Source of the DNA: Chloroflexota bacterium
Lineage (GTDB): Bacteria > Chloroflexota > Dehalococcoidia > Dehalococcoidales > UBA2162
Direction: 5' to 3'
Assembly: GCA_016190825.1 (NCBI GenBank)
Contig: JACPPV010000023.1
Location: 1-64,000, forward strand
DNA length: 64,000 nt
In this document: piece by piece, positions 1 through 64,000 of the stretch
How the letters are laid out: each line of letters begins with the position of its first letter
Numbering within the stretch: the stretch's first letter is position 1
The notes under the pieces: generated by a model
Database searches by the model: none
What the model saw: only the letters and a program-made list of their open reading frames with translations
Told to the model about the DNA's origin: nothing
Translations under genes and position numbers: made by a program

Positions 1-533
1 ATTCTCTGAACTTTTGAAAGCTTGACCAGTGAAGACTCTCGCAACTGAACAAAACGATAAAGAAGATAAGACAAAAAGTCTAGCAGTTGGGTATCTTCCA
101 AAATGGATTCCAAGAAGGAAAGAAGACTCAGAAACGCATCATAACCTTTGGCGTCCCTCAAGCCTACTCTGGTATTCTCATCGAATCTTATCGAGCGACG
201 AAAGACACTTAAGTAAGGGCCTTTGGAGCAAGGGATACGTTTGCTCTGCAGGAAGGGATTAACAACTCTTTCATCAAGACTACGCCCACTAAAAGCTTGC
301 GGGCTTTGGTCCAAATAGGGCTGTCGAATGTTGGTGCCTTTATCTTGAATCCTAGCGATTGCACAACCAAGAAGTACCTCACGGTAAGCTTGGGTCCTGG
401 ATTCGAAGATGGTATTACAAGCTGTAACGATAGATGCAGTAGCCTTTCTTTGGACACCTTGCAAATAGTCGGCTTCTGCTTTAGAAAACAATGTTTTCAG
501 AATTTCTTGTGCTTTTTCGTAATCTATGGGCAT
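1..533 (-). CDS. Putative partner restriction endonuclease / RM-associated protein (C-terminus runs off the left edge)
   Basis: Not in the ORF track because it is open at the edge. Reverse strand from ATG at 533 reads MPIDYEKAQEILKTLFSKAEADYLQGVQRKATASIVTACNTIFESRTQAYREVLLGCAIARIQDKGTNIRQPYLDQSPQAFSGRSLDERVVNPFLQSKRIPCSKGPYLSVFRR... with no stop to position 1. Starts 11 nt after the stop of an adenine methylase on the same strand. Exact endonuclease family not assigned. Confidence 0.6.
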   Translation of the reverse strand, partial: MPIDYEKAQEILKTLFSKAEADYLQGVQRKATASIVTACNTIFESRTQAYREVLLGCAIARIQDKGTNIRQPYLDQSPQAFSGRSLDERVVNPFLQSKRIPCSKGPYLSVFRRSIRFDENTRVGLRDAKGYDAFLSLLSFLESILEDTQLLDFLSYLLYRFVQLRESSLVKLSKVQR

Positions 534-544
534 GGGTCTGTCTT

Positions 545-1396
545 CTAGTAGTTCATCCAAAGGGCTTCCTGACGAGGCTCCTTGACTGAATGACAATTCT
601 TGGGTAGAGCATCGTAGCGACGCCAATCACGGTATAGCTCATCCATAAGGTTACATCGATAACCGGAAATAGCCGCTTTACCTTTGCAGCCATGCAGAAC
701 TTCGGCAAGCTCTCTATGAGCTTCTTCATCCATTTCAAAGGCATAGGCCTTAACGTCCTTACGCGATTCATGGACATATGGCGGATCGCAGTAGAACAAA
801 GTGTCATTAGAATCATACAACTTTATGAAATCAGTTGCAGGGCGATTTTCAATCTGAACGCGCAGTAGACGCAACGCAATATCAGGTAAGTCTTCAACAC
901 TGCCCAACCAGCGAGACACAACTCCAGACATTCCAGCCCTGCTCGTACTTTTGCAGTTCGCCCAGCGTCCGAGAGACGCAGTCTGTGCCAGACCAGTCCT
1001 GGCTTGACGAGCACGAACAAAGAATAGTCTGGCCCTCTCTAAAGCGGTTGATTGAGCAACATCTTTTGATACTGATAGGTAGAATTCTTCTCTTGAAAAA
1101 GGGGTTAAAGCAATCGCCCTAACAAGCTCGTCCGTCTTGTCTCGGAGTACTCGAAAAAAATTGGCAACTTCCCCGTCAATGTCATTATATGTTTCCACTG
1201 GCGAGGGAGGGCGGTTTATGACTACCGCGGCAGATCCCCCGAAAGGCTCACAGTAATGATGACATTGAGGTAATAGTGGCAGAAGCCAACCAAGGTGATT
1301 GAACTTCCCCCCGTACCAGCCGAATGCTATTAGCTTCTTGTTGCTCCGATGCGACTCCGAGCCGGTTAAATATATCTTAGAGGGTAATCTTACCAT
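545..1396 (-). CDS. D12-class N6-adenine DNA methyltransferase (Dam-like)
   Basis: FGWYGGKFNHLGWLLPLLP / YCEPFGGSAAVV / DTLFYCDPPYVHESR motifs (motif X, FxGxG and DPPY order of D12 methylases). Confidence 0.9.
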   Translation of the reverse strand: MVRLPSKIYLTGSESHRSNKKLIAFGWYGGKFNHLGWLLPLLPQCHHYCEPFGGSAAVVINRPPSPVETYNDIDGEVANFFRVLRDKTDELVRAIALTPFSREEFYLSVSKDVAQSTALERARLFFVRARQARTGLAQTASLGRWANCKSTSRAGMSGVVSRWLGSVEDLPDIALRLLRVQIENRPATDFIKLYDSNDTLFYCDPPYVHESRKDVKAYAFEMDEEAHRELAEVLHGCKGKAAISGYRCNLMDELYRDWRRYDALPKNCHSVKEPRQEALWMNY

Positions 1397-1534
1397 TTGC
1401 CTCTTTCACCTCAGTCGAAATATCTTTCCCAATTAACATACACGTTTACGTGTAAATTGTCAATACCTAACATGGACTTTCTTTGGTGCCTCAAATCATT
1501 TACTCCCATTCTATCGTTAATGGTGGTTTGGAAG

Positions 1535-1894
1535 TTATAGCGCCAGATAATCGGCTGGCTTGAGCTTTCTACTCATGGGGTCTACTTCAAATCCGAGTAT
1601 CTCAAGAGCCGTAACGCCCAGCACGGAGACATCCCCGTTTTCACCAATGACGACGGGCACTTTGTACCCTTTGCCCTTAACCTCCATCCAGACAGTGCAG
1701 CCGCCGCGTTCCAGAAACCTGCCGTCAGCCAACCTCAGCCGGAAACTGGTATCGGCCTGGACACCAATCTCTCTGAGCAACGAACCGGGCAGCATGGTGA
1801 AGGTTGCGCCAGTATCCACCAGGAGCTCAAGCTCTGCGGTTCTGGACGGTTCAGCAGGGTTAGATATTTTCACTCTGGTCTTGACGAAGCCCAT
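1535..1894 (-). CDS. Retropepsin-like / clan AA aspartic protease-like small protein
   Basis: LLVDTGATFTMLPGSLLREIG and SVLGVTALEILGFEVDP are typical of the bacterial retropepsin-like family. Confidence 0.75.
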   Translation of the reverse strand: MGFVKTRVKISNPAEPSRTAELELLVDTGATFTMLPGSLLREIGVQADTSFRLRLADGRFLERGGCTVWMEVKGKGYKVPVVIGENGDVSVLGVTALEILGFEVDPMSRKLKPADYLAL

Positions 1895-2001
1895 TTCCCT
1901 ACTCCCAAAGCGTGCCGGGTAATGCCATTCTCAGGCTTAACTCCACAGTCCACCACCCCCTGGATTCCCGCTTGCGCGGGAATGACAATAAGGTTGATCT
2001 C

Positions 2002-3696
2002 TTACTCCCACTCAATGGTTGACGGAGGTTTGGAGGTGATATCATAGACGACGCGGTTGACGCCGGAGACCTCGTTGATGATGCGGGTGGATATACGGGC
2101 AAGTAAATCATAGGGCAGGCGCGCCCAATCGGCCGTCATGGCATCATCGCTGGTGACGGCGCGGAGGGCAATCAGGTAGCCGTAAGTGCGGTAATCGCCC
2201 TGGACGCCCACGCTCTTGACATCGGTGAGCACGGCGAAGTTCTGCCAGAGCTGACGGTAGTAGTTCGCTTTCTTAATCTCATTCATGACGATGAAGTCCG
2301 CCGAACGGAGTATTTCCAATTTTTCCCTGGTCACCTCGCCGATAATGCGAATTGCCAAACCGGGGCCAGGGAATGGCTGACGCCAGACCATGTCTTCGGA
2401 CATGCCGAGTCCCAGTCCCACGTTGCGCACCTCGTCTTTGAAAAGGTAGCGCAGAGGCTCAATCAGGGTTAGCTTCATCTTCGCCGGCAGCCCGCCGACA
2501 TTGTGATGGGTCTTGATCTTGGCCGAGGCGGTACTGCCGGAGGCGGCGCTCTCGATAACGTCCGGGTAAAGCGTACCCTGTGCCAGGAAATCAACCTTGC
2601 CAATCTTGTTTGCCTCTTCTTCAAATACGCGGATGAACTCTTCGCCGATGACCTTGCGCTTCTGCTCGGGGTCAATGACGCCCTTCAAACGGTTGAGGAA
2701 TCTTTCAGCGGCGTCAACCAGGATGATATTCATGCCCAGATTAGCGCGAAAGACCTTGAACTCCCTTTCAACCTCTTCGCGGCGCAGGAGACCGTTATCC
2801 ACAAAGATGCAGGTAATCTGGTCGCCCACCGCACGATGGATAAGGTTAGCCACCACCGCCGAATCAACCCCGCCGGAGAGGGCACTGACAACCTTGCCGC
2901 CGCCTACCTGCTGCCTGATGCGGCCGATGCTCTCATCAATGAAGTTACCCATCGTCCAGTTCCCCTGGCAGCCGCAGACCTTGTAGGCAAAATTCTTCAG
3001 AATGGTCTTACCCTGCGGGGTATGGGCTACCTCCGGGTGGAATTGGAGACCATACATGCCGCGGTCGTTCCCCATGGCGGCGATTGGCGAGTTTTCCGTG
3101 TATGCCAGAGCCCTGAAATCGGGCGGCATTTCTTCGATTCTATCGCCGTGGCTCATCCAGACGGGCACGGGACTTTCCAGTCCGGCGAAGAGGGGGGAAT
3201 CGGCATCGCTCAGATGGAGAACGGCGTGGCCATATTCCTGCGCTGTCCCTGGCGCCACCCTGCCGCCCAGCTGGTGGGTGATGGCCTGCATTCCATAGCA
3301 GATGCCGAGCACCGGCAAATGGCTCTCGTAAATGTAAGCTGGAGCCAGCGGCGCGCCTGGCTGGTAAACACCGGCCGGCCCCCCGGAGAGAATAAACCCC
3401 TTCGGGTTTAGAGAGGCGATCTTTTCCCAGGGGGTATCATGGGAAACCAGCTCGCTGTAGACATTGCACTCGCGCACGCGGCGGGCGATGAGCAGGCTAT
3501 ACTGAGAACCGAAATCGATGACTACGATTGATTCCCGCTCAACCGGCGGCACGACTTCTTTGACCGGCGCCGGCTGCTCCCCGGCAATCTCCCTGGCGAT
3601 CTCCAGGTAGGTAGCGACTTCGATATCGCCGGTGGTGGAAACGCGCAGGCTTTCGTCTGGGGCTGATTTCAGACTACTCTTGGCTACGTCTTCCAT
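2002..3696 (-). CDS. guaA: GMP synthase (glutamine-hydrolysing)
   Basis: GATase domain ([25 protein letters not shown]) plus ATP-PPase [13 protein letters not shown] and C-terminal [14 protein letters not shown]. Confidence 0.97.
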
Positions 3697-3857
3697 TTAA
3701 TCAAAGCTTATCATTGTGGTATACTAGCGTCAAGTGAAAATGAAAGGTCTTAGAGATGTCATCCTTAGGCTTGACCTGGGAACCCTTCCACTCCTCCCTG
3801 GATTCCAGCTTTCGCTGGAATGACATCTAATAACTAAAACGGTAGCTGAAAGCTGCG

Positions 3858-4499
3858 TTGGCTAAACCATTTCTGGGCATAGAGGAACAGGTTAAGCAGG
3901 GGATTGCAGTCCTCCGGCGGGGAGGAGTTATCGCCTACCCCACCGATACAGTTTACGGTCTGGGCGCCAGTCTGAACAGACCGGAGGCCGTAGCGCGTAT
4001 TTATGAGGTCAAAGGGCGGCGTCGAAACCTTGCCCTTCCGGTATTGCTGGCGGACATTTTGCAGATAGCCGATATCACCAACGGTATTCCTCCTTCTACG
4101 TGGTGTTTCATCCGCAACTTCTGGCCCGGGGCGCTGACGCTCGTCCTGAGAAAGTCCAGCTTGGTGCCGGATATTGTGACCGGCAACGGTGACACCGTGG
4201 CTATCCGCATACCGGACCACCCGGTGCCGCTGGAACTTATCCGGGGACTGGGGTCGCCATTAGTCGGTACCAGTGCCAACCTCAGCGGCCAGCCAAGTTC
4301 ACTGACGGCTGATGAAGTGCGGATGCAGCTCGGCGACAAAATAGATCTGGTCATTGACGGCGGCCGGTGTCCGGGGGGAAGGGAATCCACAATTATTGAT
4401 GTCACCGTCGAGACGCCACGGATGCTGCGCTCGGGCGCTATCACGGAAGAAGAACTGAGACAGGCTTGCGGAGATATCAAGGCTGAAGGGATTTTTTGA
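3858..4499 (+). CDS. L-threonylcarbamoyladenylate synthase (Sua5/YciO/YrdC family)
   Basis: GGVIAYPTDTVYGLGASLNRPEAVARIYEVKGR; SANLSGQPS. TTG start. Confidence 0.93.
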   Translation: MAKPFLGIEEQVKQGIAVLRRGGVIAYPTDTVYGLGASLNRPEAVARIYEVKGRRRNLALPVLLADILQIADITNGIPPSTWCFIRNFWPGALTLVLRKSSLVPDIVTGNGDTVAIRIPDHPVPLELIRGLGSPLVGTSANLSGQPSSLTADEVRMQLGDKIDLVIDGGRCPGGRESTIIDVTVETPRMLRSGAITEEELRQACGDIKAEGIF

Positions 4500-4588
4500 G
4501 ATTGCCACGTCTTTCCGGAGAAGGACTCACAGTGTTTCTATTAATAATTAATAAATCAATATCAAAGGGAAAGGAAGGAGACTAGACA

Positions 4589-5056
4589 GTGCGAATTGCG
4601 ATTGGCTGCGACCACCGGGGGATCGAGGTCAAACAATCGGTTATCCGGCTGCTCGAACAAGCCGGTTACTGTCATGAGGACTTTGGCGCCCGCAGCGCCG
4701 ATGCGGTGGACTATCCGGACATTGCGCTGGGGGTTGCCTGTGCGGTGGCCCTGGGCGATTGCGAGCGGGGCATTTTAATATGCGATACCGGGATTGGAAT
4801 GAGTATAGCTGCAAACAAGGTGAGGGGGGTCAGGGCAGCGCTGTGCCACGATGCCTTCAGCGCCGGGCGGGCGCGCCTGCACAACGACGCTAACGTGCTC
4901 TGCCTTGCTGCCAGGAACGGCGTAGAGCTGGCTGCAGAAATAGTCCGCGCTTTTCTTCTGACCCAGTTTGAGGGAGGGCGGCACCAGCGCCGGGTAGACA
5001 AAATCGGGGAGATTGAGGGACAACTTAGCCCTTCAATGCAATCCCACGGCGTTTGA
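4589..5056 (+). CDS. rpiB: Ribose-5-phosphate isomerase B / RpiB-LacAB family
   Basis: MRIAIGCDHRGIEVKQSVI ... GILICDTGIGMSIAANKVRGVRAALCHD. GTG start. Confidence 0.95.
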   Translation: MRIAIGCDHRGIEVKQSVIRLLEQAGYCHEDFGARSADAVDYPDIALGVACAVALGDCERGILICDTGIGMSIAANKVRGVRAALCHDAFSAGRARLHNDANVLCLAARNGVELAAEIVRAFLLTQFEGGRHQRRVDKIGEIEGQLSPSMQSHGV

Positions 5057-5057
5057 C

Positions 5058-5087
5058 TTGACACTAAAAAAGAAACTGTGCTAATTT
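5058..5087 (+). promoter_or_regulatory. Predicted sigma70-type promoter for the ilv leader
   Basis: TTGACA (5058-5063), 18-nt spacer, TAATTT (5082-5087). The predicted start site would be only a few nt before the leader ATG at 5097. Confidence 0.6.
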
Positions 5088-5096
5088 ATCATCACC

Positions 5097-5138
5097 ATGA
5101 ATGATACTCGTCTGGTACTGGTACTCAGCAACATATAA
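5097..5138 (+). CDS. Candidate attenuation leader peptide MNDTRLVLVLSNI
   Basis: ATG AAT GAT ACT CGT CTG GTA CTG GTA CTC AGC AAC ATA TAA: 6 of 13 residues are Leu/Val/Ile. Sits between a promoter and a terminator directly upstream of ilvD. Confidence 0.75.
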   Translation: MNDTRLVLVLSNI

Positions 5139-5166
5139 ACCGGCCGTGTGGGCCAGTCTCCTGGTG

Positions 5167-5194
5167 AGCCGTCCCACGGGACGGCTTTTTTGTT
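5167..5194 (+). terminator. Rho-independent terminator-like hairpin (attenuator) upstream of ilvD
   Basis: AGCCGTCCC-AC-GGGACGGCT perfect 9-bp stem followed by a T-run (TTTTTTG). Confidence 0.85.
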
Positions 5195-5224
5195 AATCGA
5201 GGAGAGCTAGGGAGTGAGGATGCC

Positions 5225-6904
5225 ATGAAAAGCGACGTGGTCAAGAAAGGTGTGGAGCGCGCTCCACACCGGTCACTGCTTTACGCGCTGGGCTGTTCTG
5301 CCGAGGAGATGGATAAACCATTTATCGGCATTGTCAACAGCTTCAGCGAAATCGTTCCGGGGCATAAGCATCTGCGTGATATCTCCGAGGCGGTAAAGGG
5401 GGGCGTCCGGGCAGGTGGGGGAGTCCCATTCGAGGTCAATACCATCGCGGTATGCGACGGTATTGCCATGAACCATCCCGGCATGAAATACAGCCTGCCC
5501 AGCCGCGAGCTGATCGCCGACTCAGTCGAGATAGTTGCCGAGGCGCATTCTTTCGATGCCCTCGTTTTCATACCCAACTGCGATAAGGTGATACCCGGAA
5601 TGATGATGGCCGCCGTGCGGCTAAATGTTCCGGCTATTTTCGTAAGTGGCGGGCCGATGTTGAGAGGCTATCTCCCGACTGATAAAGGGATGAGCAAAGT
5701 TGACCTAAGCTCTGTTTTTGAGGCAGTGGGAAGGGTAGCCAGCGGGCAGATGACGGAGCGGGAGCTTGCCGAGCTGGAGCAGCTTGCCTGCCCGGGTTGC
5801 GGAAGCTGCGCCGGGATGTTCACTGCTAACACCATGAACTGCCTGACCGAGGCGCTGGGGCTGGGGCTTCCGGGTAACGGCACCATCCCCGCTGTGGATG
5901 CTCGGAGGCGCGAGCTTGCCAGGTCAGCCGGGGAACGGGTGATGAAGCTGCTGGCTGAGGATATCCGCCCCCGTGATATTATCGACCGGGATTCTCTGCA
6001 AAACGCTTTTACTGTTGACGTGGCGCTGGGTGGCAGTACCAATTCAGTCCTTCACCTCATGGCGATAGCCTACGAAGCGAAAGTTGACTTTCCCCTGGCA
6101 CGGCTTAACGAAATCAGCGAGAATACTCCGCAGCTATGCCAGATCAGGCCAGCGGGAAACCACCACATTGAAGACCTTGACCGGGCAGGAGGCATCACCG
6201 CCGTGATGGGCGAACTGAAAGACCTGCTGAAGCTGGAGGCCAGAACGGTATCCGGTAAGACGGTGGGCGGAGTTGTCGCCGGGAGACGGGTGGTGGATGA
6301 AGAAGTGATCCGTTCTCGGAAGACCGCCTATTCTGATAGGGGCGGGCTGGCGATTCTCTTCGGCAACCTGGCGCCAGAGGGGGCAGTGGTGAAACGGAGC
6401 GCCGTTTCACCGGAAATGATGGTGCACCGGGGACCGGCCCGCGTATTCAATTCGGAAGAAGAGGCAACCCGGGCCATCATGGCTGGCGAAATCAAGGTGG
6501 GAGAAGTGCTCGTCATCCGCTATGAGGGTCCGAGGGGCGGTCCCGGGATGAGGGAGATGCTGACGCCAACCTCGCTGCTGGCAGGAATGGGGAAAGACAA
6601 AGAGGTAGCCCTGATTACTGACGGGCGCTTTTCCGGGGCGACGCGCGGCGCCGCCATCGGTCACGTTTCACCCGAAGCCGCCACCCGGGGGCCGATAGCC
6701 GCTGTCATCAGTGGTGACATTATCAACATAGATATACCCGGCCACCGGCTGGAAGTTGAGCTTGACAAGGGAGAGATAGCCAGGAGGCTGGCAAATCTCG
6801 GCGAGTTCGAATCGAGGGTGAAGTCGGGCTATCTCCGCCGCTATGCCGAAAAGGTGTCCTCGGCAAGTACGGGAGCGGTCTTCTTGGAGGGAAAGCAGGC
6901 ATGA
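5225..6904 (+). CDS. ilvD: Dihydroxy-acid dehydratase
   Basis: Full-length IlvD/Edd family: [53 protein letters not shown]. Confidence 0.98.
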
Positions 6905-8625
6905 AGTTATCTGGCGCTGACATCGTTTGTGAAAGCCTGATCAGAGAAGGCGTCGACGTCATATTCGGCATCCTCGGGGGTACCATCCTGCCTCTTTACG
7001 ACAAGCTGCCCGGATATCCCCAGCTGCGCCACATCCTGGTGCGGCATGAGCAGTGCGCTGCCCATTCCGCTGACGGCTATGCCCGAGCCACCGGGAAAGT
7101 GGGGGTCTGTTTTGCCACATCCGGTCCTGGAGCAACTAACCTGGTTACCGGGATCGCTAACGCTTACCTCGATTCCGCCCCGATGGTCGCTATCACGGGC
7201 CAGGTAGCACGCCCTTTAATTGGTAAAGACGCATTCCAGGAGGTGGACATCACCGGAATTACTTTGCCTATTACCAAGCATAACTATCTGGTGCTTGAAG
7301 CCTCATCGATAGCCAGGACAATCAAAGAAGCCTTCTACCTGGCACGGACGGGGCGGCCGGGACCCGTGCTGATCGATATTCCGCGTGACGTCTTCATGGA
7401 AGAAGCGGAGTTTCATTATCCCGCCAAGCTAAGCCTTACGGGGTACAAACCGGTCCTGGAGGGGCATCCGACACAAATCAAGAAGGCGGTGAAGCTGATA
7501 AACGAGGCGCAGCGGCCGCTGATCATTGCCGGGCGAGGGATAATTATTTCCGGTGCCAGCGCGGAGCTCCGGCATCTGGCTGAAACATCCCAGGTTCCTG
7601 TGGTAACCACTCTGCTGGGCATCGGCAGCTTTCCTGAGAGCCATATCCTCAGTTTTGGGATGATCGGGATGCACGGTACGGCCTACGCCAATATGGCGGT
7701 CGATAATGCCGACCTGATCATCGCAATCGGGATGAGATTTGATGACCGGGCGACGGCGAAGGTAAGTGGCTTCGCCCCTGCCGGACGCATTATCCATATT
7801 GACATTGACCCCGCCGAGATCGGGAAAAATGTCAGGGTGGATGTCCCCATCGTTGGAGACGCCAGGGTTATTCTCAAGGAGATCAATAAACTCCTTGTTC
7901 CAGTCCAGCACCTGCAATGGGTGAGACAGTTGGACGAGTGGCGAAAGGAGCACCCATCAACGGCGGTCCGGTACAGCGAAGGATTGCTGCCCCAGTTTGT
8001 TGTACGTAAGATTTACGAAGTGACCAAAGGGGACGCGACCATCGTTACAGGAGTGGGCCAAAACCAGATGTGGGCTGCCCAACATTTCTGGTATGACCAT
8101 CCCACCAGTTTCATTTCATCGGGCGGACTGGGCACGATGGGTTTTGGCCTACCGGCCGCCATTGGCGTCAAGGTGGGCTGCCCGGAGAAGACCGTCTGGT
8201 GTGTTGATGGCGATGGCAGTTTTCAGATGACGCTACATGAGCTGGCAACGGTAGCGCAGGAGAATGTCGGCGTTAAGATTGCCATCCTCAATAACGGCTT
8301 TCTCGGAATGGTCAGGCAATGGCAGGAGCTCTTTTATGAGAAGCGCTATGTCGCCACGCGCCTGAGCGGCCCGGATTTTGTGAAAATAGCTGAGGCTTAC
8401 GGCATTCCCGGAGTAAGAGTGAAATACAAGGAGGAAGTAGCCCCGGCGATCGAGCGGGCGATGGCCGAACCGGGTCCTTTCCTGATAGATTTCGTGGTCG
8501 AGCCGGAAGAGAACGTATACCCCATGGTGCCGCCGGGGGCGAGTCTTGCCGAGGTCATGGAGGCACCGGTAACGGAGGCGAAACCTCTGTCCGATTCCGC
8601 CAAACTTCCGGTGAGCAATATCTAG
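6901..8625 (+). CDS. ilvB: Acetolactate synthase large subunit
   Basis: TPP enzyme: [53 protein letters not shown]. 4-nt overlap with ilvD. Confidence 0.97.
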
Positions 8626-8652
8626 CAGATTGATGAGGAACTAGACGAAGCT

Positions 8653-8745
8653 GTTTCCTCTCCCTTTACAAAGGGAGATCGAGAGGGATTTGAGCCTGGA
8701 AATCCCCTTTAATCCCCCTTTTCCAAAGGAGGAAATGAACCGGAG
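8653..8745. repeat. Palindromic intergenic repeat (family 'CCTCTCCCTTT...AAAGGAGG')
   Basis: cctctccctttacaaagggag...aaatcccctttaatcccccttttccaaaggagg; a second copy lies at about 11692-11800. Confidence 0.7.
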
Positions 8746-8782
8746 CGTCTTTTTCAACGTCCTGCTGAAGAAGAGGTAAGTA

Positions 8783-9319
8783 ATGGCATCAAAACATACG
8801 CTTGTGGCTGTGGTTGAGAACAGGCCGGGCGTGCTTAACCGAATGGCCAGTCTTTTCCGGAGACGCGGGTTCAATATCGAAAGCATCGCTGTCGGGCACA
8901 GTGAGATTCCCGGTCAATCCCGGGTGACCCTCGTGGTTGACGGCAACACGACCATAGTTGAGCAGGTGAGAAAACAGCTGGACAAGGTCATTGATGTTAT
9001 CAAGGTGACCGACCTTACTGACTCCGAGATGGTTGACCGCGAACTAGCGTTGATCAAGGTTAAAGCTAGTTCGACTACTCGAAACGAGATTATGCAGATT
9101 GTTAATATCTTCCGGGCTAACATCATCGATGTGGGCTTTGATTCGGTGACCGTTGAGGTCACCGGTGATGAGGATAAAATTGATTCCCTGTGCAATCTGC
9201 TGCGTGGCTTCGGCATCAAAGAGCTTGCGAGGACGGGACGCATTGCCCTGGCAAGGGGCGGCGCAGGCCCTGCGGCGGGAGAAAAGGGGACATCGAAAAG
9301 CGCAGGGCAATCACATTGA
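8783..9319 (+). CDS. ilvN: Acetolactate synthase small subunit
   Basis: ACT domain: HTLVAVVENRPGVLNRMASLFRRRGFNIESIAVG. Confidence 0.96.
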   Translation: MASKHTLVAVVENRPGVLNRMASLFRRRGFNIESIAVGHSEIPGQSRVTLVVDGNTTIVEQVRKQLDKVIDVIKVTDLTDSEMVDRELALIKVKASSTTRNEIMQIVNIFRANIIDVGFDSVTVEVTGDEDKIDSLCNLLRGFGIKELARTGRIALARGGAGPAAGEKGTSKSAGQSH

Positions 9320-9412
9320 GCCAGCAGAAGCCTTTTGCCGATCAAAAAACGCCTTGATATTGATTTTCTGTGGTATCTGGGCTATTATCAAGTCTTGAAC
9401 TGGAGGTGTAAC

Positions 9413-10366
9413 GTGTATAAGAAGATGCTCGTACCCCTAGATGGCTCGGAGTTTGCCGAAGCTGTCATACCCTATGCCAAAGAGCTGGCTGCCAGGCTAA
9501 ACGTAGCGATAGCTTTGCTGCACATTGCTCCGCCGGAAGAGCGGGGATTTTTCGCGCCGCTGCACCGGGCCTATGTGCAGCAGATGATCGATTCCATACG
9601 CCGGCAGGCTGAAGAAGTACAGAGGGAGATCGGCTTTAAGACCGAACAGCCGATGCAAGTAGAGGGGGAAATAGTTTCCGGCTATCCCGGGGACGAGATA
9701 CTCCGCTACGCAGAAGCGAAGGCGGTTGACCTTATTTTGATGGCTACGCATGGACGGGCCGGCGCCAGGCACTGGGCGCTGGGGCGAGTGGCGGAGAGAA
9801 TTTTGCGGCAGGCAACGGTTCCTGTTTGCCTGGTCCGTGCTGAGGTCCCCGATGCCGTACCGTACGACCGGTGGCCGAAGAAGACGATAAATGTCATGCT
9901 GGACGGCTCAGAGCTGGCGGAATCAGCCCTGCCGCATGTTGAGGCGCTGGCGCAACAGAAGGGCGAGACCGTTGAGGTGGTGCTGGTGAGGGTCTGCGAA
10001 CCGCCGGCAATGCCCACGTACGAAAGTCCGGAGATTTCCGGAGTACCTCTGAACTGGGGGGAATACGTGCAGGATGAACTGGGCCGGTGTGAAAAGACTT
10101 CGAACGAGTATCTGGCGGAGATAGAAAAGCGGTTCAAGGAGAAGAAAATCAGCGTACGCTCCGAGGTGCTTGCCGGAAAAGCCTCTGAAGCCATTATGGA
10201 CTACGCCGCGAAGAATCCTCAGAGTATGATCGTGATGACTACCCACGGGCGCACGGGGATCCGCCGCCTGGTATACGGTAGTGTGGCGGAGAGCGTGCTG
10301 CTGGGCGTATCCAATCCAATATTTCTTATAAGAATCGGGCAAACCTCCGGTGCAGCGTCTGTGTAA
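9413..10366 (+). CDS. Tandem universal stress protein (UspA) domain protein
   Basis: Two Usp domains (YKKMLVPLDGSEFAE...LILMATHGRAGARHWALGRVAERIL; INVMLDGSELAESALPHV...IVMTTHGRTGIRRLVYGSVAESVL). GTG start at 9413 preceded by GGAGG is preferred over the track start at 9335. Confidence 0.9.
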   Translation: MYKKMLVPLDGSEFAEAVIPYAKELAARLNVAIALLHIAPPEERGFFAPLHRAYVQQMIDSIRRQAEEVQREIGFKTEQPMQVEGEIVSGYPGDEILRYAEAKAVDLILMATHGRAGARHWALGRVAERILRQATVPVCLVRAEVPDAVPYDRWPKKTINVMLDGSELAESALPHVEALAQQKGETVEVVLVRVCEPPAMPTYESPEISGVPLNWGEYVQDELGRCEKTSNEYLAEIEKRFKEKKISVRSEVLAGKASEAIMDYAAKNPQSMIVMTTHGRTGIRRLVYGSVAESVLLGVSNPIFLIRIGQTSGAASV

Positions 10367-10528
10367 TAACCTGATAGCCAAATCCCGATCGTGCTGAGCC
10401 CTTCGGACAGCTCAGGACAGGCCTGTCGAAGTATTATCAGCGCTTTTCGATACGCTCAGAGCGAACGGACAGTGTAAACCCATTATTGGCAAACTATGCT
10501 AGTAAGAAGGGAAAAAAGGAGGAAACGT

Positions 10529-11521
10529 TTGGCAACGATCTATTATGACAAAGATTGCAACCTGAAGCTGCTCGACGGGCAAACCGTCGCCATTATGGGA
10601 TACGGGAGCCAGGGGCACGCTCATGCGCAGAATCTCAGGGACAGCGGCTGTACTGTAGTAGTGGCCGCTCCGCAGGGAGGCAGGGGTTGGAATAGCGCCA
10701 AAGAGGCCGGCTTCCACGTGCTAAACGTGGCTGAGGCGGCTAAAGAAGCGGATATTATCGTTATGCTAATTCCGGATTCTTCCCAAAGGGAAGTCTACAT
10801 CCAGTCTATCGAAAAGGGGCTGTCCGCCGGGAAGACGCTGATGTTCGCCCACGGCTTCAACATTCACTACGGGCAAATCGTTCCCCCGGCGGATGTTGAT
10901 GTTTCCATGATTGCCCCCAAGTGCCCTGGTCCCATGCTGAGACAACTCTACAGCCAGGGCATCGGCCCACCCGCCCTTGTTGCCGTTCATCAGGATGCAT
11001 CCGGCAAAGCTTTGGAGAATGCCCTTGCCTATGCCAGAGGCATTGGTTGCAGTCGGGCTGGAGTGTTGGAGACAACCTTTGCCGAAGAGACGGAGACCGA
11101 CCTTTTTGGAGAGCAGACGGTATTATGCGGGGGCGTTTCTTCGCTGATTAAGGCCGGCTTCGAGACGCTGGTTGAGGCTGGTTACCAGCCTGAGGTGGCT
11201 TACTTTGAGGTTCTGCATGAGCTGAAGTTGATCGTTGACTTGATCAACCAGGGTGGATTGACCCACATGCGAAACTCCGTCAGCGATACTGCCAAGTTCG
11301 GCGATTTCACCCGCGGGCCGAGGGTTATTGACGATATGGTGAAAGAGGAGATGGGGCAGATACTGGCGGAGATACAGGACGGCAGCTTCGCCAAGGAGTG
11401 GATACTGGAAAACCAGGCGGGGCGCCCGGTGTTCAACGCCTTGAAAAGAATGGAAACGGAGCACCTGATCGAGGAAGTGGGCGCCGATTTAAGAAAAATG
11501 ATGCCGTGGCTCAAGAAATAA
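10529..11521 (+). CDS. ilvC: Ketol-acid reductoisomerase (NADP+)
   Basis: [36 protein letters not shown]. Conserved N-terminus suggests the TTG at 10529 (after AAGGAGG) rather than ATG 10496. Confidence 0.95.
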
Positions 11522-11525
11522 TAGT

Positions 11526-11661
11526 CTAGTACTTAGTTACGGCATTCAGCGTAACATAGGCTACCGTTCGCCCTGAGCCTGTCGAAGGGCGGCCGTTGTG
11601 GTTCGACAAGCTCACCACGAACGGCTTCAACATTACGCTCTTCAAAACAACTAAGTACTAG
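11526..11661. mobile_element. MITE-like element copy A
   Basis: Perfect 13-bp terminal inverted repeats CTAGTACTTAGTT...AACTAAGTACTAG; no coding capacity; internal palindrome (TTCGCCCTGAGCCTGTCGAAGGGC). Confidence 0.75.
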
Positions 11662-11691
11662 CAGAGTGATGAAAAACCAGGTCAGGTGGTT

Positions 11692-11800
11692 TCCTCTCCC
11701 TTTCGTAAAGGGAGAGGAAGAGGGATTTAGCTTGGAAATCCCCCTTAGTCCCTCCCGTGTCGAGCACGGGACAGGCTCTTTTTCAAAGGGGGAGACGAAC
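11692..11800. repeat. Second copy of the 8653 repeat family, with a 24-bp nested palindrome inserted
   Basis: cctctccctttcgtaaagggagagg...aaatcccccttagtccct[cccgtgtcgagcacgggacaggct]ctttttcaaaggggg. Confidence 0.7.
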
Positions 11801-11865
11801 CCACAAAGCCTTTTTCAGCACCGGGATAAGGTGGATAACACGAGACAGGGATTGATAGCGTGAAC

Positions 11866-11949
11866 ATGGAAAGGCATACATCTTTGAGCGAATTAATACT
11901 GACTGGGAGAGACATACTCATCCTTACCAGCCCTTCACTGATGAGGTGA
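11866..11949 (+). CDS. Candidate leader peptide upstream of leuA (MERHTSLSELILTGRDILILTSPSLMR)
   Basis: 27-codon ORF with 6 Leu and 3 Ile, including the run DILIL. Followed by a CCTTCAC/GTGAAGG hairpin and a GAGAAA..CCCGA..TCGGG..TTTCTC structure before leuA. No U-run terminator seen. Confidence 0.4.
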   Translation: MERHTSLSELILTGRDILILTSPSLMR

Positions 11950-12045
11950 AGGGCCAGCGCGTTGTGACTGAATCAAGGTAAGGAAGGAGTCTGAGAAATC
12001 ATCCCGAACGCATCGGGTGCGTTTCTCCCAGGAGAGAATAGGATA

Positions 12046-13566
12046 ATGGACAGAGTAATCATTTTTGATACCACATTACGGGACGGAGAGCAGGCAGCCG
12101 GAGGCACGCTCAATGTCAAGGAGAAGCTGGATATCGCCCGGGCGCTCGAGCGGCTGAGAGTGGATGTCATCGAAGCCGGCATGCCCATCAACTCCCAGGC
12201 TGAATTTGAAGCTGTTTGCCAGATTGCGCGGGAAGTGCGCACCCCTATCATCTGCGCCCTTGCCAGGGCGGTGGCGGGGGATATTGACCGCGCTGGTGAG
12301 GCGCTGAAAGGGGCGGCGCGTCCCAGGATCCACGTCTTCATATCATCCTCTGATATTCATCTCGCCCACCAGCTAAGAAAAAGCCGCCTGGAGATCCTGG
12401 AGATCGCACGCAGCATGGTTGCCCGGGCCAAGAAGTACGTTGATGACGTTGAGTTTTCGCCGATGGATGCCAGCCGCAGCGAGCCGGATTACCTCTACCA
12501 CATATTGGAGGCGGTGATCGATGCCGGGGCAACCACGGTGAATATTCCGGATACGGTGGGCTATGCCATTCCTGCGGAATTCGGCAAATTGATCGAGGGA
12601 ATCCTCAAGAATGTGCCCAATATCAGCCGGGCGGTGATCAGCGTCCACTGCCATAACGACCTCGGGCTGGCGGTTGCCAACAGCCTGGAGGCGGTCAGAC
12701 ACGGGGCAAGGCAGGTAGAGTGCACCATTAACGGCATCGGGGAAAGGGCGGGCAATGCCTCGCTTGAGGAAGTGATCATGGCAATCAAGACACGCCATGA
12801 CCTTTTTGACCTGACGACGAATGTCGATACCACCCAGATTTACCGCACCAGCCGACTGGTGAGCGAGCTTACCGGCTTTCCGGTGCAGCCGAACAAGGCC
12901 ATTGTCGGCGCGAACGCCTTTGTTCACCAATCGGGGATTCACCAGGATGGCGTTATCAAGATGCCAATAACCTATGAGATTATCGACCCGAAAACTGTGG
13001 GCGTTCCATCGAGCAGCCTAGTACTGGGAAAGTTGAGCGGGCGGCACGCCTTCAAGGAACGGCTGGCAGAGCTGGGCTACGGCCTGAGTGAAGATGATTT
13101 TGAGCGCGCCTTCGGCGCTTTCAAGCTGCTGGCGGAGAAGAAAAAGGAAATTACCGATAAGGATATCGAATCCCTGGTGGCGGAAGAGCGGAGAACCATA
13201 TCAGAGATCTATCACCTCGACCGTATCCAGGTGACCTGCGGAGACCGGGGCATTCCTACCGCCGCAGTCAGGCTGACAGGTCCCGATGGGAAGATACTTG
13301 CCGATGCCGCCCTGGGTACCGGCCCGGTTGATGCCGTCTACAAGGCGATCAACCGGCTGGTGGGCGTAACCAATAAGCTCACCGAATTTTCGGTGAAATC
13401 AGTCACAGAGGGAATTGATGCTATCGGCGAGGTGCTAATCAGGATCGAGAGCGATGGTGTCACCTACACGGGGCGGGGGGCGGATACTGATGTGATAGTC
13501 GCCAGCGCCAAAGCCTACATGAACGCCCTTAACCGCCTCTTGTCCGTGAGGAAGGCTTCTGGCTAG
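12046..13566 (+). CDS. leuA: 2-isopropylmalate synthase
   Basis: [69 protein letters not shown]-terminal LeuA dimer domain. Confidence 0.97.
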
Positions 13567-13697
13567 TGCCTGGTTACGCAAAGAGCATTGCTACAATAGC
13601 TCCGTTCGCCCTGAGCCTGTCGAAGGGCGCGCCGATGGTTCGACAAGCTCACCATGAACGGCGCGTATCGTAATGTTTGTTAGCGACTAAGTACTAA
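13563..13697. mobile_element. MITE-like element copy B (one TIR diverged)
   Basis: CTAGTGCCTGGTTA ... ACTAAGTACTA ends with the same internal core (GTTCGCCCTGAGCCTGTCGAAGGGC) as copy A. Confidence 0.6.
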
Positions 13698-13718
13698 TTC
13701 AGGCAGCTGGAGTCAGAT

Positions 13719-13889
13719 GTGCCGGCTACGTTGGAATTGATTCTGCGTCTCTTGCTGGCGGCAGTCCTGGGGGCGATTATCGGCTACCAGCGGGAGAGGG
13801 CGCAGAGACCAGCCAGGCTGTATCTAGTGTCTGCGGTAACCACAATTATCACACTGGTCGTCCTGTTGCTGCCGCACCCGATAAGATAA
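13719..13889 (+). pseudogene. MgtC/SapB-like remnant with in-frame internal deletion
   Basis: MPATLELILRLLLAAVLGAIIGYQRERAQRPARLYLVSAVTTIITLVVLLLPHPIR: MgtC N-terminal helix plus RER motif joined to what resembles the last TM helix; the middle of the domain is absent. Confidence 0.6.
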
Positions 13890-14134
13890 AGATAGGGGAA
13901 GGGGAAAGAAGCGATAAGGTAAAGCTTGGAGTGACCAGCCGGGAAGCGAGTCCATAGCATCGCAGGAGGGCGTGGCAATCTGGCTCCTATTTGTCACCCC
14001 GCGAAAATACCGATGCATCGGGATTGCAGGGAGTAGATTCTCCGCCTGCGCGGAGAATGACAATGTGGAACGTATTGCCACTTCGTTACAGGAGTTGAGA
14101 AGCGCACCTAGTTGGCGTCAGAGAGAGGAGAATT

Positions 14135-15385
14135 ATGAATTTAGTTGAGAAAATACTGGCTGCCCACTCGGGGCGGAAGAAGGTCAGCCCGGGCGACTTC
14201 GCGAATGTGAAGCTGGACCTCGTGCTGGCCAATGACATCACCGCCCCCATCGCCATCCGGGAGTTCCAGAAGCTCGGGGTGGACAAGGTCTTCGACCCGG
14301 ACAAAGTGGTGATGGTGGCCGACCATTTTGTGCCGAACAAGGATATCAACGCGGCGGAGCAGGCGAAGCTGATGAGGGAGTTCTGCTACCGGCGCGAGAT
14401 TGTGCATTTTGACGTGGGGCAGATGGGGATCGAGCATGTGCTTCTGCCGGAGAGGGGACTGGTGCTGCCGGGAGACGTGGTTATCGGCGCCGATTCCCAC
14501 ACGTGCACCTACGGTGCCGTAGGCGCTTTTTCTACCGGCATGGGTTCGACGGATATCGCTGCCGCCATGGCCACGGGCGACATCTGGATGAAGGTGCCGC
14601 CGACCATCAAGTTCGTCTATCACGGGCAGTTGGGCACGTGGGTCAGCGGGAAAGACCTGATCCTTTACACCATCGGGCAGATCGGGGTTGATGGCGCGCT
14701 TTACGCCGCCATGGAGTTCACCGGCGAAGCGGTGGACGCGTTGTCCATGGATGGACGGTTCACCATGGCAAACATGGCGATCGAAGCCGGCGGCAAAGCA
14801 GGGGTCTTTCATGTCGACCAGAAGACGCTGGACTATGTTAAGCCGCGGGCGAAGCGCCACTATACCGTTTACGAGCCGGACAAAGATGCCGAATACGCCA
14901 GGGTTATCGAATATAACGTCACGAAAATCGAGCCGCAGGTTTCCTTCCCCCACTCCCCCGCCAATGCCCGGCCCATCAGCCAGGTGGGGAACGTGACCAT
15001 CGATCAATCGGTGATTGGCAGTTGCACGAACGGGCGGATCGAGGACCTGCGCATCGCCGCGCAGATACTGAAGGGCAAGCAGGTGCACGCGAGAACGCGC
15101 TGCATCGTCATCCCCGGGTCGCAGGAGGTCTACCTCGATGCGCTTAAGGAAGGGCTGATCGATACGTTTATCCATGCCGGCGCCGCCGTCAGCACGCCGA
15201 CCTGCGGGCCGTGTCTGGGCGGGTATATGGGGGTGCTGGCCGCCGGCGAACGCTGCGTTTCGACGACCAATCGGAACTTCGTTGGGCGGATGGGCAGCCC
15301 GAAGTCAGAGGTGTACCTGGCAAACCCGGCCGTGGCTGCGGCGAGCGCCATTGCCGGCAGGATTGTGAGTCCGGAGGCAGTGTAG
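14135..15385 (+). CDS. leuC: 3-isopropylmalate dehydratase large subunit
   Basis: [49 protein letters not shown]. Confidence 0.96.
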
Positions 15386-15573
15386 CAGAGAACATGGCGC
15401 AGAGAGCGTGGTAACAGTTGTCATTGTGAGGAATCTCGAGTAATCGGGATGACGTGGCAATCTCAAGAGATTCATTCGACTTCGCTCAAAACAATCTATG
15501 GGGATCGCCACGGGCTTCGCCCTCGCGATGACAGAGCGTTTGTAAGCGGCGTCGCCAAAGGAGGCAAGGTTTT

Positions 15574-16056
15574 ATGGCAAAACTAAGACTCTCCTGGCAG
15601 CAGAAACTGGCCGATGACAAGGACCTGCCACGGGTCGAGGAAATCACGGGCAAGATGAGCACAAGGTGGGGCACGGGGACAGTGTGTATCCCCGCCCCCA
15701 GGGAAGTGGATGAGATAATGCGGATGGTGCCGCGCGGCAGGCTCATCACCATCAACCGGATACGGGAGATAGTGGCGAAGAGGCATGGCGCCACGATTGG
15801 CTGACCGATGACCACCGGCACCTTTGCCGGCATTGCCGCCCGTGCGGCGGAGGAAGCGGCAGCCGAGGGCAAGAGGGATATTACACCCTACTGGCGCACG
15901 CTGAAGGAAGGCGGCGTACTGAACGAGAAGTACCCCGGCGGCGTGGAAGCCCATGCCGCCCGCCTGAGGGAGGAGGGACATGAGATTGAGGTAAAGGGCA
16001 AGAAGATGGTAGTGAGGGATTGGGAGGGGAAGATACAGGGAGGGGGGGAGGGATAG
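15574..16056 (+). CDS. MGMT-like (Ada/Ogt-type fold) family protein interrupted by an in-frame TGA at 15802-15804; candidate Sec codon or nonsense mutation
   Basis: Track ORFs 15574-15804 and 15808-16056 are in the same frame: ...TINRIREIVAKRHGATIG-(TGA)-PMTTGTFAGIAARAAEEAAAEGKRDITPYWRTLKEGGVLNEKYPGGVEAHAARLREEGHEIEVKGKKMVV. Both halves look well preserved. Confidence 0.6.
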
Positions 16057-16078
16057 AGAAATAAGAAAGGAGACGCAA

Positions 16079-16825
16079 TTGTTTGAGAAAGAGATTATGG
16101 GTATGCTTGCCGACAAAAGTGAGCAACTGCTTGCGGCGCCTAAGAAGAAGATTGAGTTCACTAAGCTTCAAGAAGCCGACGATTTGCTTAACGACCTTGA
16201 GAAATACCCTCACACTTTTGTGCTAGGCTGTATTATGGATAGGCAGATAAAGAGCGAACGAGCCTGGCTAATTCCTTATAAAATCTCACAGGAGATAGGG
16301 AGCTTTGAGTTTTCGCGGCTTATTTCTATCGGTTTAGATGACCTGAAAAAGCTCTTCGAGGCAAACGTCCTACACCGTTTTAACGATATCATGGCTCGGA
16401 ACTTCCACCTTGCTGTACAAACAATTCATACACGATACAAGGACGATGTTTCTAGCATTTGGACAGACAATCCTCCGAGTGCAGCAATTGTGCGGCGCTT
16501 CCTTGAGTTTCAGGGAGTTGGTATCAAGATAGCTTCAATGGCTACGAACACTCTGATAAGGGATTTTAAGATACCTGTGTCGGACAAGCTTTGTGTGGAC
16601 ATCTCTCCAGACATTCACATAAAGAGAGTCTTCACACGTTTGGGATTGGTAAGAGAAGACGCTTCAAACGACGAAATTATCTACTGTGCAAGAGAATGGA
16701 ATCCGACATATCCAGGCATTGTCGACTTATCTACTTGGGAGGTCGGGAGGGAGTGGTGCAGACCTCATAACCCGACTTGTGAAGCATGTTTTTTGACCGA
16801 TTTTTGCCCGAAGATCGAAGTATAG
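16079..16825 (+). CDS. Endonuclease III-like / HhH-GPD base-excision-repair-type protein with [4Fe-4S] loop
   Basis: FQGVGIKIASMATNTLIRDF resembles a helix-hairpin-helix; C-terminal C-X6-C-X2-C-X5-C (CRPHNPTCEACFLTDFC) matches the EndoIII iron-sulfur loop. TTG start. Confidence 0.75.
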   Translation: MFEKEIMGMLADKSEQLLAAPKKKIEFTKLQEADDLLNDLEKYPHTFVLGCIMDRQIKSERAWLIPYKISQEIGSFEFSRLISIGLDDLKKLFEANVLHRFNDIMARNFHLAVQTIHTRYKDDVSSIWTDNPPSAAIVRRFLEFQGVGIKIASMATNTLIRDFKIPVSDKLCVDISPDIHIKRVFTRLGLVREDASNDEIIYCAREWNPTYPGIVDLSTWEVGREWCRPHNPTCEACFLTDFCPKIEV

Positions 16826-16934
16826 AATCCCATTAATAGGAGACGGCACATAAATAAGAAGCATCCAGATATTACCTCCCCTCCTGGATTCCAGCCTGCG
16901 CGAGAATGACAAGGCGGGGTACTGGATTCCAGTT

Positions 16935-16958
16935 CCCGTGTCGCTGCACGGGACAAGT
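16935..16958. repeat. 24-bp nested palindromic module
   Basis: cccgtgtcgctgcacgggacaagt inside a 'gattccag..tttcgccgaaatgac' repeat. Confidence 0.7.
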
Positions 16959-17014
16959 TTCGCCGAAATGACAAGGGGGACAAGGAGAGGGACTGATATG
17001 AAAAGGAGTTCAAT

Positions 17015-17515
17015 ATGTTAAAAGGAACAGTGCACAAATACGGGGCGAATGTAGATACGGATGTTATCATCCCGGCGCGGTACCTGAGCCTTTCAGACCC
17101 GGCGGAGCTGGCGAAGCATTGCATGGAAGATATCAATCCGGATTTTGTCAAACGGGTGAAGCCGGGGGACATCATTGTGGCGACGACGAATTTCGGCTGC
17201 GGGTCTTCGCGGGAGCATGCCCCGCTGGCAATCAAGGCCTGCGGCGTCTCCTGTGTCATCGCCAAAAGCTTCGCCCGTATCTTCTTCCGCAACGCCATCA
17301 ACATCGGGCTGCCGCTGCTTGAGAGCGACGAGGCGCCGGACAACATCAATGCGGGCGATACTGTAGAGGTTGACCTGGCTGCCGGCACGATAAGGAACGC
17401 GAGTACTGGCAAGGTATTCACCGCTAAGCCTTATCCCGACTTCATGGCCGGGATCATTGCTGCGGGCGGGCTGATTGAGTACACGAAGAAGAGGCTGGCA
17501 GAGGCGAAAAGATGA
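17015..17515 (+). CDS. leuD: 3-isopropylmalate dehydratase small subunit
   Basis: [35 protein letters not shown]. Confidence 0.95.
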
Positions 17516-17706
17516 GCGGAGTCAATTGTCATTCCCGCGAGAGTCTCGATGCATCGGGAGTAGGGCAGGAGTAGATTCCCCGCCTACGCGGGGAATGACA
17601 ATAAGAAGGCGGGAATGACAAGCAGTTAATGCTGTGATGAGATTGCCACGCCTTCCGACTGCGGTCGGAATGGCTCGCAATGACAACTCTTTGGATCATA
17701 GAGAAT

Positions 17707-17781
17707 TGGAGCGGAAGACGAGATTCGAACTCGCGACCTCCTCCTTGGCAAGGAGGCGTTCTACCACTGAACTACTTCCGC
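17707..17781 (-). tRNA. tRNA-Gly (anticodon GCC)
   Basis: Minus strand GCGGAAGTAGTTCAGTGGTAGAACGCCTCCTTGCCAAGGAGGAGGTCGCGAGTTCGAATCTCGTCTTCCGCTCCA folds as a cloverleaf; CCA encoded. Confidence 0.95.
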
Positions 17782-17837
17782 ACCCGGATGTTTACCGCTC
17801 AGGTATCATTATAAGTTAAGCTCGCAGGGATGTGAAG

Positions 17838-17910
<73 letters not shown>

Positions 17911-18114
17911 GCAAGGGTTATTGTAGCTATCAACCGAGGAAGTGTCAAGAAGCCGGGTTCTTTGGTAGGTTTTCCCTACGTATTGCCTATTTCACGCTAC
18001 GGGTATAAGATATATAGACTTGTGAGACTGTCCACCGTTACCCGTGCGCGCGGGTATGGCGTGCCAGTCCAATCAAAACAATTCCGATTTGAACCGCCAA
18101 GAGCAGGCTAAGGG

Positions 18115-18444
18115 GTGAGAAAGATGAACCTGGAACTGGTCCATGTGGGATTCAATAACGTCATTGCGATGAACCGGGTAATTGCCATCGCTTCGCCGCA
18201 GTCAGCGCCGACAAAGCGCGCCATTCAGGAGGCGAGAACGAAGGGGACACTAATTGACATGACCAATGGCCGCCGGACCAAGGCGGTTATTATCACCGAT
18301 AGCGGACATACCATTTTGGCTGCCCTGACGCCGGAAACGATTGTGGGCCGGGTACAGTCCATCCGGCAGGGCGAAACCAGCCCGAGGGACCCGGACGTAT
18401 CTGAAGCGGCCTTCGAGCGTATCAATGAAGGCGCCAAACTCTAG
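18115..18444 (+). CDS. RemA-like / DUF370 regulatory protein
   Basis: [64 protein letters not shown]; adjacent to gmk as commonly seen. Confidence 0.85.
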
Positions 18445-19063
18445 TTACGGTCCGCCACGGGGAAGCCGACCGAACAAGCCCTTGTTGATCGTGCTTTCGG
18501 GACCATCCGGAGTGGGTAAAGACGCTGTTCTAGCCCGGATGAAAGAATCCGCTTTTCCTCTCAGGTATATCACTACCGCGACCACTCGGACCCGGCGCTC
18601 CGGGGAGCGGGACGGCGTTGATTATCATTTCGTCTCACTGCCGCAATTCCAGGAACTGCTCAGAAGTAATGAGCTATTGGAGTGGGCGCAGGTATACGGG
18701 AACTGGTATGGTATTCCGAAAGCTGATGTGCGGGATGCGCTGAAGAGGGGTGAAGATGTCATCGTCAAGATAGACATCCAGGGCGCCGCTACCATCAGGA
18801 AAATCTTACCACAGTCCGTCTTTATATTCCTGGCGCCGGAATCGCTGGAAGACCTCCAGCACCGGTTGAAGCGGCGCCACACGGAGTCACCCGAGGAACT
18901 GGCGCTACGTCTCAAGACCGCTGAAGAAGAGATGAAGCAGTTGCATCTGTTCGACTACATAGTGGTTAACCGGTGGAACGAAATCGACCGGGCCGTAGGC
19001 GAGATAAAAGCAATTATCAGCGCAGAGAAAAGCCGCGTAAACCCGAGGGAAATCACGCTTTAG
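18425..19063 (+). CDS. gmk: Guanylate kinase
   Basis: [45 protein letters not shown]. Start placed at 18425 (MKAPNSS), overlapping the end of the RemA-like gene. Confidence 0.95.
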
Positions 19064-19306
19064 CGCTTTGTCCGGTAAATTGGGAAAGAGCGGGTGGTAA
19101 GATGAGGGTTCTGAGACAGGGCTTTTTTGCCGGGAGAAGAAGGAACGATGATGGCATCGGTAGACAATCCCCTCCATTCACTTGACAAGCGCCTGCGTCT
19201 CCAGTAATCTTATCATGGTTTTACAGGGTTTGAAGATTCTTTCGTCCCGTTCCAGTTTGCGCATTGCTTTTGTTCCGTTTGAACCAGGAAATGAGAGGGA
19301 ATAACG

Positions 19307-19936
19307 GTGCCTGAATGGTCTTTTCTTCCGCGCGAGAAGAAATTTTTTGACCTTTTTGAAGAAAGCGCCCAGAATGTTGTCAGGATTGCCCAAAAGCTAA
19401 AAGAGTTGGTAGATTCCTGGAACGAAGTTGAAGGCACCGTAGGCGAGATCAGCGAGCTTGAACATGTGGGGGATACCATTACCCACCAGATTATGCGTCA
19501 GCTTCATCGCACCTTTGTTACTCCCTTCGACCGTGAAGATATTGCGCTTCTTGCCCATTCGCTGGACGATATCGCTGATTTCATCCAAGCAGCAGCTGAT
19601 GCAATGCTCATCTACAAGGTAGCCCGCCCGGGCGAAAAGGTCAGAGAGCTCGCCGATATCATCGTCCAGTCGGCTGAAGAAGTGCGAAAAGCCATGCCAG
19701 AACTCCGCGGAAGTAGTGAGCTAAGACACATATTGACGCACTGTGTCGAAATCAACCGGCTGGAAAACCTGGCAGACCGGGTAACACGTGCCGCCATTGG
19801 TGAACTGTTCGATAATACAACCAATATCCCTGACATTATCAAGTGGCGCGAAATTTATGAGCATATGGAGAGCGCCACTGACCGGTGTGAAGATGTGGCT
19901 AACGTTCTGGAAGGGGTAGCCCTCAAGCATGCCTAG
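19307..19936 (+). CDS. DUF47 / PhoU-like phosphate transport accessory protein
   Basis: FLPREKKFFDLFEESAQNVV ... GDTITHQIMRQLHRTFVTPFDREDIALLAHSLDDIADFI. GTG start. Confidence 0.92.
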   Translation: MPEWSFLPREKKFFDLFEESAQNVVRIAQKLKELVDSWNEVEGTVGEISELEHVGDTITHQIMRQLHRTFVTPFDREDIALLAHSLDDIADFIQAAADAMLIYKVARPGEKVRELADIIVQSAEEVRKAMPELRGSSELRHILTHCVEINRLENLADRVTRAAIGELFDNTTNIPDIIKWREIYEHMESATDRCEDVANVLEGVALKHA

Positions 19937-20001
19937 GCGCATCCCCCGGGTTCATGGGGTTGGGGGCTGCGGCGTTCAATATAGGAAGGTAGCCTCCGAA
20001 C

Positions 20002-21006
20002 ATGCCTGACGGCGTTCTCTGGCTTCCGCTGCTCCTTGTCTTATTCCTTGTATTGCTGGCTGAGTTTGTCAATGGGTGGACCGATTCTCCTAACGCTATC
20101 GCCACCGTTGTTTCGACGCGTGTTCTTTCGCCTTCGCACGCGGTAGTAATGGCTGCCGTCCTCAACATCGTCGGTGCGTTGATAACCGGTACGGCCGTAG
20201 CGGCAACTATCGGCAAGGGCATTGTCCGCCCCGAGGTTATCGATCTTCCGGTTGTGGCTGCGGCTATGCTTGCTATTGTAGTGTGGAGCACCACAGCCTG
20301 GTATTACGGCATACCGACCAGTGAAAGCCATGCCCTGATAGCCGGACTCGCTGGCGCAGGATTGGCGGCAGCTGGCCCTTCAGTTCTCCTGTGGGAAGGA
20401 TGGCAGAAGATCCTCCTTGGTCTGGGATTTTCCACCGTGCTTGGCTTTTCGCTTAGTCTCATTCTAATGACTGCCATATACTGGCTGTTCCACCGGGTGA
20501 GGCGGGCCGCAGTTCGCGGCGTCTTCAGCAGACTCCAGATATTATCAGCGGCTTTCATGGCGTTCAGCCACGGGAGCAATGATGGACAAAAGTTTATGGG
20601 CGTTTTCGCCCTTGCGCTCCTGCTAGGGGGAGCGACAACTGTCTTCGCCATTCCTATTTGGGTAATTCTGATTGTAGGCGGAGTGATGGGTTTGGGTACA
20701 GCCGTCGGCGGCTGGCGCATCATCCGTACCATGGGATTTAAACTGACCAAACTGGAGCCGGCAAACGGTTTTGCCGCTGAGAGCGCCGCCGGACTATCCA
20801 TATTGCTGGCTTCTGCTTTCGGGATACCGCTGAGCACAACCCATACCATAAACATAGCTATCATGGGTGTAGGGTCCACCCGGCGATTCTCCGCGGTGCG
20901 GTGGGGGGTAGCCGGGAACATTGTCACCGCCTGGATATTGACCTTCCCGGTCTGTGCGGTGCTCGGTTACGTGTTTGCCTGGCTGCTCAAATTGATTTTT
21001 GGCTAG
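20002..21006 (+). CDS. PiT-family inorganic phosphate transporter
   Basis: EFVNGWTDSPNAIATVVSTRVLSP; FSHGSNDGQKFMGVFALAL. Confidence 0.93.
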   Translation: MPDGVLWLPLLLVLFLVLLAEFVNGWTDSPNAIATVVSTRVLSPSHAVVMAAVLNIVGALITGTAVAATIGKGIVRPEVIDLPVVAAAMLAIVVWSTTAWYYGIPTSESHALIAGLAGAGLAAAGPSVLLWEGWQKILLGLGFSTVLGFSLSLILMTAIYWLFHRVRRAAVRGVFSRLQILSAAFMAFSHGSNDGQKFMGVFALALLLGGATTVFAIPIWVILIVGGVMGLGTAVGGWRIIRTMGFKLTKLEPANGFAAESAAGLSILLASAFGIPLSTTHTINIAIMGVGSTRRFSAVRWGVAGNIVTAWILTFPVCAVLGYVFAWLLKLIFG

Positions 21007-21252
21007 CGTTCTGTCAGTAAACGGTGGTGAGGACCCGTCCCCACACCGAGATTCTTCGTGGAGTTTACGCTGAGGAATCCCAATGTATCGGGACTCGGAG
21101 CTAATTTCTTCACAAGGTCTCGGGGTGACACAGACAAAACACTTCTGATACAAGGCCTCCGGGAGGGGAAAGAGACAGTATCAATGGTCTCTTATAGTAG
21201 GTTTTCCCCCGCGGGGCTTCACATCTGTTGCTCAGCACCGCTATGGCGGCGG

Positions 21253-23825
<2,573 letters not shown>

Positions 23826-23830
23826 TCAGT

Positions 23831-25147
23831 TTAATCTGGCAATGTTAACAGGATTTCAGGCGTTGCCAACGTGACCTTAATGTTGTCTGCCGTCTCAATC
23901 TCGAACTTACGTTTTCTAGCACTATCATCAAAACCAGTCTGGGATATGGCAATGATTTCTTTGATGGGCTTTGGCACGGCTGGATGCAGTTTGGCATTCG
24001 TCACAAACTCACTTAGAACTGGATATTTAATCAGATACACCTTGGCTTGCAACGGAATACCTTGCGGAGTAATGCCGTCTACACCTTTATCCGGCCTTGG
24101 TTTGGTCGCTTTATAAAACTCGTTTGCCCATGCCTCAAAAGTGTTACCATCCATTTCTTGAATCTCACTTAGGTCACGTGTCACGTAATTAGCCACGCCG
24201 AACAAGGCATAGCTCCGATTCTGTATGACCTGAAATGCTGTAGGAAGTTTACCTTGTTCTCTGGGAGAAGTATCAATGTCTACCCCTATCCATTGTCGAT
24301 TGAGTTTACTGGCTACTATAACAGTCGTACCACAGCCACAAAATGGGTCTAAGACCACATCGCCCTCTTTGCTAGATGCTTTGATAATACGCTCTAGTAA
24401 AGCCCCTGGTTTCTGAGTCGGGTAGCCTGTTCGCTCTTTGGCCGTAGCATTTATTATTGGTATCGTCCAAACGTCTGTAGCGAATACACCTTTTTTGAGA
24501 TACACTTTCGCGCGGTATTTACTTCCGTCAGGTGCCCGTCTGGTAGTCATCCTGTAAGTCCCTTGCTCATCTGAGGAGTCGTATCTAGTAGCACGTTCTC
24601 TCAGGGTTGCGGCGGCATATTCTACAGTGATTGGCTTGAAATAACTAGCGTCAGTTTTTCCATAGAACAGAATCGAATCATGCTTTCGTTGAAAATGCCC
24701 TTTATGCTGAGTCGCCTTTGCTCCGTAATCCCATATAATCTCATTTCTAAATTGGTCGTACCCAAATACTTCATCTAGCACCATTTTCAAGTAGTGGGAC
24801 GCACGCCAATCACAATGCAAATAGATACTGCCTGTTGGCTTAAGAACGTGATAACAAGCATAGAGCCTTTCCATCATGTAGTAGAGATATGATGCGAAGT
24901 CTGGTTGTTTTAAGGCAAGGTGACGAAGCCATTCCGGTGCTTTCTCTCTCATAGTATCGGCCTTTTCTGCCCAAAATCTTTTTGAATCTTCATAGGATAC
25001 TTCCATAGCCCCAGGTTGCCACTTAGCTGTCCCTTTTTGCACGTTGCCCGTAAAGAATGGTGGGTCAAGGTAGATAAGGTCTATGGAGTTTGGTTGTATA
25101 TCATGTTTCAAAACAAATAGACAATCACCATGATAAAAAGTTCCCAT
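23831..25147 (-). CDS. Beta-type DNA methyltransferase with candidate C-terminal PD-(D/E)XK nuclease domain
   Basis: N-terminal DLIYLDPPFFTG, then VVLDPFCGCGTT; C-terminal extension FEAWANEFYKATKPRPDKGVDGITPQGIPLQAKVYLIK resembles a D...QxK nuclease core. Confidence 0.75.
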   Translation of the reverse strand: MGTFYHGDCLFVLKHDIQPNSIDLIYLDPPFFTGNVQKGTAKWQPGAMEVSYEDSKRFWAEKADTMREKAPEWLRHLALKQPDFASYLYYMMERLYACYHVLKPTGSIYLHCDWRASHYLKMVLDEVFGYDQFRNEIIWDYGAKATQHKGHFQRKHDSILFYGKTDASYFKPITVEYAAATLRERATRYDSSDEQGTYRMTTRRAPDGSKYRAKVYLKKGVFATDVWTIPIINATAKERTGYPTQKPGALLERIIKASSKEGDVVLDPFCGCGTTVIVASKLNRQWIGVDIDTSPREQGKLPTAFQVIQNRSYALFGVANYVTRDLSEIQEMDGNTFEAWANEFYKATKPRPDKGVDGITPQGIPLQAKVYLIKYPVLSEFVTNAKLHPAVPKPIKEIIAISQTGFDDSARKRKFEIETADNIKVTLATPEILLTLPD

Positions 25148-25360
25148 AGTTTAACCCCTTATGTAGATATTGCCACATTCTATCATATCTAATTTGATCA
25201 GTTTCACGATTTATTCGATAGTCCAGATGTGGTTAGCGATTCCGGCTGCCATAGCGGGTGTTCGCGGATAGGGATTAGCAATGTTCTTCATGGCAATCAA
25301 TAATAAGCGTCCCTAACATATTGGACCGGTCTTTCTCGCAAAACAGGTGACAAAACCCTG

Positions 25361-25390
25361 TTGACCGCCTTAGAACATCTGTGCTATTTT
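25361..25390 (+). promoter_or_regulatory. Predicted promoter upstream of the capsid cassette
   Basis: TTGACC-18 nt-TATTTT immediately before the ORF at 25402. Confidence 0.4.
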
Positions 25391-25401
25391 GAGGGTGCGT
25401 T

Positions 25402-25752
25402 TTGAGCTTGGAGGTTGATTTTATGGAGATGGAGCGGAGTGATGAGTTTGCTTTCCAGGAAATCCCAGTTGATGCAGAGAAAATCGAGCTTGACCCGTTG
25501 CCGGAGTTCTGTGATTACCGGGATGAGGGCTGCGAGATGGCCGGCTCGTGCCTTAACTGCCCTTTTTCCCGCTGCATCTACGATGAACCGAGAGGCAAAC
25601 AGCGGTGGCTAATGAAAATCCGCGCCGGGGAGATGGCGAAGCTGTTTGCCGGAGGGAAACAGCTTAAGGAGCTGGCAAGGATGTTCGGTGTCAGCCAGCG
25701 CACGGTGAAGAGAGCACTGAAACAAAATAGACAAGTAACAAGTAACAAGTAG
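25402..25752 (+). CDS. Cys-cluster plus helix-turn-helix protein at the head of the capsid cassette
   Basis: CDYRDEGCEMAGSCLNCPFSRCIYDEP then MAKLFAGGKQLKELARMFGVSQRTVKRALKQ (HTH). Confidence 0.6.
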   Translation: MSLEVDFMEMERSDEFAFQEIPVDAEKIELDPLPEFCDYRDEGCEMAGSCLNCPFSRCIYDEPRGKQRWLMKIRAGEMAKLFAGGKQLKELARMFGVSQRTVKRALKQNRQVTSNK

Positions 25753-25886
25753 CAAGGGACAAGGGACAATAACCAAAGAACAGAGTAGGGCGGGAGTAGA
25801 TTCCCGCTTACGCGGGAATGACAATGGAAAAGCGGGAATGACAGTATAAGAGCGGGAAGAAAGAAAACGTATGAGAGGGCAAGGGA

Positions 25887-27293
25887 ATGAGTGATTTTAG
25901 TCTGGCTGAGCTGGACCGGCGGGATTCAGAGAGGATGAGGAATTATAAGGCGCTGCTCGATTTCTACCAGGGCATTCACTGGGACGGACGGGAGAGGCGG
26001 GGAGACAAGCGCCTCACCTTTAATTACTCAAAAGTCTTCGTTGAGAAGGTGGCCTCCTACCTGATGTCCGGCGTCAGTTTTGCCGTTGACCCTGTTGAGG
26101 ATTCAGATAGGGGGCGGGCCAAAGCGCAAGCAGCCGAGACAGCGTTGCACCGGATATACGAAACAAATAACCTGGAACAGCTTGATTTTGAGACTGAGAT
26201 TGATTGTGCCATCCTGGGTGATGCCTGCTACAAGGTCATCTGGGACCACGAGCGAGGAGACGTGCGTATTACCGCCCCGGATATCCAGGGTATTTATGCC
26301 TGGCGGGCGGGCGATGATATTTCCCGGGTCTGGCGGGTGGCATCAAGGTACAGGCTCTCCGCTGAGGAAGCTGAGACACTGTATACGGTGAAGCCTAAGG
26401 GTGATATGGGCAGCGTTGTCGAGGTCTGGACCGACCAACACTTTGAACTGTGGCTTGACGATTTGCTGGTTGAAAAAAAGCCCAATCCCTATGGTTTTAT
26501 CCCTTTTATCATCTATCCCAATCTCAGGGAGCCAAAACAATTCTGGGGCGTCTCTGACCTGGTTCCCATATTGGAGCCGCAGCGCGAGCTCAACCGTGCT
26601 GTATCGCAACTGGCGAAGATACTGGAGCTTTCCGGAAACCCGATAGCCGTGCTGGAAAATGTTGAGGAATCTGAAGACATCGCCGTGCGTCCCGGGGCGG
26701 TGTGGAACATACCTGAAGACGCTAAAGCTTATCTGCTTGACCTTCTCCAGGGAGGTGGTGTCCGGCTGCACATCGATTATATCAATCTGCTTTTTCGTGT
26801 CCTGCATGACCTTTCGGAAACGCCGCGCGCCTCATTCGGCCGCACCGAGCGCGACCTTTCCGGCATCGCCCTTGAGATTGAGCTACAGCCGCTCATGCAG
26901 AAGGTGAAAAGGAAAAGGCTGGTCCGCGCCGCCGTTTACAATGAACGGAACCGGCTGGCGATGAAGCTGTTGGAGAAATTCCACGGTGACAGCTTCGGCA
27001 ACAACCGTCTGCGGGTGGTCTGGGGGCCGGTATTGCCCAGGGATCTCGCCCAGCTCGTAGCCAATGAGCAGACGCTGGTGCAGAGCGGCATCCATTCCCG
27101 AAGGCGGGCAATGGACGAGATGGGCATAAAAGACCCGGCGGCGGAGTTCAGGTTGTGGCTTGAAGAGAGGGAGGCCATCCTCAGAATGAACAGGGAGCTG
27201 AATCTCAGGGCTTCGAAAGGCGGAACGAGAGGGAGAGATATCGAGTCCCAGGTCGAGGCAGCAAGAAATAATTTGACGGAGGACGAAGGGTGA
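25887..27293 (+). CDS. Phage portal protein (SPP1 gp6-like)
   Basis: YQGIHWDGRERRGDKRLTFNYSKVFVEKVASYLMSG; PNPYGFIPFIIYPNLREPKQFWGVSDLVPILEPQRELNRAVSQLAKI. Confidence 0.85.
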   Translation: MSDFSLAELDRRDSERMRNYKALLDFYQGIHWDGRERRGDKRLTFNYSKVFVEKVASYLMSGVSFAVDPVEDSDRGRAKAQAAETALHRIYETNNLEQLDFETEIDCAILGDACYKVIWDHERGDVRITAPDIQGIYAWRAGDDISRVWRVASRYRLSAEEAETLYTVKPKGDMGSVVEVWTDQHFELWLDDLLVEKKPNPYGFIPFIIYPNLREPKQFWGVSDLVPILEPQRELNRAVSQLAKILELSGNPIAVLENVEESEDIAVRPGAVWNIPEDAKAYLLDLLQGGGVRLHIDYINLLFRVLHDLSETPRASFGRTERDLSGIALEIELQPLMQKVKRKRLVRAAVYNERNRLAMKLLEKFHGDSFGNNRLRVVWGPVLPRDLAQLVANEQTLVQSGIHSRRRAMDEMGIKDPAAEFRLWLEEREAILRMNRELNLRASKGGTRGRDIESQVEAARNNLTEDEG

Positions 27294-27790
27294 CCAATGG
27301 ATTAGACGAAAAAGACAACTTGCCGAAAACACATTCCAATGAACCGACTCAGCCCGAAGAAAGGAGGATCACTGACCTGGAAAGCCAGTTAGCGCGAAAG
27401 AGCGAGGAACTGACCGGTGCTACAGCCCGTATCGCCGAGCTTGAAGGATCCCTATCCAGCCGGGAGACAGAAATTGCCAGCCTCAAGCAAGAGCGGGCCG
27501 GACTGGAATTGGCATTGGCCGGGGCAGTAGCCAACTACAGGGCTCTGGTGCTTCAGGCTAACCCCGGAATCGTTGAGGAACTGGTCAGTGGGGACACGGT
27601 CGAAGCGATTGATGCCTCTCTGGCAAAGGCAAAAGCTTTGTTGGGCAAGGTAAAGCAAGGGTTGGCGGCTGAACTTTCTATGCTCAGGGTGCCCGTTGGC
27701 GCACCGGAAAGAACGCTGCCTGATGTTTCGGGGTTGTCCCCGCGGGAAAAAATTCAACACGCAATGGTTCGAGAAACTCATCATAAATAG
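27290..27790 (+). CDS. Coiled-coil protein, possible scaffold
   Basis: Between portal and capsid genes; Glu/Lys/Ala-rich coiled coil (TDLESQLARKSEELTGATARIAELEGSLSSRETEIASLKQERAGLE). Confidence 0.55.
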   Translation: MTNGLDEKDNLPKTHSNEPTQPEERRITDLESQLARKSEELTGATARIAELEGSLSSRETEIASLKQERAGLELALAGAVANYRALVLQANPGIVEELVSGDTVEAIDASLAKAKALLGKVKQGLAAELSMLRVPVGAPERTLPDVSGLSPREKIQHAMVRETHHK

Positions 27791-27804
27791 GAGGTAAAAG
27801 ATAA

Positions 27805-28725
27805 ATGGCTTTAGTTCTGGAAGAAGCTGCCAAGCTATCAAATGACATGCTGCTGCAAGGGGTGGTGGAGACCATCATCAAGGAATCGCCGGTGCTTCAG
27901 CGCCTGCCTTTTGTTGAAATTGTCGGCAACGGATTGACTTACAACCAGGAGAAGACGCTGCCCGGCATTGATTTCTACGATGTGGGCGATACGTGGGCGG
28001 AATCAACTCCCACCTTCGAGCAGAAAACGACCAACCTGAAGATAATGGGCGGCGATGCCGATGTTGACAACTTTCTCAAAGTGACGCGCTCCAACCTTCA
28101 GGACCTGGAGGCGGCGATGGTTGAGCTCAAGGCGAAGGCACTCAAGGACAAATTCGAGGAGAACTTTATTTACGGCAATTCGGCAACGAATCCCAAACAG
28201 TTCGATGGGCTGAGGAAGCTGATCGATACCGCTTCGGCAGGCGACCAGGTAATCGCCGCCGGAGCAAGTGGAGCTACGTTGACACTTGCCATGCTCGACC
28301 AGCTTATTGACACCATAAAAGGGGGCAAGCCGGATTTGCTTTTGATGAGCCGGCGCACCCGGCGGAAACTGAACGCCCTTGTTAGAGCCGCCAACGGGAT
28401 GATGGAGACCGACCGTGATAAGTGGGGGAACTTCATCCAGTTCTGGGATGGCGTGCCGATAGCCGTCAATGATTGGATACTGGATACCCACACGGTAAGC
28501 GGCGGCGTGGAGGCGGCCATAACCGGCGGCACCAGCTCCACCATGTATGCCTTCCAGATGGGTGAGGGGGCTCTCTGCGGGCTGACCGCGCCGGGCCATC
28601 TGACGGTTGAGCGTATCGGCTCGCTGGAGACGAAGGACGCCTCCCGCACCCGGATCAAGTGGTACGTTTCGCTGGCGCTTTTCACCTCCGTGAAGGCGGC
28701 GGCGCTCATCGGGGTACAGGACTAG
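27805..28725 (+). CDS. Major capsid protein, probable HK97-like fold
   Basis: AAKLSNDMLLQGVVETIIKESPVLQRLPFVEIVGNGLTYNQEKTLPG ... FIYGNSATNPKQFDGLRKLI ... DLLLMSRRTRRKLNALVRA ... DGVPIAVNDWIL: typical major-capsid pattern downstream of portal. Confidence 0.8.
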   Translation: MALVLEEAAKLSNDMLLQGVVETIIKESPVLQRLPFVEIVGNGLTYNQEKTLPGIDFYDVGDTWAESTPTFEQKTTNLKIMGGDADVDNFLKVTRSNLQDLEAAMVELKAKALKDKFEENFIYGNSATNPKQFDGLRKLIDTASAGDQVIAAGASGATLTLAMLDQLIDTIKGGKPDLLLMSRRTRRKLNALVRAANGMMETDRDKWGNFIQFWDGVPIAVNDWILDTHTVSGGVEAAITGGTSSTMYAFQMGEGALCGLTAPGHLTVERIGSLETKDASRTRIKWYVSLALFTSVKAAALIGVQD

Positions 28726-28784
28726 AAACAAATCCGAAGCACGAAAAATAAAATTCGAAACGACTAAGGAAAAGGAGGAAATAA

Positions 28785-29195
28785 ATGCCATTTTCAGACC
28801 CGGGAACGGGGAGAATCATTTACGACTCCGGGCGGGGGACGGAGCCGGAGAAGGTGATTTTGGGGGAAGACTGTAACTGCGGTGATATTCTGGGCTACAG
28901 CTCAGGCTGGAAGCGAGCGCTGGCCACAGCAGGTTCGGTGGTCCAAGGACGGCTGGTGGCGCTGGCGGACGGCAAAAGCGGCGGGGAAGTGCCTGCCTCA
29001 GCAAACGCCGTGGTCGGTGGCTATTCCGGAGCCACAGCGGGGGACTACGTCTACGTGGACGAGGGGACGAACAATGGACGGATTACCCAGACTGCACCGT
29101 CCACTTCCGGCGATGCCAATACCATCATCGGGGTGGCTCTTTCAGCAACCAAGGTTTTATTTTTCCTGAACAGCCGGGCGGACAGCACTGCATAG
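28785..29195 (+). CDS. Small capsid decoration/cement-like protein
   Basis: Ala/Gly-rich small protein (EDCNCGDILGYSSGWKRALATAGSVVQGRLVALADGKSGGEVPASANAVVGGYSGATAGDYVYVDEG) directly after the capsid gene. Confidence 0.5.
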   Translation: MPFSDPGTGRIIYDSGRGTEPEKVILGEDCNCGDILGYSSGWKRALATAGSVVQGRLVALADGKSGGEVPASANAVVGGYSGATAGDYVYVDEGTNNGRITQTAPSTSGDANTIIGVALSATKVLFFLNSRADSTA

Positions 29196-29244
29196 CGACA
29201 TAAACGAGGGGCGGGGATGCCTCCGCCCCTCCTAGATTCCCGCT

Positions 29245-29268
29245 CCCGTATCAAGTACGGGACAGGCT
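29245..29268. repeat. 24-bp nested palindromic module
   Basis: cccgtatcaagtacgggacaggct inserted in a 'gattcccgct|tcgcgggagcgac' repeat. Confidence 0.75.
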
Positions 29269-29311
29269 TCGCGGGAGCGACAACGCAATACGAAAAAAAG
29301 GAGGCTAACTT

Positions 29312-29776
29312 ATGCCACTCGGAGTGATTGAATATATTGAGCACCCGCTGGGGAGGGGTAATCTTACCTCAGATGGCGTGCAGTGGAGCGCGGAAAAAAC
29401 CACCTCGGCCGATAGCTACGAGACAGTGGAGGAAGTCACGGTAAAACCGCCAGCGCTCGGCGGGGTAATCGAGTTTGAGTTCGGATTGACCTGTGCCGTG
29501 AAGTCGAGCGGTACGCTGGAATCGGTCCTCTTCAAATGGCAGGCAAGGAACAAAGGTGGCACATGGGTGGACCTCCACGGCGAGGTAACCTACCCGGCAA
29601 ACGCTTCAAGCTACAAAGAGTATACCTACAGCGGACGTTTCAAGCCGGAGGCCAATTTCAACGGCGTGCCTTTTGATCTGCGACTGCTCATCAAATCCGG
29701 CAGCGCTGGCGGCGAGAATGCCATAGGCAAGACCAAGGGCTCAAGCTACGTCAGGGTGATATATTCGGCTTCGTGA
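29312..29776 (+). CDS. Structural-type hypothetical protein of capsid cassette
   Basis: Beta-rich 154-aa protein, same operon-like orientation, preceded by a GGAGG SD. Confidence 0.5.
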   Translation: MPLGVIEYIEHPLGRGNLTSDGVQWSAEKTTSADSYETVEEVTVKPPALGGVIEFEFGLTCAVKSSGTLESVLFKWQARNKGGTWVDLHGEVTYPANASSYKEYTYSGRFKPEANFNGVPFDLRLLIKSGSAGGENAIGKTKGSSYVRVIYSAS

Positions 29777-29784
29777 GGTGAAAA

Positions 29785-30423
29785 ATGGACTTCATTAACG
29801 ACCCCAGCCTGGCGCTATATCTGCCCTTGCATCGGCTTGATGGCGCGTCCTTTATCTCGAAAGACGGCTACGGTCATCTTGCCGCCGTCACCGGCGTACG
29901 CTGGACTCCCCAGGGCAGAAGCTTTGACGGAGTAGATGACTGGATTTCAGTTCCAAATCATGCGGCTATTGACGTTTCTGCGGGGGAACACCTGACCCTG
30001 GAACTATGGTTCAGACCTGGCAACTTGACAGGCAGCCACAGACTGGCTGTAAAACGAGCAGGAGGAGCAAAAGGGTACATGTTGCTAACTAGCGGGGCAG
30101 GAGTCCAGTTTGCCACAGATAAAGCGGATGATGGAACAGGAGACGTAACATCTAACTCAACCAGCGTCCTGGTAGTTGACACCTTTTACCACGTTGTGGC
30201 GACATACGATGGAGCAACTCAATACCTGTACATAAATGCGCAACTTGAAGATAGTGACGCTCAATCAGGTGATTTTTCTAATAGCGAGGACTTAAATATC
30301 GGTCGCCATGCAGTTGTCGGGCAATACTTTGCCGGCATAATCGGCGAGTTCAGAATTTACAGTCGGGCACTGTCGGCCCCAGAGGTCCAGCATAACTACG
30401 TGGCGACGAAATGGAGGTATTAG
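29785..30423 (+). CDS. LamG / concanavalin-like jelly-roll protein
   Basis: FDGVDDWISVPNHAAIDVSAGEHLTLELWFRPGN ... HVVATYDGATQYLYINAQL ... NIGRHAVVGQYFAGIIGEFRIYSRALSAPEVQHNY. Confidence 0.85.
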   Translation: MDFINDPSLALYLPLHRLDGASFISKDGYGHLAAVTGVRWTPQGRSFDGVDDWISVPNHAAIDVSAGEHLTLELWFRPGNLTGSHRLAVKRAGGAKGYMLLTSGAGVQFATDKADDGTGDVTSNSTSVLVVDTFYHVVATYDGATQYLYINAQLEDSDAQSGDFSNSEDLNIGRHAVVGQYFAGIIGEFRIYSRALSAPEVQHNYVATKWRY

Positions 30424-30499
30424 TAGTGCATGAAGCAAAGAGCATGGAGCGCCTGGCCTCTTATGTCTGTTCTGAGATGAGTCGAAGGGAGGTAATCGA

Positions 30500-30712
30500 A
30501 TGAAATACCGGGTACGGCTTGACCTGTTTTTCGAAAGTGAAATTGACGCCCGCTCTCTGGTCGCTTACGCGGAGAGTTTGACCGGCAAGGCAGTCAGCCT
30601 CAACGAGGGCAACCCGGATGAAGAAATCGCCTTCTGGGACCTGGAGATTTGCCGCCATGATGAGGGCCTGCCGTGCACGAAGCTGGAGCGCATGGAGATA
30701 AGGAGTAAATAA
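30500..30712 (+). CDS. Small hypothetical protein in capsid cassette
   Basis: MKYRVRLDLFFESEIDARSLVAYAESLTGKAVSLNEG..., SD-like GGAGG upstream. Confidence 0.45.
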   Translation: MKYRVRLDLFFESEIDARSLVAYAESLTGKAVSLNEGNPDEEIAFWDLEICRHDEGLPCTKLERMEIRSK

Positions 30713-30749
30713 TAAAAGTGATGCAGCCTGTCAAAAGGGGGTGTGATAA

Positions 30750-31382
30750 ATGAATCTGGCTGATATGAGGGCAATAGTCAGGCGCGACCTTCACGATGAG
30801 GACTCCGCCAGCTACCGATGGACCAATGACGAGCTTGATTGGCACATCGCGCACGCCGTCAAAGACTTCTCTGAAGCGGTGCCTTACGAGCAGAAGGCAA
30901 CAAAGGCGACAACCGCTGGCTCCCGGGTGCTCGACCTGTCCACGATAACCGGCAGGATAGCAGTGGAGGCTGTTGAATATCCGGTAGACAAATTCCCCAG
31001 GATATATCAGCCCTTCGCGTTGTGGGGAGATAGCCTGACGCTACTCGGCGATGAAACACCGGATGGCGCTAATGCGTATATTTACTACGGCAAACTCCAC
31101 ACACTGGATGCCACCTCATCTACTATACCAGCCCGATTAGAGGACGTCGTTGCCACCGGAGCCTGTGGTTTTGCGGCAGTGGAATGGGCTGCCTATGCTA
31201 TCAACCGGGTCAATGTGGGCGGCAGCGTGACATCAAAGGAATTCCTCGACTGGGGCAACGTGAAGCTGACAGTTTTCCAGGACGAGTTGAAGAGGCTGGG
31301 CAGCAAAAACAGGGTAAGAGTCCGCCGACTATACCGGCCCTACTACTCTCCTGTGTCAAAATCAACGGATTTCGGGCCTTAA
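30750..31382 (+). CDS. Head-tail connector/adaptor-like protein
   Basis: MNLADMRAIVRRDLHDEDSASYRWTNDELDWHIAHAVKDFS resembles phage adaptor N-termini; position after capsid genes. Confidence 0.55.
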   Translation: MNLADMRAIVRRDLHDEDSASYRWTNDELDWHIAHAVKDFSEAVPYEQKATKATTAGSRVLDLSTITGRIAVEAVEYPVDKFPRIYQPFALWGDSLTLLGDETPDGANAYIYYGKLHTLDATSSTIPARLEDVVATGACGFAAVEWAAYAINRVNVGGSVTSKEFLDWGNVKLTVFQDELKRLGSKNRVRVRRLYRPYYSPVSKSTDFGP

Positions 31383-31398
31383 GAGCGGGTGTTCTGAT

Positions 31399-31590
31399 AT
31401 GAAATTGAATGAGTGGATAGACTTTGCCCGTGCAATGGTCAGGCCATTTATCACGGTCTGGGGCTTCATCATCTATAGCATTTGCGTGATTAAAGGAATC
31501 GAGGTGCCGCCGGTCCTATCCGGGCTGGTGACGGCGACCATCGCCGGCTACTTCGGCGAGCGGGCGATCCTTCGACTCAAGAGGAAGTGA
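31399..31590 (+). CDS. Small membrane protein, holin-like
   Basis: Two hydrophobic segments with basic tail: FITVWGFIIYSICVIKG, VLSGLVTATIAGYFGERAILRLKRK. Confidence 0.45.
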   Translation: MKLNEWIDFARAMVRPFITVWGFIIYSICVIKGIEVPPVLSGLVTATIAGYFGERAILRLKRK

Positions 31591-31594
31591 TGCC

Positions 31595-33595
31595 ATGCGG
31601 AGTTTGAGTGCTACGTTGCTGGCTGCCCAGAAGAAGGCAAGCCGGACTCCTTATGCCAAGGTGGAAGCAAAGAACCAGATCGCTGGGGTAGTCAGGCTGG
31701 ACTGGACAAGGCTTTACTCCGGCAGCGAGGCCGACTACTACCATGCCCTGACGATGCCGGGGGACGGGGCGCTTATCCGCGCCATGATAACTCCCCCCGC
31801 AGATGGGAAGAAGCTCTACCGGCAGCGGGTGGCTGACCCCAGCCCATCCAGCGATTTCAGCCAGTGGACCTACACCAGCCAGTATGACGCCGTGGCCGTG
31901 GCCGCCGCATCCTATGAAAGCGAAGTCTCCGTTTTCTGGATCAACTCAAGCCGGGAAATCCAGCGGATCAAGAGCACTGACTACGGGGTTAACTGGGGAA
32001 GCCCGGAACTTATTGATTACACTCCCACTACCGCAGTCTACGGGATTGCCGCCGCTTACAAAACCAATGGTGACCTTGCTATCTTCTTTGCCGACCAGGC
32101 ATTCCTTTACGTGAAAAAACACGCCGGCGGAAGCTGGCAGGCAAAGAGCACCTGGGACAAGTCTACCGGAGACCTGTCCGGCGTGGCAGTAATGTACAGC
32201 GGGGACTGGAACCTTTTAGTCACGGGCAAAGACACGGCCGGGGACTTCAAGCTGTGGAGCCTGGTTTACGGCGATGGCGGTGATGTCACCGCGAATACCT
32301 GGTCTTCCCTCAAAGAGGTCGTCTCGGCCCCCTCTGACGGGGAGTTCACGTATTCTGGAGTTTTCTTAGCCCGGCCGGACGTTGACCGTTGCTCTTTTGT
32401 TGAGGAATTCACTGGCACACAGGCTTACAACCGGCCATTCTGGTCCCATTCGGCGCCTGGCGCGGGGTTCATTGACAGCCTGTGGCGCGAGCCGGTCCCG
32501 TTTGACCTGTCCAGCCAGTATGGGCTGGCGATTGCTTACTACGACGATTACTGCTGGCTTTCCTGTCCCGGTGGAGTCTGGCGCGCCTCTCTCAACGCCC
32601 AGGCTCTTGACCTAACGGCTGATATCGTCTCGGTAAAGCAGGAGGCAAAGGAAGCCGGAGGCGGGATGATTGTCGAGCTTAGAAATAATGACGGGCGATA
32701 CTCTTCTCCGGGGCAGGGCAGCTTGAGTCTTCTTGATATCGGCTGCCAGCTTGAATTCAGTCCAGGTTGTGTCACGACTGCTGGAGACGAGGTCAGCCCG
32801 GGACACAGCTACACCCTGGAAGCGTACGAGCATACCAGGTCCGATGGAAGGGCAAGCTTTATCCTTCACGCCGCTGACGGCTGGCGGGCAGTAGCCATCT
32901 GGAAGGCGCGTCACCAGTTCCGCTGGAACAAAAGCAGCAACGAAATGAGCGTCAAGGAAATTATTGCCTTTGTCCTGGCGAGAGTTGGCCTGAAGCTCGA
33001 AGTGAAATCCGAGTCGGCGGTAGCGACCGGCTTTTATCCTGATTTCACCATCAGCACCGATAATAGCGGCGACGTAATTATTCAGCGGCTTCTCTCCTTT
33101 GTGCCGGACGTAATTTTCATCGAGGGAAATAAAGCCTATCTTGTCAATCCGCAATCGACCGATAGCTCCATATACAGCTACGGAGGCGAGCACTCCGTCA
33201 TGGAAGGAAGGTACCGCCGGGGCGCATGGGAAATCAACAGGGTGCTGGTGATGGGTGAGGATGGGAGCGGCCAGCTAATCATGGCTGATAGTTTTGCCTG
33301 GAGCGAGATTGATAAACTTTACGACCGGTTAGCGCAGATTTCCGACCGCAACATAGATACGGTCGCCAGAGCCCAGGAACGCGGGCAGGCTTATCTCAGG
33401 CAGAGTGAAATCGATTCGTCCGGCGGCACGGTACTTGTTCCGGTGAACTGCGGCCAGCAGCTCTACGATGTTATTGATATTACGGACAATACAGCCGGGC
33501 TGGTCTCAGCCAAACGAAGGGTGCTGGGGATAGCCCTGGTCTACGAATCCCGCCGCGGGGAATACAGCCAGCGGTTGAAACTGGGAGCGGTTTAA
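31595..33595 (+). CDS. Large structural protein: repetitive propeller-like N-terminal half plus baseplate/tail-hub-like C-terminal half
   Basis: N-terminal repeats (ISSREIQRIKSTDYGVNWGSPELI; AAAYKTNGDLAIFFADQAFLYVKKHAGGSW; VAVMYSGDWNLLVTG) look like beta-propeller blades; C-terminal KRRVLGIALVYESRRGEYSQRLKLG resembles hub/late-control-type proteins. Confidence 0.5.
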   Translation: MRSLSATLLAAQKKASRTPYAKVEAKNQIAGVVRLDWTRLYSGSEADYYHALTMPGDGALIRAMITPPADGKKLYRQRVADPSPSSDFSQWTYTSQYDAVAVAAASYESEVSVFWINSSREIQRIKSTDYGVNWGSPELIDYTPTTAVYGIAAAYKTNGDLAIFFADQAFLYVKKHAGGSWQAKSTWDKSTGDLSGVAVMYSGDWNLLVTGKDTAGDFKLWSLVYGDGGDVTANTWSSLKEVVSAPSDGEFTYSGVFLARPDVDRCSFVEEFTGTQAYNRPFWSHSAPGAGFIDSLWREPVPFDLSSQYGLAIAYYDDYCWLSCPGGVWRASLNAQALDLTADIVSVKQEAKEAGGGMIVELRNNDGRYSSPGQGSLSLLDIGCQLEFSPGCVTTAGDEVSPGHSYTLEAYEHTRSDGRASFILHAADGWRAVAIWKARHQFRWNKSSNEMSVKEIIAFVLARVGLKLEVKSESAVATGFYPDFTISTDNSGDVIIQRLLSFVPDVIFIEGNKAYLVNPQSTDSSIYSYGGEHSVMEGRYRRGAWEINRVLVMGEDGSGQLIMADSFAWSEIDKLYDRLAQISDRNIDTVARAQERGQAYLRQSEIDSSGGTVLVPVNCGQQLYDVIDITDNTAGLVSAKRRVLGIALVYESRRGEYSQRLKLGAV

Positions 33596-33631
33596 GGCAT
33601 AGCCATGATTGTTTGTCGGAGGTGAAATTTA

Positions 33632-33844
33632 GTGAGCACGCGGAAAGCGATCCTGAAGAGTTTTAGTTCGGGCAGCTATACGGCAACCGTGCAGCTTGCC
33701 AGTAGTCTTAAGGTCTACCTGGAAGATGTCACGGTTGCCCGGAACATACCATCGGCAGAAATGGTCGCAGGGCGGAAGGTGGCGCTCATCTTCTTCGATG
33801 AGCACAATCCGAAAGAGGCAATCGTGGTGGGAGTTTATGTTTGA
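33632..33844 (+). CDS. Small beta-barrel-like protein at the end of the capsid cassette
   Basis: 70-aa beta-rich ORF with GTG start after GGAGGTG: VSTRKAILKSFSSGSYTATVQLASSLKVYLEDVTVARNIPSAEMVAGRKVALIFFDEHNPKEAIVVGVYV. Confidence 0.5.
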   Translation: MSTRKAILKSFSSGSYTATVQLASSLKVYLEDVTVARNIPSAEMVAGRKVALIFFDEHNPKEAIVVGVYV

Positions 33845-33852
33845 GACGCGTT

Positions 33853-34251
33853 TTATTGTCCGGGGCTTTTTTCCACGGTCTTGGAGAGGGTTTTCAGCAC
33901 GGCGAGGATGCTCAAAAGGGCGCGCTGGACCTCCACCGGCTCCTGCGCCAAAACGCGGGCGACATAAGGGTCCAAACGGCCGCCGGAGTATGCGGCTCCC
34001 TGTTCGGCAATCCCTGGCGATTGCGGAGTTAGATAGCCAGCCAGGGTGAAAAGCTCATCTTCCTCGAAGTCCAACGGGCCTGCAATCCGGCGCAAGATTC
34101 GCGCCGAAGGAAACCTCTCTCCGCGCTCGATACGGCCGAGATGGGAGGCGGAGACTTTTGCCTTGGCTGCCAGCTCCTGCAATGTCAGCGCCAGCGAAAT
34201 CCTTTGCTTCTTAATGATTTCGCCAAGAGTATTCCCGGCATTTGTGCCCAT
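33853..34251 (-). CDS. XRE-family transcriptional regulator
   Basis: NTLGEIIKKQRISLALTLQELAAKAKVSASHLGRIERGERFPSARILRRIAGPLDFEEDELF; start placed at 34251 (MGTNAGNTLGE). Confidence 0.9.
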   Translation of the reverse strand: MGTNAGNTLGEIIKKQRISLALTLQELAAKAKVSASHLGRIERGERFPSARILRRIAGPLDFEEDELFTLAGYLTPQSPGIAEQGAAYSGGRLDPYVARVLAQEPVEVQRALLSILAVLKTLSKTVEKSPGQ

Positions 34252-34260
34252 ACAATAATA

Positions 34261-34289
34261 ATTATAATTCGCCAATTGGCGAATGTCAA
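34261..34289 (-). promoter_or_regulatory. Consensus promoter with embedded palindromic operator for the XRE gene
   Basis: Minus strand TTGACA-17 nt-TATAAT; 18-bp perfect palindrome ATTCGCCAATTGGCGAAT at 34267-34284 spans the spacer. Confidence 0.85.
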
Positions 34290-34414
34290 CAGCCAAATGT
34301 TTACTCCCGTCACTTCCAACGCTTTTCGGGAAAATCATTTCTTTGTCCAGGCAGAGAAGCACGGGGACTTCAGGCGTATATCGGAGATTATTCGATCAAT
34401 CTTTTTTCCGGCTT

Positions 34415-34594
34415 CTAGTACTTAGTTGCATAATTAAGCCGTCTTATGCGCGCCGTTCGTGGTGAGCTAGCCTGTCCCCGTATCAAGTACGGGGCAAGCT
34501 CTGAGCGAAGCCGAAGGAAACCACCGGCGCGCCCTTCGACAGGCTCAGGGCGAACGGGATTATTTGCATGCCTTTTTCTGAAACTAAGTGCTAG
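34415..34594. mobile_element. MITE-like element copy C
   Basis: CTAGTACTTAGTTGCATAATTAAGC ... GAAACTAAGTGCTAG; contains nested module cccgtatcaagtacggggcaagct at 34477-34500. Confidence 0.75.
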
Positions 34595-34620
34595 TATGGT
34601 GAATCCGAAATAACGTTAAC

Positions 34621-34730
34621 GATCCAGTCCATTCCGGCGAAAGCCGGAATCCAGTTCGGACGTATTATGTTCTGGATACCGACCCCGCATCAGGTGCGGG
34701 GCAGGCTTTGCGTCGGTATGGTTAACGGTT
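34621..34730. repeat. Left member of an inverted repeat pair flanking glgP
   Basis: gatccagtccattccggcgaaagccggaatccag...tctggataccgaccccgcatcaggtgcggggcaggctttgcgtcggtatggttaa; reverse complement matches 36711-36820. Confidence 0.75.
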
Positions 34731-34922
34731 AGCTAACGACGTTTAGATGGATCACATTAGCACCAGGTAACGCTTAATACTTTGAGGTTAAGAAAGTGGA
34801 GGACGGTTTAGCAATCAAAATTGTCATTGCGGGGCGAAGCCCGTGGCAATCTCAAAAAAATCTCTTGAGATTGCTTTGCTACGCTCACAATGACAACCGT
34901 GAAACCATAGTGTTACAGTCTT

Positions 34923-36650
34923 CTAGTGTGAAGGCATGTAGGCGTGCTCCAGGTACTGGAACATCATCCGCTGGGCGTTGAAGTATGAGCCGTTAAGAGC
35001 GATGGCGTAGCGCATGGATTGCGAATACGTCCTCTGCTGGTGGTAAAACATCGGAATTATAACGTGTTCCAGCTTATCGTAGAGCGAATTGATTTCACTG
35101 GTGATGCTTACGTCCTGTTTGCTGTCGCCAATAGCCCAGCCGGTTACCCCTTCAATATGACCTTCAACCCACCATCCATCCAGGATGCTGAGACTCGGCA
35201 CGCCGTTGAGCGCGGCTTTCATGCCGCTCGTGCCCGATGCCTCCTCCGGCTGCTTTGGCGTGTTCAACCAGAGGTCAACCCCGGCACAAAGATGCATGGC
35301 AAGATTCATGTCATACTCTTCCAGATAGACCACGGTGACGGTATCCTTCAGAGCGGCCGCGGCCTGGAATATCTTGCGGATAAGCACCTTTCCACCTTCA
35401 TCCCTGGGGTGCGCCTTGCCGGAGTAGATTATCTGGAAAGGGCCAACCTCGCGGGCTATTTTCCTTAGCCGCTCGAGGTCAGAGAAAAGCATGTCCGCCC
35501 GCTTGTAGGTGGTCATCCGTCGCGCAAAACCAAGGGTCATTATTGAGGGATTCAACCTGACACCGGACCGGCGCTCCACTTCCCTGAGGAGCTCTTGTTT
35601 CGCTTCGATATGCGCCTGGTAAATGTCATCCAGGGGAATGTTGATGGAATAACGCAGGTACAGGTTATCATAGCGCCACTCGGGAATATGGGAATCGTAA
35701 AGGCGGCGGAATGGCTCAGATGTCCATGTGGCCGCGTGCACGCCGTTAGTCACCGAGTTTATCGGATAGCTGGGGAACATGTTGGTCGAGATTTCCCCAT
35801 GGCGCATCGAGACCCCATTAATGTAGCGTGAGAAAAACAGCCCGAGAGCGATCATGTTCAGTGTATCAAAATGAAGGCAGCCGCACTCCGTCATGAGTGC
35901 AGTCGTTTCTTCGCCAAGTATCTGGCGGGCAAGTTGCATCGGAAATCTGTCCATGCCTGCCGGGACAGGAGTATGCGTGGTGAAAACGCACTCGTCCCCC
36001 ACCCGTTCCATTACCTGCCTTTCAGTAGGAGGCAGTCCCGAGCGCGCCGACTCTTCACGGAGCAAAGCTATCGTCAGCAGGGCGGAATGGCCCTCGTTCA
36101 TATGGTAGGTCTCCACATCGTTATAGCCAAGCGCGCGCAACATTGCCACGCCCCCGAGTCCAAGGATGGCTTCCTGGCAAAGCCGGTAATGGTCATCTCC
36201 GCCATAAAGATAGTCGGTCAGCGTCTGATCAAAGGGACTGTTTTCAGGCAGGGCGGTATCAAGCAAGTATACCGGGACCTCGTTTTCTGTGGCGCTGCGG
36301 ATAAGAAAGCGCCATGGCCGGATCCACACCTGCCGTCCCTCTATTGTTATGGAGGCACGGGTATCCAGCGGTTCGAGGCACGTTTTCGGGTCCCATTCCA
36401 CCGGGCTCTCAGTCTGATTACCCTGGGCATCAAGGTGCTGGTGAAAATAGCCCTTGCGATGTAGCAGGGAAATACCGACTATTGGGATACCCAGGTCGGC
36501 GCCGCCCCGCAATGAATCCCCCGCAAGCATTCCCAGCCCGCCTCCGTAGGTGGGGATAGACGTATCCAGGCCAACTTCCATCGAAAAATAAGCCACTACG
36601 GCTGGCATAGCATTTCCATTATTTACCGGCGGTTCTTTGTTATCCACCAT
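34923..36650 (-). CDS. glgP: Alpha-glucan (glycogen) phosphorylase
   Basis: VAYFSMEVGLDTSIPTYGGGLGMLAGD; EGHSALL; LNTPKQPEEASGTSGMKAALNGVPSLSILDGWWVEG. Confidence 0.93.
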   Translation of the reverse strand: MVDNKEPPVNNGNAMPAVVAYFSMEVGLDTSIPTYGGGLGMLAGDSLRGGADLGIPIVGISLLHRKGYFHQHLDAQGNQTESPVEWDPKTCLEPLDTRASITIEGRQVWIRPWRFLIRSATENEVPVYLLDTALPENSPFDQTLTDYLYGGDDHYRLCQEAILGLGGVAMLRALGYNDVETYHMNEGHSALLTIALLREESARSGLPPTERQVMERVGDECVFTTHTPVPAGMDRFPMQLARQILGEETTALMTECGCLHFDTLNMIALGLFFSRYINGVSMRHGEISTNMFPSYPINSVTNGVHAATWTSEPFRRLYDSHIPEWRYDNLYLRYSINIPLDDIYQAHIEAKQELLREVERRSGVRLNPSIMTLGFARRMTTYKRADMLFSDLERLRKIAREVGPFQIIYSGKAHPRDEGGKVLIRKIFQAAAALKDTVTVVYLEEYDMNLAMHLCAGVDLWLNTPKQPEEASGTSGMKAALNGVPSLSILDGWWVEGHIEGVTGWAIGDSKQDVSITSEINSLYDKLEHVIIPMFYHQQRTYSQSMRYAIALNGSYFNAQRMMFQYLEHAYMPSH

Positions 36651-36710
36651 ATCTCACAACTCCTAAATAACTTACCTGGACAAATAGTGCATCTAAAAAT
36701 TCGTCATTCT

Positions 36711-36820
36711 AATTAACCATACCGACGCAAAGTCTGCCCCGCACCCGATGCGGGGTCGGTATCCAGATATGCAAACGTATTCCGCCACCATCTGGATTCC
36801 GGCTTCTGCCGGAATTGGAT
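36711..36820. repeat. Right member of the inverted repeat pair flanking glgP
   Basis: ttaaccataccgacgcaaagtctgccccgcacccgatgcggggtcggtatccaga...tctggattccggcttctgccggaattgg. Confidence 0.75.
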
Positions 36821-37009
36821 GTCTGTAACTGATGTTATTTAGAAAACACCACACTGGAATCAACCGGCAGCGTTTCTCCAGCTAACGTTGCTGTCCCTCT
36901 CCCTCGTTGGGAGAGCTTAGGCGAGGGTGACCGTGGAGCTACCCCTCATCTCAATACTCTCCCCCGGAGGGCGAGGAGGAATGGCCGGACTGTTGTGTGT
37001 CACAAAGCG

Positions 37010-37375
37010 CTAAATTCTCACCAGGATATTGTCATTCTCAACTTTGACGGGATAAACGGTAAGCCCTCTCGGCGCACGAAAGAGCTTGCTTACCGAAGCC
37101 TTGATGCCGGTCCAATCCGTCCAGCGGACCACCCGCCCGTCCGCCAGATTGAACTTGGAAGCATGGCGCGGACAAGTGACAATGGTGCCTTCCAGTTTTC
37201 CCCGGGCGAGGGGTGCCCCCATATGCGGACAGATATTATCCGCAGCGTAGAATTTGCCCTCCACCCTGGCAATGAGAATCTCACTTTGCCCGATGGTTAC
37301 GGACATCATTTCGCCGTTTTTGAGAGCATTGGTTTTTGCCACCGGGACAAAGTCACTGGCAACCGTGGCCGTCAT
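37010..37375 (-). CDS. Rieske [2Fe-2S] ferredoxin-type protein
   Basis: CPHMGAPLARGKLEGTIVTCPRHASKFNLADGRVVRW (CxH...CxxH Rieske motif). Start at MTATVASDFVPVAK. Confidence 0.9.
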   Translation of the reverse strand: MTATVASDFVPVAKTNALKNGEMMSVTIGQSEILIARVEGKFYAADNICPHMGAPLARGKLEGTIVTCPRHASKFNLADGRVVRWTDWTGIKASVSKLFRAPRGLTVYPVKVENDNILVRI

Positions 37376-37528
37376 GTCGTCCTCCTCTCCCGTAACAGGC
37401 ATAATCGGGTCAATATCAGCCGTTATCCGGGCGTTGTAGTAATAAATGCTATCACGGTAATCACCTGTATGGCAAGTTCCGCGCGCAAACGGAGGCCCCG
37501 CGGTCAAGATAGGGAAGCTTTGTCGGCA

Positions 37529-37837
37529 TCATTGAGCGAGACCGTTCATGCAGTAGTAGCAAGTAGGCCAGCCTTCCGCAAGAGAATACTGTTCATAAAC
37601 CGGGCAATCAAAGCAGCTGCATTGCTGACTGCCATCAAGATCGCCGCAGGTAGCCGTACCAGTGGAGCAGTATTCGCCGGGAATGTCCGCCGGGCTTAGC
37701 GGATTATGAGCCATCACCCGGGCTAGGCCTGATTTCTTCTCATCAACACACTGGCTTTTTGCCTGGACTGGGCATTTGGCGCAGAGGCACCTTTCCACAT
37801 GGTCCCGGTTGAACGGTACTTTCGCCTGTGCGCTCAT
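37529..37837 (-). CDS. Small Cys-rich protein (DUF2769-like)
   Basis: VERCLCAKCPVQAKSQCVDEKK ... CSTGTATCGDLDGSQQCSCFDCPVYEQYSLAEGWPTCYYCMNG. Confidence 0.7.
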   Translation of the reverse strand: MSAQAKVPFNRDHVERCLCAKCPVQAKSQCVDEKKSGLARVMAHNPLSPADIPGEYCSTGTATCGDLDGSQQCSCFDCPVYEQYSLAEGWPTCYYCMNGLAQ

Positions 37838-37916
37838 ATTGCTTCTTTCCTTTTCCGTTCCAGTAAGGATACGGGATTGACTCCGATGTGGTGCGGCGGT
37901 CCCGGGATGAGATGCC

Positions 37917-38624
37917 CTACACAGGTGACATGGAATAAATCTTTCTGGATGCCCTGTCTACGTCATCACCATTCTCATCGAGCGGAGGAAGAAAGCCCCG
38001 CTGGATGGCATAGCGGATAAGACTGTTATGGGACTTGACACTAAGCTTTCGCATCATATTGGAGCGGTGAATCTCAACGGTGCGCCGGCTGATGTACAGC
38101 CGTTTGGCGATGAGCGCGCTGCTCAGCTCCTCCTGAACAATCAGGTGAAGGATCTGGCGCTCACGGTTAGTTAACGCCTCGTAAGGGTCCTCGCCCCATT
38201 GCATATTTTTCCGCGAATACGCGTCAAAGGCGCGCTGAGCCAGCCGCGAACAGAGAAAGCTTTGTCCAACCGCCACCTTCCGAATGGCGGTCAGCAGCTC
38301 ATCTGCGCTTGAATCCTTGAGCACGTAGGCCTGTGCCCCGGCTCTGAGCGCTTCGACCACATAGACCTCGTTCCCGTACATCGAAAGAATCACGGTCTTG
38401 ATGGGGAGAGAACGTCCGTTGAGTTGTTGCATCACCTCAAGCCCGCCGATTCCTTTCAACATCAGTTCAAGGACCATTACATCCGGCTGTGTTTCTTCAG
38501 CCAGCCTGAGCGCTTCCAGCCCATCACTGGCTTCTCCAGCAACGGTGAGGTCAGGCTCAGACCCTACCAGGGCGCGGATCCCTTTTCTCACCACCTCATG
38601 ACCATCCACCAACAGGAGACTTAT
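37917..38624 (-). CDS. NarL/LuxR-type response regulator, atypical receiver
   Basis: MISLLLVDGHEVVRKGIRALVGSEPDLTVAGEASDGLEALRLAEETQPDVMVLELMLKG...; C-terminal LTNREROILHLIVQEELSSALIAKRLYISRRTVEIHRSNMMRKL-type LuxR HTH (track: LTNRERQILHLI...). Confidence 0.9.
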   Translation of the reverse strand: MSLLLVDGHEVVRKGIRALVGSEPDLTVAGEASDGLEALRLAEETQPDVMVLELMLKGIGGLEVMQQLNGRSLPIKTVILSMYGNEVYVVEALRAGAQAYVLKDSSADELLTAIRKVAVGQSFLCSRLAQRAFDAYSRKNMQWGEDPYEALTNRERQILHLIVQEELSSALIAKRLYISRRTVEIHRSNMMRKLSVKSHNSLIRYAIQRGFLPPLDENGDDVDRASRKIYSMSPV

Positions 38625-38897
38625 CATTCCATCCTCCTTTGTCGCTACCACTGCCTTCATGTTTGAGTGTCAGGTTCCGGACAAGCATGGCAACATCAGC
38701 AAACTTGTTAATAGGTAGTGTAGAGCCTGAGCCGTGACATTGTCATAAAATCAAGCCGTAAAATGTAAAATAAACGTAACAACTTCCAAAGCAACGCGCG
38801 CCAGGTAAAAAGGAGCACACGGCAATGAAAATGAAATGGAAGGGTTAGTAACCTTGATTGCTAGCAGTGGAAGTATATGTATTCTTGCAGCCAGGTA

Positions 38898-39371
38898 CTA
38901 GTCGGCGGGAAGGGGTGAGGAAGAGGAGGGTACGGAAGCCGGACGCCCTCCTTGAGAAGCAAAATCCTGCGCTACGAAGGCGAGCAACTGGTCATGGTTC
39001 GTGAGGTAACCTTCATAATGCTGCCTATCAAAATATATCCGGCCCCAGTCCATGGCGATATGCCCGCCGGCAACGTTGACGAGCAGCCAGATATGGTCGG
39101 TATCGAGGTAAGCCTCTCCCGTTGTTTTCAGGTTGCCCAGGATCGGCGTGCTTTTTATGCCGATGCTATTGAGCCGCCGCCACATCAAAAGTGTGGCGTC
39201 ATCGCAATCAAATTCAGCCGATGGCTGCGGAATGCGGAAGAACATATGGGGCACAAACAGCGGAGATAAAATCACCAGCAGGACGCCCAACGCCGAGGAA
39301 ATCACCAGCTTGTCCAGCCAATCAAAGGAGCGCCGGACAAATCTTATTCTGAAGCGGGGGAAGCCTATCAA
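38898..39371 (-). CDS. Membrane-anchored transglutaminase-like protein
   Basis: N-terminal TM (LVISSALGVLLVILSPLFV) then FDCDDATLLMWRRLNSIG ... DHIWLLVNVAGGHIAMDWG (Cys/His/Asp arrangement). Confidence 0.5.
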   Translation of the reverse strand: MIGFPRFRIRFVRRSFDWLDKLVISSALGVLLVILSPLFVPHMFFRIPQPSAEFDCDDATLLMWRRLNSIGIKSTPILGNLKTTGEAYLDTDHIWLLVNVAGGHIAMDWGRIYFDRQHYEGYLTNHDQLLAFVAQDFASQGGRPASVPSSSSPLPAD

Positions 39372-39442
39372 TACGTGACCTTAAGCAAATTCTCTTCCAC
39401 CTCGGGGAATTGCACCAATTTAACATAAATCCGTGGGTTTGT

Positions 39443-39487
39443 AAATGCATACTTGCATTTATTTGTCAATACGTAGACCTACGTATT
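39443..39487. promoter_or_regulatory. Two adjacent inverted repeats in a divergent intergenic region
   Basis: AAATGCA-TACT-TGCATTT (39443-39460) and AATACGTAG-AC-CTACGTATT (39468-39487) followed by a T-rich run. Confidence 0.5.
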
Positions 39488-39644
39488 TTTTCTTTTCCTC
39501 TCTCCCTATTCTGTAAAATCGCCGTTGTTCGAGGCTACTTAGCAATATTTCTGCCGTGGTAGAAATACTTTGTGGCTATTTTCTCTTGAAGCACCGGCCA
39601 TATGCTATATAATCAAAGAAACACCGCCTAAAGGGGAGGTAAGC

Positions 39645-40055
39645 ATGGAAACGGTCCGCCTGCTCGCCATGGTGAACTTAATTGTTCAGGTAGTGCTGAT
39701 GGGGGTGGTGGTTTACGCCGGTTTTGTCGCCAGCGCCAGGAACCTGAGAAAGCACTGCGCGATTATGAGGGTTGCCGTAGCCGTGCAGCTAATTGCCATT
39801 CTTGCCGTGATGGCTCCTTCTTTGCTGGGATACACGGTCAACCGGGCATTGGCGCCGCTATTCTACGCCGAGATGCTGGCCCACGCCATCATCGGGCTGA
39901 CGATAGTCGGCATCTGGGTCTTTGTCAACCTCGTCCAAACGGGCGTCATCAAGTTCCGGCGGCGATTGCTTGGAATCATGCGCACCGCCTTCTTTTTGTG
40001 GGCGGCTGCCTTCGCCATCGGGGTGCACATGTATCTGGTAATCTGGGTTATCTAG
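39645..40055 (+). CDS. Four-TM membrane protein (possibly DUF420-like)
   Basis: METVRLLAMVNLIVQVVLMGVVVYAGFVASARNLRKHCAIMRVAVAVQLIAILAVMAPSLLG...; SD GGGGAGG upstream of 39645. Confidence 0.55.
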   Translation: METVRLLAMVNLIVQVVLMGVVVYAGFVASARNLRKHCAIMRVAVAVQLIAILAVMAPSLLGYTVNRALAPLFYAEMLAHAIIGLTIVGIWVFVNLVQTGVIKFRRRLLGIMRTAFFLWAAAFAIGVHMYLVIWVI

Positions 40056-40080
40056 CGCTGAAATCATGCCCCTCATGCGC

Positions 40081-41427
40081 CTACTTCATCGCCCGGAAAG
40101 CGGCAGCGGTCAGCGCCGAAAACGGCCGCTCGAGCAACGGCGCGTACCTGCCCAGCGCCCGGTTTATCCGGAACTGCGCCTTGCCCTTCAGAATAGCGAA
40201 CTTTAGCTTCTTCTCGGAGAAATCGGACTCAAAAGTGAGAACATGCTCGCTCAGAATGCTGTCCCGGGGTCGCCATTCGTTCTTCATGCGCCCTTTTACC
40301 CTCTCAAAGAGGGCCGTGCCAGGCAAGGGGTAGGGCACAGTAAAAGAGAGATAGTCCAGCGGCAGGGAGCAGGCAAAACTCAGCGTTTCGAGCACGGTAT
40401 CATCAGTCTCCCCGGGATAGCCCAGGATGAAAAAAGCCCCCGCCTCTATTCCGGCTTCACGGGCAGCATCTACCGCATCGCGCGCCCTCATCGGGGTGAT
40501 TTTTTTACCCATCAGCTTAAGGACCGGCTTACTGGCTGATTCGATTCCGAAAAAGACCCGCCGGCACCCGGCTTCACGCATCGCCTGCGCGGTTTCCCTG
40601 TCCAGCGAATCAACGCGGGACAGGCATTCCCATTCGAAACGCAGTCCGCGTGATAGTATCTCCTCCGTTATTCCTCGGAGACGCTCCTTTTTAAGGGTGA
40701 AGACATCATCGGCAAAGTGTACCCGGTCATACCCCAGGGAAAGCACCTGTTCCACCTCATCGACCACATTTTCGGGGGACCGCTGCCGGTAAGAGATGCC
40801 GAAGACGGCGTTGCTGCAAAACTCGCAGTGGAACGGGCAACCCCGCGTGGTGATAATACTGGCGACTGCCCTTCCGGAGCGTTTTCTGCCGTTCTCCATA
40901 TAGCGGTCGTTGGGGAAAAGGTCGCGCGCGGGCAAGGCGATAGCGTCCAGGTCTGCCTCCAGCGGGCGGGCAGCGGTGGTAACAATGCGTCCATCTTCCT
41001 TACAGGCGATGCCAGAGATTGAGGCGTAGCTTCCTTTTCCTTCGTAAGCTCTCAGAATATCGAGCATGGTGCGCTCACCTTCTCCCCGGACTACGATGTC
41101 AAAATCATCCAGGAACGCCGCCGGATCACAGGAGGGCATGGGACCGCCCGCCACCAGAAGGCCGCAGCGGCCACGCAGATGCCTGGCAAAGCGGATACTT
41201 TCCGGCTGCATGGTCACCATGCTGTAAATGCCGACCACATCCGCCCGTGTCTGCGCCGCCCTGCCAAGTGCGTCTTTCCGGTCAAGATAAGTGCAGTCCA
41301 TGATGATTACTGAGTGACCGGCGTTCCGCAGCGCCGCCGCCAGATAGCCCAGTCCGAGGGGAGGGAAGCGGAAAACAGACCGGTCCCGGGCAGGGGCGAA
41401 ATAGGGATAAATAAACAATACCGAAGC
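40081..41427 (-). CDS. B12-binding radical SAM protein
   Basis: N-terminal cobalamin-binding-like domain (RFPPLGLGYLAAALRNAGHSVIIMD), then TTRGCPFHCEFCSNAVFG (CxxxCxxC). Confidence 0.92.
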   Translation of the reverse strand, partial: ASVLFIYPYFAPARDRSVFRFPPLGLGYLAAALRNAGHSVIIMDCTYLDRKDALGRAAQTRADVVGIYSMVTMQPESIRFARHLRGRCGLLVAGGPMPSCDPAAFLDDFDIVVRGEGERTMLDILRAYEGKGSYASISGIACKEDGRIVTTAARPLEADLDAIALPARDLFPNDRYMENGRKRSGRAVASIITTRGCPFHCEFCSNAVFGISYRQRSPENVVDEVEQVLSLGYDRVHFADDVFTLKKERLRGITEEILSRGLRFEWECLSRVDSLDRETAQAMREAGCRRVFFGIESASKPVLKLMGKKITPMRARDAVDAAREAGIEAGAFFILGYPGETDDTVLETLSFACSLPLDYLSFTVPYPLPGTALFERVKGRMKNEWRPRDSILSEHVLTFESDFSEKKLKFAILKGKAQFRINRALGRYAPLLERPFSALTAAAFRAMK

Positions 41428-41660
41428 CATACAATCCTTTCTTTGAGACGTTATCACGCTGGTGATAAGAAAATCCAGCTACACCGGCGCACATTTTAGT
41501 ATACAGCTTTTATCCTGTCTGAGAAGTTCGTTGAATAATTCTGACCATTACAAGACTGTCATTCCCGCGCAAGCGGAAATCTGTTCCCGCCCTGCCTGGA
41601 TTTCGGCTGGAGTTTACCCCGATCACGGAGACTATCCCAATCCCCTTTTTCAGCGTCCTG

Positions 41661-42665
41661 TTAGAGCAGCAAAGACGCGGTGACGAAGTACACCAACACG
41701 CTCAAAATATCCTGAATGATGGTCCCTATGGGGCCGCTGGCATTGGCCGGGTCAAACCGAAGTTTGCGGAACAAATAGGGAACTCCAAGGCCGCTCACGA
41801 CTGATGACATGGTCGCCAAAAACAGCGCAATGCCGAGCACAGTACTCAATCGTGCGTCTCTGTAAAGCAGGTAACCTGTCATCGCGAGCAGGATTCCGGT
41901 GAGAAGGCCGATGAGTAATGCTATCCTCGCCTGCTTGAAGAAGTAGCTGATAAACTTTAGGGTCGGATTTATCGCCAGATCGCGGATAATAAAGGTCTCC
42001 ATCTGCGTTCCAACGGCATCAGCCATGTAAACTACCAGTGGTATGAAGGCGGCCAGGACAAGGTTTCGTGATAGGGTCCCTTCGAAACGACCTATGATGC
42101 CCGCAGCAAGCAGACCGCCCACCATGCCAATCAACAACCACGGTAAGCGATGCTGGACAGCTTTTCGGACAGAGAGGCGCCGCAGGTCGTCCAAACCACC
42201 CTTGTGATAGATGCCTCCCACTCGCAATACGTCTTCCACTGCTTCCTGGTTAAGGACTTTCAACACGCTGTCCGGGGGTACTACACCCAACATCACTCCG
42301 CGGTCATCCACCACCGGAACCGCCTTTATGTTATTCTGCAAAGCCAGAAGAGCCACGCGCTCCTGGTCGGTATCAGGGCTGACAGAGACCACATTCATCC
42401 GCATGATATCATCGACGTGTTGCCTTACCTGTTGCTTTTGAAAAAACTCCTTGATAGAAAAGACGCCCACGATATGATTTTCGTGATCGACAACATAAAT
42501 ATAGTTGATGGTAGCATACTGGTGGCTTTGCTCGGCGAGCAGGTTCTTCAGGGTGCTGAGATCGGCACCCGACAGGACTGTGGGGACTTTTCCCCTTGCC
42601 ACCATGATGCTGCCGGCGGTTTCCGGCGGATAAGATGGAGCGGCCTGATGTTCAGACTCTGCCAT
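41661..42665 (-). CDS. MgtE-like divalent cation transporter (CBS plus MgtE TM domain)
   Basis: Two CBS repeats (YVVDHENHIVGVFSIKEF; AVPVVDDRGVMLGVVPPDSVL) followed by TM domain with YMADAVGTQMETFIIRDLA. Confidence 0.85.
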   Translation of the reverse strand: MAESEHQAAPSYPPETAGSIMVARGKVPTVLSGADLSTLKNLLAEQSHQYATINYIYVVDHENHIVGVFSIKEFFQKQQVRQHVDDIMRMNVVSVSPDTDQERVALLALQNNIKAVPVVDDRGVMLGVVPPDSVLKVLNQEAVEDVLRVGGIYHKGGLDDLRRLSVRKAVQHRLPWLLIGMVGGLLAAGIIGRFEGTLSRNLVLAAFIPLVVYMADAVGTQMETFIIRDLAINPTLKFISYFFKQARIALLIGLLTGILLAMTGYLLYRDARLSTVLGIALFLATMSSVVSGLGVPYLFRKLRFDPANASGPIGTIIQDILSVLVYFVTASLLL

Positions 42666-42776
42666 ACCTTATACTAATACTACCACACAACAAGAGCGCT
42701 AATGCGCGTGCGGTCGCTGCCACAACTGGTGTTCTGAAGCTGAAGTCCTTTCCGTCGTCCCTTGTCATTCCCGCGA

Positions 42777-42801
42777 AGCTTGTCCCGTACCGTGATACGG
42801 G
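42777..42801. repeat. 24-25 bp nested palindromic module (reverse orientation)
   Basis: agcttgtcccgtaccgtgatacggg in a 'cattcccgcga..gagaatgac' repeat. Confidence 0.7.
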
Positions 42802-42972
42802 GCAGAGAATGACAAGTTTTATGTATCCTGTTATCGCGAGCACATTCGGTTCGCTCAATGCGAGCTACGCGAAACAATCCATCTCAAGCAGCAATCGCAC
42901 GGATTGCTTTGTCCCGACAGGTGGGGGACTCGCATATGCTGAATTATGTAAATGGTCTTGCAGCTCAGGATG

Positions 42973-43368
42973 CTAACGCACCCGGTAACGCAGGGCAATT
43001 TCACGCGGAAGGCCGAAAGATATGGAGTTATCGAAATAAAGGGTATATGTACCGTCCTTCTGTGCCCTCACCTCAAAACTCTGTCCGCCAACAATCCGCA
43101 CGTTGCCGTAGACGAGTCCTCCGTCCGGATCATTTATGTAGAAATCTATTGTATTCTCCTGCCCGGAGACGGTGACCAAGCCATCTACAGTGTGCTGTGC
43201 CCGCAATACGACACTGACCGTGTGTTTCTCGCCCGGGTTGACGGTAAAGCTGGTCTCGATGAACGAAGCTGAGGTTCCTCCTCCCGGCAACGGGGCACAC
43301 CCTGCCAGCGCACTCGCAGCAACCATAACAAGTAGCAGCATCAACTGAACCGCCGTTTTTACAGTCAT
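42973..43368 (-). CDS. Lipoprotein with emp24/GOLD-like domain
   Basis: Lipobox LAGC; FTVNPGEKHTVSVVLRAQHTVDGLVTVSGQENTIDFYINDPDGGLVYGNVRIVGGQSFEVRAQKDGTYTLYFDNSISFGLPREIALRYRV. Confidence 0.65.
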   Translation of the reverse strand: MTVKTAVQLMLLLVMVAASALAGCAPLPGGGTSASFIETSFTVNPGEKHTVSVVLRAQHTVDGLVTVSGQENTIDFYINDPDGGLVYGNVRIVGGQSFEVRAQKDGTYTLYFDNSISFGLPREIALRYRVR

Positions 43369-43513
43369 ATAAACATTCCTTGAGAAGTTTGCACCACGGA
43401 CAAAGACTATTATATCAAAGTATCACAACATTTGAGAGCAAAGACCATTAGTTGACATATTTACACATCTCGATTATTATTGTCGCAGTAGACAGCCATC
43501 GCAAGGAGCAGGG

Positions 43514-44212
43514 GTGAAGCGCAGTTCGGTACTCATAGCTGATGATGAGGAGCGCATTCGCAATTTTTTGAGCATGAAGCTCAAGACATCCGGCTATGAC
43601 GTGCTGACGGCGCGCGACGGCGTGGAAGCCCTGGAGTTGGTCCAGGCGCATGAGCCGGACCTGGTTGTGCTTGATATCCTCATGCCCAAGAAGGATGGTT
43701 TTGAAACGCTAAAAGAGCTGCGCACTTTTTCCAAGATACCGGTCATTATTCTTAGCGCCCGCGGCAGCAACTTTGACAAAGTGAAGGGGCTCAGCCTGGG
43801 CGCCGATGATTACCTCGAAAAGCCCTTTAGCCCCGATGAGCTGCTTGCCCGCATTGAGGCGGTGAGACGGCGTGCCCAGCCCGGCGACCAGACCAAGACC
43901 TTCGAGACCGTTTCCTTCGGCGATGTCACCATCGATTTCGAAAGACACGCAGTAAAGGTTAACGAAACGGAAGCCCGCCTGACGAGGATCGAGTGGCTTT
44001 TGCTCAGCGAGCTGGCACAAAACGCCGGCCGGCTTATGCTCTACAGTGAGCTCCTGTCAAAAGTATGGGGGCCGGAATACCGTGACGATGTCCAGATACT
44101 GAGGACCTGGATCAGCCGCCTGAGATACAAGATTGAGAAGGACCCCAACCGCCCTGAGATAATCCGCACAGTGCCCAAAGCAGGCTATATCATTGACCAC
44201 CCCCCTGCTTGA
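43514..44212 (+). CDS. OmpR/PhoB-type response regulator
   Basis: VLIADDEERIRNFLSMKLKTSGYDVLTARDGVEALELVQAHEPDLVVLDILMPKKDG; winged-helix C-terminus. GTG start. Confidence 0.93.
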   Translation: MKRSSVLIADDEERIRNFLSMKLKTSGYDVLTARDGVEALELVQAHEPDLVVLDILMPKKDGFETLKELRTFSKIPVIILSARGSNFDKVKGLSLGADDYLEKPFSPDELLARIEAVRRRAQPGDQTKTFETVSFGDVTIDFERHAVKVNETEARLTRIEWLLLSELAQNAGRLMLYSELLSKVWGPEYRDDVQILRTWISRLRYKIEKDPNRPEIIRTVPKAGYIIDHPPA

Positions 44213-44411
44213 TGCCACGGTCTGATTGCTCCCGGCATACCATGACCGGGGCTTTGCCTTTACCATTTTTTGCTCATTCTCGGAAAACTCATCCTCTTCA
44301 TCCGGGAATACCGAATACGAACCACTGTAAGGGTCCCGGTATGCCCTTGTCTCTGTCCGACTGCAGGGATTAGAATTAAACTAAAAAACTGGCTCCGAAT
44401 CAAGGTCTAAA

Positions 44412-44729
44412 ATGAGCGCCATAGACGATTTTGCCGCGCTGGTAGAAACGACCGACGTGGTGAGGCAGCTCCTAAAAAACATGAGGGAGGCGCCCGCCCG
44501 GTTGCTTGGTGACATCTGCCAGGAATACCGGGCGACCGGTCAGCCGGTGCCGGAGCACCGTATCAACTTGCCCGGCTACATCGGGGAGGCAGCGTTGAAG
44601 GCGCTCCAGGCACTGGGACTAATCAAACGAAAGCACGGGGACTGGTTGTCCCTTTTCTCTTATGAACCGACGACGGCCGGGTTGGAGCAGTACGAAAAAC
44701 TCGTGGCGGATGGTTACTACAAGAAGTGA
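44412..44729 (+). CDS. Hypothetical protein, possible winged-helix
   Basis: Intact 105-aa ORF; stop overlaps the GTG of the next ORF (GTGA). Confidence 0.5.
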   Translation: MSAIDDFAALVETTDVVRQLLKNMREAPARLLGDICQEYRATGQPVPEHRINLPGYIGEAALKALQALGLIKRKHGDWLSLFSYEPTTAGLEQYEKLVADGYYKK

Positions 44730-45585
44730 CCGGCGTGGAGGAATGGAGGAACGGCTTTATGGCAGAGAGATTTTCGACCGGTTTCACGGAAAACGATATA
44801 CGTTTCCTGGTTGAGACAACCGCCCCACAACTGCTGGGAAAAATCGGCACGGTTCAGGGTGACCCGGCAATTATCGAGGGAATGCTAGCCCGAAATGAAG
44901 ACCGATTATTTGAAGAACTAATGCGGATGGCTGGTCAGGGCTTTGTCAGCAGGATCAGCCCCCGCTTCTTCTTTGAAGTCTTGCTAAGGCGGGCCATCCG
45001 CGAGATGAAGATGCAGACCTATACAATTGAGAGAAGCGCCAGCCAGAGGATCTCGGTTTTCGATGCCCGAGAGGTGACCCGATTTTTTGACGACAAGGCG
45101 CTGATAAAATACCTGGCGGATATGCTTGCATCCTTCACCCGGACCGAAAGCTACACCCGGCCGCTGAGAGTGCGCAAAGGAATATGGCGAAAAGTCAGGT
45201 TCAGCGATTTAGATGTTGACAGCCTGGTCCGGCTTTGTGAAACGGTCGATGACGAACAAAGTTTACCCTGTATAAGCGAATCGGGGACCTGTGTCTTTTT
45301 ATCCTCGGCGTATTCCCCGAATACGCTATGCCCGCCCTTCCCGATGACTCAGCTCCCCGGTCGCCGTTTCACTTTTCCCGCAGGCTGAAAAGGTCATCTG
45401 CGGATTATGAGACGGACGGGCGACACTTTTACCGGCTGGCAAGGGAACACTGGAATGCCCGCATCCTGCAGATGGATGACATCCTGGCTCAGTTAGAAGA
45501 GAAGTTCCATCTGGCAAGAAAGCCGCTGAACTATATCTCGGAACACTACCTGCTGTTCAGGAAGATGTTCCTTTCACCGCCCTGA
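44726..45585 (+). pseudogene. Hypothetical protein with a -1 frameshift near 45267-45272
   Basis: Frame of 44726-45388 reads sensibly to ...VDDEQSLP; thereafter the -1 frame reads LYKRIGDLCLFILGVFPEYAMPALPDDSAPRSPFHFSRRLKRSSADYETDGRHFYRLAREHWNARILQMDDILAQLEEKFHLARKPLNYISEHYLLFRKMFLSPP to the stop at 45585. Confidence 0.6.
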
Positions 45586-45697
45586 TGGAGGAAAGGAGTC
45601 TCAATTGCGTGGCTTCATTCCGGATTCTCCGACTCGTCAAGACCGGAATGACAGTTGGGATGCCTGAATTATTCAGAGAGCCTTGTGAGACAGTGCG

Positions 45698-46531
45698 CTA
45701 AATTTCGTTTTCGGTCAGCAGCCTTTGTATCTCGCTGCCCAGCTTCTGGCTTTCTTCATCGGTGAGCCTGAGGTTATTCTCCAGCTTTCTAATGGATTCG
45801 TCGATATCAGGGAAGTTTTGCCGGATGCGCGCTAGTTTTTCATTTTGTCGCCGTATTTCCTGCTCAATATCCGCTGAATCTATCTGCCAGTGAAATCTCT
45901 GGCTGAAGAAATCCAGCACTCGCTTCTTTGCGCCGGGGTCTTCCGTCCCAGCCAGGTAGAAGGGAATCGGCAGCCAGAACCGCACGGCAGGAATATTCCG
46001 TCTCTTGGCCGCCCAGAGGAGAAAAGTAGTCATCCGCGGTCTTCTCCCGCCCGGAGGTGTCTGGAAATCCCAATCACCCGCCAGGTCGTAACCGCTCAGA
46101 AGCCTCTTCGTCTCCGGCGAGTTGAAAGTTGCCATGATGGTACGTGCGGAGGTATGGGCGGTTAATGACGACATGCCGTTAATAGTGTAAATTTCCTGCA
46201 CCTGGCAGTGGTCGCGGGCAACATCAAGAATAAGACTGAGATACTGGTACCACTCGTAGTTTGGCGGCGGACTCTTGAAAATCACTAATTCCTGTTCCGG
46301 GCAGACATAGAAAGCGTTTTCCGGAAACTGCACCACGTTGTTTACGATATTGACCGTTCCCAGGGAGAAAAAGTCAACCGGGTCAATCTCAGCGAAACTC
46401 CGGCCATCCAGTTTCTTAATCAGATAATCAGCAATCTTCATGCCCAGTGTGCTGTTGTCATCGTTCCAGCTCACGATCATGGTTGAACGACTAAGTTCAG
46501 GCTGCCAGGAAAACTTGAGCAAGTCGCTCAC
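45698..46531 (-). CDS. PAC2 family protein (DUF75), paralog 1
   Basis: MIVSWNDDNSTLGMKIADYLIKKLDGRSFAEIDPVDFFSLGTVNI ... IYTINGMSSLTAHTSAR; C-terminal coiled coil. Confidence 0.8.
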   Translation of the reverse strand: MSDLLKFSWQPELSRSTMIVSWNDDNSTLGMKIADYLIKKLDGRSFAEIDPVDFFSLGTVNIVNNVVQFPENAFYVCPEQELVIFKSPPPNYEWYQYLSLILDVARDHCQVQEIYTINGMSSLTAHTSARTIMATFNSPETKRLLSGYDLAGDWDFQTPPGGRRPRMTTFLLWAAKRRNIPAVRFWLPIPFYLAGTEDPGAKKRVLDFFSQRFHWQIDSADIEQEIRRQNEKLARIRQNFPDIDESIRKLENNLRLTDEESQKLGSEIQRLLTENEI

Positions 46532-47412
46532 TGACCGGACTCTCCTTTTTTGAAAAGCTCGTCAATGTGCTCCTTTAGCCATTTTTCTTCTTCTTCCGTG
46601 ATTGCCTCAGTCTTCGGCTGAGCGGTCAGCTTTCTTTGTTCAACCCTGCCCTTCATTTCTTGGGGAAACTTATTGTAAATGCTTTCAATAAGCTCGTTCA
46701 TATGATGTCCCATTTCATCAAGATTATCGTAGCCGACGGGTATGCCCAGCAGACCGGTCAAAACATCAAGCACCGCTTTCGACGCGCGGGGATAGGGGAA
46801 AGGGGCGCCGGAAAGATAGTCCGGGATCTCCCCCATGAGACAGATCGCATCCAGCTTGCGCTTCCTGGCAAGCCCGAAAACGAGGCCGTTCAGGCCAGTA
46901 ATGCTGCCGCTGCCCCTGCCTTCGATATCGCTCATGCCGACGGTATTCCGGTAGCTCTTCAGTTCCCGGATCAGTTTCTCATCGCTCGCCGCTATCCAGA
47001 CTTTCGAATCCAAGGCATGGTGAGTGGCTGCGACTGCAGCCCCAAGCGTGTAGATCCGCCCGCAGCCGAACTTCTCCGCAACATCGAGCACCAGCTTGGC
47101 CAGCCGATATCCCTTCTTCCAGCCGCTATCCGGCGGCTGCTCTTCGCCAAGAAAAAAGATGTAGTCCTTCTCCCCGTACTTCTTGTGATAAAAGCGGCTG
47201 GTGGGGAACTCCATCGCCTCGAGGATGCCTCCTTTGATCATAACCCCGCTGGGGTAAAAGAAATCCCAGGGCTCGATTTCACCCAGGTATTCAGCCTGCG
47301 TCTGCGCCCTCAGAGTTTCAAGGGCAAGGAGGCCGATGTTCCCAATCCCGGACCAGCTTGCTACCATAGCCGGTTTCTGCATTAATGGTTCTCGGTCGAA
47401 CACTATACCCAC
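46528..47412 (-). CDS. PAC2 family protein (DUF75), paralog 2
   Basis: MVASWSGIGNIGLLALETLRAQTQAEYLGEIEPWDFFYPSGVMIKGG ... CGRIYTLGAAVAATHHALDSKVW ... LMGEIPDYLSGAPFPYPRASKAVLDVLTGLLGI. Confidence 0.88.
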   Translation of the reverse strand: MGIVFDREPLMQKPAMVASWSGIGNIGLLALETLRAQTQAEYLGEIEPWDFFYPSGVMIKGGILEAMEFPTSRFYHKKYGEKDYIFFLGEEQPPDSGWKKGYRLAKLVLDVAEKFGCGRIYTLGAAVAATHHALDSKVWIAASDEKLIRELKSYRNTVGMSDIEGRGSGSITGLNGLVFGLARKRKLDAICLMGEIPDYLSGAPFPYPRASKAVLDVLTGLLGIPVGYDNLDEMGHHMNELIESIYNKFPQEMKGRVEQRKLTAQPKTEAITEEEEKWLKEHIDELFKKGESGQ

Positions 47413-47568
47413 CGGTCACCTCCTACTGCTCTTCTTTTACTATTCTAAGCCCTAATTCCCATAAGGGCAAGGGTTGGGACGAAGAGGCCGTTCTTCTCGC
47501 GCGGACTTGGCAGCGGACCGAAAAATCTGCTATGCTAGTCCATCAATTTCTGCTGGAGGAGACCGAGG

Positions 47569-49119
47569 GTGAACCTGAAGCATATGCTGGCTGACCTGTC
47601 TCACCGGTTCAGTGACAGAACTGCGATCTCCCGCCAGGGGCGGAGTTTATCTTACGCTGAATTGGACGAAGAATCCAACAGGGTCGCCAATGCCCTGCTC
47701 AAGATGGGCATAGAAAAGGGTGACCGTATCGCTCTGCTCCTGAACAACAGCCTCGAGTTTGTCGTAACTTATTTTGGCATTGTCAAAACGGGCGCCATCG
47801 CCTGCCCGTTTGACCCGAAATACAAGATTGATGAATTGACTGCGCTCTTTGCCGACTGCGAACCAAGAGTGCTGGCCTCGGAAAGGACGGTCCTCGAACC
47901 ACTGTCTCCCTGCCTTGACCGGTTCAAGACTATCGAGCGCGTGATTGACCTGAGCTCGGAGCTTCAGGGGAAGTTTCTTACCTACCGGGAGATTGTATCT
48001 TCCAGCCCGGAAATACCGGTAGCGGTGGAGCCGGATGATGAGGACATCGCCCACATTGTCTACACTGCCGGTCCTTCGCTACACCCGCATGGTTGCGCCC
48101 TGACCCATCGCTCGGTACAAATGGAATCAATCATATCGGCTGAAGGATTCTGCATGACTGCGGATGACAATGTGCTGCTCTTTGCTTTGCCTTTACACCA
48201 CTCCGCCGGCCTGGTTATTCTCCTTACCACTGCCCTGAGCCAGGGCGCCAAGGTGGTGATGCTGGACGGATTATCCATGCCCGCCCTGACCGAGGCAATT
48301 GAGAAAGACAAGATCACCATTCTGATCGGCGTTCCCTTCATCTTCGAGTTGCTCGTCCGCGAGGCGCAGGAAGCCGGCATCAAGCACGACCTTCGCTCAC
48401 TGCGACTGTGCGCGAGCGGCGGGTCAGCGGTCTCGATTGACCTTACCGAACGATTCAAAAAGCTTTTCGGCTATACCATCGCCCAGTTCTGGGGTCTGTC
48501 CGAGGCGACGGCGCACGTTACCTGCCAGCTTCTTGACGGCAATGACGTCCCCGGCTCCATCGGACCGCCGCTGACAGGCTGGGAAGTGAGAGCCGTGGAT
48601 GAGTGCGGCCATGAGCTGCCGCCTAACCGGGAAGGCGAGCTGATCGTCAGGGGGCCGATAATGAAGGAGTATTACCGCCACCCGGAGGCAACAGCAGAGG
48701 TGATAAAGGACGGCTGGCTTTACACCGGTGATATCGGCCGGATTGATGAAAACATGAATGTCTTTATCACCGGGCGGAAGAAAGACATGATCATCATCAA
48801 AGGGCAAAACATCTATTCGAGCGATATCGAGACGGTATTGTGCCGCCATCCCAAGGTAGCTGAGGCGGCTGCCCTGAGTATCCCCGATGAGCTAAGGGGA
48901 GAGATTATCGGGGTGGCTATCGTCTTGAAATCCGGCGTAGAGGCCTCCGAGCACGAAATGAAACGGTTCTGCATTGACCACCTGGCCAATTACAAGGTAC
49001 CCAGGCAGTTCTTCTTCGTTGAATCGTTACCCGGGACAGAAGCGGACAAAATTGATAAAGAGGCTTTGCGCCGCCATCTGTCGCTGCCACCGGTCTTCCT
49101 CGATACCAGAACTTGCTAG
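47569..49119 (+). CDS. AMP-dependent acyl-CoA synthetase / ligase
   Basis: ANL-superfamily motifs: YTAGPSLHPHGCALTHRS, FWGLSEATAHVTCQ, YTGDIGRIDENMNVFITGRKKDMIIIKGQNIYSSDIE. Confidence 0.93.
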   Translation: MNLKHMLADLSHRFSDRTAISRQGRSLSYAELDEESNRVANALLKMGIEKGDRIALLLNNSLEFVVTYFGIVKTGAIACPFDPKYKIDELTALFADCEPRVLASERTVLEPLSPCLDRFKTIERVIDLSSELQGKFLTYREIVSSSPEIPVAVEPDDEDIAHIVYTAGPSLHPHGCALTHRSVQMESIISAEGFCMTADDNVLLFALPLHHSAGLVILLTTALSQGAKVVMLDGLSMPALTEAIEKDKITILIGVPFIFELLVREAQEAGIKHDLRSLRLCASGGSAVSIDLTERFKKLFGYTIAQFWGLSEATAHVTCQLLDGNDVPGSIGPPLTGWEVRAVDECGHELPPNREGELIVRGPIMKEYYRHPEATAEVIKDGWLYTGDIGRIDENMNVFITGRKKDMIIIKGQNIYSSDIETVLCRHPKVAEAAALSIPDELRGEIIGVAIVLKSGVEASEHEMKRFCIDHLANYKVPRQFFFVESLPGTEADKIDKEALRRHLSLPPVFLDTRTC

Positions 49120-49239
49120 GTCTTTAATCCGTGAATTCTCAAACAATCTAACCCGTCATATGCGAGACCATGCCGACAAAGTCAGGAGGCTTCAGCCCGA
49201 GGGCGAATCAATCCAGGCTGGCGAGAGTAGATTCCCGCT

Positions 49240-49264
49240 CCCGTATCACGGTACGGGACAAGCT
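49240..49264. repeat. 25-bp nested palindromic module
   Basis: cccgtatcacggtacgggacaagct inserted in 'gattcccgct|tcgcgggaatgac'. Confidence 0.75.
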
Positions 49265-49449
49265 TCGCGGGAATGACAATTGAGTGAGCTTGCCACGTCG
49301 CGGAGTTTACACTGACCCTGAACGTGGTAAAGGGGAATGTGCTCCTCGCAATGACGCCTTCGAGGTAGGCTCCTTGGATTCGAACTCACGCATTATTGTT
49401 AGGCTACGGGGGTCTAGCTAAAGGGGCAGGAACGTTCTATAATTATGAC

Positions 49450-50031
49450 ATGGAGAATGTCCGGTCTGCTTCGGATGTAGACCGTCTTGCCGAAAGTCTC
49501 GGCCCACTGCCCGAAGCGGTCGCCCGCCCTGTCCTAGTTGTCGTCAGCGGTTTGCCCGGCACCGGGAAGTCGTACTTCTGCGGTCGCCTTGCCGAAAGAG
49601 TGCCTCTGGCAGTCCTGGAAAGCGATACCCTACGAAAGGTACTATTCCCCGTACCCGCCTACACCGCCGACGAAAGTTTCCGGCTATTCCAGGCAATCCA
49701 TCACCTCATCGAGCGTCTCCTTAAAAAGGGCATTCATCTTGTCCTGGACGCGACCAATCTTTCAGAGCGGCACCGGGAATATCTTTATAGCATCGCCGAC
49801 CGCCTGGGCGTCAAGCTGGTACTGGCGCAGGTTGAGGCTCCGCCGGAAACGGTGCAGGCGCGTCTCCGGCGGCGTCTTGAAGAACGGGAGGGCAGGTCTG
49901 ATGCTGACTGGACCGTGTACGAGAAGATGAAAGAGTCTGCGGAGGCTATCCACCGCCAGCATTACGTGGTCGATACTTCCAGGGACGTCACTCCGGTACT
50001 GGATAAGATTGTGAAAGAAATTGAGCGCTAG
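49450..50031 (+). CDS. P-loop ATP-binding kinase-like protein (AAA_33 / zeta-toxin-like fold)
   Basis: VLVVVSGLPGTGKSYFCGRLAERVPLAVLESDTLRKVLF ... HLVLDATNLSERHREYLYSIADRLGVKLVLAQVEAPPETVQARLRRR. Confidence 0.8.
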   Translation: MENVRSASDVDRLAESLGPLPEAVARPVLVVVSGLPGTGKSYFCGRLAERVPLAVLESDTLRKVLFPVPAYTADESFRLFQAIHHLIERLLKKGIHLVLDATNLSERHREYLYSIADRLGVKLVLAQVEAPPETVQARLRRRLEEREGRSDADWTVYEKMKESAEAIHRQHYVVDTSRDVTPVLDKIVKEIER

Positions 50032-50094
50032 TATGCGCTTTGATTCAACTGTTCTACGCACATATTCTGTCTTTTCCTGTTGTAGGAGGTTCGA

Positions 50095-51591
50095 GTGGAT
50101 ATCAAGGTTATTACCGGTGAAATAGACAAGATCGAAGCCGGAGCTGTCATCGTGCCCTTTTTTGAAGAAGCAGAAGAGCCGGAAGGCGATGCAGCCGAGG
50201 CAGACCGGCTTCTTGAAGGCGCTATCACCCAGTTGGTCCGCCAGAAAGAAATAAAGGGAAAGCTGAACGAGGTTACAGTCATATACAGCTTAGGCAAGCT
50301 GCCGTCCGGCAGGGTGGTGGTTGCCGGCCTCGGCAAGAAGGCAGATGTGACGGTGAATAAAATCCGCAGCGCTGTTGCTGAAGCGTGCCGGCGCCTGCGT
50401 TCACGGGGGGTGGAAAGCGTTGCGGTACCGGCGCTCGGAAGCGGGGCAGCCGGAATTACCGACGCGGTATCGGCACAGGCTGTTACGGAGGGAGCTATCC
50501 TCGGGCTATATTCCTTCCGCAAGCATATGACGAAGCCAGCGGAGGGGGAAATCACACAGCTGATTATCTTTGCCCCAGACAGCGCCGGTCTTGCCGCCCT
50601 GCAACAGGGCTACGAGAAGGGCCGGATTCTGGCAGAGGCAGCCATCTTCGCCCGGGATATGGTTAACGAGCCTTCGAACCATATGACGCCTACCGCTATG
50701 GCCGGAATGGCTACCAGGCTTGCCCACACACACGGATTAGAGCTGACCATACTTGAGCGCGAGCAAATGCGAACGATGGGCATGGGGGCGATATTGGGGG
50801 TAGCTCAGGGCAGCGAACTGCCCCCGAAGTTTATTGTGCTCCGCTACAAGGGGACTGACAGCGGCGAGACCGATGTGGCGCTCATCGGCAAAGCAATAAC
50901 CTTTGACTCAGGAGGCATCTCCATAAAGCCGTCAGAAGGAATGGGCGATATGAAAGGGGATATGGCCGGCGGCGCCTCGGTGATGGCGGCGATGGGCGCT
51001 ATCGCCCAGTTCAGGCCGAAAATCAACGTCATGGCGGTTATCCCGGCTACAGAAAACCTCCCCAGCGGTAGTGCTTTCAAGCCGGGCGATATCCTGAAGT
51101 CGATGAGCGGCAAAACGATCGAGATTATCACTACTGATGCCGAAGGACGATTGACCCTGGCTGATGCCCTGGAGTATGCCAGGAAACAGGGCGCAAAGCG
51201 CGTCGTCGATATCGCTACGCTAACCGGCGCGGTCCGTGTTGCCCTGGGCACCGTCTGTACCGGCGCCTTCAGCAATAATAAAGAGATGGAAGACCGGGTA
51301 ATTGCCGCGGGAGCGGAAGCCGGCGAACTTGTTTGGCCCATGCCTATGTATGACGATTATAAAGAGCAAAACAAGAGCGAAGTGGCGGACCTCCAGAACA
51401 GCGGCGGGCGGAATGCCGGCGCCATTACGGCAGCGCAGTTCCTCGCCGAGTTCGCCGGCGATACGCCGTGGGTACACCTGGATATTGCCGGCACCAGCAT
51501 GAGTGACAAAGAGCGCGGCTATACCGTCAAAGGGGCAACCGGAGTACCGGTCCGCACGCTGGTGAATTTTGTTCTCGCCATGCAGAAATAG
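50095..51591 (+). CDS. pepA: Leucyl aminopeptidase (M17)
   Basis: LIGKAITFDSGGISIKPSEGMGDMKGDMAGGASVM; TTDAEGRLTLADALEYA. GTG start. Confidence 0.95.
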   Translation: MDIKVITGEIDKIEAGAVIVPFFEEAEEPEGDAAEADRLLEGAITQLVRQKEIKGKLNEVTVIYSLGKLPSGRVVVAGLGKKADVTVNKIRSAVAEACRRLRSRGVESVAVPALGSGAAGITDAVSAQAVTEGAILGLYSFRKHMTKPAEGEITQLIIFAPDSAGLAALQQGYEKGRILAEAAIFARDMVNEPSNHMTPTAMAGMATRLAHTHGLELTILEREQMRTMGMGAILGVAQGSELPPKFIVLRYKGTDSGETDVALIGKAITFDSGGISIKPSEGMGDMKGDMAGGASVMAAMGAIAQFRPKINVMAVIPATENLPSGSAFKPGDILKSMSGKTIEIITTDAEGRLTLADALEYARKQGAKRVVDIATLTGAVRVALGTVCTGAFSNNKEMEDRVIAAGAEAGELVWPMPMYDDYKEQNKSEVADLQNSGGRNAGAITAAQFLAEFAGDTPWVHLDIAGTSMSDKERGYTVKGATGVPVRTLVNFVLAMQK

Positions 51592-51679
51592 AATAAGACC
51601 TTTCCCGGAGGGCGCCCTTTGGCGTAACAGATGAGCAACATGGGGGAACTAGAGGTCAAGACCTGGAGGGATACAGCGC

Positions 51680-52411
51680 TTGATATTTGAGGCCTCGGAG
51701 TTTGTTTTCAAACCGCCGCCAGCGGTGGCACGGGCCAGGCGGATCCTGATAAAGCCTTCCGCCGTTTACCCGGCGGCATATCCGGTCACGACCAGCCGTG
51801 ATATTCTTTCGACCATAATCAGGGGCATCCGCCAGATGAGCGATGCCGATATCCTGATTCTGGAAGGCACTGCCACCGGCGGTTCTATCTACCCGGTATA
51901 TCAGACCCTCGGCTATGATTTCCCCCGGGTGTTGCTTCTCGATGTCCGGGATTCTATCCTGGTGGAGGTGGACAATCCTCTGGCAAAACCGCTGGCGGTG
52001 CCCACTTTTTGGGTACCGAATGTTATTCTCTCAAGCGATTACCTGATCACAGTAGCCCCGCTGAAAATTTTCCGCGGCAAAGCCAGTCTGAGTATAATGA
52101 ACCTCCTGACCATGCTCCCTCCCAGCAAATACGCGGGTGAAGCACCGGGAGGCTGGGGAGCGCTTTACGGCATGGGGATAGACAGGGTAATTGCCGACCT
52201 CTATTTTACCCTGCCCTTTGACATGGGTGTCATCGAAGCGCGTCAGAAATTCACCAGCGCCGATGATCCTCTCCAGGGAAAGATTGAAGAATGCGGCAAG
52301 ATATTCGTCGGTGAGCCTTTTGAGGTGGACTGCGAGGCTTCGGAAACGCTGGGATTGAGAACGGAATATCTCAACCTAATAAGGGAAGCCAGGACGACCT
52401 TCGAGGGGTAA
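51680..52411 (+). CDS. DUF362-family protein
   Basis: ARRILIKPSAVYPAAYPVTTSRDILSTIIRGIRQMSDADILILEGTA ... LITVAPLKIFRGKASLSIMNLLTMLPPSKY. Confidence 0.75.
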   Translation: MIFEASEFVFKPPPAVARARRILIKPSAVYPAAYPVTTSRDILSTIIRGIRQMSDADILILEGTATGGSIYPVYQTLGYDFPRVLLLDVRDSILVEVDNPLAKPLAVPTFWVPNVILSSDYLITVAPLKIFRGKASLSIMNLLTMLPPSKYAGEAPGGWGALYGMGIDRVIADLYFTLPFDMGVIEARQKFTSADDPLQGKIEECGKIFVGEPFEVDCEASETLGLRTEYLNLIREARTTFEG

Positions 52412-52419
52412 TGCCCAGG

Positions 52420-52598
52420 CTAGTACTAAGTTGCATAATTAAGCGTAACACATGTGCCGTTCATGGTGAGCTAGCCTGTCTTGAGCGAAGCCGAAGGAAA
52501 CCATCGTCGCGCCCTTCGACAGGCTCAGAGCCTGCCCCGTACTTGATACGGGGGCGAACGGTTTTGTTATGACGCCCTTTTAACCAACTAAGTACTAG
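52420..52598. mobile_element. MITE-like element copy D
   Basis: CTAGTACTAAGTTGCATAATTAAGC ... AACTAAGTACTAG; nested module at 52529-52552 in opposite orientation and a different site from copy C. Confidence 0.75.
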
Positions 52599-52681
52599 AG
52601 TGGTACTTACCAAATAATGTCAATAACGAAACACCATCATGACTGGAGGTTGGTGCCACATCACAACCTCACGATCCCGAG

Positions 52682-53644
52682 TTGAAATCGGAAGCCTGCG
52701 GTGGGAAAACAGTGTTTTCAACAAAGAGCGGTGCCGCCAAACTTGCTCTTGGGTGTATCCTGGGCATGGTAGGACTTAAGATTACCTTCACTGTCCTAAC
52801 AGGGAGCATCAGCATTCTGGCGCAGGCCGTAGATAGTTTCCTCGATGTGCTCGCCGTTGGCCTTGCGTTCTTTGCTGTTGTTATCGCGCTTAAGCCTGCT
52901 GACGAAGAGCACCCTTTCGGTCACGGGAAAACGGAGAATATTGCCGCTGTGGTCCAGTCATTGCTTCTTTTCATCGCTGCTACAATGATCGCTTACTCGG
53001 CAATATTACGCATCATAAGCGGGGAACCGGTCAGAAGGACTGAAGTCGGCATCGGGGTAATGATCGTTTCGATCTCAGTAAGTTTTTTTCTATCGCGGCA
53101 TCTTCTTCGAGTATCCCATGCTACGGATTCTATTGCGCTGGAGGCGATCGCCCGCAACATTGCCGCTGACGTATACTCGGCGGCAGGGGTACTCGGGGCA
53201 ATGACGGTTATCTACTTCACCCGCCTTAACATTATCGACCCGCTTGTCGCCTTACTCATCGCCGCGCTAATCGCCAGGTCAGGCTACAAGATGATGCGAA
53301 AATCCTTCGGTGTTCTTATCGATGTCAGACTGCCCGAAGAGGAAGAGGAAATCATACGTCAAACTTTGATGGAGCACACGGGCGAGTTCGCCGGCTTCCA
53401 CGGAATGCGCACCCGTAAGGCCGGCAGTCAACGTTTCATTGATCTCCACCTGGTGATGAGAAGGGATATAAGCGTTGAAGAAGCGCATCACATGTGTGAC
53501 CACCTTGAGGAGGATCTGAAGGGCAAGCTGAAGGATGTCAGTGTCACGATCCATGTTGAGCCCTGTGATTCGAGCGATTGTGAACAGTGCCGGGTCTCAG
53601 GTTGCAGCTTCAGAGCAAACATCATTCGGTCAATAAAAGGATAG
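52682..53644 (+). CDS. Cation diffusion facilitator (CDF) transporter
   Basis: VLTGSISILAQAVDSFLDVLAVGLAFFAVVIALKPADEEHPFGHGKTENIAAVVQSLLLF. TTG start. Confidence 0.93.
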   Translation: MKSEACGGKTVFSTKSGAAKLALGCILGMVGLKITFTVLTGSISILAQAVDSFLDVLAVGLAFFAVVIALKPADEEHPFGHGKTENIAAVVQSLLLFIAATMIAYSAILRIISGEPVRRTEVGIGVMIVSISVSFFLSRHLLRVSHATDSIALEAIARNIAADVYSAAGVLGAMTVIYFTRLNIIDPLVALLIAALIARSGYKMMRKSFGVLIDVRLPEEEEEIIRQTLMEHTGEFAGFHGMRTRKAGSQRFIDLHLVMRRDISVEEAHHMCDHLEEDLKGKLKDVSVTIHVEPCDSSDCEQCRVSGCSFRANIIRSIKG

Positions 53645-53752
53645 CCCCCGAATCTTGCTCCCTTTGCGCCGTATGAGATACTTCGTACCTATACTCCGAC
53701 ACGGGGGCGGTACGGTTGGCCAGTTGACTAACGGGATGGTAGATACATCACA

Positions 53753-54043
53753 CTAATGCCTCACGCTGAAATCAGTATAAGCTCCCCCTGGCTCAGACCA
53801 CTCGCTCTCCACCCTGTCTACCTGCGCGCCGCGAGGCCCTGTTTGAAGGTGTTCAAGTAGCCTGGAAAGCTTTGCCTTTTCTCCCTCCGCCTCAACCTCT
53901 ACCGCGCTGCCTCCGGGAAGGTTGCGGACATAGCCGGTTAGCCCCAGGGCAGTCGCGTGCCTCAAAGTAAAATCACGGAAGTAAACACCCTGGACGCGAC
54001 CGTAGATTACTGCCCGCAACAAAGCCATCTCAGCCATTGTCAT
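53753..54043 (-). CDS. acyP: Acylphosphatase
   Basis: LRAVIYGRVQGVYFRDFTLRHATALGLTGYVRNLPGGSAVEVEAEG. Confidence 0.93.
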   Translation of the reverse strand: MTMAEMALLRAVIYGRVQGVYFRDFTLRHATALGLTGYVRNLPGGSAVEVEAEGEKAKLSRLLEHLQTGPRGAQVDRVESEWSEPGGAYTDFSVRH

Positions 54044-54213
54044 TTGCCTGCGGGCCGGCGCGAAGAGCCTTCGTAACTTATCCGGCCCTTCCTCGCAGTG
54101 AACCAGTCTGAAGGCTCTGTAAAGCTACCATTGCCAAAAAGAAACAGGGATGCGTAGGACCAAAGACCTGTTCATAGAAACACAGTCGACATAATGTTCG
54201 CTGAAACCGGGAC

Positions 54214-54366
54214 TTATTCCTCTTCCTCCCGCTCTTTTCTTCTCTTCTTGCCGATTACCTCGACCTCCATCACCGGCTGGAGGGGTTGAACCGCGGGCGA
54301 TAACGCCTTCTTGACATCCTTCTTGGGCTTCTTCGCTTCGTGATGCCGAAAATCCCGTTTACCCAT
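54214..54366 (-). CDS. Small Lys-rich hypothetical protein
   Basis: MGKRDFRHHEAKKPKKDVKKALSPAVQPLQPVMEVEVIGKKRRKEREEEE; start at 54366 preceded by a GGAG-like SD. Confidence 0.6.
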   Translation of the reverse strand: MGKRDFRHHEAKKPKKDVKKALSPAVQPLQPVMEVEVIGKKRRKEREEEE

Positions 54367-54618
54367 AGCTTCTCCTCTACTTGCCCTCTTGTGATAAGAG
54401 TTGTAATTGAAGTTTAGCAAAGAAGGGTCAGCCTGTAAAGCCAGTGTGCTACGGCGCCCGCCGGTGAGCTTGTGCAAAGGTGGTAAACCTACCCTGACTC
54501 CGGCGTACAGTGGGGAGCCAGTCAGTATTTTCCCCGCCTCCTTTCTGCTATGATAATTCTAATCCTGCGCTGATTGACCGGATGGCTTACGGCAGTGCCC
54601 TTCTTTACATCCAGAAAT

Positions 54619-55983
54619 ATGAGGACTCTCGAAGAATACGATATTGCCGTGGTGGGGGGAGGAATCGCCGGGCTTTATTGCTGCCTGCACGCCCCTCCCG
54701 AGGCGAGGATCGCCCTTTTTGAGGCTACCGGCCGGATTGGTGGGAAACTTGAGACCGTCTCTATGGAAGGATTCCAGGCTGAGTACGGGTCGATGAGGTT
54801 TGATCCCTCCAGGCAGCCCGCCATGGAAAGGCTGCTAAAGGAGCTGCAACTGGATACCGAGCCATTTCCCGAATACAGCTCTCCACCCGTCCGCGAGCGA
54901 CGAACGATATTCAACCTCGAAAAGGAAGAAAGAGGCATGAATGCCCTGGAACTTCACACCTATGCCATCGCCCGGGTGCTGGGCAAGACGCCGCCAGAGC
55001 TCATGACAATCTCGGAAGATGAGATAGACTACCTCCGGAGGGAAGGCAAATACCGCGGCCGCTTTCTGTGGAAGCAGGGCGTATGGAACGTTTTCTGTGA
55101 TGTGCTGAGCTACGATGCCATAAAGTACATTATCTCTGACGGCAGTTTCTTCCACGTGATACATGAGAACCCGGGCGTGGTGGGCAACATGCTGACCTGG
55201 GTCAAAATGCTGCAGATGAGCAAGTATCTGAAGGGAATCAAGGGCGGAATGCAGTCCATCACTGACAAGATGCTGGAGAAGGTCAAAAGCAGGGGCGTTC
55301 AGGTCTTCACCCACAATACACTTTCTTCCCTCGGGCCGGCCCGGGGGAAGAAAGTGGCGCTCACATTTGACGCCGGCCAGTACACCGCCAGGCACGCCAT
55401 CCTGGCAATTCCCTCACGCCCCCTCAAAGCCATCGGTGGACTGCCGGATGACATCAGGGCGCTGCTGGATTCGGTGATTGAAATCCCGCTGCTCAAATGC
55501 TTCTTCGTGGTCAAAGAGCCATGGTGGGATGAGAATATCCCGAACAAAGGGGTCCAGACCTTTCCGGCGAGGGAACTGCATTACTACAAACAGGGCGGCA
55601 AGGGAATGATCATGGCATACGCCGACCGTCCCTACATCAACTTCTGGAGCAAATATGTTAAGGGTAGACCGCATCATAGGGCGGAGATTAACGGAAATGA
55701 AGAGCTGCCGCAGGTATTCTCCGCGCAGACGAAGATTGACCCCGGGACCGTTACCGACTTCGGTATCCGCGACTGGACCAGAGAGCCTTACGGCGCTGGC
55801 GTGCATCTCTGGAGACCGGGCTTCGAACCATGGAAAGTGGGAGAACGCCTCAGCGCTTTTTCACTCCCGGGAGCTTCTACAAAGAACGTCCACATCTGCG
55901 GGGAAGCCTTCTCAGACTACCAGGGCTTCATGGAAGGCGCCGTCCGTTCCGCCCAAAGCGCCCTGGCAAAGGCGCTGGATTAA
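54619..55983 (+). CDS. FAD-dependent amine oxidase-like oxidoreductase
   Basis: YDIAVVGGGIAGLYCCLHAPPEARIALFEATGRIGGKLETV ... VHICGEAFSDYQGFMEGAVRSAQSALAKAL. Confidence 0.9.
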   Translation: MRTLEEYDIAVVGGGIAGLYCCLHAPPEARIALFEATGRIGGKLETVSMEGFQAEYGSMRFDPSRQPAMERLLKELQLDTEPFPEYSSPPVRERRTIFNLEKEERGMNALELHTYAIARVLGKTPPELMTISEDEIDYLRREGKYRGRFLWKQGVWNVFCDVLSYDAIKYIISDGSFFHVIHENPGVVGNMLTWVKMLQMSKYLKGIKGGMQSITDKMLEKVKSRGVQVFTHNTLSSLGPARGKKVALTFDAGQYTARHAILAIPSRPLKAIGGLPDDIRALLDSVIEIPLLKCFFVVKEPWWDENIPNKGVQTFPARELHYYKQGGKGMIMAYADRPYINFWSKYVKGRPHHRAEINGNEELPQVFSAQTKIDPGTVTDFGIRDWTREPYGAGVHLWRPGFEPWKVGERLSAFSLPGASTKNVHICGEAFSDYQGFMEGAVRSAQSALAKALD

Positions 55984-56116
55984 GACGACTTCTGTCCTTC
56001 CTCTATCAACCACCTATTACATCATAATTACGTAACCTTACTGATAGCTTTCCCCTCTAAGACCCGGTAAACTGTTTATATCAGCATATTTCAGATGGGC
56101 GGAGGGGCAGACGATC

Positions 56117-57343
56117 GTGAAAATAAGCCGTCGTGATTTCATCCGGTATGGCATGACGGGTCTCGTGGTGGCAGCAGGTACCACTGCCCTGGGCAGGATG
56201 ATAACGCCGCGCAGAAATGGTAACGGCACGGCAATAGTCGTGAGGCTGGCTATCACCGAAGCCATGGTGGAAATGGTGGACCACACGTTCATTTACCACT
56301 GGACGTTTGAAGACCTGGGTAACCCGGCGCATCTCCCCCAGCTTCCCGGACCGCTGATTCAAGCCATCGAGGGCGACCCTATCGAGCTTTCCATCACCAA
56401 CAGGCTGCCTGATGTTCACGGCTTCCGCATCCCCGGCGTTCCTGGCGAAACTGGCACGGGCATTCTTGTCGAGCCAGGCCAGACCAAAACAATCGGATTT
56501 CTTGCACCGGAAGGGGGCACCTACATGTACCTCGATCACCTCAACGAGCCGGTCAACCGCGTCCTCGGCCTGCATGGTCCAATGGTTGTCCTGCCGAGAA
56601 CCGGAAACACGCCCTACAGCCGGCCCACGCCCAACGTACAGAAGCTGTTTGACGACCTAGGTACGGCGCCGCATTTTCCCGGCGAGCCCTGGAAAGCGGA
56701 GCGCACTCGCATCTGGGTTTTCCACTCCAAAGACCCGAGGTTCAATGCGATGGCCGAGAGAGGCGAGAAAATCAATGCCGCCGTTTTTCGGGAGGAGTTC
56801 CTGCCGCGGTACTTCACCATCAACGGCGAGTCCGGGGCCTACGCTTCCCACAATCATCATACCACCCCCGAAGGCAGGATTGGGCAGCCGCACCTGATAC
56901 GGATAATGGATACGGGCATGAACGCGGATTCGCCCCATATTCACGGCAACCACGTCTACTTGCTCGCCAGGCGGGATACCACCGGCGATCTCAACATCCC
57001 GCGGAATGTTTTGCTGGTGGATACTTTTACGGATGAAGTTGCCCAGTGTATGGACTGGCTGCTGCCCTTCATTCGGCCGCCGGATATCCCTGGAGATGAG
57101 ACCATCCCCCTGCGCAAACTGGTAAAGGATGAACTGGCGCTCACCCTCGGCGGCGTCGGCCAGTCGCCGATAATGTTCCCTATGCACGGGCACAACGAGC
57201 AGTCCCAGAGCGCCGCCGGCGGCAATTACCCGCAGGGGATGGTGACCGGGTGGATAATCACCGGCGACCTTGATGGCGTTGACTTCCCGCCATCAAGCCC
57301 TGAGGAGAAGGGCGGACCGCCGATGCCTCACGACCAGGACTGA
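56117..57343 (+). CDS. Multicopper oxidase-like protein, TAT signal (part 1 of split pair)
   Basis: KISRRDFIRYGMTGLVVAAGTTALG TAT-like signal; NADSPHIHGNHVYLLARRDT; FPMHGHNEQSQSAAGGNYPQGMVTGWII. Confidence 0.75.
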   Translation: MKISRRDFIRYGMTGLVVAAGTTALGRMITPRRNGNGTAIVVRLAITEAMVEMVDHTFIYHWTFEDLGNPAHLPQLPGPLIQAIEGDPIELSITNRLPDVHGFRIPGVPGETGTGILVEPGQTKTIGFLAPEGGTYMYLDHLNEPVNRVLGLHGPMVVLPRTGNTPYSRPTPNVQKLFDDLGTAPHFPGEPWKAERTRIWVFHSKDPRFNAMAERGEKINAAVFREEFLPRYFTINGESGAYASHNHHTTPEGRIGQPHLIRIMDTGMNADSPHIHGNHVYLLARRDTTGDLNIPRNVLLVDTFTDEVAQCMDWLLPFIRPPDIPGDETIPLRKLVKDELALTLGGVGQSPIMFPMHGHNEQSQSAAGGNYPQGMVTGWIITGDLDGVDFPPSSPEEKGGPPMPHDQD

Positions 57344-57357
57344 GAGAGGATTAGAAG

Positions 57358-58485
57358 ATGACATTGCCGAGAATACCATTACGATCTATCAGCCGGGATG
57401 AACTACCGGTGTTCAACAAACACGTTTGTCCTCCTACCTTTGGCGGCGGCCCGATCGACCCGCTGACGCCGACACGCCGGATCGCCCGCAACCTGCTGGT
57501 GAACCTCGATGTCGAGCTTCAAGACGGGACAAAGGTACCGGTCTGGATACTGGAAGACCCGGATGACCCGGTGGGCGGGCGTGTCTTTCCTTCGAAAACA
57601 ATCCGAACGGTCGAAGGAGATATAGTGCACGCCCGAGTCGGCGTAAAAACCAACACCCACACCATCCACTGGCATGGCATCGAACCGACCCCGATGAATG
57701 ACGGCGTGGGCAAGCACTCTTTCGAAATATCCGGCAACTTCGTTTATCAATTCGCCACGAACCAGGCCGGCACCTTTCTCTACCATTGTCATAAGAACAC
57801 TGCCCTCCACTTCGAGCTAGGCTTATACGGCGCTTTTATCGTTGACCCGAAGAAACCAGACGCCCCTGAAGCCAGAGGCGTACCGGACCCACCCTATCCT
57901 GACGGCGGTCCTGGTTTTGTCCGCGCCTTCAACCCTCCTGACCACGTTATGAAGTACGATGTTGAGTCGTTGTGGGTGCCCGATGACTTTGACACCCGGT
58001 GGCATGAACTGGGACATGACGCTTTCATGCAGAAGTGCGACCCGGCTAACCCAACTGCTGCGGAGAATTTTACGCAGGATGGCATCCTTCACGATTTCCG
58101 GCCGGATATCTTCATCCTCTCGGGTGAAGCCAAACGCAAAGACGATACCACTCCTTTTGAGAAAGCAGCAATCAGGTGTAAGGTGGGACAGACAGTATTG
58201 CTCCGTTTTATTGATGCCACCTATACCATCACCGAGATCAGGTTGGGCTTGCCGGCGCAGATTATCGCTGAAGATGGATACCCTTTCGGCGTGCCCCCGC
58301 GCGGGCAATATTCGTTTCCGATAGATTTGCCTGCCGGGCAGCCTATGCGGATGACGGCGGCGATGCGCGGCGACGCCTTCATCCGGCCAACCACCCCCGG
58401 CCGGTTCCCCTGCACCGTTGACTTTTTTCACTGGATAAGCGGCAAAAAGCTTTATACAGCCACAACATTTATTGATGTGGAGTGA
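57358..58485 (+). CDS. Multicopper oxidase-like protein without signal peptide (part 2 of split pair)
   Basis: NTHTIHWHGIEPTPMNDGVGKHSFEISGNFVYQFATNQAGTFLYHCHKNTALHFELGLYGAFIVDP (HWHG...HCH). Confidence 0.85.
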   Translation: MTLPRIPLRSISRDELPVFNKHVCPPTFGGGPIDPLTPTRRIARNLLVNLDVELQDGTKVPVWILEDPDDPVGGRVFPSKTIRTVEGDIVHARVGVKTNTHTIHWHGIEPTPMNDGVGKHSFEISGNFVYQFATNQAGTFLYHCHKNTALHFELGLYGAFIVDPKKPDAPEARGVPDPPYPDGGPGFVRAFNPPDHVMKYDVESLWVPDDFDTRWHELGHDAFMQKCDPANPTAAENFTQDGILHDFRPDIFILSGEAKRKDDTTPFEKAAIRCKVGQTVLLRFIDATYTITEIRLGLPAQIIAEDGYPFGVPPRGQYSFPIDLPAGQPMRMTAAMRGDAFIRPTTPGRFPCTVDFFHWISGKKLYTATTFIDVE

Positions 58486-58496
58486 AGTGTAAACCA

Positions 58497-59591
58497 ATGC
58501 TAGATTACCTGCTAAAGGCGATGGCTGAATCGGACCTGGATGGTGTATCGCAGTGGTGGAAAAAAGAAACGCCATCTGGTGACAGGGCGTGGGCAATTCA
58601 CCTGGCATTGTTTCCCGTTGTGCAGAGGGTGTTGAACCCGCCTTTCATAAACCCCCATCTGCCCAAGATGTACCGGATCTGCCGCGAGTTTCTGCCGTAC
58701 CTGGAAGAGGCTGACATCCCGTCCCTGGTCTGGTTGGAAGTGAACGAGTATGCCGCAAGGCCCAAGCTAGAACCGCTGCCGCTACCTGCCCGGCAGGATT
58801 CTCCGGTTTCCTTTACGGCGATTCAAGCCGCCATCAGGGAGAATGACCCTGCAAAGAGCGCCGCCTTGCTGAGGGCTTTCCTGGAACAAAAAGGAAAGGT
58901 GGAGCTGGCGCGAAACCTTTTGCTCCTCGGCAGCGGCTACCTGGAGCAGTCGCTCGGCCACTCTGTCTCCTGCACGGCTTTCATCTTGCTGGAGATAATG
59001 GAGCGCATCGACCAGGACCCATGGCCGGCGCTGACCTTGCTGGCAGACTATTTTTGCAAGGGACAGTTCCATACCGTGCTCCCGATACCAGGGAAGAGGG
59101 TTATTCTTTCGCAAGAAGCCCTGAGTCAGCATTTGCTAAGAGCCGCCAGCGGAAACGGCATCGTCAACCTCCACCATACAATTACGCGCTACTCCATTGA
59201 ACGGGTCCGTCATCTCTTCAGTGAGGCGGAATACGCCCACCTGATCGCCCGCTGGATCGAATTTATCGGTCACAAGGACGCGGAAACACCTCCACCGGCA
59301 CCCTCCGGAGAAAATGTGCCTGAGTACCAATATTTTTATCAGACATTTTCCGGGCGGGATGAAAAGCAGGTCCTTCTGTATCTCGGCGGAATGCTTCCCT
59401 CAACGGAAGGCCGGCGGACGATGGGATATTATCTGGTTAAAGGGGTCTGCGACCTTTACCATGGGCAGTATAACCCGCATTTTCTGACCGGCCTGAGCTC
59501 AGCCCTCTGGGTGGCAAACGAGTACCATAAGCAACCCCCCGTAGCCATGAATGCCCTGCGCCAGTACGTGAACTATTTCTTCTCCAGGTGA
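58497..59591 (+). CDS. Hypothetical protein linked to the multicopper oxidase pair
   Basis: Intact ~364-aa ORF (MLDYLLKAMAESDLDGVSQWWKKE...), directly downstream of the MCO pair. Confidence 0.6.
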   Translation: MLDYLLKAMAESDLDGVSQWWKKETPSGDRAWAIHLALFPVVQRVLNPPFINPHLPKMYRICREFLPYLEEADIPSLVWLEVNEYAARPKLEPLPLPARQDSPVSFTAIQAAIRENDPAKSAALLRAFLEQKGKVELARNLLLLGSGYLEQSLGHSVSCTAFILLEIMERIDQDPWPALTLLADYFCKGQFHTVLPIPGKRVILSQEALSQHLLRAASGNGIVNLHHTITRYSIERVRHLFSEAEYAHLIARWIEFIGHKDAETPPPAPSGENVPEYQYFYQTFSGRDEKQVLLYLGGMLPSTEGRRTMGYYLVKGVCDLYHGQYNPHFLTGLSSALWVANEYHKQPPVAMNALRQYVNYFFSR

Positions 59592-59592
59592 T

Positions 59593-61134
59593 TTGCCGGG
59601 ACAACCAGAAGGCAAGGAGGATGGACAGGTGATTACGCTATTGCAAGGCGCTAACTACATCGGGGGAAAATGGATCAATGACACCGGTGAGGTGTTTGAG
59701 GACCGTAACCCTTCTGATACTAATGAACTGTTGGGGACATTCCCCCGTTCCAGAGAGCAGCAGGCGAATCTTGCCGTGGCAGCCGCAAGGGCGGCTTTCC
59801 CTGCGTGGCGCAGCCTGTCCCGCATCAACCGCGCCGAGTTTCTCGATACCTTCGTCCAGTTGGTCAAGAGTGACAAAGATGAACTTGCCCGTATAATCAG
59901 CCGCGAGTGTGGCAAGTGTATTGCGGAGGCGCGGGCGGACGTGGTAGAGGGCATTCACACGGCGCAGTACTGGTTCGGCCGGGCGCGAACCCCTTCAGGT
60001 GAAGTGCTGGCTTCAGAGATTCCAGAAAAGGACAGCTACGTCTACCGCAAACCCAAGGGCGTGGTCATCGCCATCACGCCCTGGAATTTCCCTTTCGCCA
60101 TACCACTATGGCTTATCTGCCCATCGCTGGTGGAAGGAAACACCGTGGTGCTGAAGCCGGCTGAAGAAACTCCTTTGATTGCCCAATGTCTTATCGAGTA
60201 CTTTGAAAAGGCCGGATTGCCTGCCGGCGTGCTTAACCTGGTACAGGGTTACGGGGAAGAAGCAGGGTGGCCGCTGGTGACTCATCCGGATGTGGACACT
60301 GTGCTCTTTACCGGCTCCGCCCAGGTGGGAGCCATGATCAAAGAAGCCTGCGCAAAGGACTACCGCAAGTTTTGCGTCTGCGAGATGGGTGGTAAGAACG
60401 CCATGATAGTATGCGATGATGCCGATTTTGACCTGGCGGTCAATGCCGCCATAATGTCCGCCTTCCGCACCACCGGACAGCGCTGCGTTTCCGTGGAACG
60501 TCTCATCGTTCAGCGTGGCATCTTCGACCGTTTCGTTGCCGGCTTCGTAGAGAAAGCACGGCAGCTTAGAATCGGCGACCCACTGGATGAGAATACCTTT
60601 ATGGGGCCGCTGGTGAGCGCATCCGGCGGCGAAAAATTTGAGTATTACAATGAGCTGGCGGTAAAAGAGGGCGCCCGTGTCCTTCTGGACGGCGGCAGGA
60701 TGACCGAGGGGAACTATGGCCGGGGACATTTCTTCCGCCCATTCGTCTACACGCTGGAGCACGATTCCAGGTCAAGGGTGCTGCGCGAAGAGGTCTTCGG
60801 CCCCCACGTCGCCGTCATGCCTTTTAATACCCTGGAGGATGCGGTACGCATTTACAATGACTCGGAATATGCCTTTGCCCTCTCAGTGTGCAGCCGGGAC
60901 TACCGGAAGATTCGAGCCGTCCGTAATCTGTGCGATTTCGGGGTTGGATACGTAAATCTTCCCACCATCGGGGCGGAGGTACATCTCCCCTTCGGCGGTC
61001 TGAAAAAGAGCGGGACAGGAATGCCTTCGGCAGCCGGGCTGATAGATGCGGTGACTCACCGTGTCTCGTGGACGGTAAATCACGATACCGAAATCAGGCT
61101 GGCTCAGGGCTTGAGCGGCGGGATTTCAGAATAG
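59593..61134 (+). CDS. NAD(P)-dependent aldehyde dehydrogenase
   Basis: AITPWNFPFAIPLWLICPSLVEGNTVVLKPAEETPLIA ... CEMGGKNAMIVCDDADFDLAVNAAIMSAFRTTGQRCVSVERLIV. Confidence 0.95.
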   Translation: MPGQPEGKEDGQVITLLQGANYIGGKWINDTGEVFEDRNPSDTNELLGTFPRSREQQANLAVAAARAAFPAWRSLSRINRAEFLDTFVQLVKSDKDELARIISRECGKCIAEARADVVEGIHTAQYWFGRARTPSGEVLASEIPEKDSYVYRKPKGVVIAITPWNFPFAIPLWLICPSLVEGNTVVLKPAEETPLIAQCLIEYFEKAGLPAGVLNLVQGYGEEAGWPLVTHPDVDTVLFTGSAQVGAMIKEACAKDYRKFCVCEMGGKNAMIVCDDADFDLAVNAAIMSAFRTTGQRCVSVERLIVQRGIFDRFVAGFVEKARQLRIGDPLDENTFMGPLVSASGGEKFEYYNELAVKEGARVLLDGGRMTEGNYGRGHFFRPFVYTLEHDSRSRVLREEVFGPHVAVMPFNTLEDAVRIYNDSEYAFALSVCSRDYRKIRAVRNLCDFGVGYVNLPTIGAEVHLPFGGLKKSGTGMPSAAGLIDAVTHRVSWTVNHDTEIRLAQGLSGGISE

Positions 61135-61230
61135 GCGTTGCCCCTTTTCAGTCTCCCGTTCGCCCCCGTTGCCACGTTTTCCTCTAATTGACTGGCAAAG
61201 ATGCCTCTGTTAGAATGATTATGCTCAAGA

Positions 61231-61307
61231 GGGCGGTTAGCTCAGCTGGTTAGAGCACTGCGTTGACATCGCAGAGGTCACTGGTTCGAGTCCAGTATCG
61301 CCCACCA
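61231..61307 (+). tRNA. tRNA-Val (anticodon GAC)
   Basis: GGGCGGTTAGCTCAGCTGGTTAGAGCACTGCGTTGACATCGCAGAGGTCACTGGTTCGAGTCCAGTATCGCCCACCA; CCA encoded. Confidence 0.95.
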
Positions 61308-61717
61308 TAATTGACAGATCCCGAACCATCCACCCGCGCGATGACGCCAAAGGGGGCGTTATATTCCGCTTTGACAATCCCCCCGTTTTCCACGTGAAGG
61401 CGTTTCAGAACTGTTTCACAGAGGAGCCGCTTCTGGTCAAAATTACCGTTCTTGTAAAAAAAGTCAAGCTGGGTAGCCATCTGAAGTGCCACCTCGAAGT
61501 CAGCCTTAACCAGGTGCTGGCGCTGCCTGACACTATCAACGTTAGTCTTCAATCTTGACCTTTCAGCCTCAATCTGGGAGCGGTGTTCTTTGAAATCCGC
61601 AAGAGATATCTCCTCCTCCATGTACAACTGCTGGAGGTTTTTCTCCATGCGCTCGAGCTTGGCCAGCCGCACTTCGGCCGCTTTGAGTTGCCCATCCCCT
61701 TCAGCCAGCCAAAGACA
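61250..61717 (-). pseudogene. C-terminal remnant of a large serine recombinase, reading into tRNA-Val
   Basis: LAEGDGQLKAAEVRLAKLERMEKNLQQLYMEEEISLADFKEHRSQIEAERSRLKTNVDSVRQRQHLVKADFEVALQMATQLDFFYKNGNFDQKRLLCETVLKRLHVENGGIVKAEYNAPFGVIA; no catalytic N-terminal domain. Confidence 0.75.
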
Positions 61718-62303
61718 GTGCGGGTGCTCGCGGCCGAGATAGACCGCGCCGTCCGCCAGATAGCGGCCGTTGCCCGCGAGACCGGTGCGGTCCGGCTGGA
61801 GTGGTCCGGGGAGGGACTCAATCTCTCCGGCGGACCGGAAGACGCTCGGGTGACCACCAGGCTGCCGGTGCAGACCGACGGCAATCCTGCCGGGCAGGAT
61901 TGCCGTCCACTACAAATACCTGAAGGAATACCTGGACGGCAAGGAAGGACTCGTCACCCTGTCGGCGAAGGACGCCAGCCCCCTGGTCCTGCGGCACGGC
62001 AAGTCGGCCATGGCGGTTGTCATGCCGATGTACGTAAGTGACTGGGCATCCCGGAAGGAACCAGTTGCTACGACTGAACCTCAGGCAGAGGCCCCGGCCG
62101 ACGCGGGGATTCCGGAACAGACGGATGAGGTAGTGGAAGAGGCAATCGAAGGAGAGGCCCAAACTGAGCCATCCGTTTCCAGCGAAGCTGGGGCAGGTGA
62201 GCCGCAGGAAGCCGAACCAGAGCCGGAAATAGCCCCACCGCCTGCGGAAAGCGCAGTCGAGCCGCGGCCAAGGGGAAGACGGCGAAAAGGGCGGCAGGAA
62301 TAA
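61717..62303 (+). pseudogene. DnaN (beta clamp)-like C-terminal fragment with frameshift at ~61890-61905 and acidic/Pro-rich tail
   Basis: VLAAEIDRAVRQIAAVARETGAVRLEWSGEGLNLSGGPEDARVTTRLPVQ | frameshift | GRIAVHYKYLKEYLDGKEGLVTLSAKDASPLVLRHGKSAMAVVMPMYVSDWAS... Confidence 0.6.
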
Positions 62304-62368
62304 CACCTTTGGGGGAGCCCCACCCCGGGCTCCCCCTTCCCCTTATTAAGGGGAAAAGGAGTCAAAGA

Positions 62369-62868
62369 ATGGCAGAGACAGAAGAAAAGGAGAACCGAGC
62401 CAGGCAAAACGCAAAATGCGCACTCGAAAACATCATCGCCGTGATTAAGCACCTGGAACACCGTCGGGAGTGCGACGGCGAATATTGCAACCTGAGCGAC
62501 CAAGAGATTTTCAAAGGCATCAACGTCCTTTATAGGGAAGGCATGAAGGCCACCGAGGAAGAAAAACAAGAATATCATGACGAGGAAAACGCACTGCAGA
62601 TGATCCAGGACGATCCTTTGTCCATCGAAGTACGTTCCGGGTGGCATACGCCAGGTGAAGCGGGAGAATCAATGGAGTATTACATCCTGCTCGGCACCGG
62701 CGGGCCGGCCCTTCGCATCATCGGCGATCTCGGTGAGCACAATACCCCTGAAAGCGCCCATCTGGAATATCAGGACTGGTTCACGTCCTGGGAGCGTACT
62801 ACCTGGAGACCGAAGAAGAACGTCAGGCAGTGCTCACCTATGCGCAGCAATTCTACTATGGCGAGTGA
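62369..62868 (+). pseudogene. Phage/mobile-element hypothetical protein, frameshifted near its 3' end
   Basis: MAETEEKENRARQNAKCALENIIAVIKHLEHRRECDGEYCNL...LRIIGDLGEHNTPESAHLEYQDWFTSWER; a shifted frame then gives AYYLETEEERQAVLTYAQQFYYGE*. Confidence 0.55.
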
Positions 62869-63353
62869 GGGAGGGAGACACGCAACAGATGAATTACCAA
62901 GCAACAGGTAACCGCCTGCGTTCAAAACGCTATTCGGTCCAATTCAAGCACTTGTTCACCGCAGCCCAATCTAACTGTTCACCGGCGACACGATGGGTTG
63001 TGCCAAAATGTTCTTTTTCCTCGCCCGATCGAGTCCTTGATTGGGGCTGGACCAAGGTGGAGACGTTTCAGACCACCGACGGGACAAGCCACCGTAGTGA
63101 GATTCTTTCGCCCAGCGAATGGAGTTACTTCCGTTTCATCGAAGAAGCGGTTGACAGCGTAAACCGAAAGTGCTACAAACTTAATCATCTGGCTCGATTG
63201 AAGGCGGTGGTTTTGATGACTGCGGGGCAGGAGTCACGGGTGCGCTTTGACAATCGCGGATAGGCCCCGGAATGACCTGGCATGTCCACCTTTGAGGTTC
63301 GCGGGGCACTGCTGTGCCGTCAGAACCCCAGTCAGGAAGGAGAGGTTCCACCG

Positions 63354-64000
63354 ATGGTCCCAAGGTTGGCTCCGTTCAGGCGATTTGGCCTGCAGACGCG
63401 TATCATGCTCTACGTAACAATAGGGCTGGCCGTCATGTTTGGTGGGTTCACTTACGTTGGGTTTCTTTCACTCAGGCAAGCCACGGAACAGGTGTACCTG
63501 GAACGCCTGAGCGCGGCGTATACAACGGCAGGCGTGCTCCAGAGGGATTTTCTGCATGTAGCTCGAGACATGGATGAGATCTCCGCGGACCTCTTTACGG
63601 GGGATGCTGAACATCTCAAGACAACGGCGCAAGGCTTGTTGAGCCATCTTTCCGGGACAGACCCATTTCCATTCTTTCGGGTTACCGGCATCTGGGTGCT
63701 TTCGGGAGAAGGTGTAATATGGGCCGTAGCCGGCGAACCCGGTGTCAGCTCAAGTGAACAGGTCGGACGGATAGCGTCTTCGGCTTCCAGGCTGGGGAAC
63801 AGCCAGTTCGTGGTGATTCCGGCGGTAGGCGCCACACCGGGCGCAGTCTCATTCGGGACGATAATTGCAGAAGTGGCCGACCCGTTGGATTCAGACGTAA
63901 TGCTCATCGCTGCTCACATCGCTTCCATTAACAGTGTGGCTCCTTACGTGCCTGCTACCTATTGGCGGATTGAGCCGAACACAACAGCCACTGCCGCCGG
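63354..64000 (+). CDS. Membrane sensor protein N-terminus (probable histidine kinase/chemoreceptor-type; runs off right edge)
   Basis: Open frame not in track: MVPRLAPFRRFGLQTRIMLYVTIGLAVMFGGFTYVGFLSLRQATEQVYLERLSAAYTTAGVLQRDFLHVARDMDEISADLFTGDAEHLKTTAQGLLSHL... Confidence 0.6.
   Translation, partial: MVPRLAPFRRFGLQTRIMLYVTIGLAVMFGGFTYVGFLSLRQATEQVYLERLSAAYTTAGVLQRDFLHVARDMDEISADLFTGDAEHLKTTAQGLLSHLSGTDPFPFFRVTGIWVLSGEGVIWAVAGEPGVSSSEQVGRIASSASRLGNSQFVVIPAVGATPGAVSFGTIIAEVADPLDSDVMLIAAHIASINSVAPYVPATYWRIEPNTTATAA

Follow-up and report, generated by a model that had tools for sequence, protein, structure and literature searches.

The closest precedent for the genes described here is FpGTA, the experimentally supported gene transfer agent (GTA) of Faecalibacterium, which forms particles of about 40 nm containing 8.4–8.9 kb of host DNA and is present in all examined genomes of the genus (PMC12946183). 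It has a compact head operon of about 10 kb (TerS, TerL, portal, scaffold and major capsid protein, MCP), short-tail-type proteins and a second, unlinked operon about 125 kb away (PMC12946183). The likeness to our system is one of design and was not derived from sequence comparison. The alphaproteobacterial GTAs, RcGTA among them, are also alike in that phage head and packaging genes are inherited by the host, without replication genes and at multiple loci. The siphovirus-like RcGTA has a tail tube and a tape measure, and a single large cluster, TerL included, encodes it. No paper naming a GTA of Chloroflexota or Dehalococcoidia was found in the open-access literature searched, which excluded most subscription papers and preprints.

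The window analyzed here is a stretch of 64,000 nucleotides from a Chloroflexota bacterium of the class Dehalococcoidia (assembly GCA_016190825.1, contig JACPPV010000023.1). Genes encoding a portal, scaffold, HK97-type capsid, adaptor, hub and spike were located at 25402–33844, all on the plus strand. The original prediction of a one-strand capsid cassette with intact ORFs and ribosome-binding sites held: all ORFs were found in place, and Shine-Dalgarno-like sequences lie 5' of nearly every one. The first gene (25402–25752) encodes a 116-aa protein with a Cys cluster and a helix-turn-helix (HTH), whose HTH_23 and HTH_28 matches fall just under the Pfam cut-offs and which matches phrog_836 (late transcriptional activator) at 1.2e-5. 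It is conserved in 23 of the 30 genomes compared, nearly all members of its family carry the motif CxxxxxxxCLxCPxxxC, and in relatives with an unsplit cluster its gene is immediately 3' of TerL. This protein is likely a DNA-binding regulator or a packaging accessory, a role inferred from sequence alone. The 468-aa portal protein (25887–27293) was identified by SPP1_portal (PF05133, 8e-27) and phrog_64 (1.8e-38). It is followed by a 166-aa coiled-coil, head scaffold-like protein (27290–27790) with a weak match to head scaffolding family phrog_233 (0.009), whose gene occupies a constant slot between the portal and capsid genes in relatives. The 306-aa HK97-type MCP (27805–28725) matched phrog_212 (5.9e-70), with PF20911, PF17236 and PF05065 above cut-off; a sequence search against the PDB gave no match for it. 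Among ordinary tailed phages related in capsid or terminase (the Paenibacillus phages Unity and Tripp and the Bacillus phage vB_BboS-125), identity reaches 40–41% over 99% of the length for the MCP and 32% over 96% for TerL, but these are complete phage records of 50–58 kb, whereas the Chloroflexota genes are dispersed in the chromosome.

A variable region follows the capsid gene. A 136-aa decoration-like protein (28785–29195) differs between lineages, only one of the relatives compared (L037) having a homologue. The variable region continues with a 154-aa protein without family match (29312–29776) and a 212-aa protein with a LamG/ConA-like lectin fold (29785–30423; PF13385, 5.1e-28), probably a surface or adhesion protein. 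After a 70-aa protein without family match (30500–30712) come a 210-aa head-tail adaptor-like protein (30750–31382; PF24175 SU10_adaptor at 2.4e-5, just under the Pfam cut-off), present in 21 of 30 genomes compared, and, between adaptor and hub, a 63-aa small membrane-type protein (31399–31590) matching phrog_6637, of unknown function, at 2e-5. In Dehalogenimonas-like genomes this last slot holds a different small hydrophobic ORF. Portal, major capsid and LamG assignments had been proposed beforehand and were confirmed by profile matches, whereas the scaffold-like and adaptor-like assignments held only weakly. The predicted antisense XRE-type HTH regulator (33853–34362, minus strand; HTH_3, 3.3e-10) is a real gene, but no homologue was present in the relatives' loci examined; since it is not conserved with the block, it is a mere candidate local regulator.

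The original prediction of a propeller-like plus hub-like protein of 666 aa (31595–33595) was supported by structural modeling. The AlphaFold model (pLDDT 92) retrieved with Foldseek the hubs of CIS, PVC, Mu and T4, including Mu gp44 and VgrG, with E down to 1.9e-18, as well as the PLL3 lectin (5.4e-9). PLL3 is a beta-propeller. The predicted small beta protein of 70 aa (33632–33844) corresponds to an OB-like fold (pLDDT 92), with weak Foldseek matches that, besides further OB proteins, include the Mu baseplate, P2 gpV and R2 pyocin spikes, and was considered a gp5/gpV-like spike. Overall, the prediction is of a particle with a capsid, a gp27/Mu gp44-like hub with a beta-propeller and an OB-fold spike, without tail tube. 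The C-terminal part of the hub and the spike share their folds with T4 gp27/gp5, Mu gp44/gp45, VgrG and PVC/CIS, but the propeller is embedded in the hub and the Chloroflexota block lacks sheath, tube and baseplate wedge genes.

Profile searches gave no convincing match of any block ORF to terminase large-subunit, integrase or tape-measure families, and no protease was present at 25402–33844. The claimed absence of a terminase held for the block only, as the search elsewhere in the genome revealed an intact, unlinked TerL. A TerS-TerL pair, with TerS upstream, is found on another contig at C27:12872–14257, followed by a homoserine dehydrogenase gene. This TerL (C27:12884–14248) is 56% identical to the block-adjacent TerL of a relative (L034), aligns to phage terminases at nearly full length and keeps intact Walker A, Walker B and three nuclease Asp motifs; the profile of its family finds TerL nucleases of known structure. 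It has no ATG, GTG or TTG start at the right place, and an ATT start was inferred. The Pfam terminase models PF03354 and PF03237 gave no match in the genome, and the gene was detected only through relatives' clusters; a negative Pfam search would mislead here because the protein is too divergent. The requirement of a functional terminase for a GTA is met on motifs and unlinked location, its activity being inferred from sequence alone.

The order of the genes is constant, and at 80 of 80 loci they share a single strand. Some relatives (e.g., L095) have a compact, unsplit cluster, TerS-TerL-HTH-portal-scaffold-MCP-adaptor-hub-spike, while in other genomes the particle genes are spread across several loci. 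In complete Dehalogenimonas-like chromosomes the distance between TerL and capsid reaches about 600 kb; genome G145 has TerL at 464 kb and MCP at 1,071 kb, and G152 has hub, portal, MCP and TerL at 476, 561, 674 and 678 kb, respectively. The possibility that the lone MCPs of L036, L038 and L045 were artefacts was rejected, as portal and hub were found elsewhere on the same chromosomes. In four Dehalogenimonas-like genomes the block adjoins the same class II tRNA synthetase gene.

Among 198 Dehalococcoidia genomes, MCP was found in 94, TerL in 120, portal in 107 and hub in 104, with capsid, portal, TerL and hub mostly in one copy per genome. Capsid, portal and TerL co-occurred strongly (Fisher p 1e-22 to 1e-34): 82 genomes had all three and 75 had none. 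About 79 of the 94 MCP matches were near full length, and internal stops were absent in nearly all. Homologues of capsid, portal and terminase were also present in other Chloroflexota classes. Dehalococcoides-like genomes have deleted the capsid, leaving remnants; two genomes (G012 and G097) keep hub, spike, HTH, TerS and TerL without capsid, and TerL is broken in G134 and G178. Because about one third of the sampled class genomes lack MCP, portal and TerL and the capsid is deleted in Dehalococcoides-like genomes, the system is dispensable.

Across the particle genes dN/dS ranged from 0.01 to 0.59 (mostly 0.01–0.5, with the majority of values under 0.35; MCP 0.01–0.17), the highest values being those of TerL in one pair (0.59) and hub in another (0.52), so that the genes evolve under purifying selection, as expected of a GTA. 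Tree distances correlated with those of rpoB (rho 0.81 for portal, 0.53 for hub, 0.51 for MCP, 0.44 for adaptor and 0.42 for TerL), all five values exceeding the maximum of 500 permutations. However, the MCP, TerL and rpoB trees conflict in their deep branching, with 9–11 of 24 splits in common, and therefore horizontal exchange or weak signal partly remains. The vertical inheritance required of a GTA is met by class-wide, mostly single-copy presence, rpoB correlation and the conserved locus of the four Dehalogenimonas-like genomes, with only partial deep congruence.

Block and flanks contain structural and host genes only, without replication, integration or excision genes, which fulfills the GTA criterion of no autonomous mobility genes beside the structural ones. 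No att-like flanks or nearby tRNA were seen around the block, and its GC content is host-like. Direct repeats flanking the block were rejected as att sites, being present elsewhere in the window, and the DNA methyltransferase at 23831–25147 was rejected as part of it, having homologues in only G167 and G196 among the relatives compared. The tape measure PF10145, the only tail family searched genome-wide, was absent from this genome and from 13 of 17 relatives, and profile searches matched no sheath or tube in the block; RcGTA differs in possessing tail tube and tape measure. Lysis genes were not identified; this result and that on tail-tube genes come from less than the whole genome. An ordinary prophage would have an integrase and att sites, would carry replication and lysis genes within one contiguous genome and would be specific to a strain, which does not fit the block. 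Nor does the block fit an extracellular contractile injection system, for which sheath and tube genes would be required; the two have only hub and spike folds in common. Encapsulins also are HK97-fold shells encoded in cellular genomes, but they consist of a shell alone with a cargo enzyme, whereas here portal, scaffold, terminase and hub accompany a capsid whose profile is that of a phage MCP, and family scans gave no encapsulin assignment.

These data make it likely (probability about 0.68) that the block encodes part of a phage-derived particle which Dehalococcoidia have domesticated and pass on vertically and which packages DNA in the manner of a GTA. What the computations show is which genes are there, how far they are conserved, that they occur in single copy, evolve under purifying selection and are partly co-inherited with rpoB, that the TerL motifs are intact and that the genes are scattered across loci. 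No particle, packaged DNA or transfer was observed, and particle formation, cellular DNA cargo, exit from the cell and DNA delivery are inferred. In this view, Dehalococcoidia would have domesticated the head and minimal tail of a tailed phage, most likely for use as a GTA, and would have passed them on vertically over a very long period; other Chloroflexota have homologues. The cell would build a small capsid around the portal, with the scaffold inside, and the unlinked TerS-TerL motor of contig C27 would load DNA, which would be cellular because no self-replicating viral genome exists. The adaptor and a short hub-plus-OB-spike device may close the portal, and the beta-propeller of the hub, with the LamG-fold protein, may bind surface sugars of recipient cells. 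Since the motor is encoded elsewhere in the genome, packaging of the cell's own DNA is more probable than an ordinary virus.

Three options were originally offered: a domesticated capsid or GTA-like particle, a satellite, and a particle for extracellular delivery. The first is strongly favored because the system is class-wide with conserved gene order, is usually single-copy, evolves under purifying selection and in part follows rpoB. A large terminase or integrase in the block, or presence in only one strain with att flanks, would have refuted it, and none of these was found. A domesticated particle with another job, antibacterial, adhesive or protein-delivering, with DNA packaging secondary or lost, seems unlikely. 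It is supported by the similarity of hub and spike to contractile injection and pyocin parts, the surface binding suggested by LamG and propeller, the lineage-specific decoration genes and the two genomes that have hub, spike, HTH, TerS and TerL but no capsid. However, a particle without DNA would have no use for a TerL that has preserved its ATPase and nuclease motifs and is found in company with capsid and portal, and sheath, tube and tape measure were not found in the block.

A still existing lineage of temperate phages or satellites that repeatedly infects Chloroflexota and has lost some gene linkage in this host is very improbable. Every part is a phage homologue, MCP and TerL have free-phage relatives and the deep trees are not wholly congruent, but the block has no integrase, replication gene, att-like flanks or nearby tRNA, its GC is host-like, and the best 80 IMG/VR contig matches are fragments of 4–12.7 kb; no replicating element that carries the genes has come to light so far. 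A PICI-like satellite, which would require an integrase, an excision/replication module and a mobile location, is disfavored because the block lacks such genes and its site beside the same host tRNA synthetase gene is fixed in four Dehalogenimonas-like genomes. We also give little credit to an ancient prophage remnant decaying slowly without present function. Decay is clear in Dehalococcoides-like genomes and in the two broken TerL genes; against it stand the mostly near full-length MCPs nearly all without internal stops, dN/dS well below 1 and the joint retention of several unlinked genes.

In the GTA-like reading, DNA packaging and transfer are inferred. FpGTA is the nearest known system, although it belongs to another phylum and its DNA-filled particles have been demonstrated; in Chloroflexota TerL is often unlinked, genes may occupy several loci, the hub has a beta-propeller, and the system extends across the class, other classes having homologues too. 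A bolder version, which may be right or wrong with similar chances, is that of an ancient GTA in much of Chloroflexota that predates the divergence of its classes. In it, a gp27-type hub with sugar-binding propeller would close the capsid directly, together with an OB spike and without tail tube, and selection would hold together the genes for motor, portal, capsid and hub although they are scattered over several loci, even two replicons; such a design would be without earlier description. This capsid also occurs on hundreds of IMG/VR "viral" contigs, which are probably fragments of this host system and not viruses. For the vinyl-chloride-respiration islands of Dehalococcoides the transfer route was left open, and packaging in a phage capsid was considered (PMC3146451); the capsid is gone from those Dehalococcoides-like genomes that were examined. 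A domestication at a very early date, with the genes dispersed, would allow tests of how selection keeps such particles. If the GTA-like reading is true, a widespread class, to which the organohalide-respiring Dehalogenimonas belongs, has a DNA-transfer particle of its own, and an overlooked route of horizontal gene movement may exist in Dehalococcoidia.

The capsid gene block (positions 25402-33844) begins with genes for a Cys-cluster HTH protein, a portal, a coiled-coil scaffold-like protein and an HK97-type major capsid protein (MCP). These are followed on the same strand by four variable ORFs, one of them with a LamG fold, and the last genes encode an adaptor-like protein, a small membrane protein and two further products of 666 and 70 aa. 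Profile scans supported the portal (SPP1_portal, 8e-27; phrog_64, 1.8e-38), the capsid (phrog_212, 5.9e-70) and the LamG protein, and weakly the adaptor and the scaffold. Ordinary host genes lie to either side. One flank encodes guanylate kinase, GAPDH, enolase, phosphate transport functions and a DNA methyltransferase; glycogen phosphorylase, a response regulator and a Rieske protein are encoded in the opposite flank. The G+C content of the block is 0.550, and both this value and GC3 match those of the flanks. No tRNA was identified near the block, the closest being at 17.7-17.9 kb and 61.2 kb. The adjoining N6/N4 DNA methyltransferase (23831-25147, minus strand) had homologues in only two relatives, G167 and G196, at the loci examined. 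Two dispersed repeats were also observed. GCGGGAATGACA (window positions 1976, 17527, 17609, 25812, 25832, 41557, 42763 and 49267) has 10 sites at one mismatch or fewer versus 0.6 expected, and the palindromic CCCGTATCAAGTACGGGGCA (29245, 34477, 34684 and 52533) has one of its copies within the block, separating two variable genes.

The original prediction described this cassette as lacking a terminase, which held for the block but failed for the genome. Pfam terminase models gave no match anywhere in the genome. In relatives, a protein of about 460 aa with a Terminase_6C signal is encoded immediately 5' of the HTH gene, and a search with it yielded a single full-length match (56% identical, E 1e-154) on another contig of the same draft, C27, at L047:9873-11258. 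This large terminase (TerL) has Walker A (ARQGGKN), Walker B-like (LLLEIDE) and coupling (LYGTSW) motifs and all three nuclease motifs (GID, DATG and HDD). In relatives, TerL has matches among the large terminases of PHROG, and the family profile hits TerL nucleases of solved structure. The protein encoded here is 32% identical to a Bacillus phage terminase, with 96% aligned. The 120-aa gene directly 5' matches small terminase (TerS) families (phrog_1889, 3.3e-8), and the next gene 3' encodes homoserine dehydrogenase. From the distances to the contig ends, TerL and the block lie at least about 38 kb apart. No ATG, GTG or TTG start was found at the conserved N-terminus, in the upstream part of the frame; the best start is inferred to be an ATT at L047:9873, a few bases 3' of GGAGG, and it could possibly limit TerL expression.

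The 666-aa protein gave a confident AlphaFold model (pLDDT 92). Foldseek placed one part with the hub proteins of T4, Mu, P1, pyocins, VgrG and extracellular injection systems; for the other part it returned a PLL-type lectin. The 70-aa product has an OB-like barrel fold. Its matches are all weak and include the spike OB domains of Mu, P2 and R2 as well as unrelated OB proteins. The family search did not detect the PF10145 tape-measure protein in this genome; its matches in 4 of 17 relatives were at other loci and are presumed unrelated. The particle we predict is a capsid whose closure is formed by the adaptor, hub and spike; the presence of a tail tube gene elsewhere is not ruled out.

Among 198 genomes evenly drawn from the Dehalococcoidia, TerL was the most frequent (120 genomes), followed by portal (107), hub (104) and MCP (94). 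After removal of obviously distant matches, MCP, TerL and portal occurred together in 82 and none of the three in 75, each pairwise association being significant (Fisher p < 1e-21), and most carriers had one copy. The loci were compared in 80 named contigs from a species-level collection, almost all of them from MAGs whose titles read Chloroflexi/Chloroflexota, Dehalococcoidia or Dehalococcoidales. Their block genes were all co-stranded and in nearly constant order, the fullest loci reading TerS-TerL-HTH-portal-scaffold-MCP-adaptor-hub-spike. At phylum level MCP was present in 47 of 399 genomes, including other classes, in which homologues of portal, TerL, scaffold, TerS and adaptor sit in rearranged clusters. 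In each of the six Dehalogenimonas-like loci inspected, the spike gene is followed by one for a DUF6941 protein (e.g., L028:13712-14197 and L027:16315-16725), which may belong to the system in Dehalogenimonas. G112, a genome of the same order, carries a distant capsid (34% identity) twice (G112:C3:10917-11879 and G112:C22:27660-28622), probably of ordinary prophage type.

The genes are often dispersed. In complete chromosomes that we infer, from genome size only, to be Dehalogenimonas-like (G189, G082, G067, G145 and G123), TerL and capsid lie from 8 kb to about 600 kb apart. A class II tRNA synthetase gene is the constant host neighbour of the capsid block in four Dehalogenimonas-like genomes. 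In three single chromosomes of 2.7-2.8 Mb (G152, G060 and G185), hub and spike, portal, and MCP/TerL occupy separate sites across about 200 kb, with host genes intervening even between MCP and TerL, and each gene is present in one, mostly intact, copy. In G373 the genes are divided between two replicons, one with hub and a TerL homologue, the second with capsid, portal and scaffold. Tree distances of portal, MCP, TerL, hub and adaptor correlated with those of rpoB, exceeding all 500 permutations, while deep branches differed; the genome studied here was left out because its draft has no rpoB. dN/dS values were 0.01-0.17 for MCP and 0.04-0.59 for the other genes.

Small genomes likewise inferred to be Dehalococcoides-like show nested cluster deletions (L080, L081 and L082), a natural loss series. 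In G012 and G097 (1.47-1.52 Mb), TerS, TerL, HTH and the spike remain, together with a truncated portal and the C-terminal part of the hub; a single internal deletion took out scaffold, capsid and adaptor along with the front of the hub and what is missing of the portal. From G048 still more is gone, including the TerL end. From this gene loss, we infer that particle formation should be impossible in these three.

The ancestry is viral, because related capsids, with about 40% identity, occur in free phages. At least 573 contigs of the viral-contig collection IMG/VR encode capsid relatives. The best 80 of these (L228-L307) are all 4-12.7 kb, a size expected for pieces of a cellular cluster and not for phage genomes, and their filing as viruses is probably mistaken.

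That motor, portal and capsid genes persist at unlinked loci despite great divergence is difficult to account for if their products do not function together, nor does any genome of its own remain for the particle to package. A domesticated DNA-packaging particle of the gene transfer agent kind has the best support, and we consider it likely (probability of about 0.68), DNA packaging and delivery being inferred and not shown. The capsid cassette and the leading interpretation of the original prediction were both upheld. The same design is found in Faecalibacterium, where, in contrast, it was recently demonstrated experimentally: a compact head operon and an unlinked second operon give particles of about 40 nm with about 8.5 kb of host DNA (PMC12946183).
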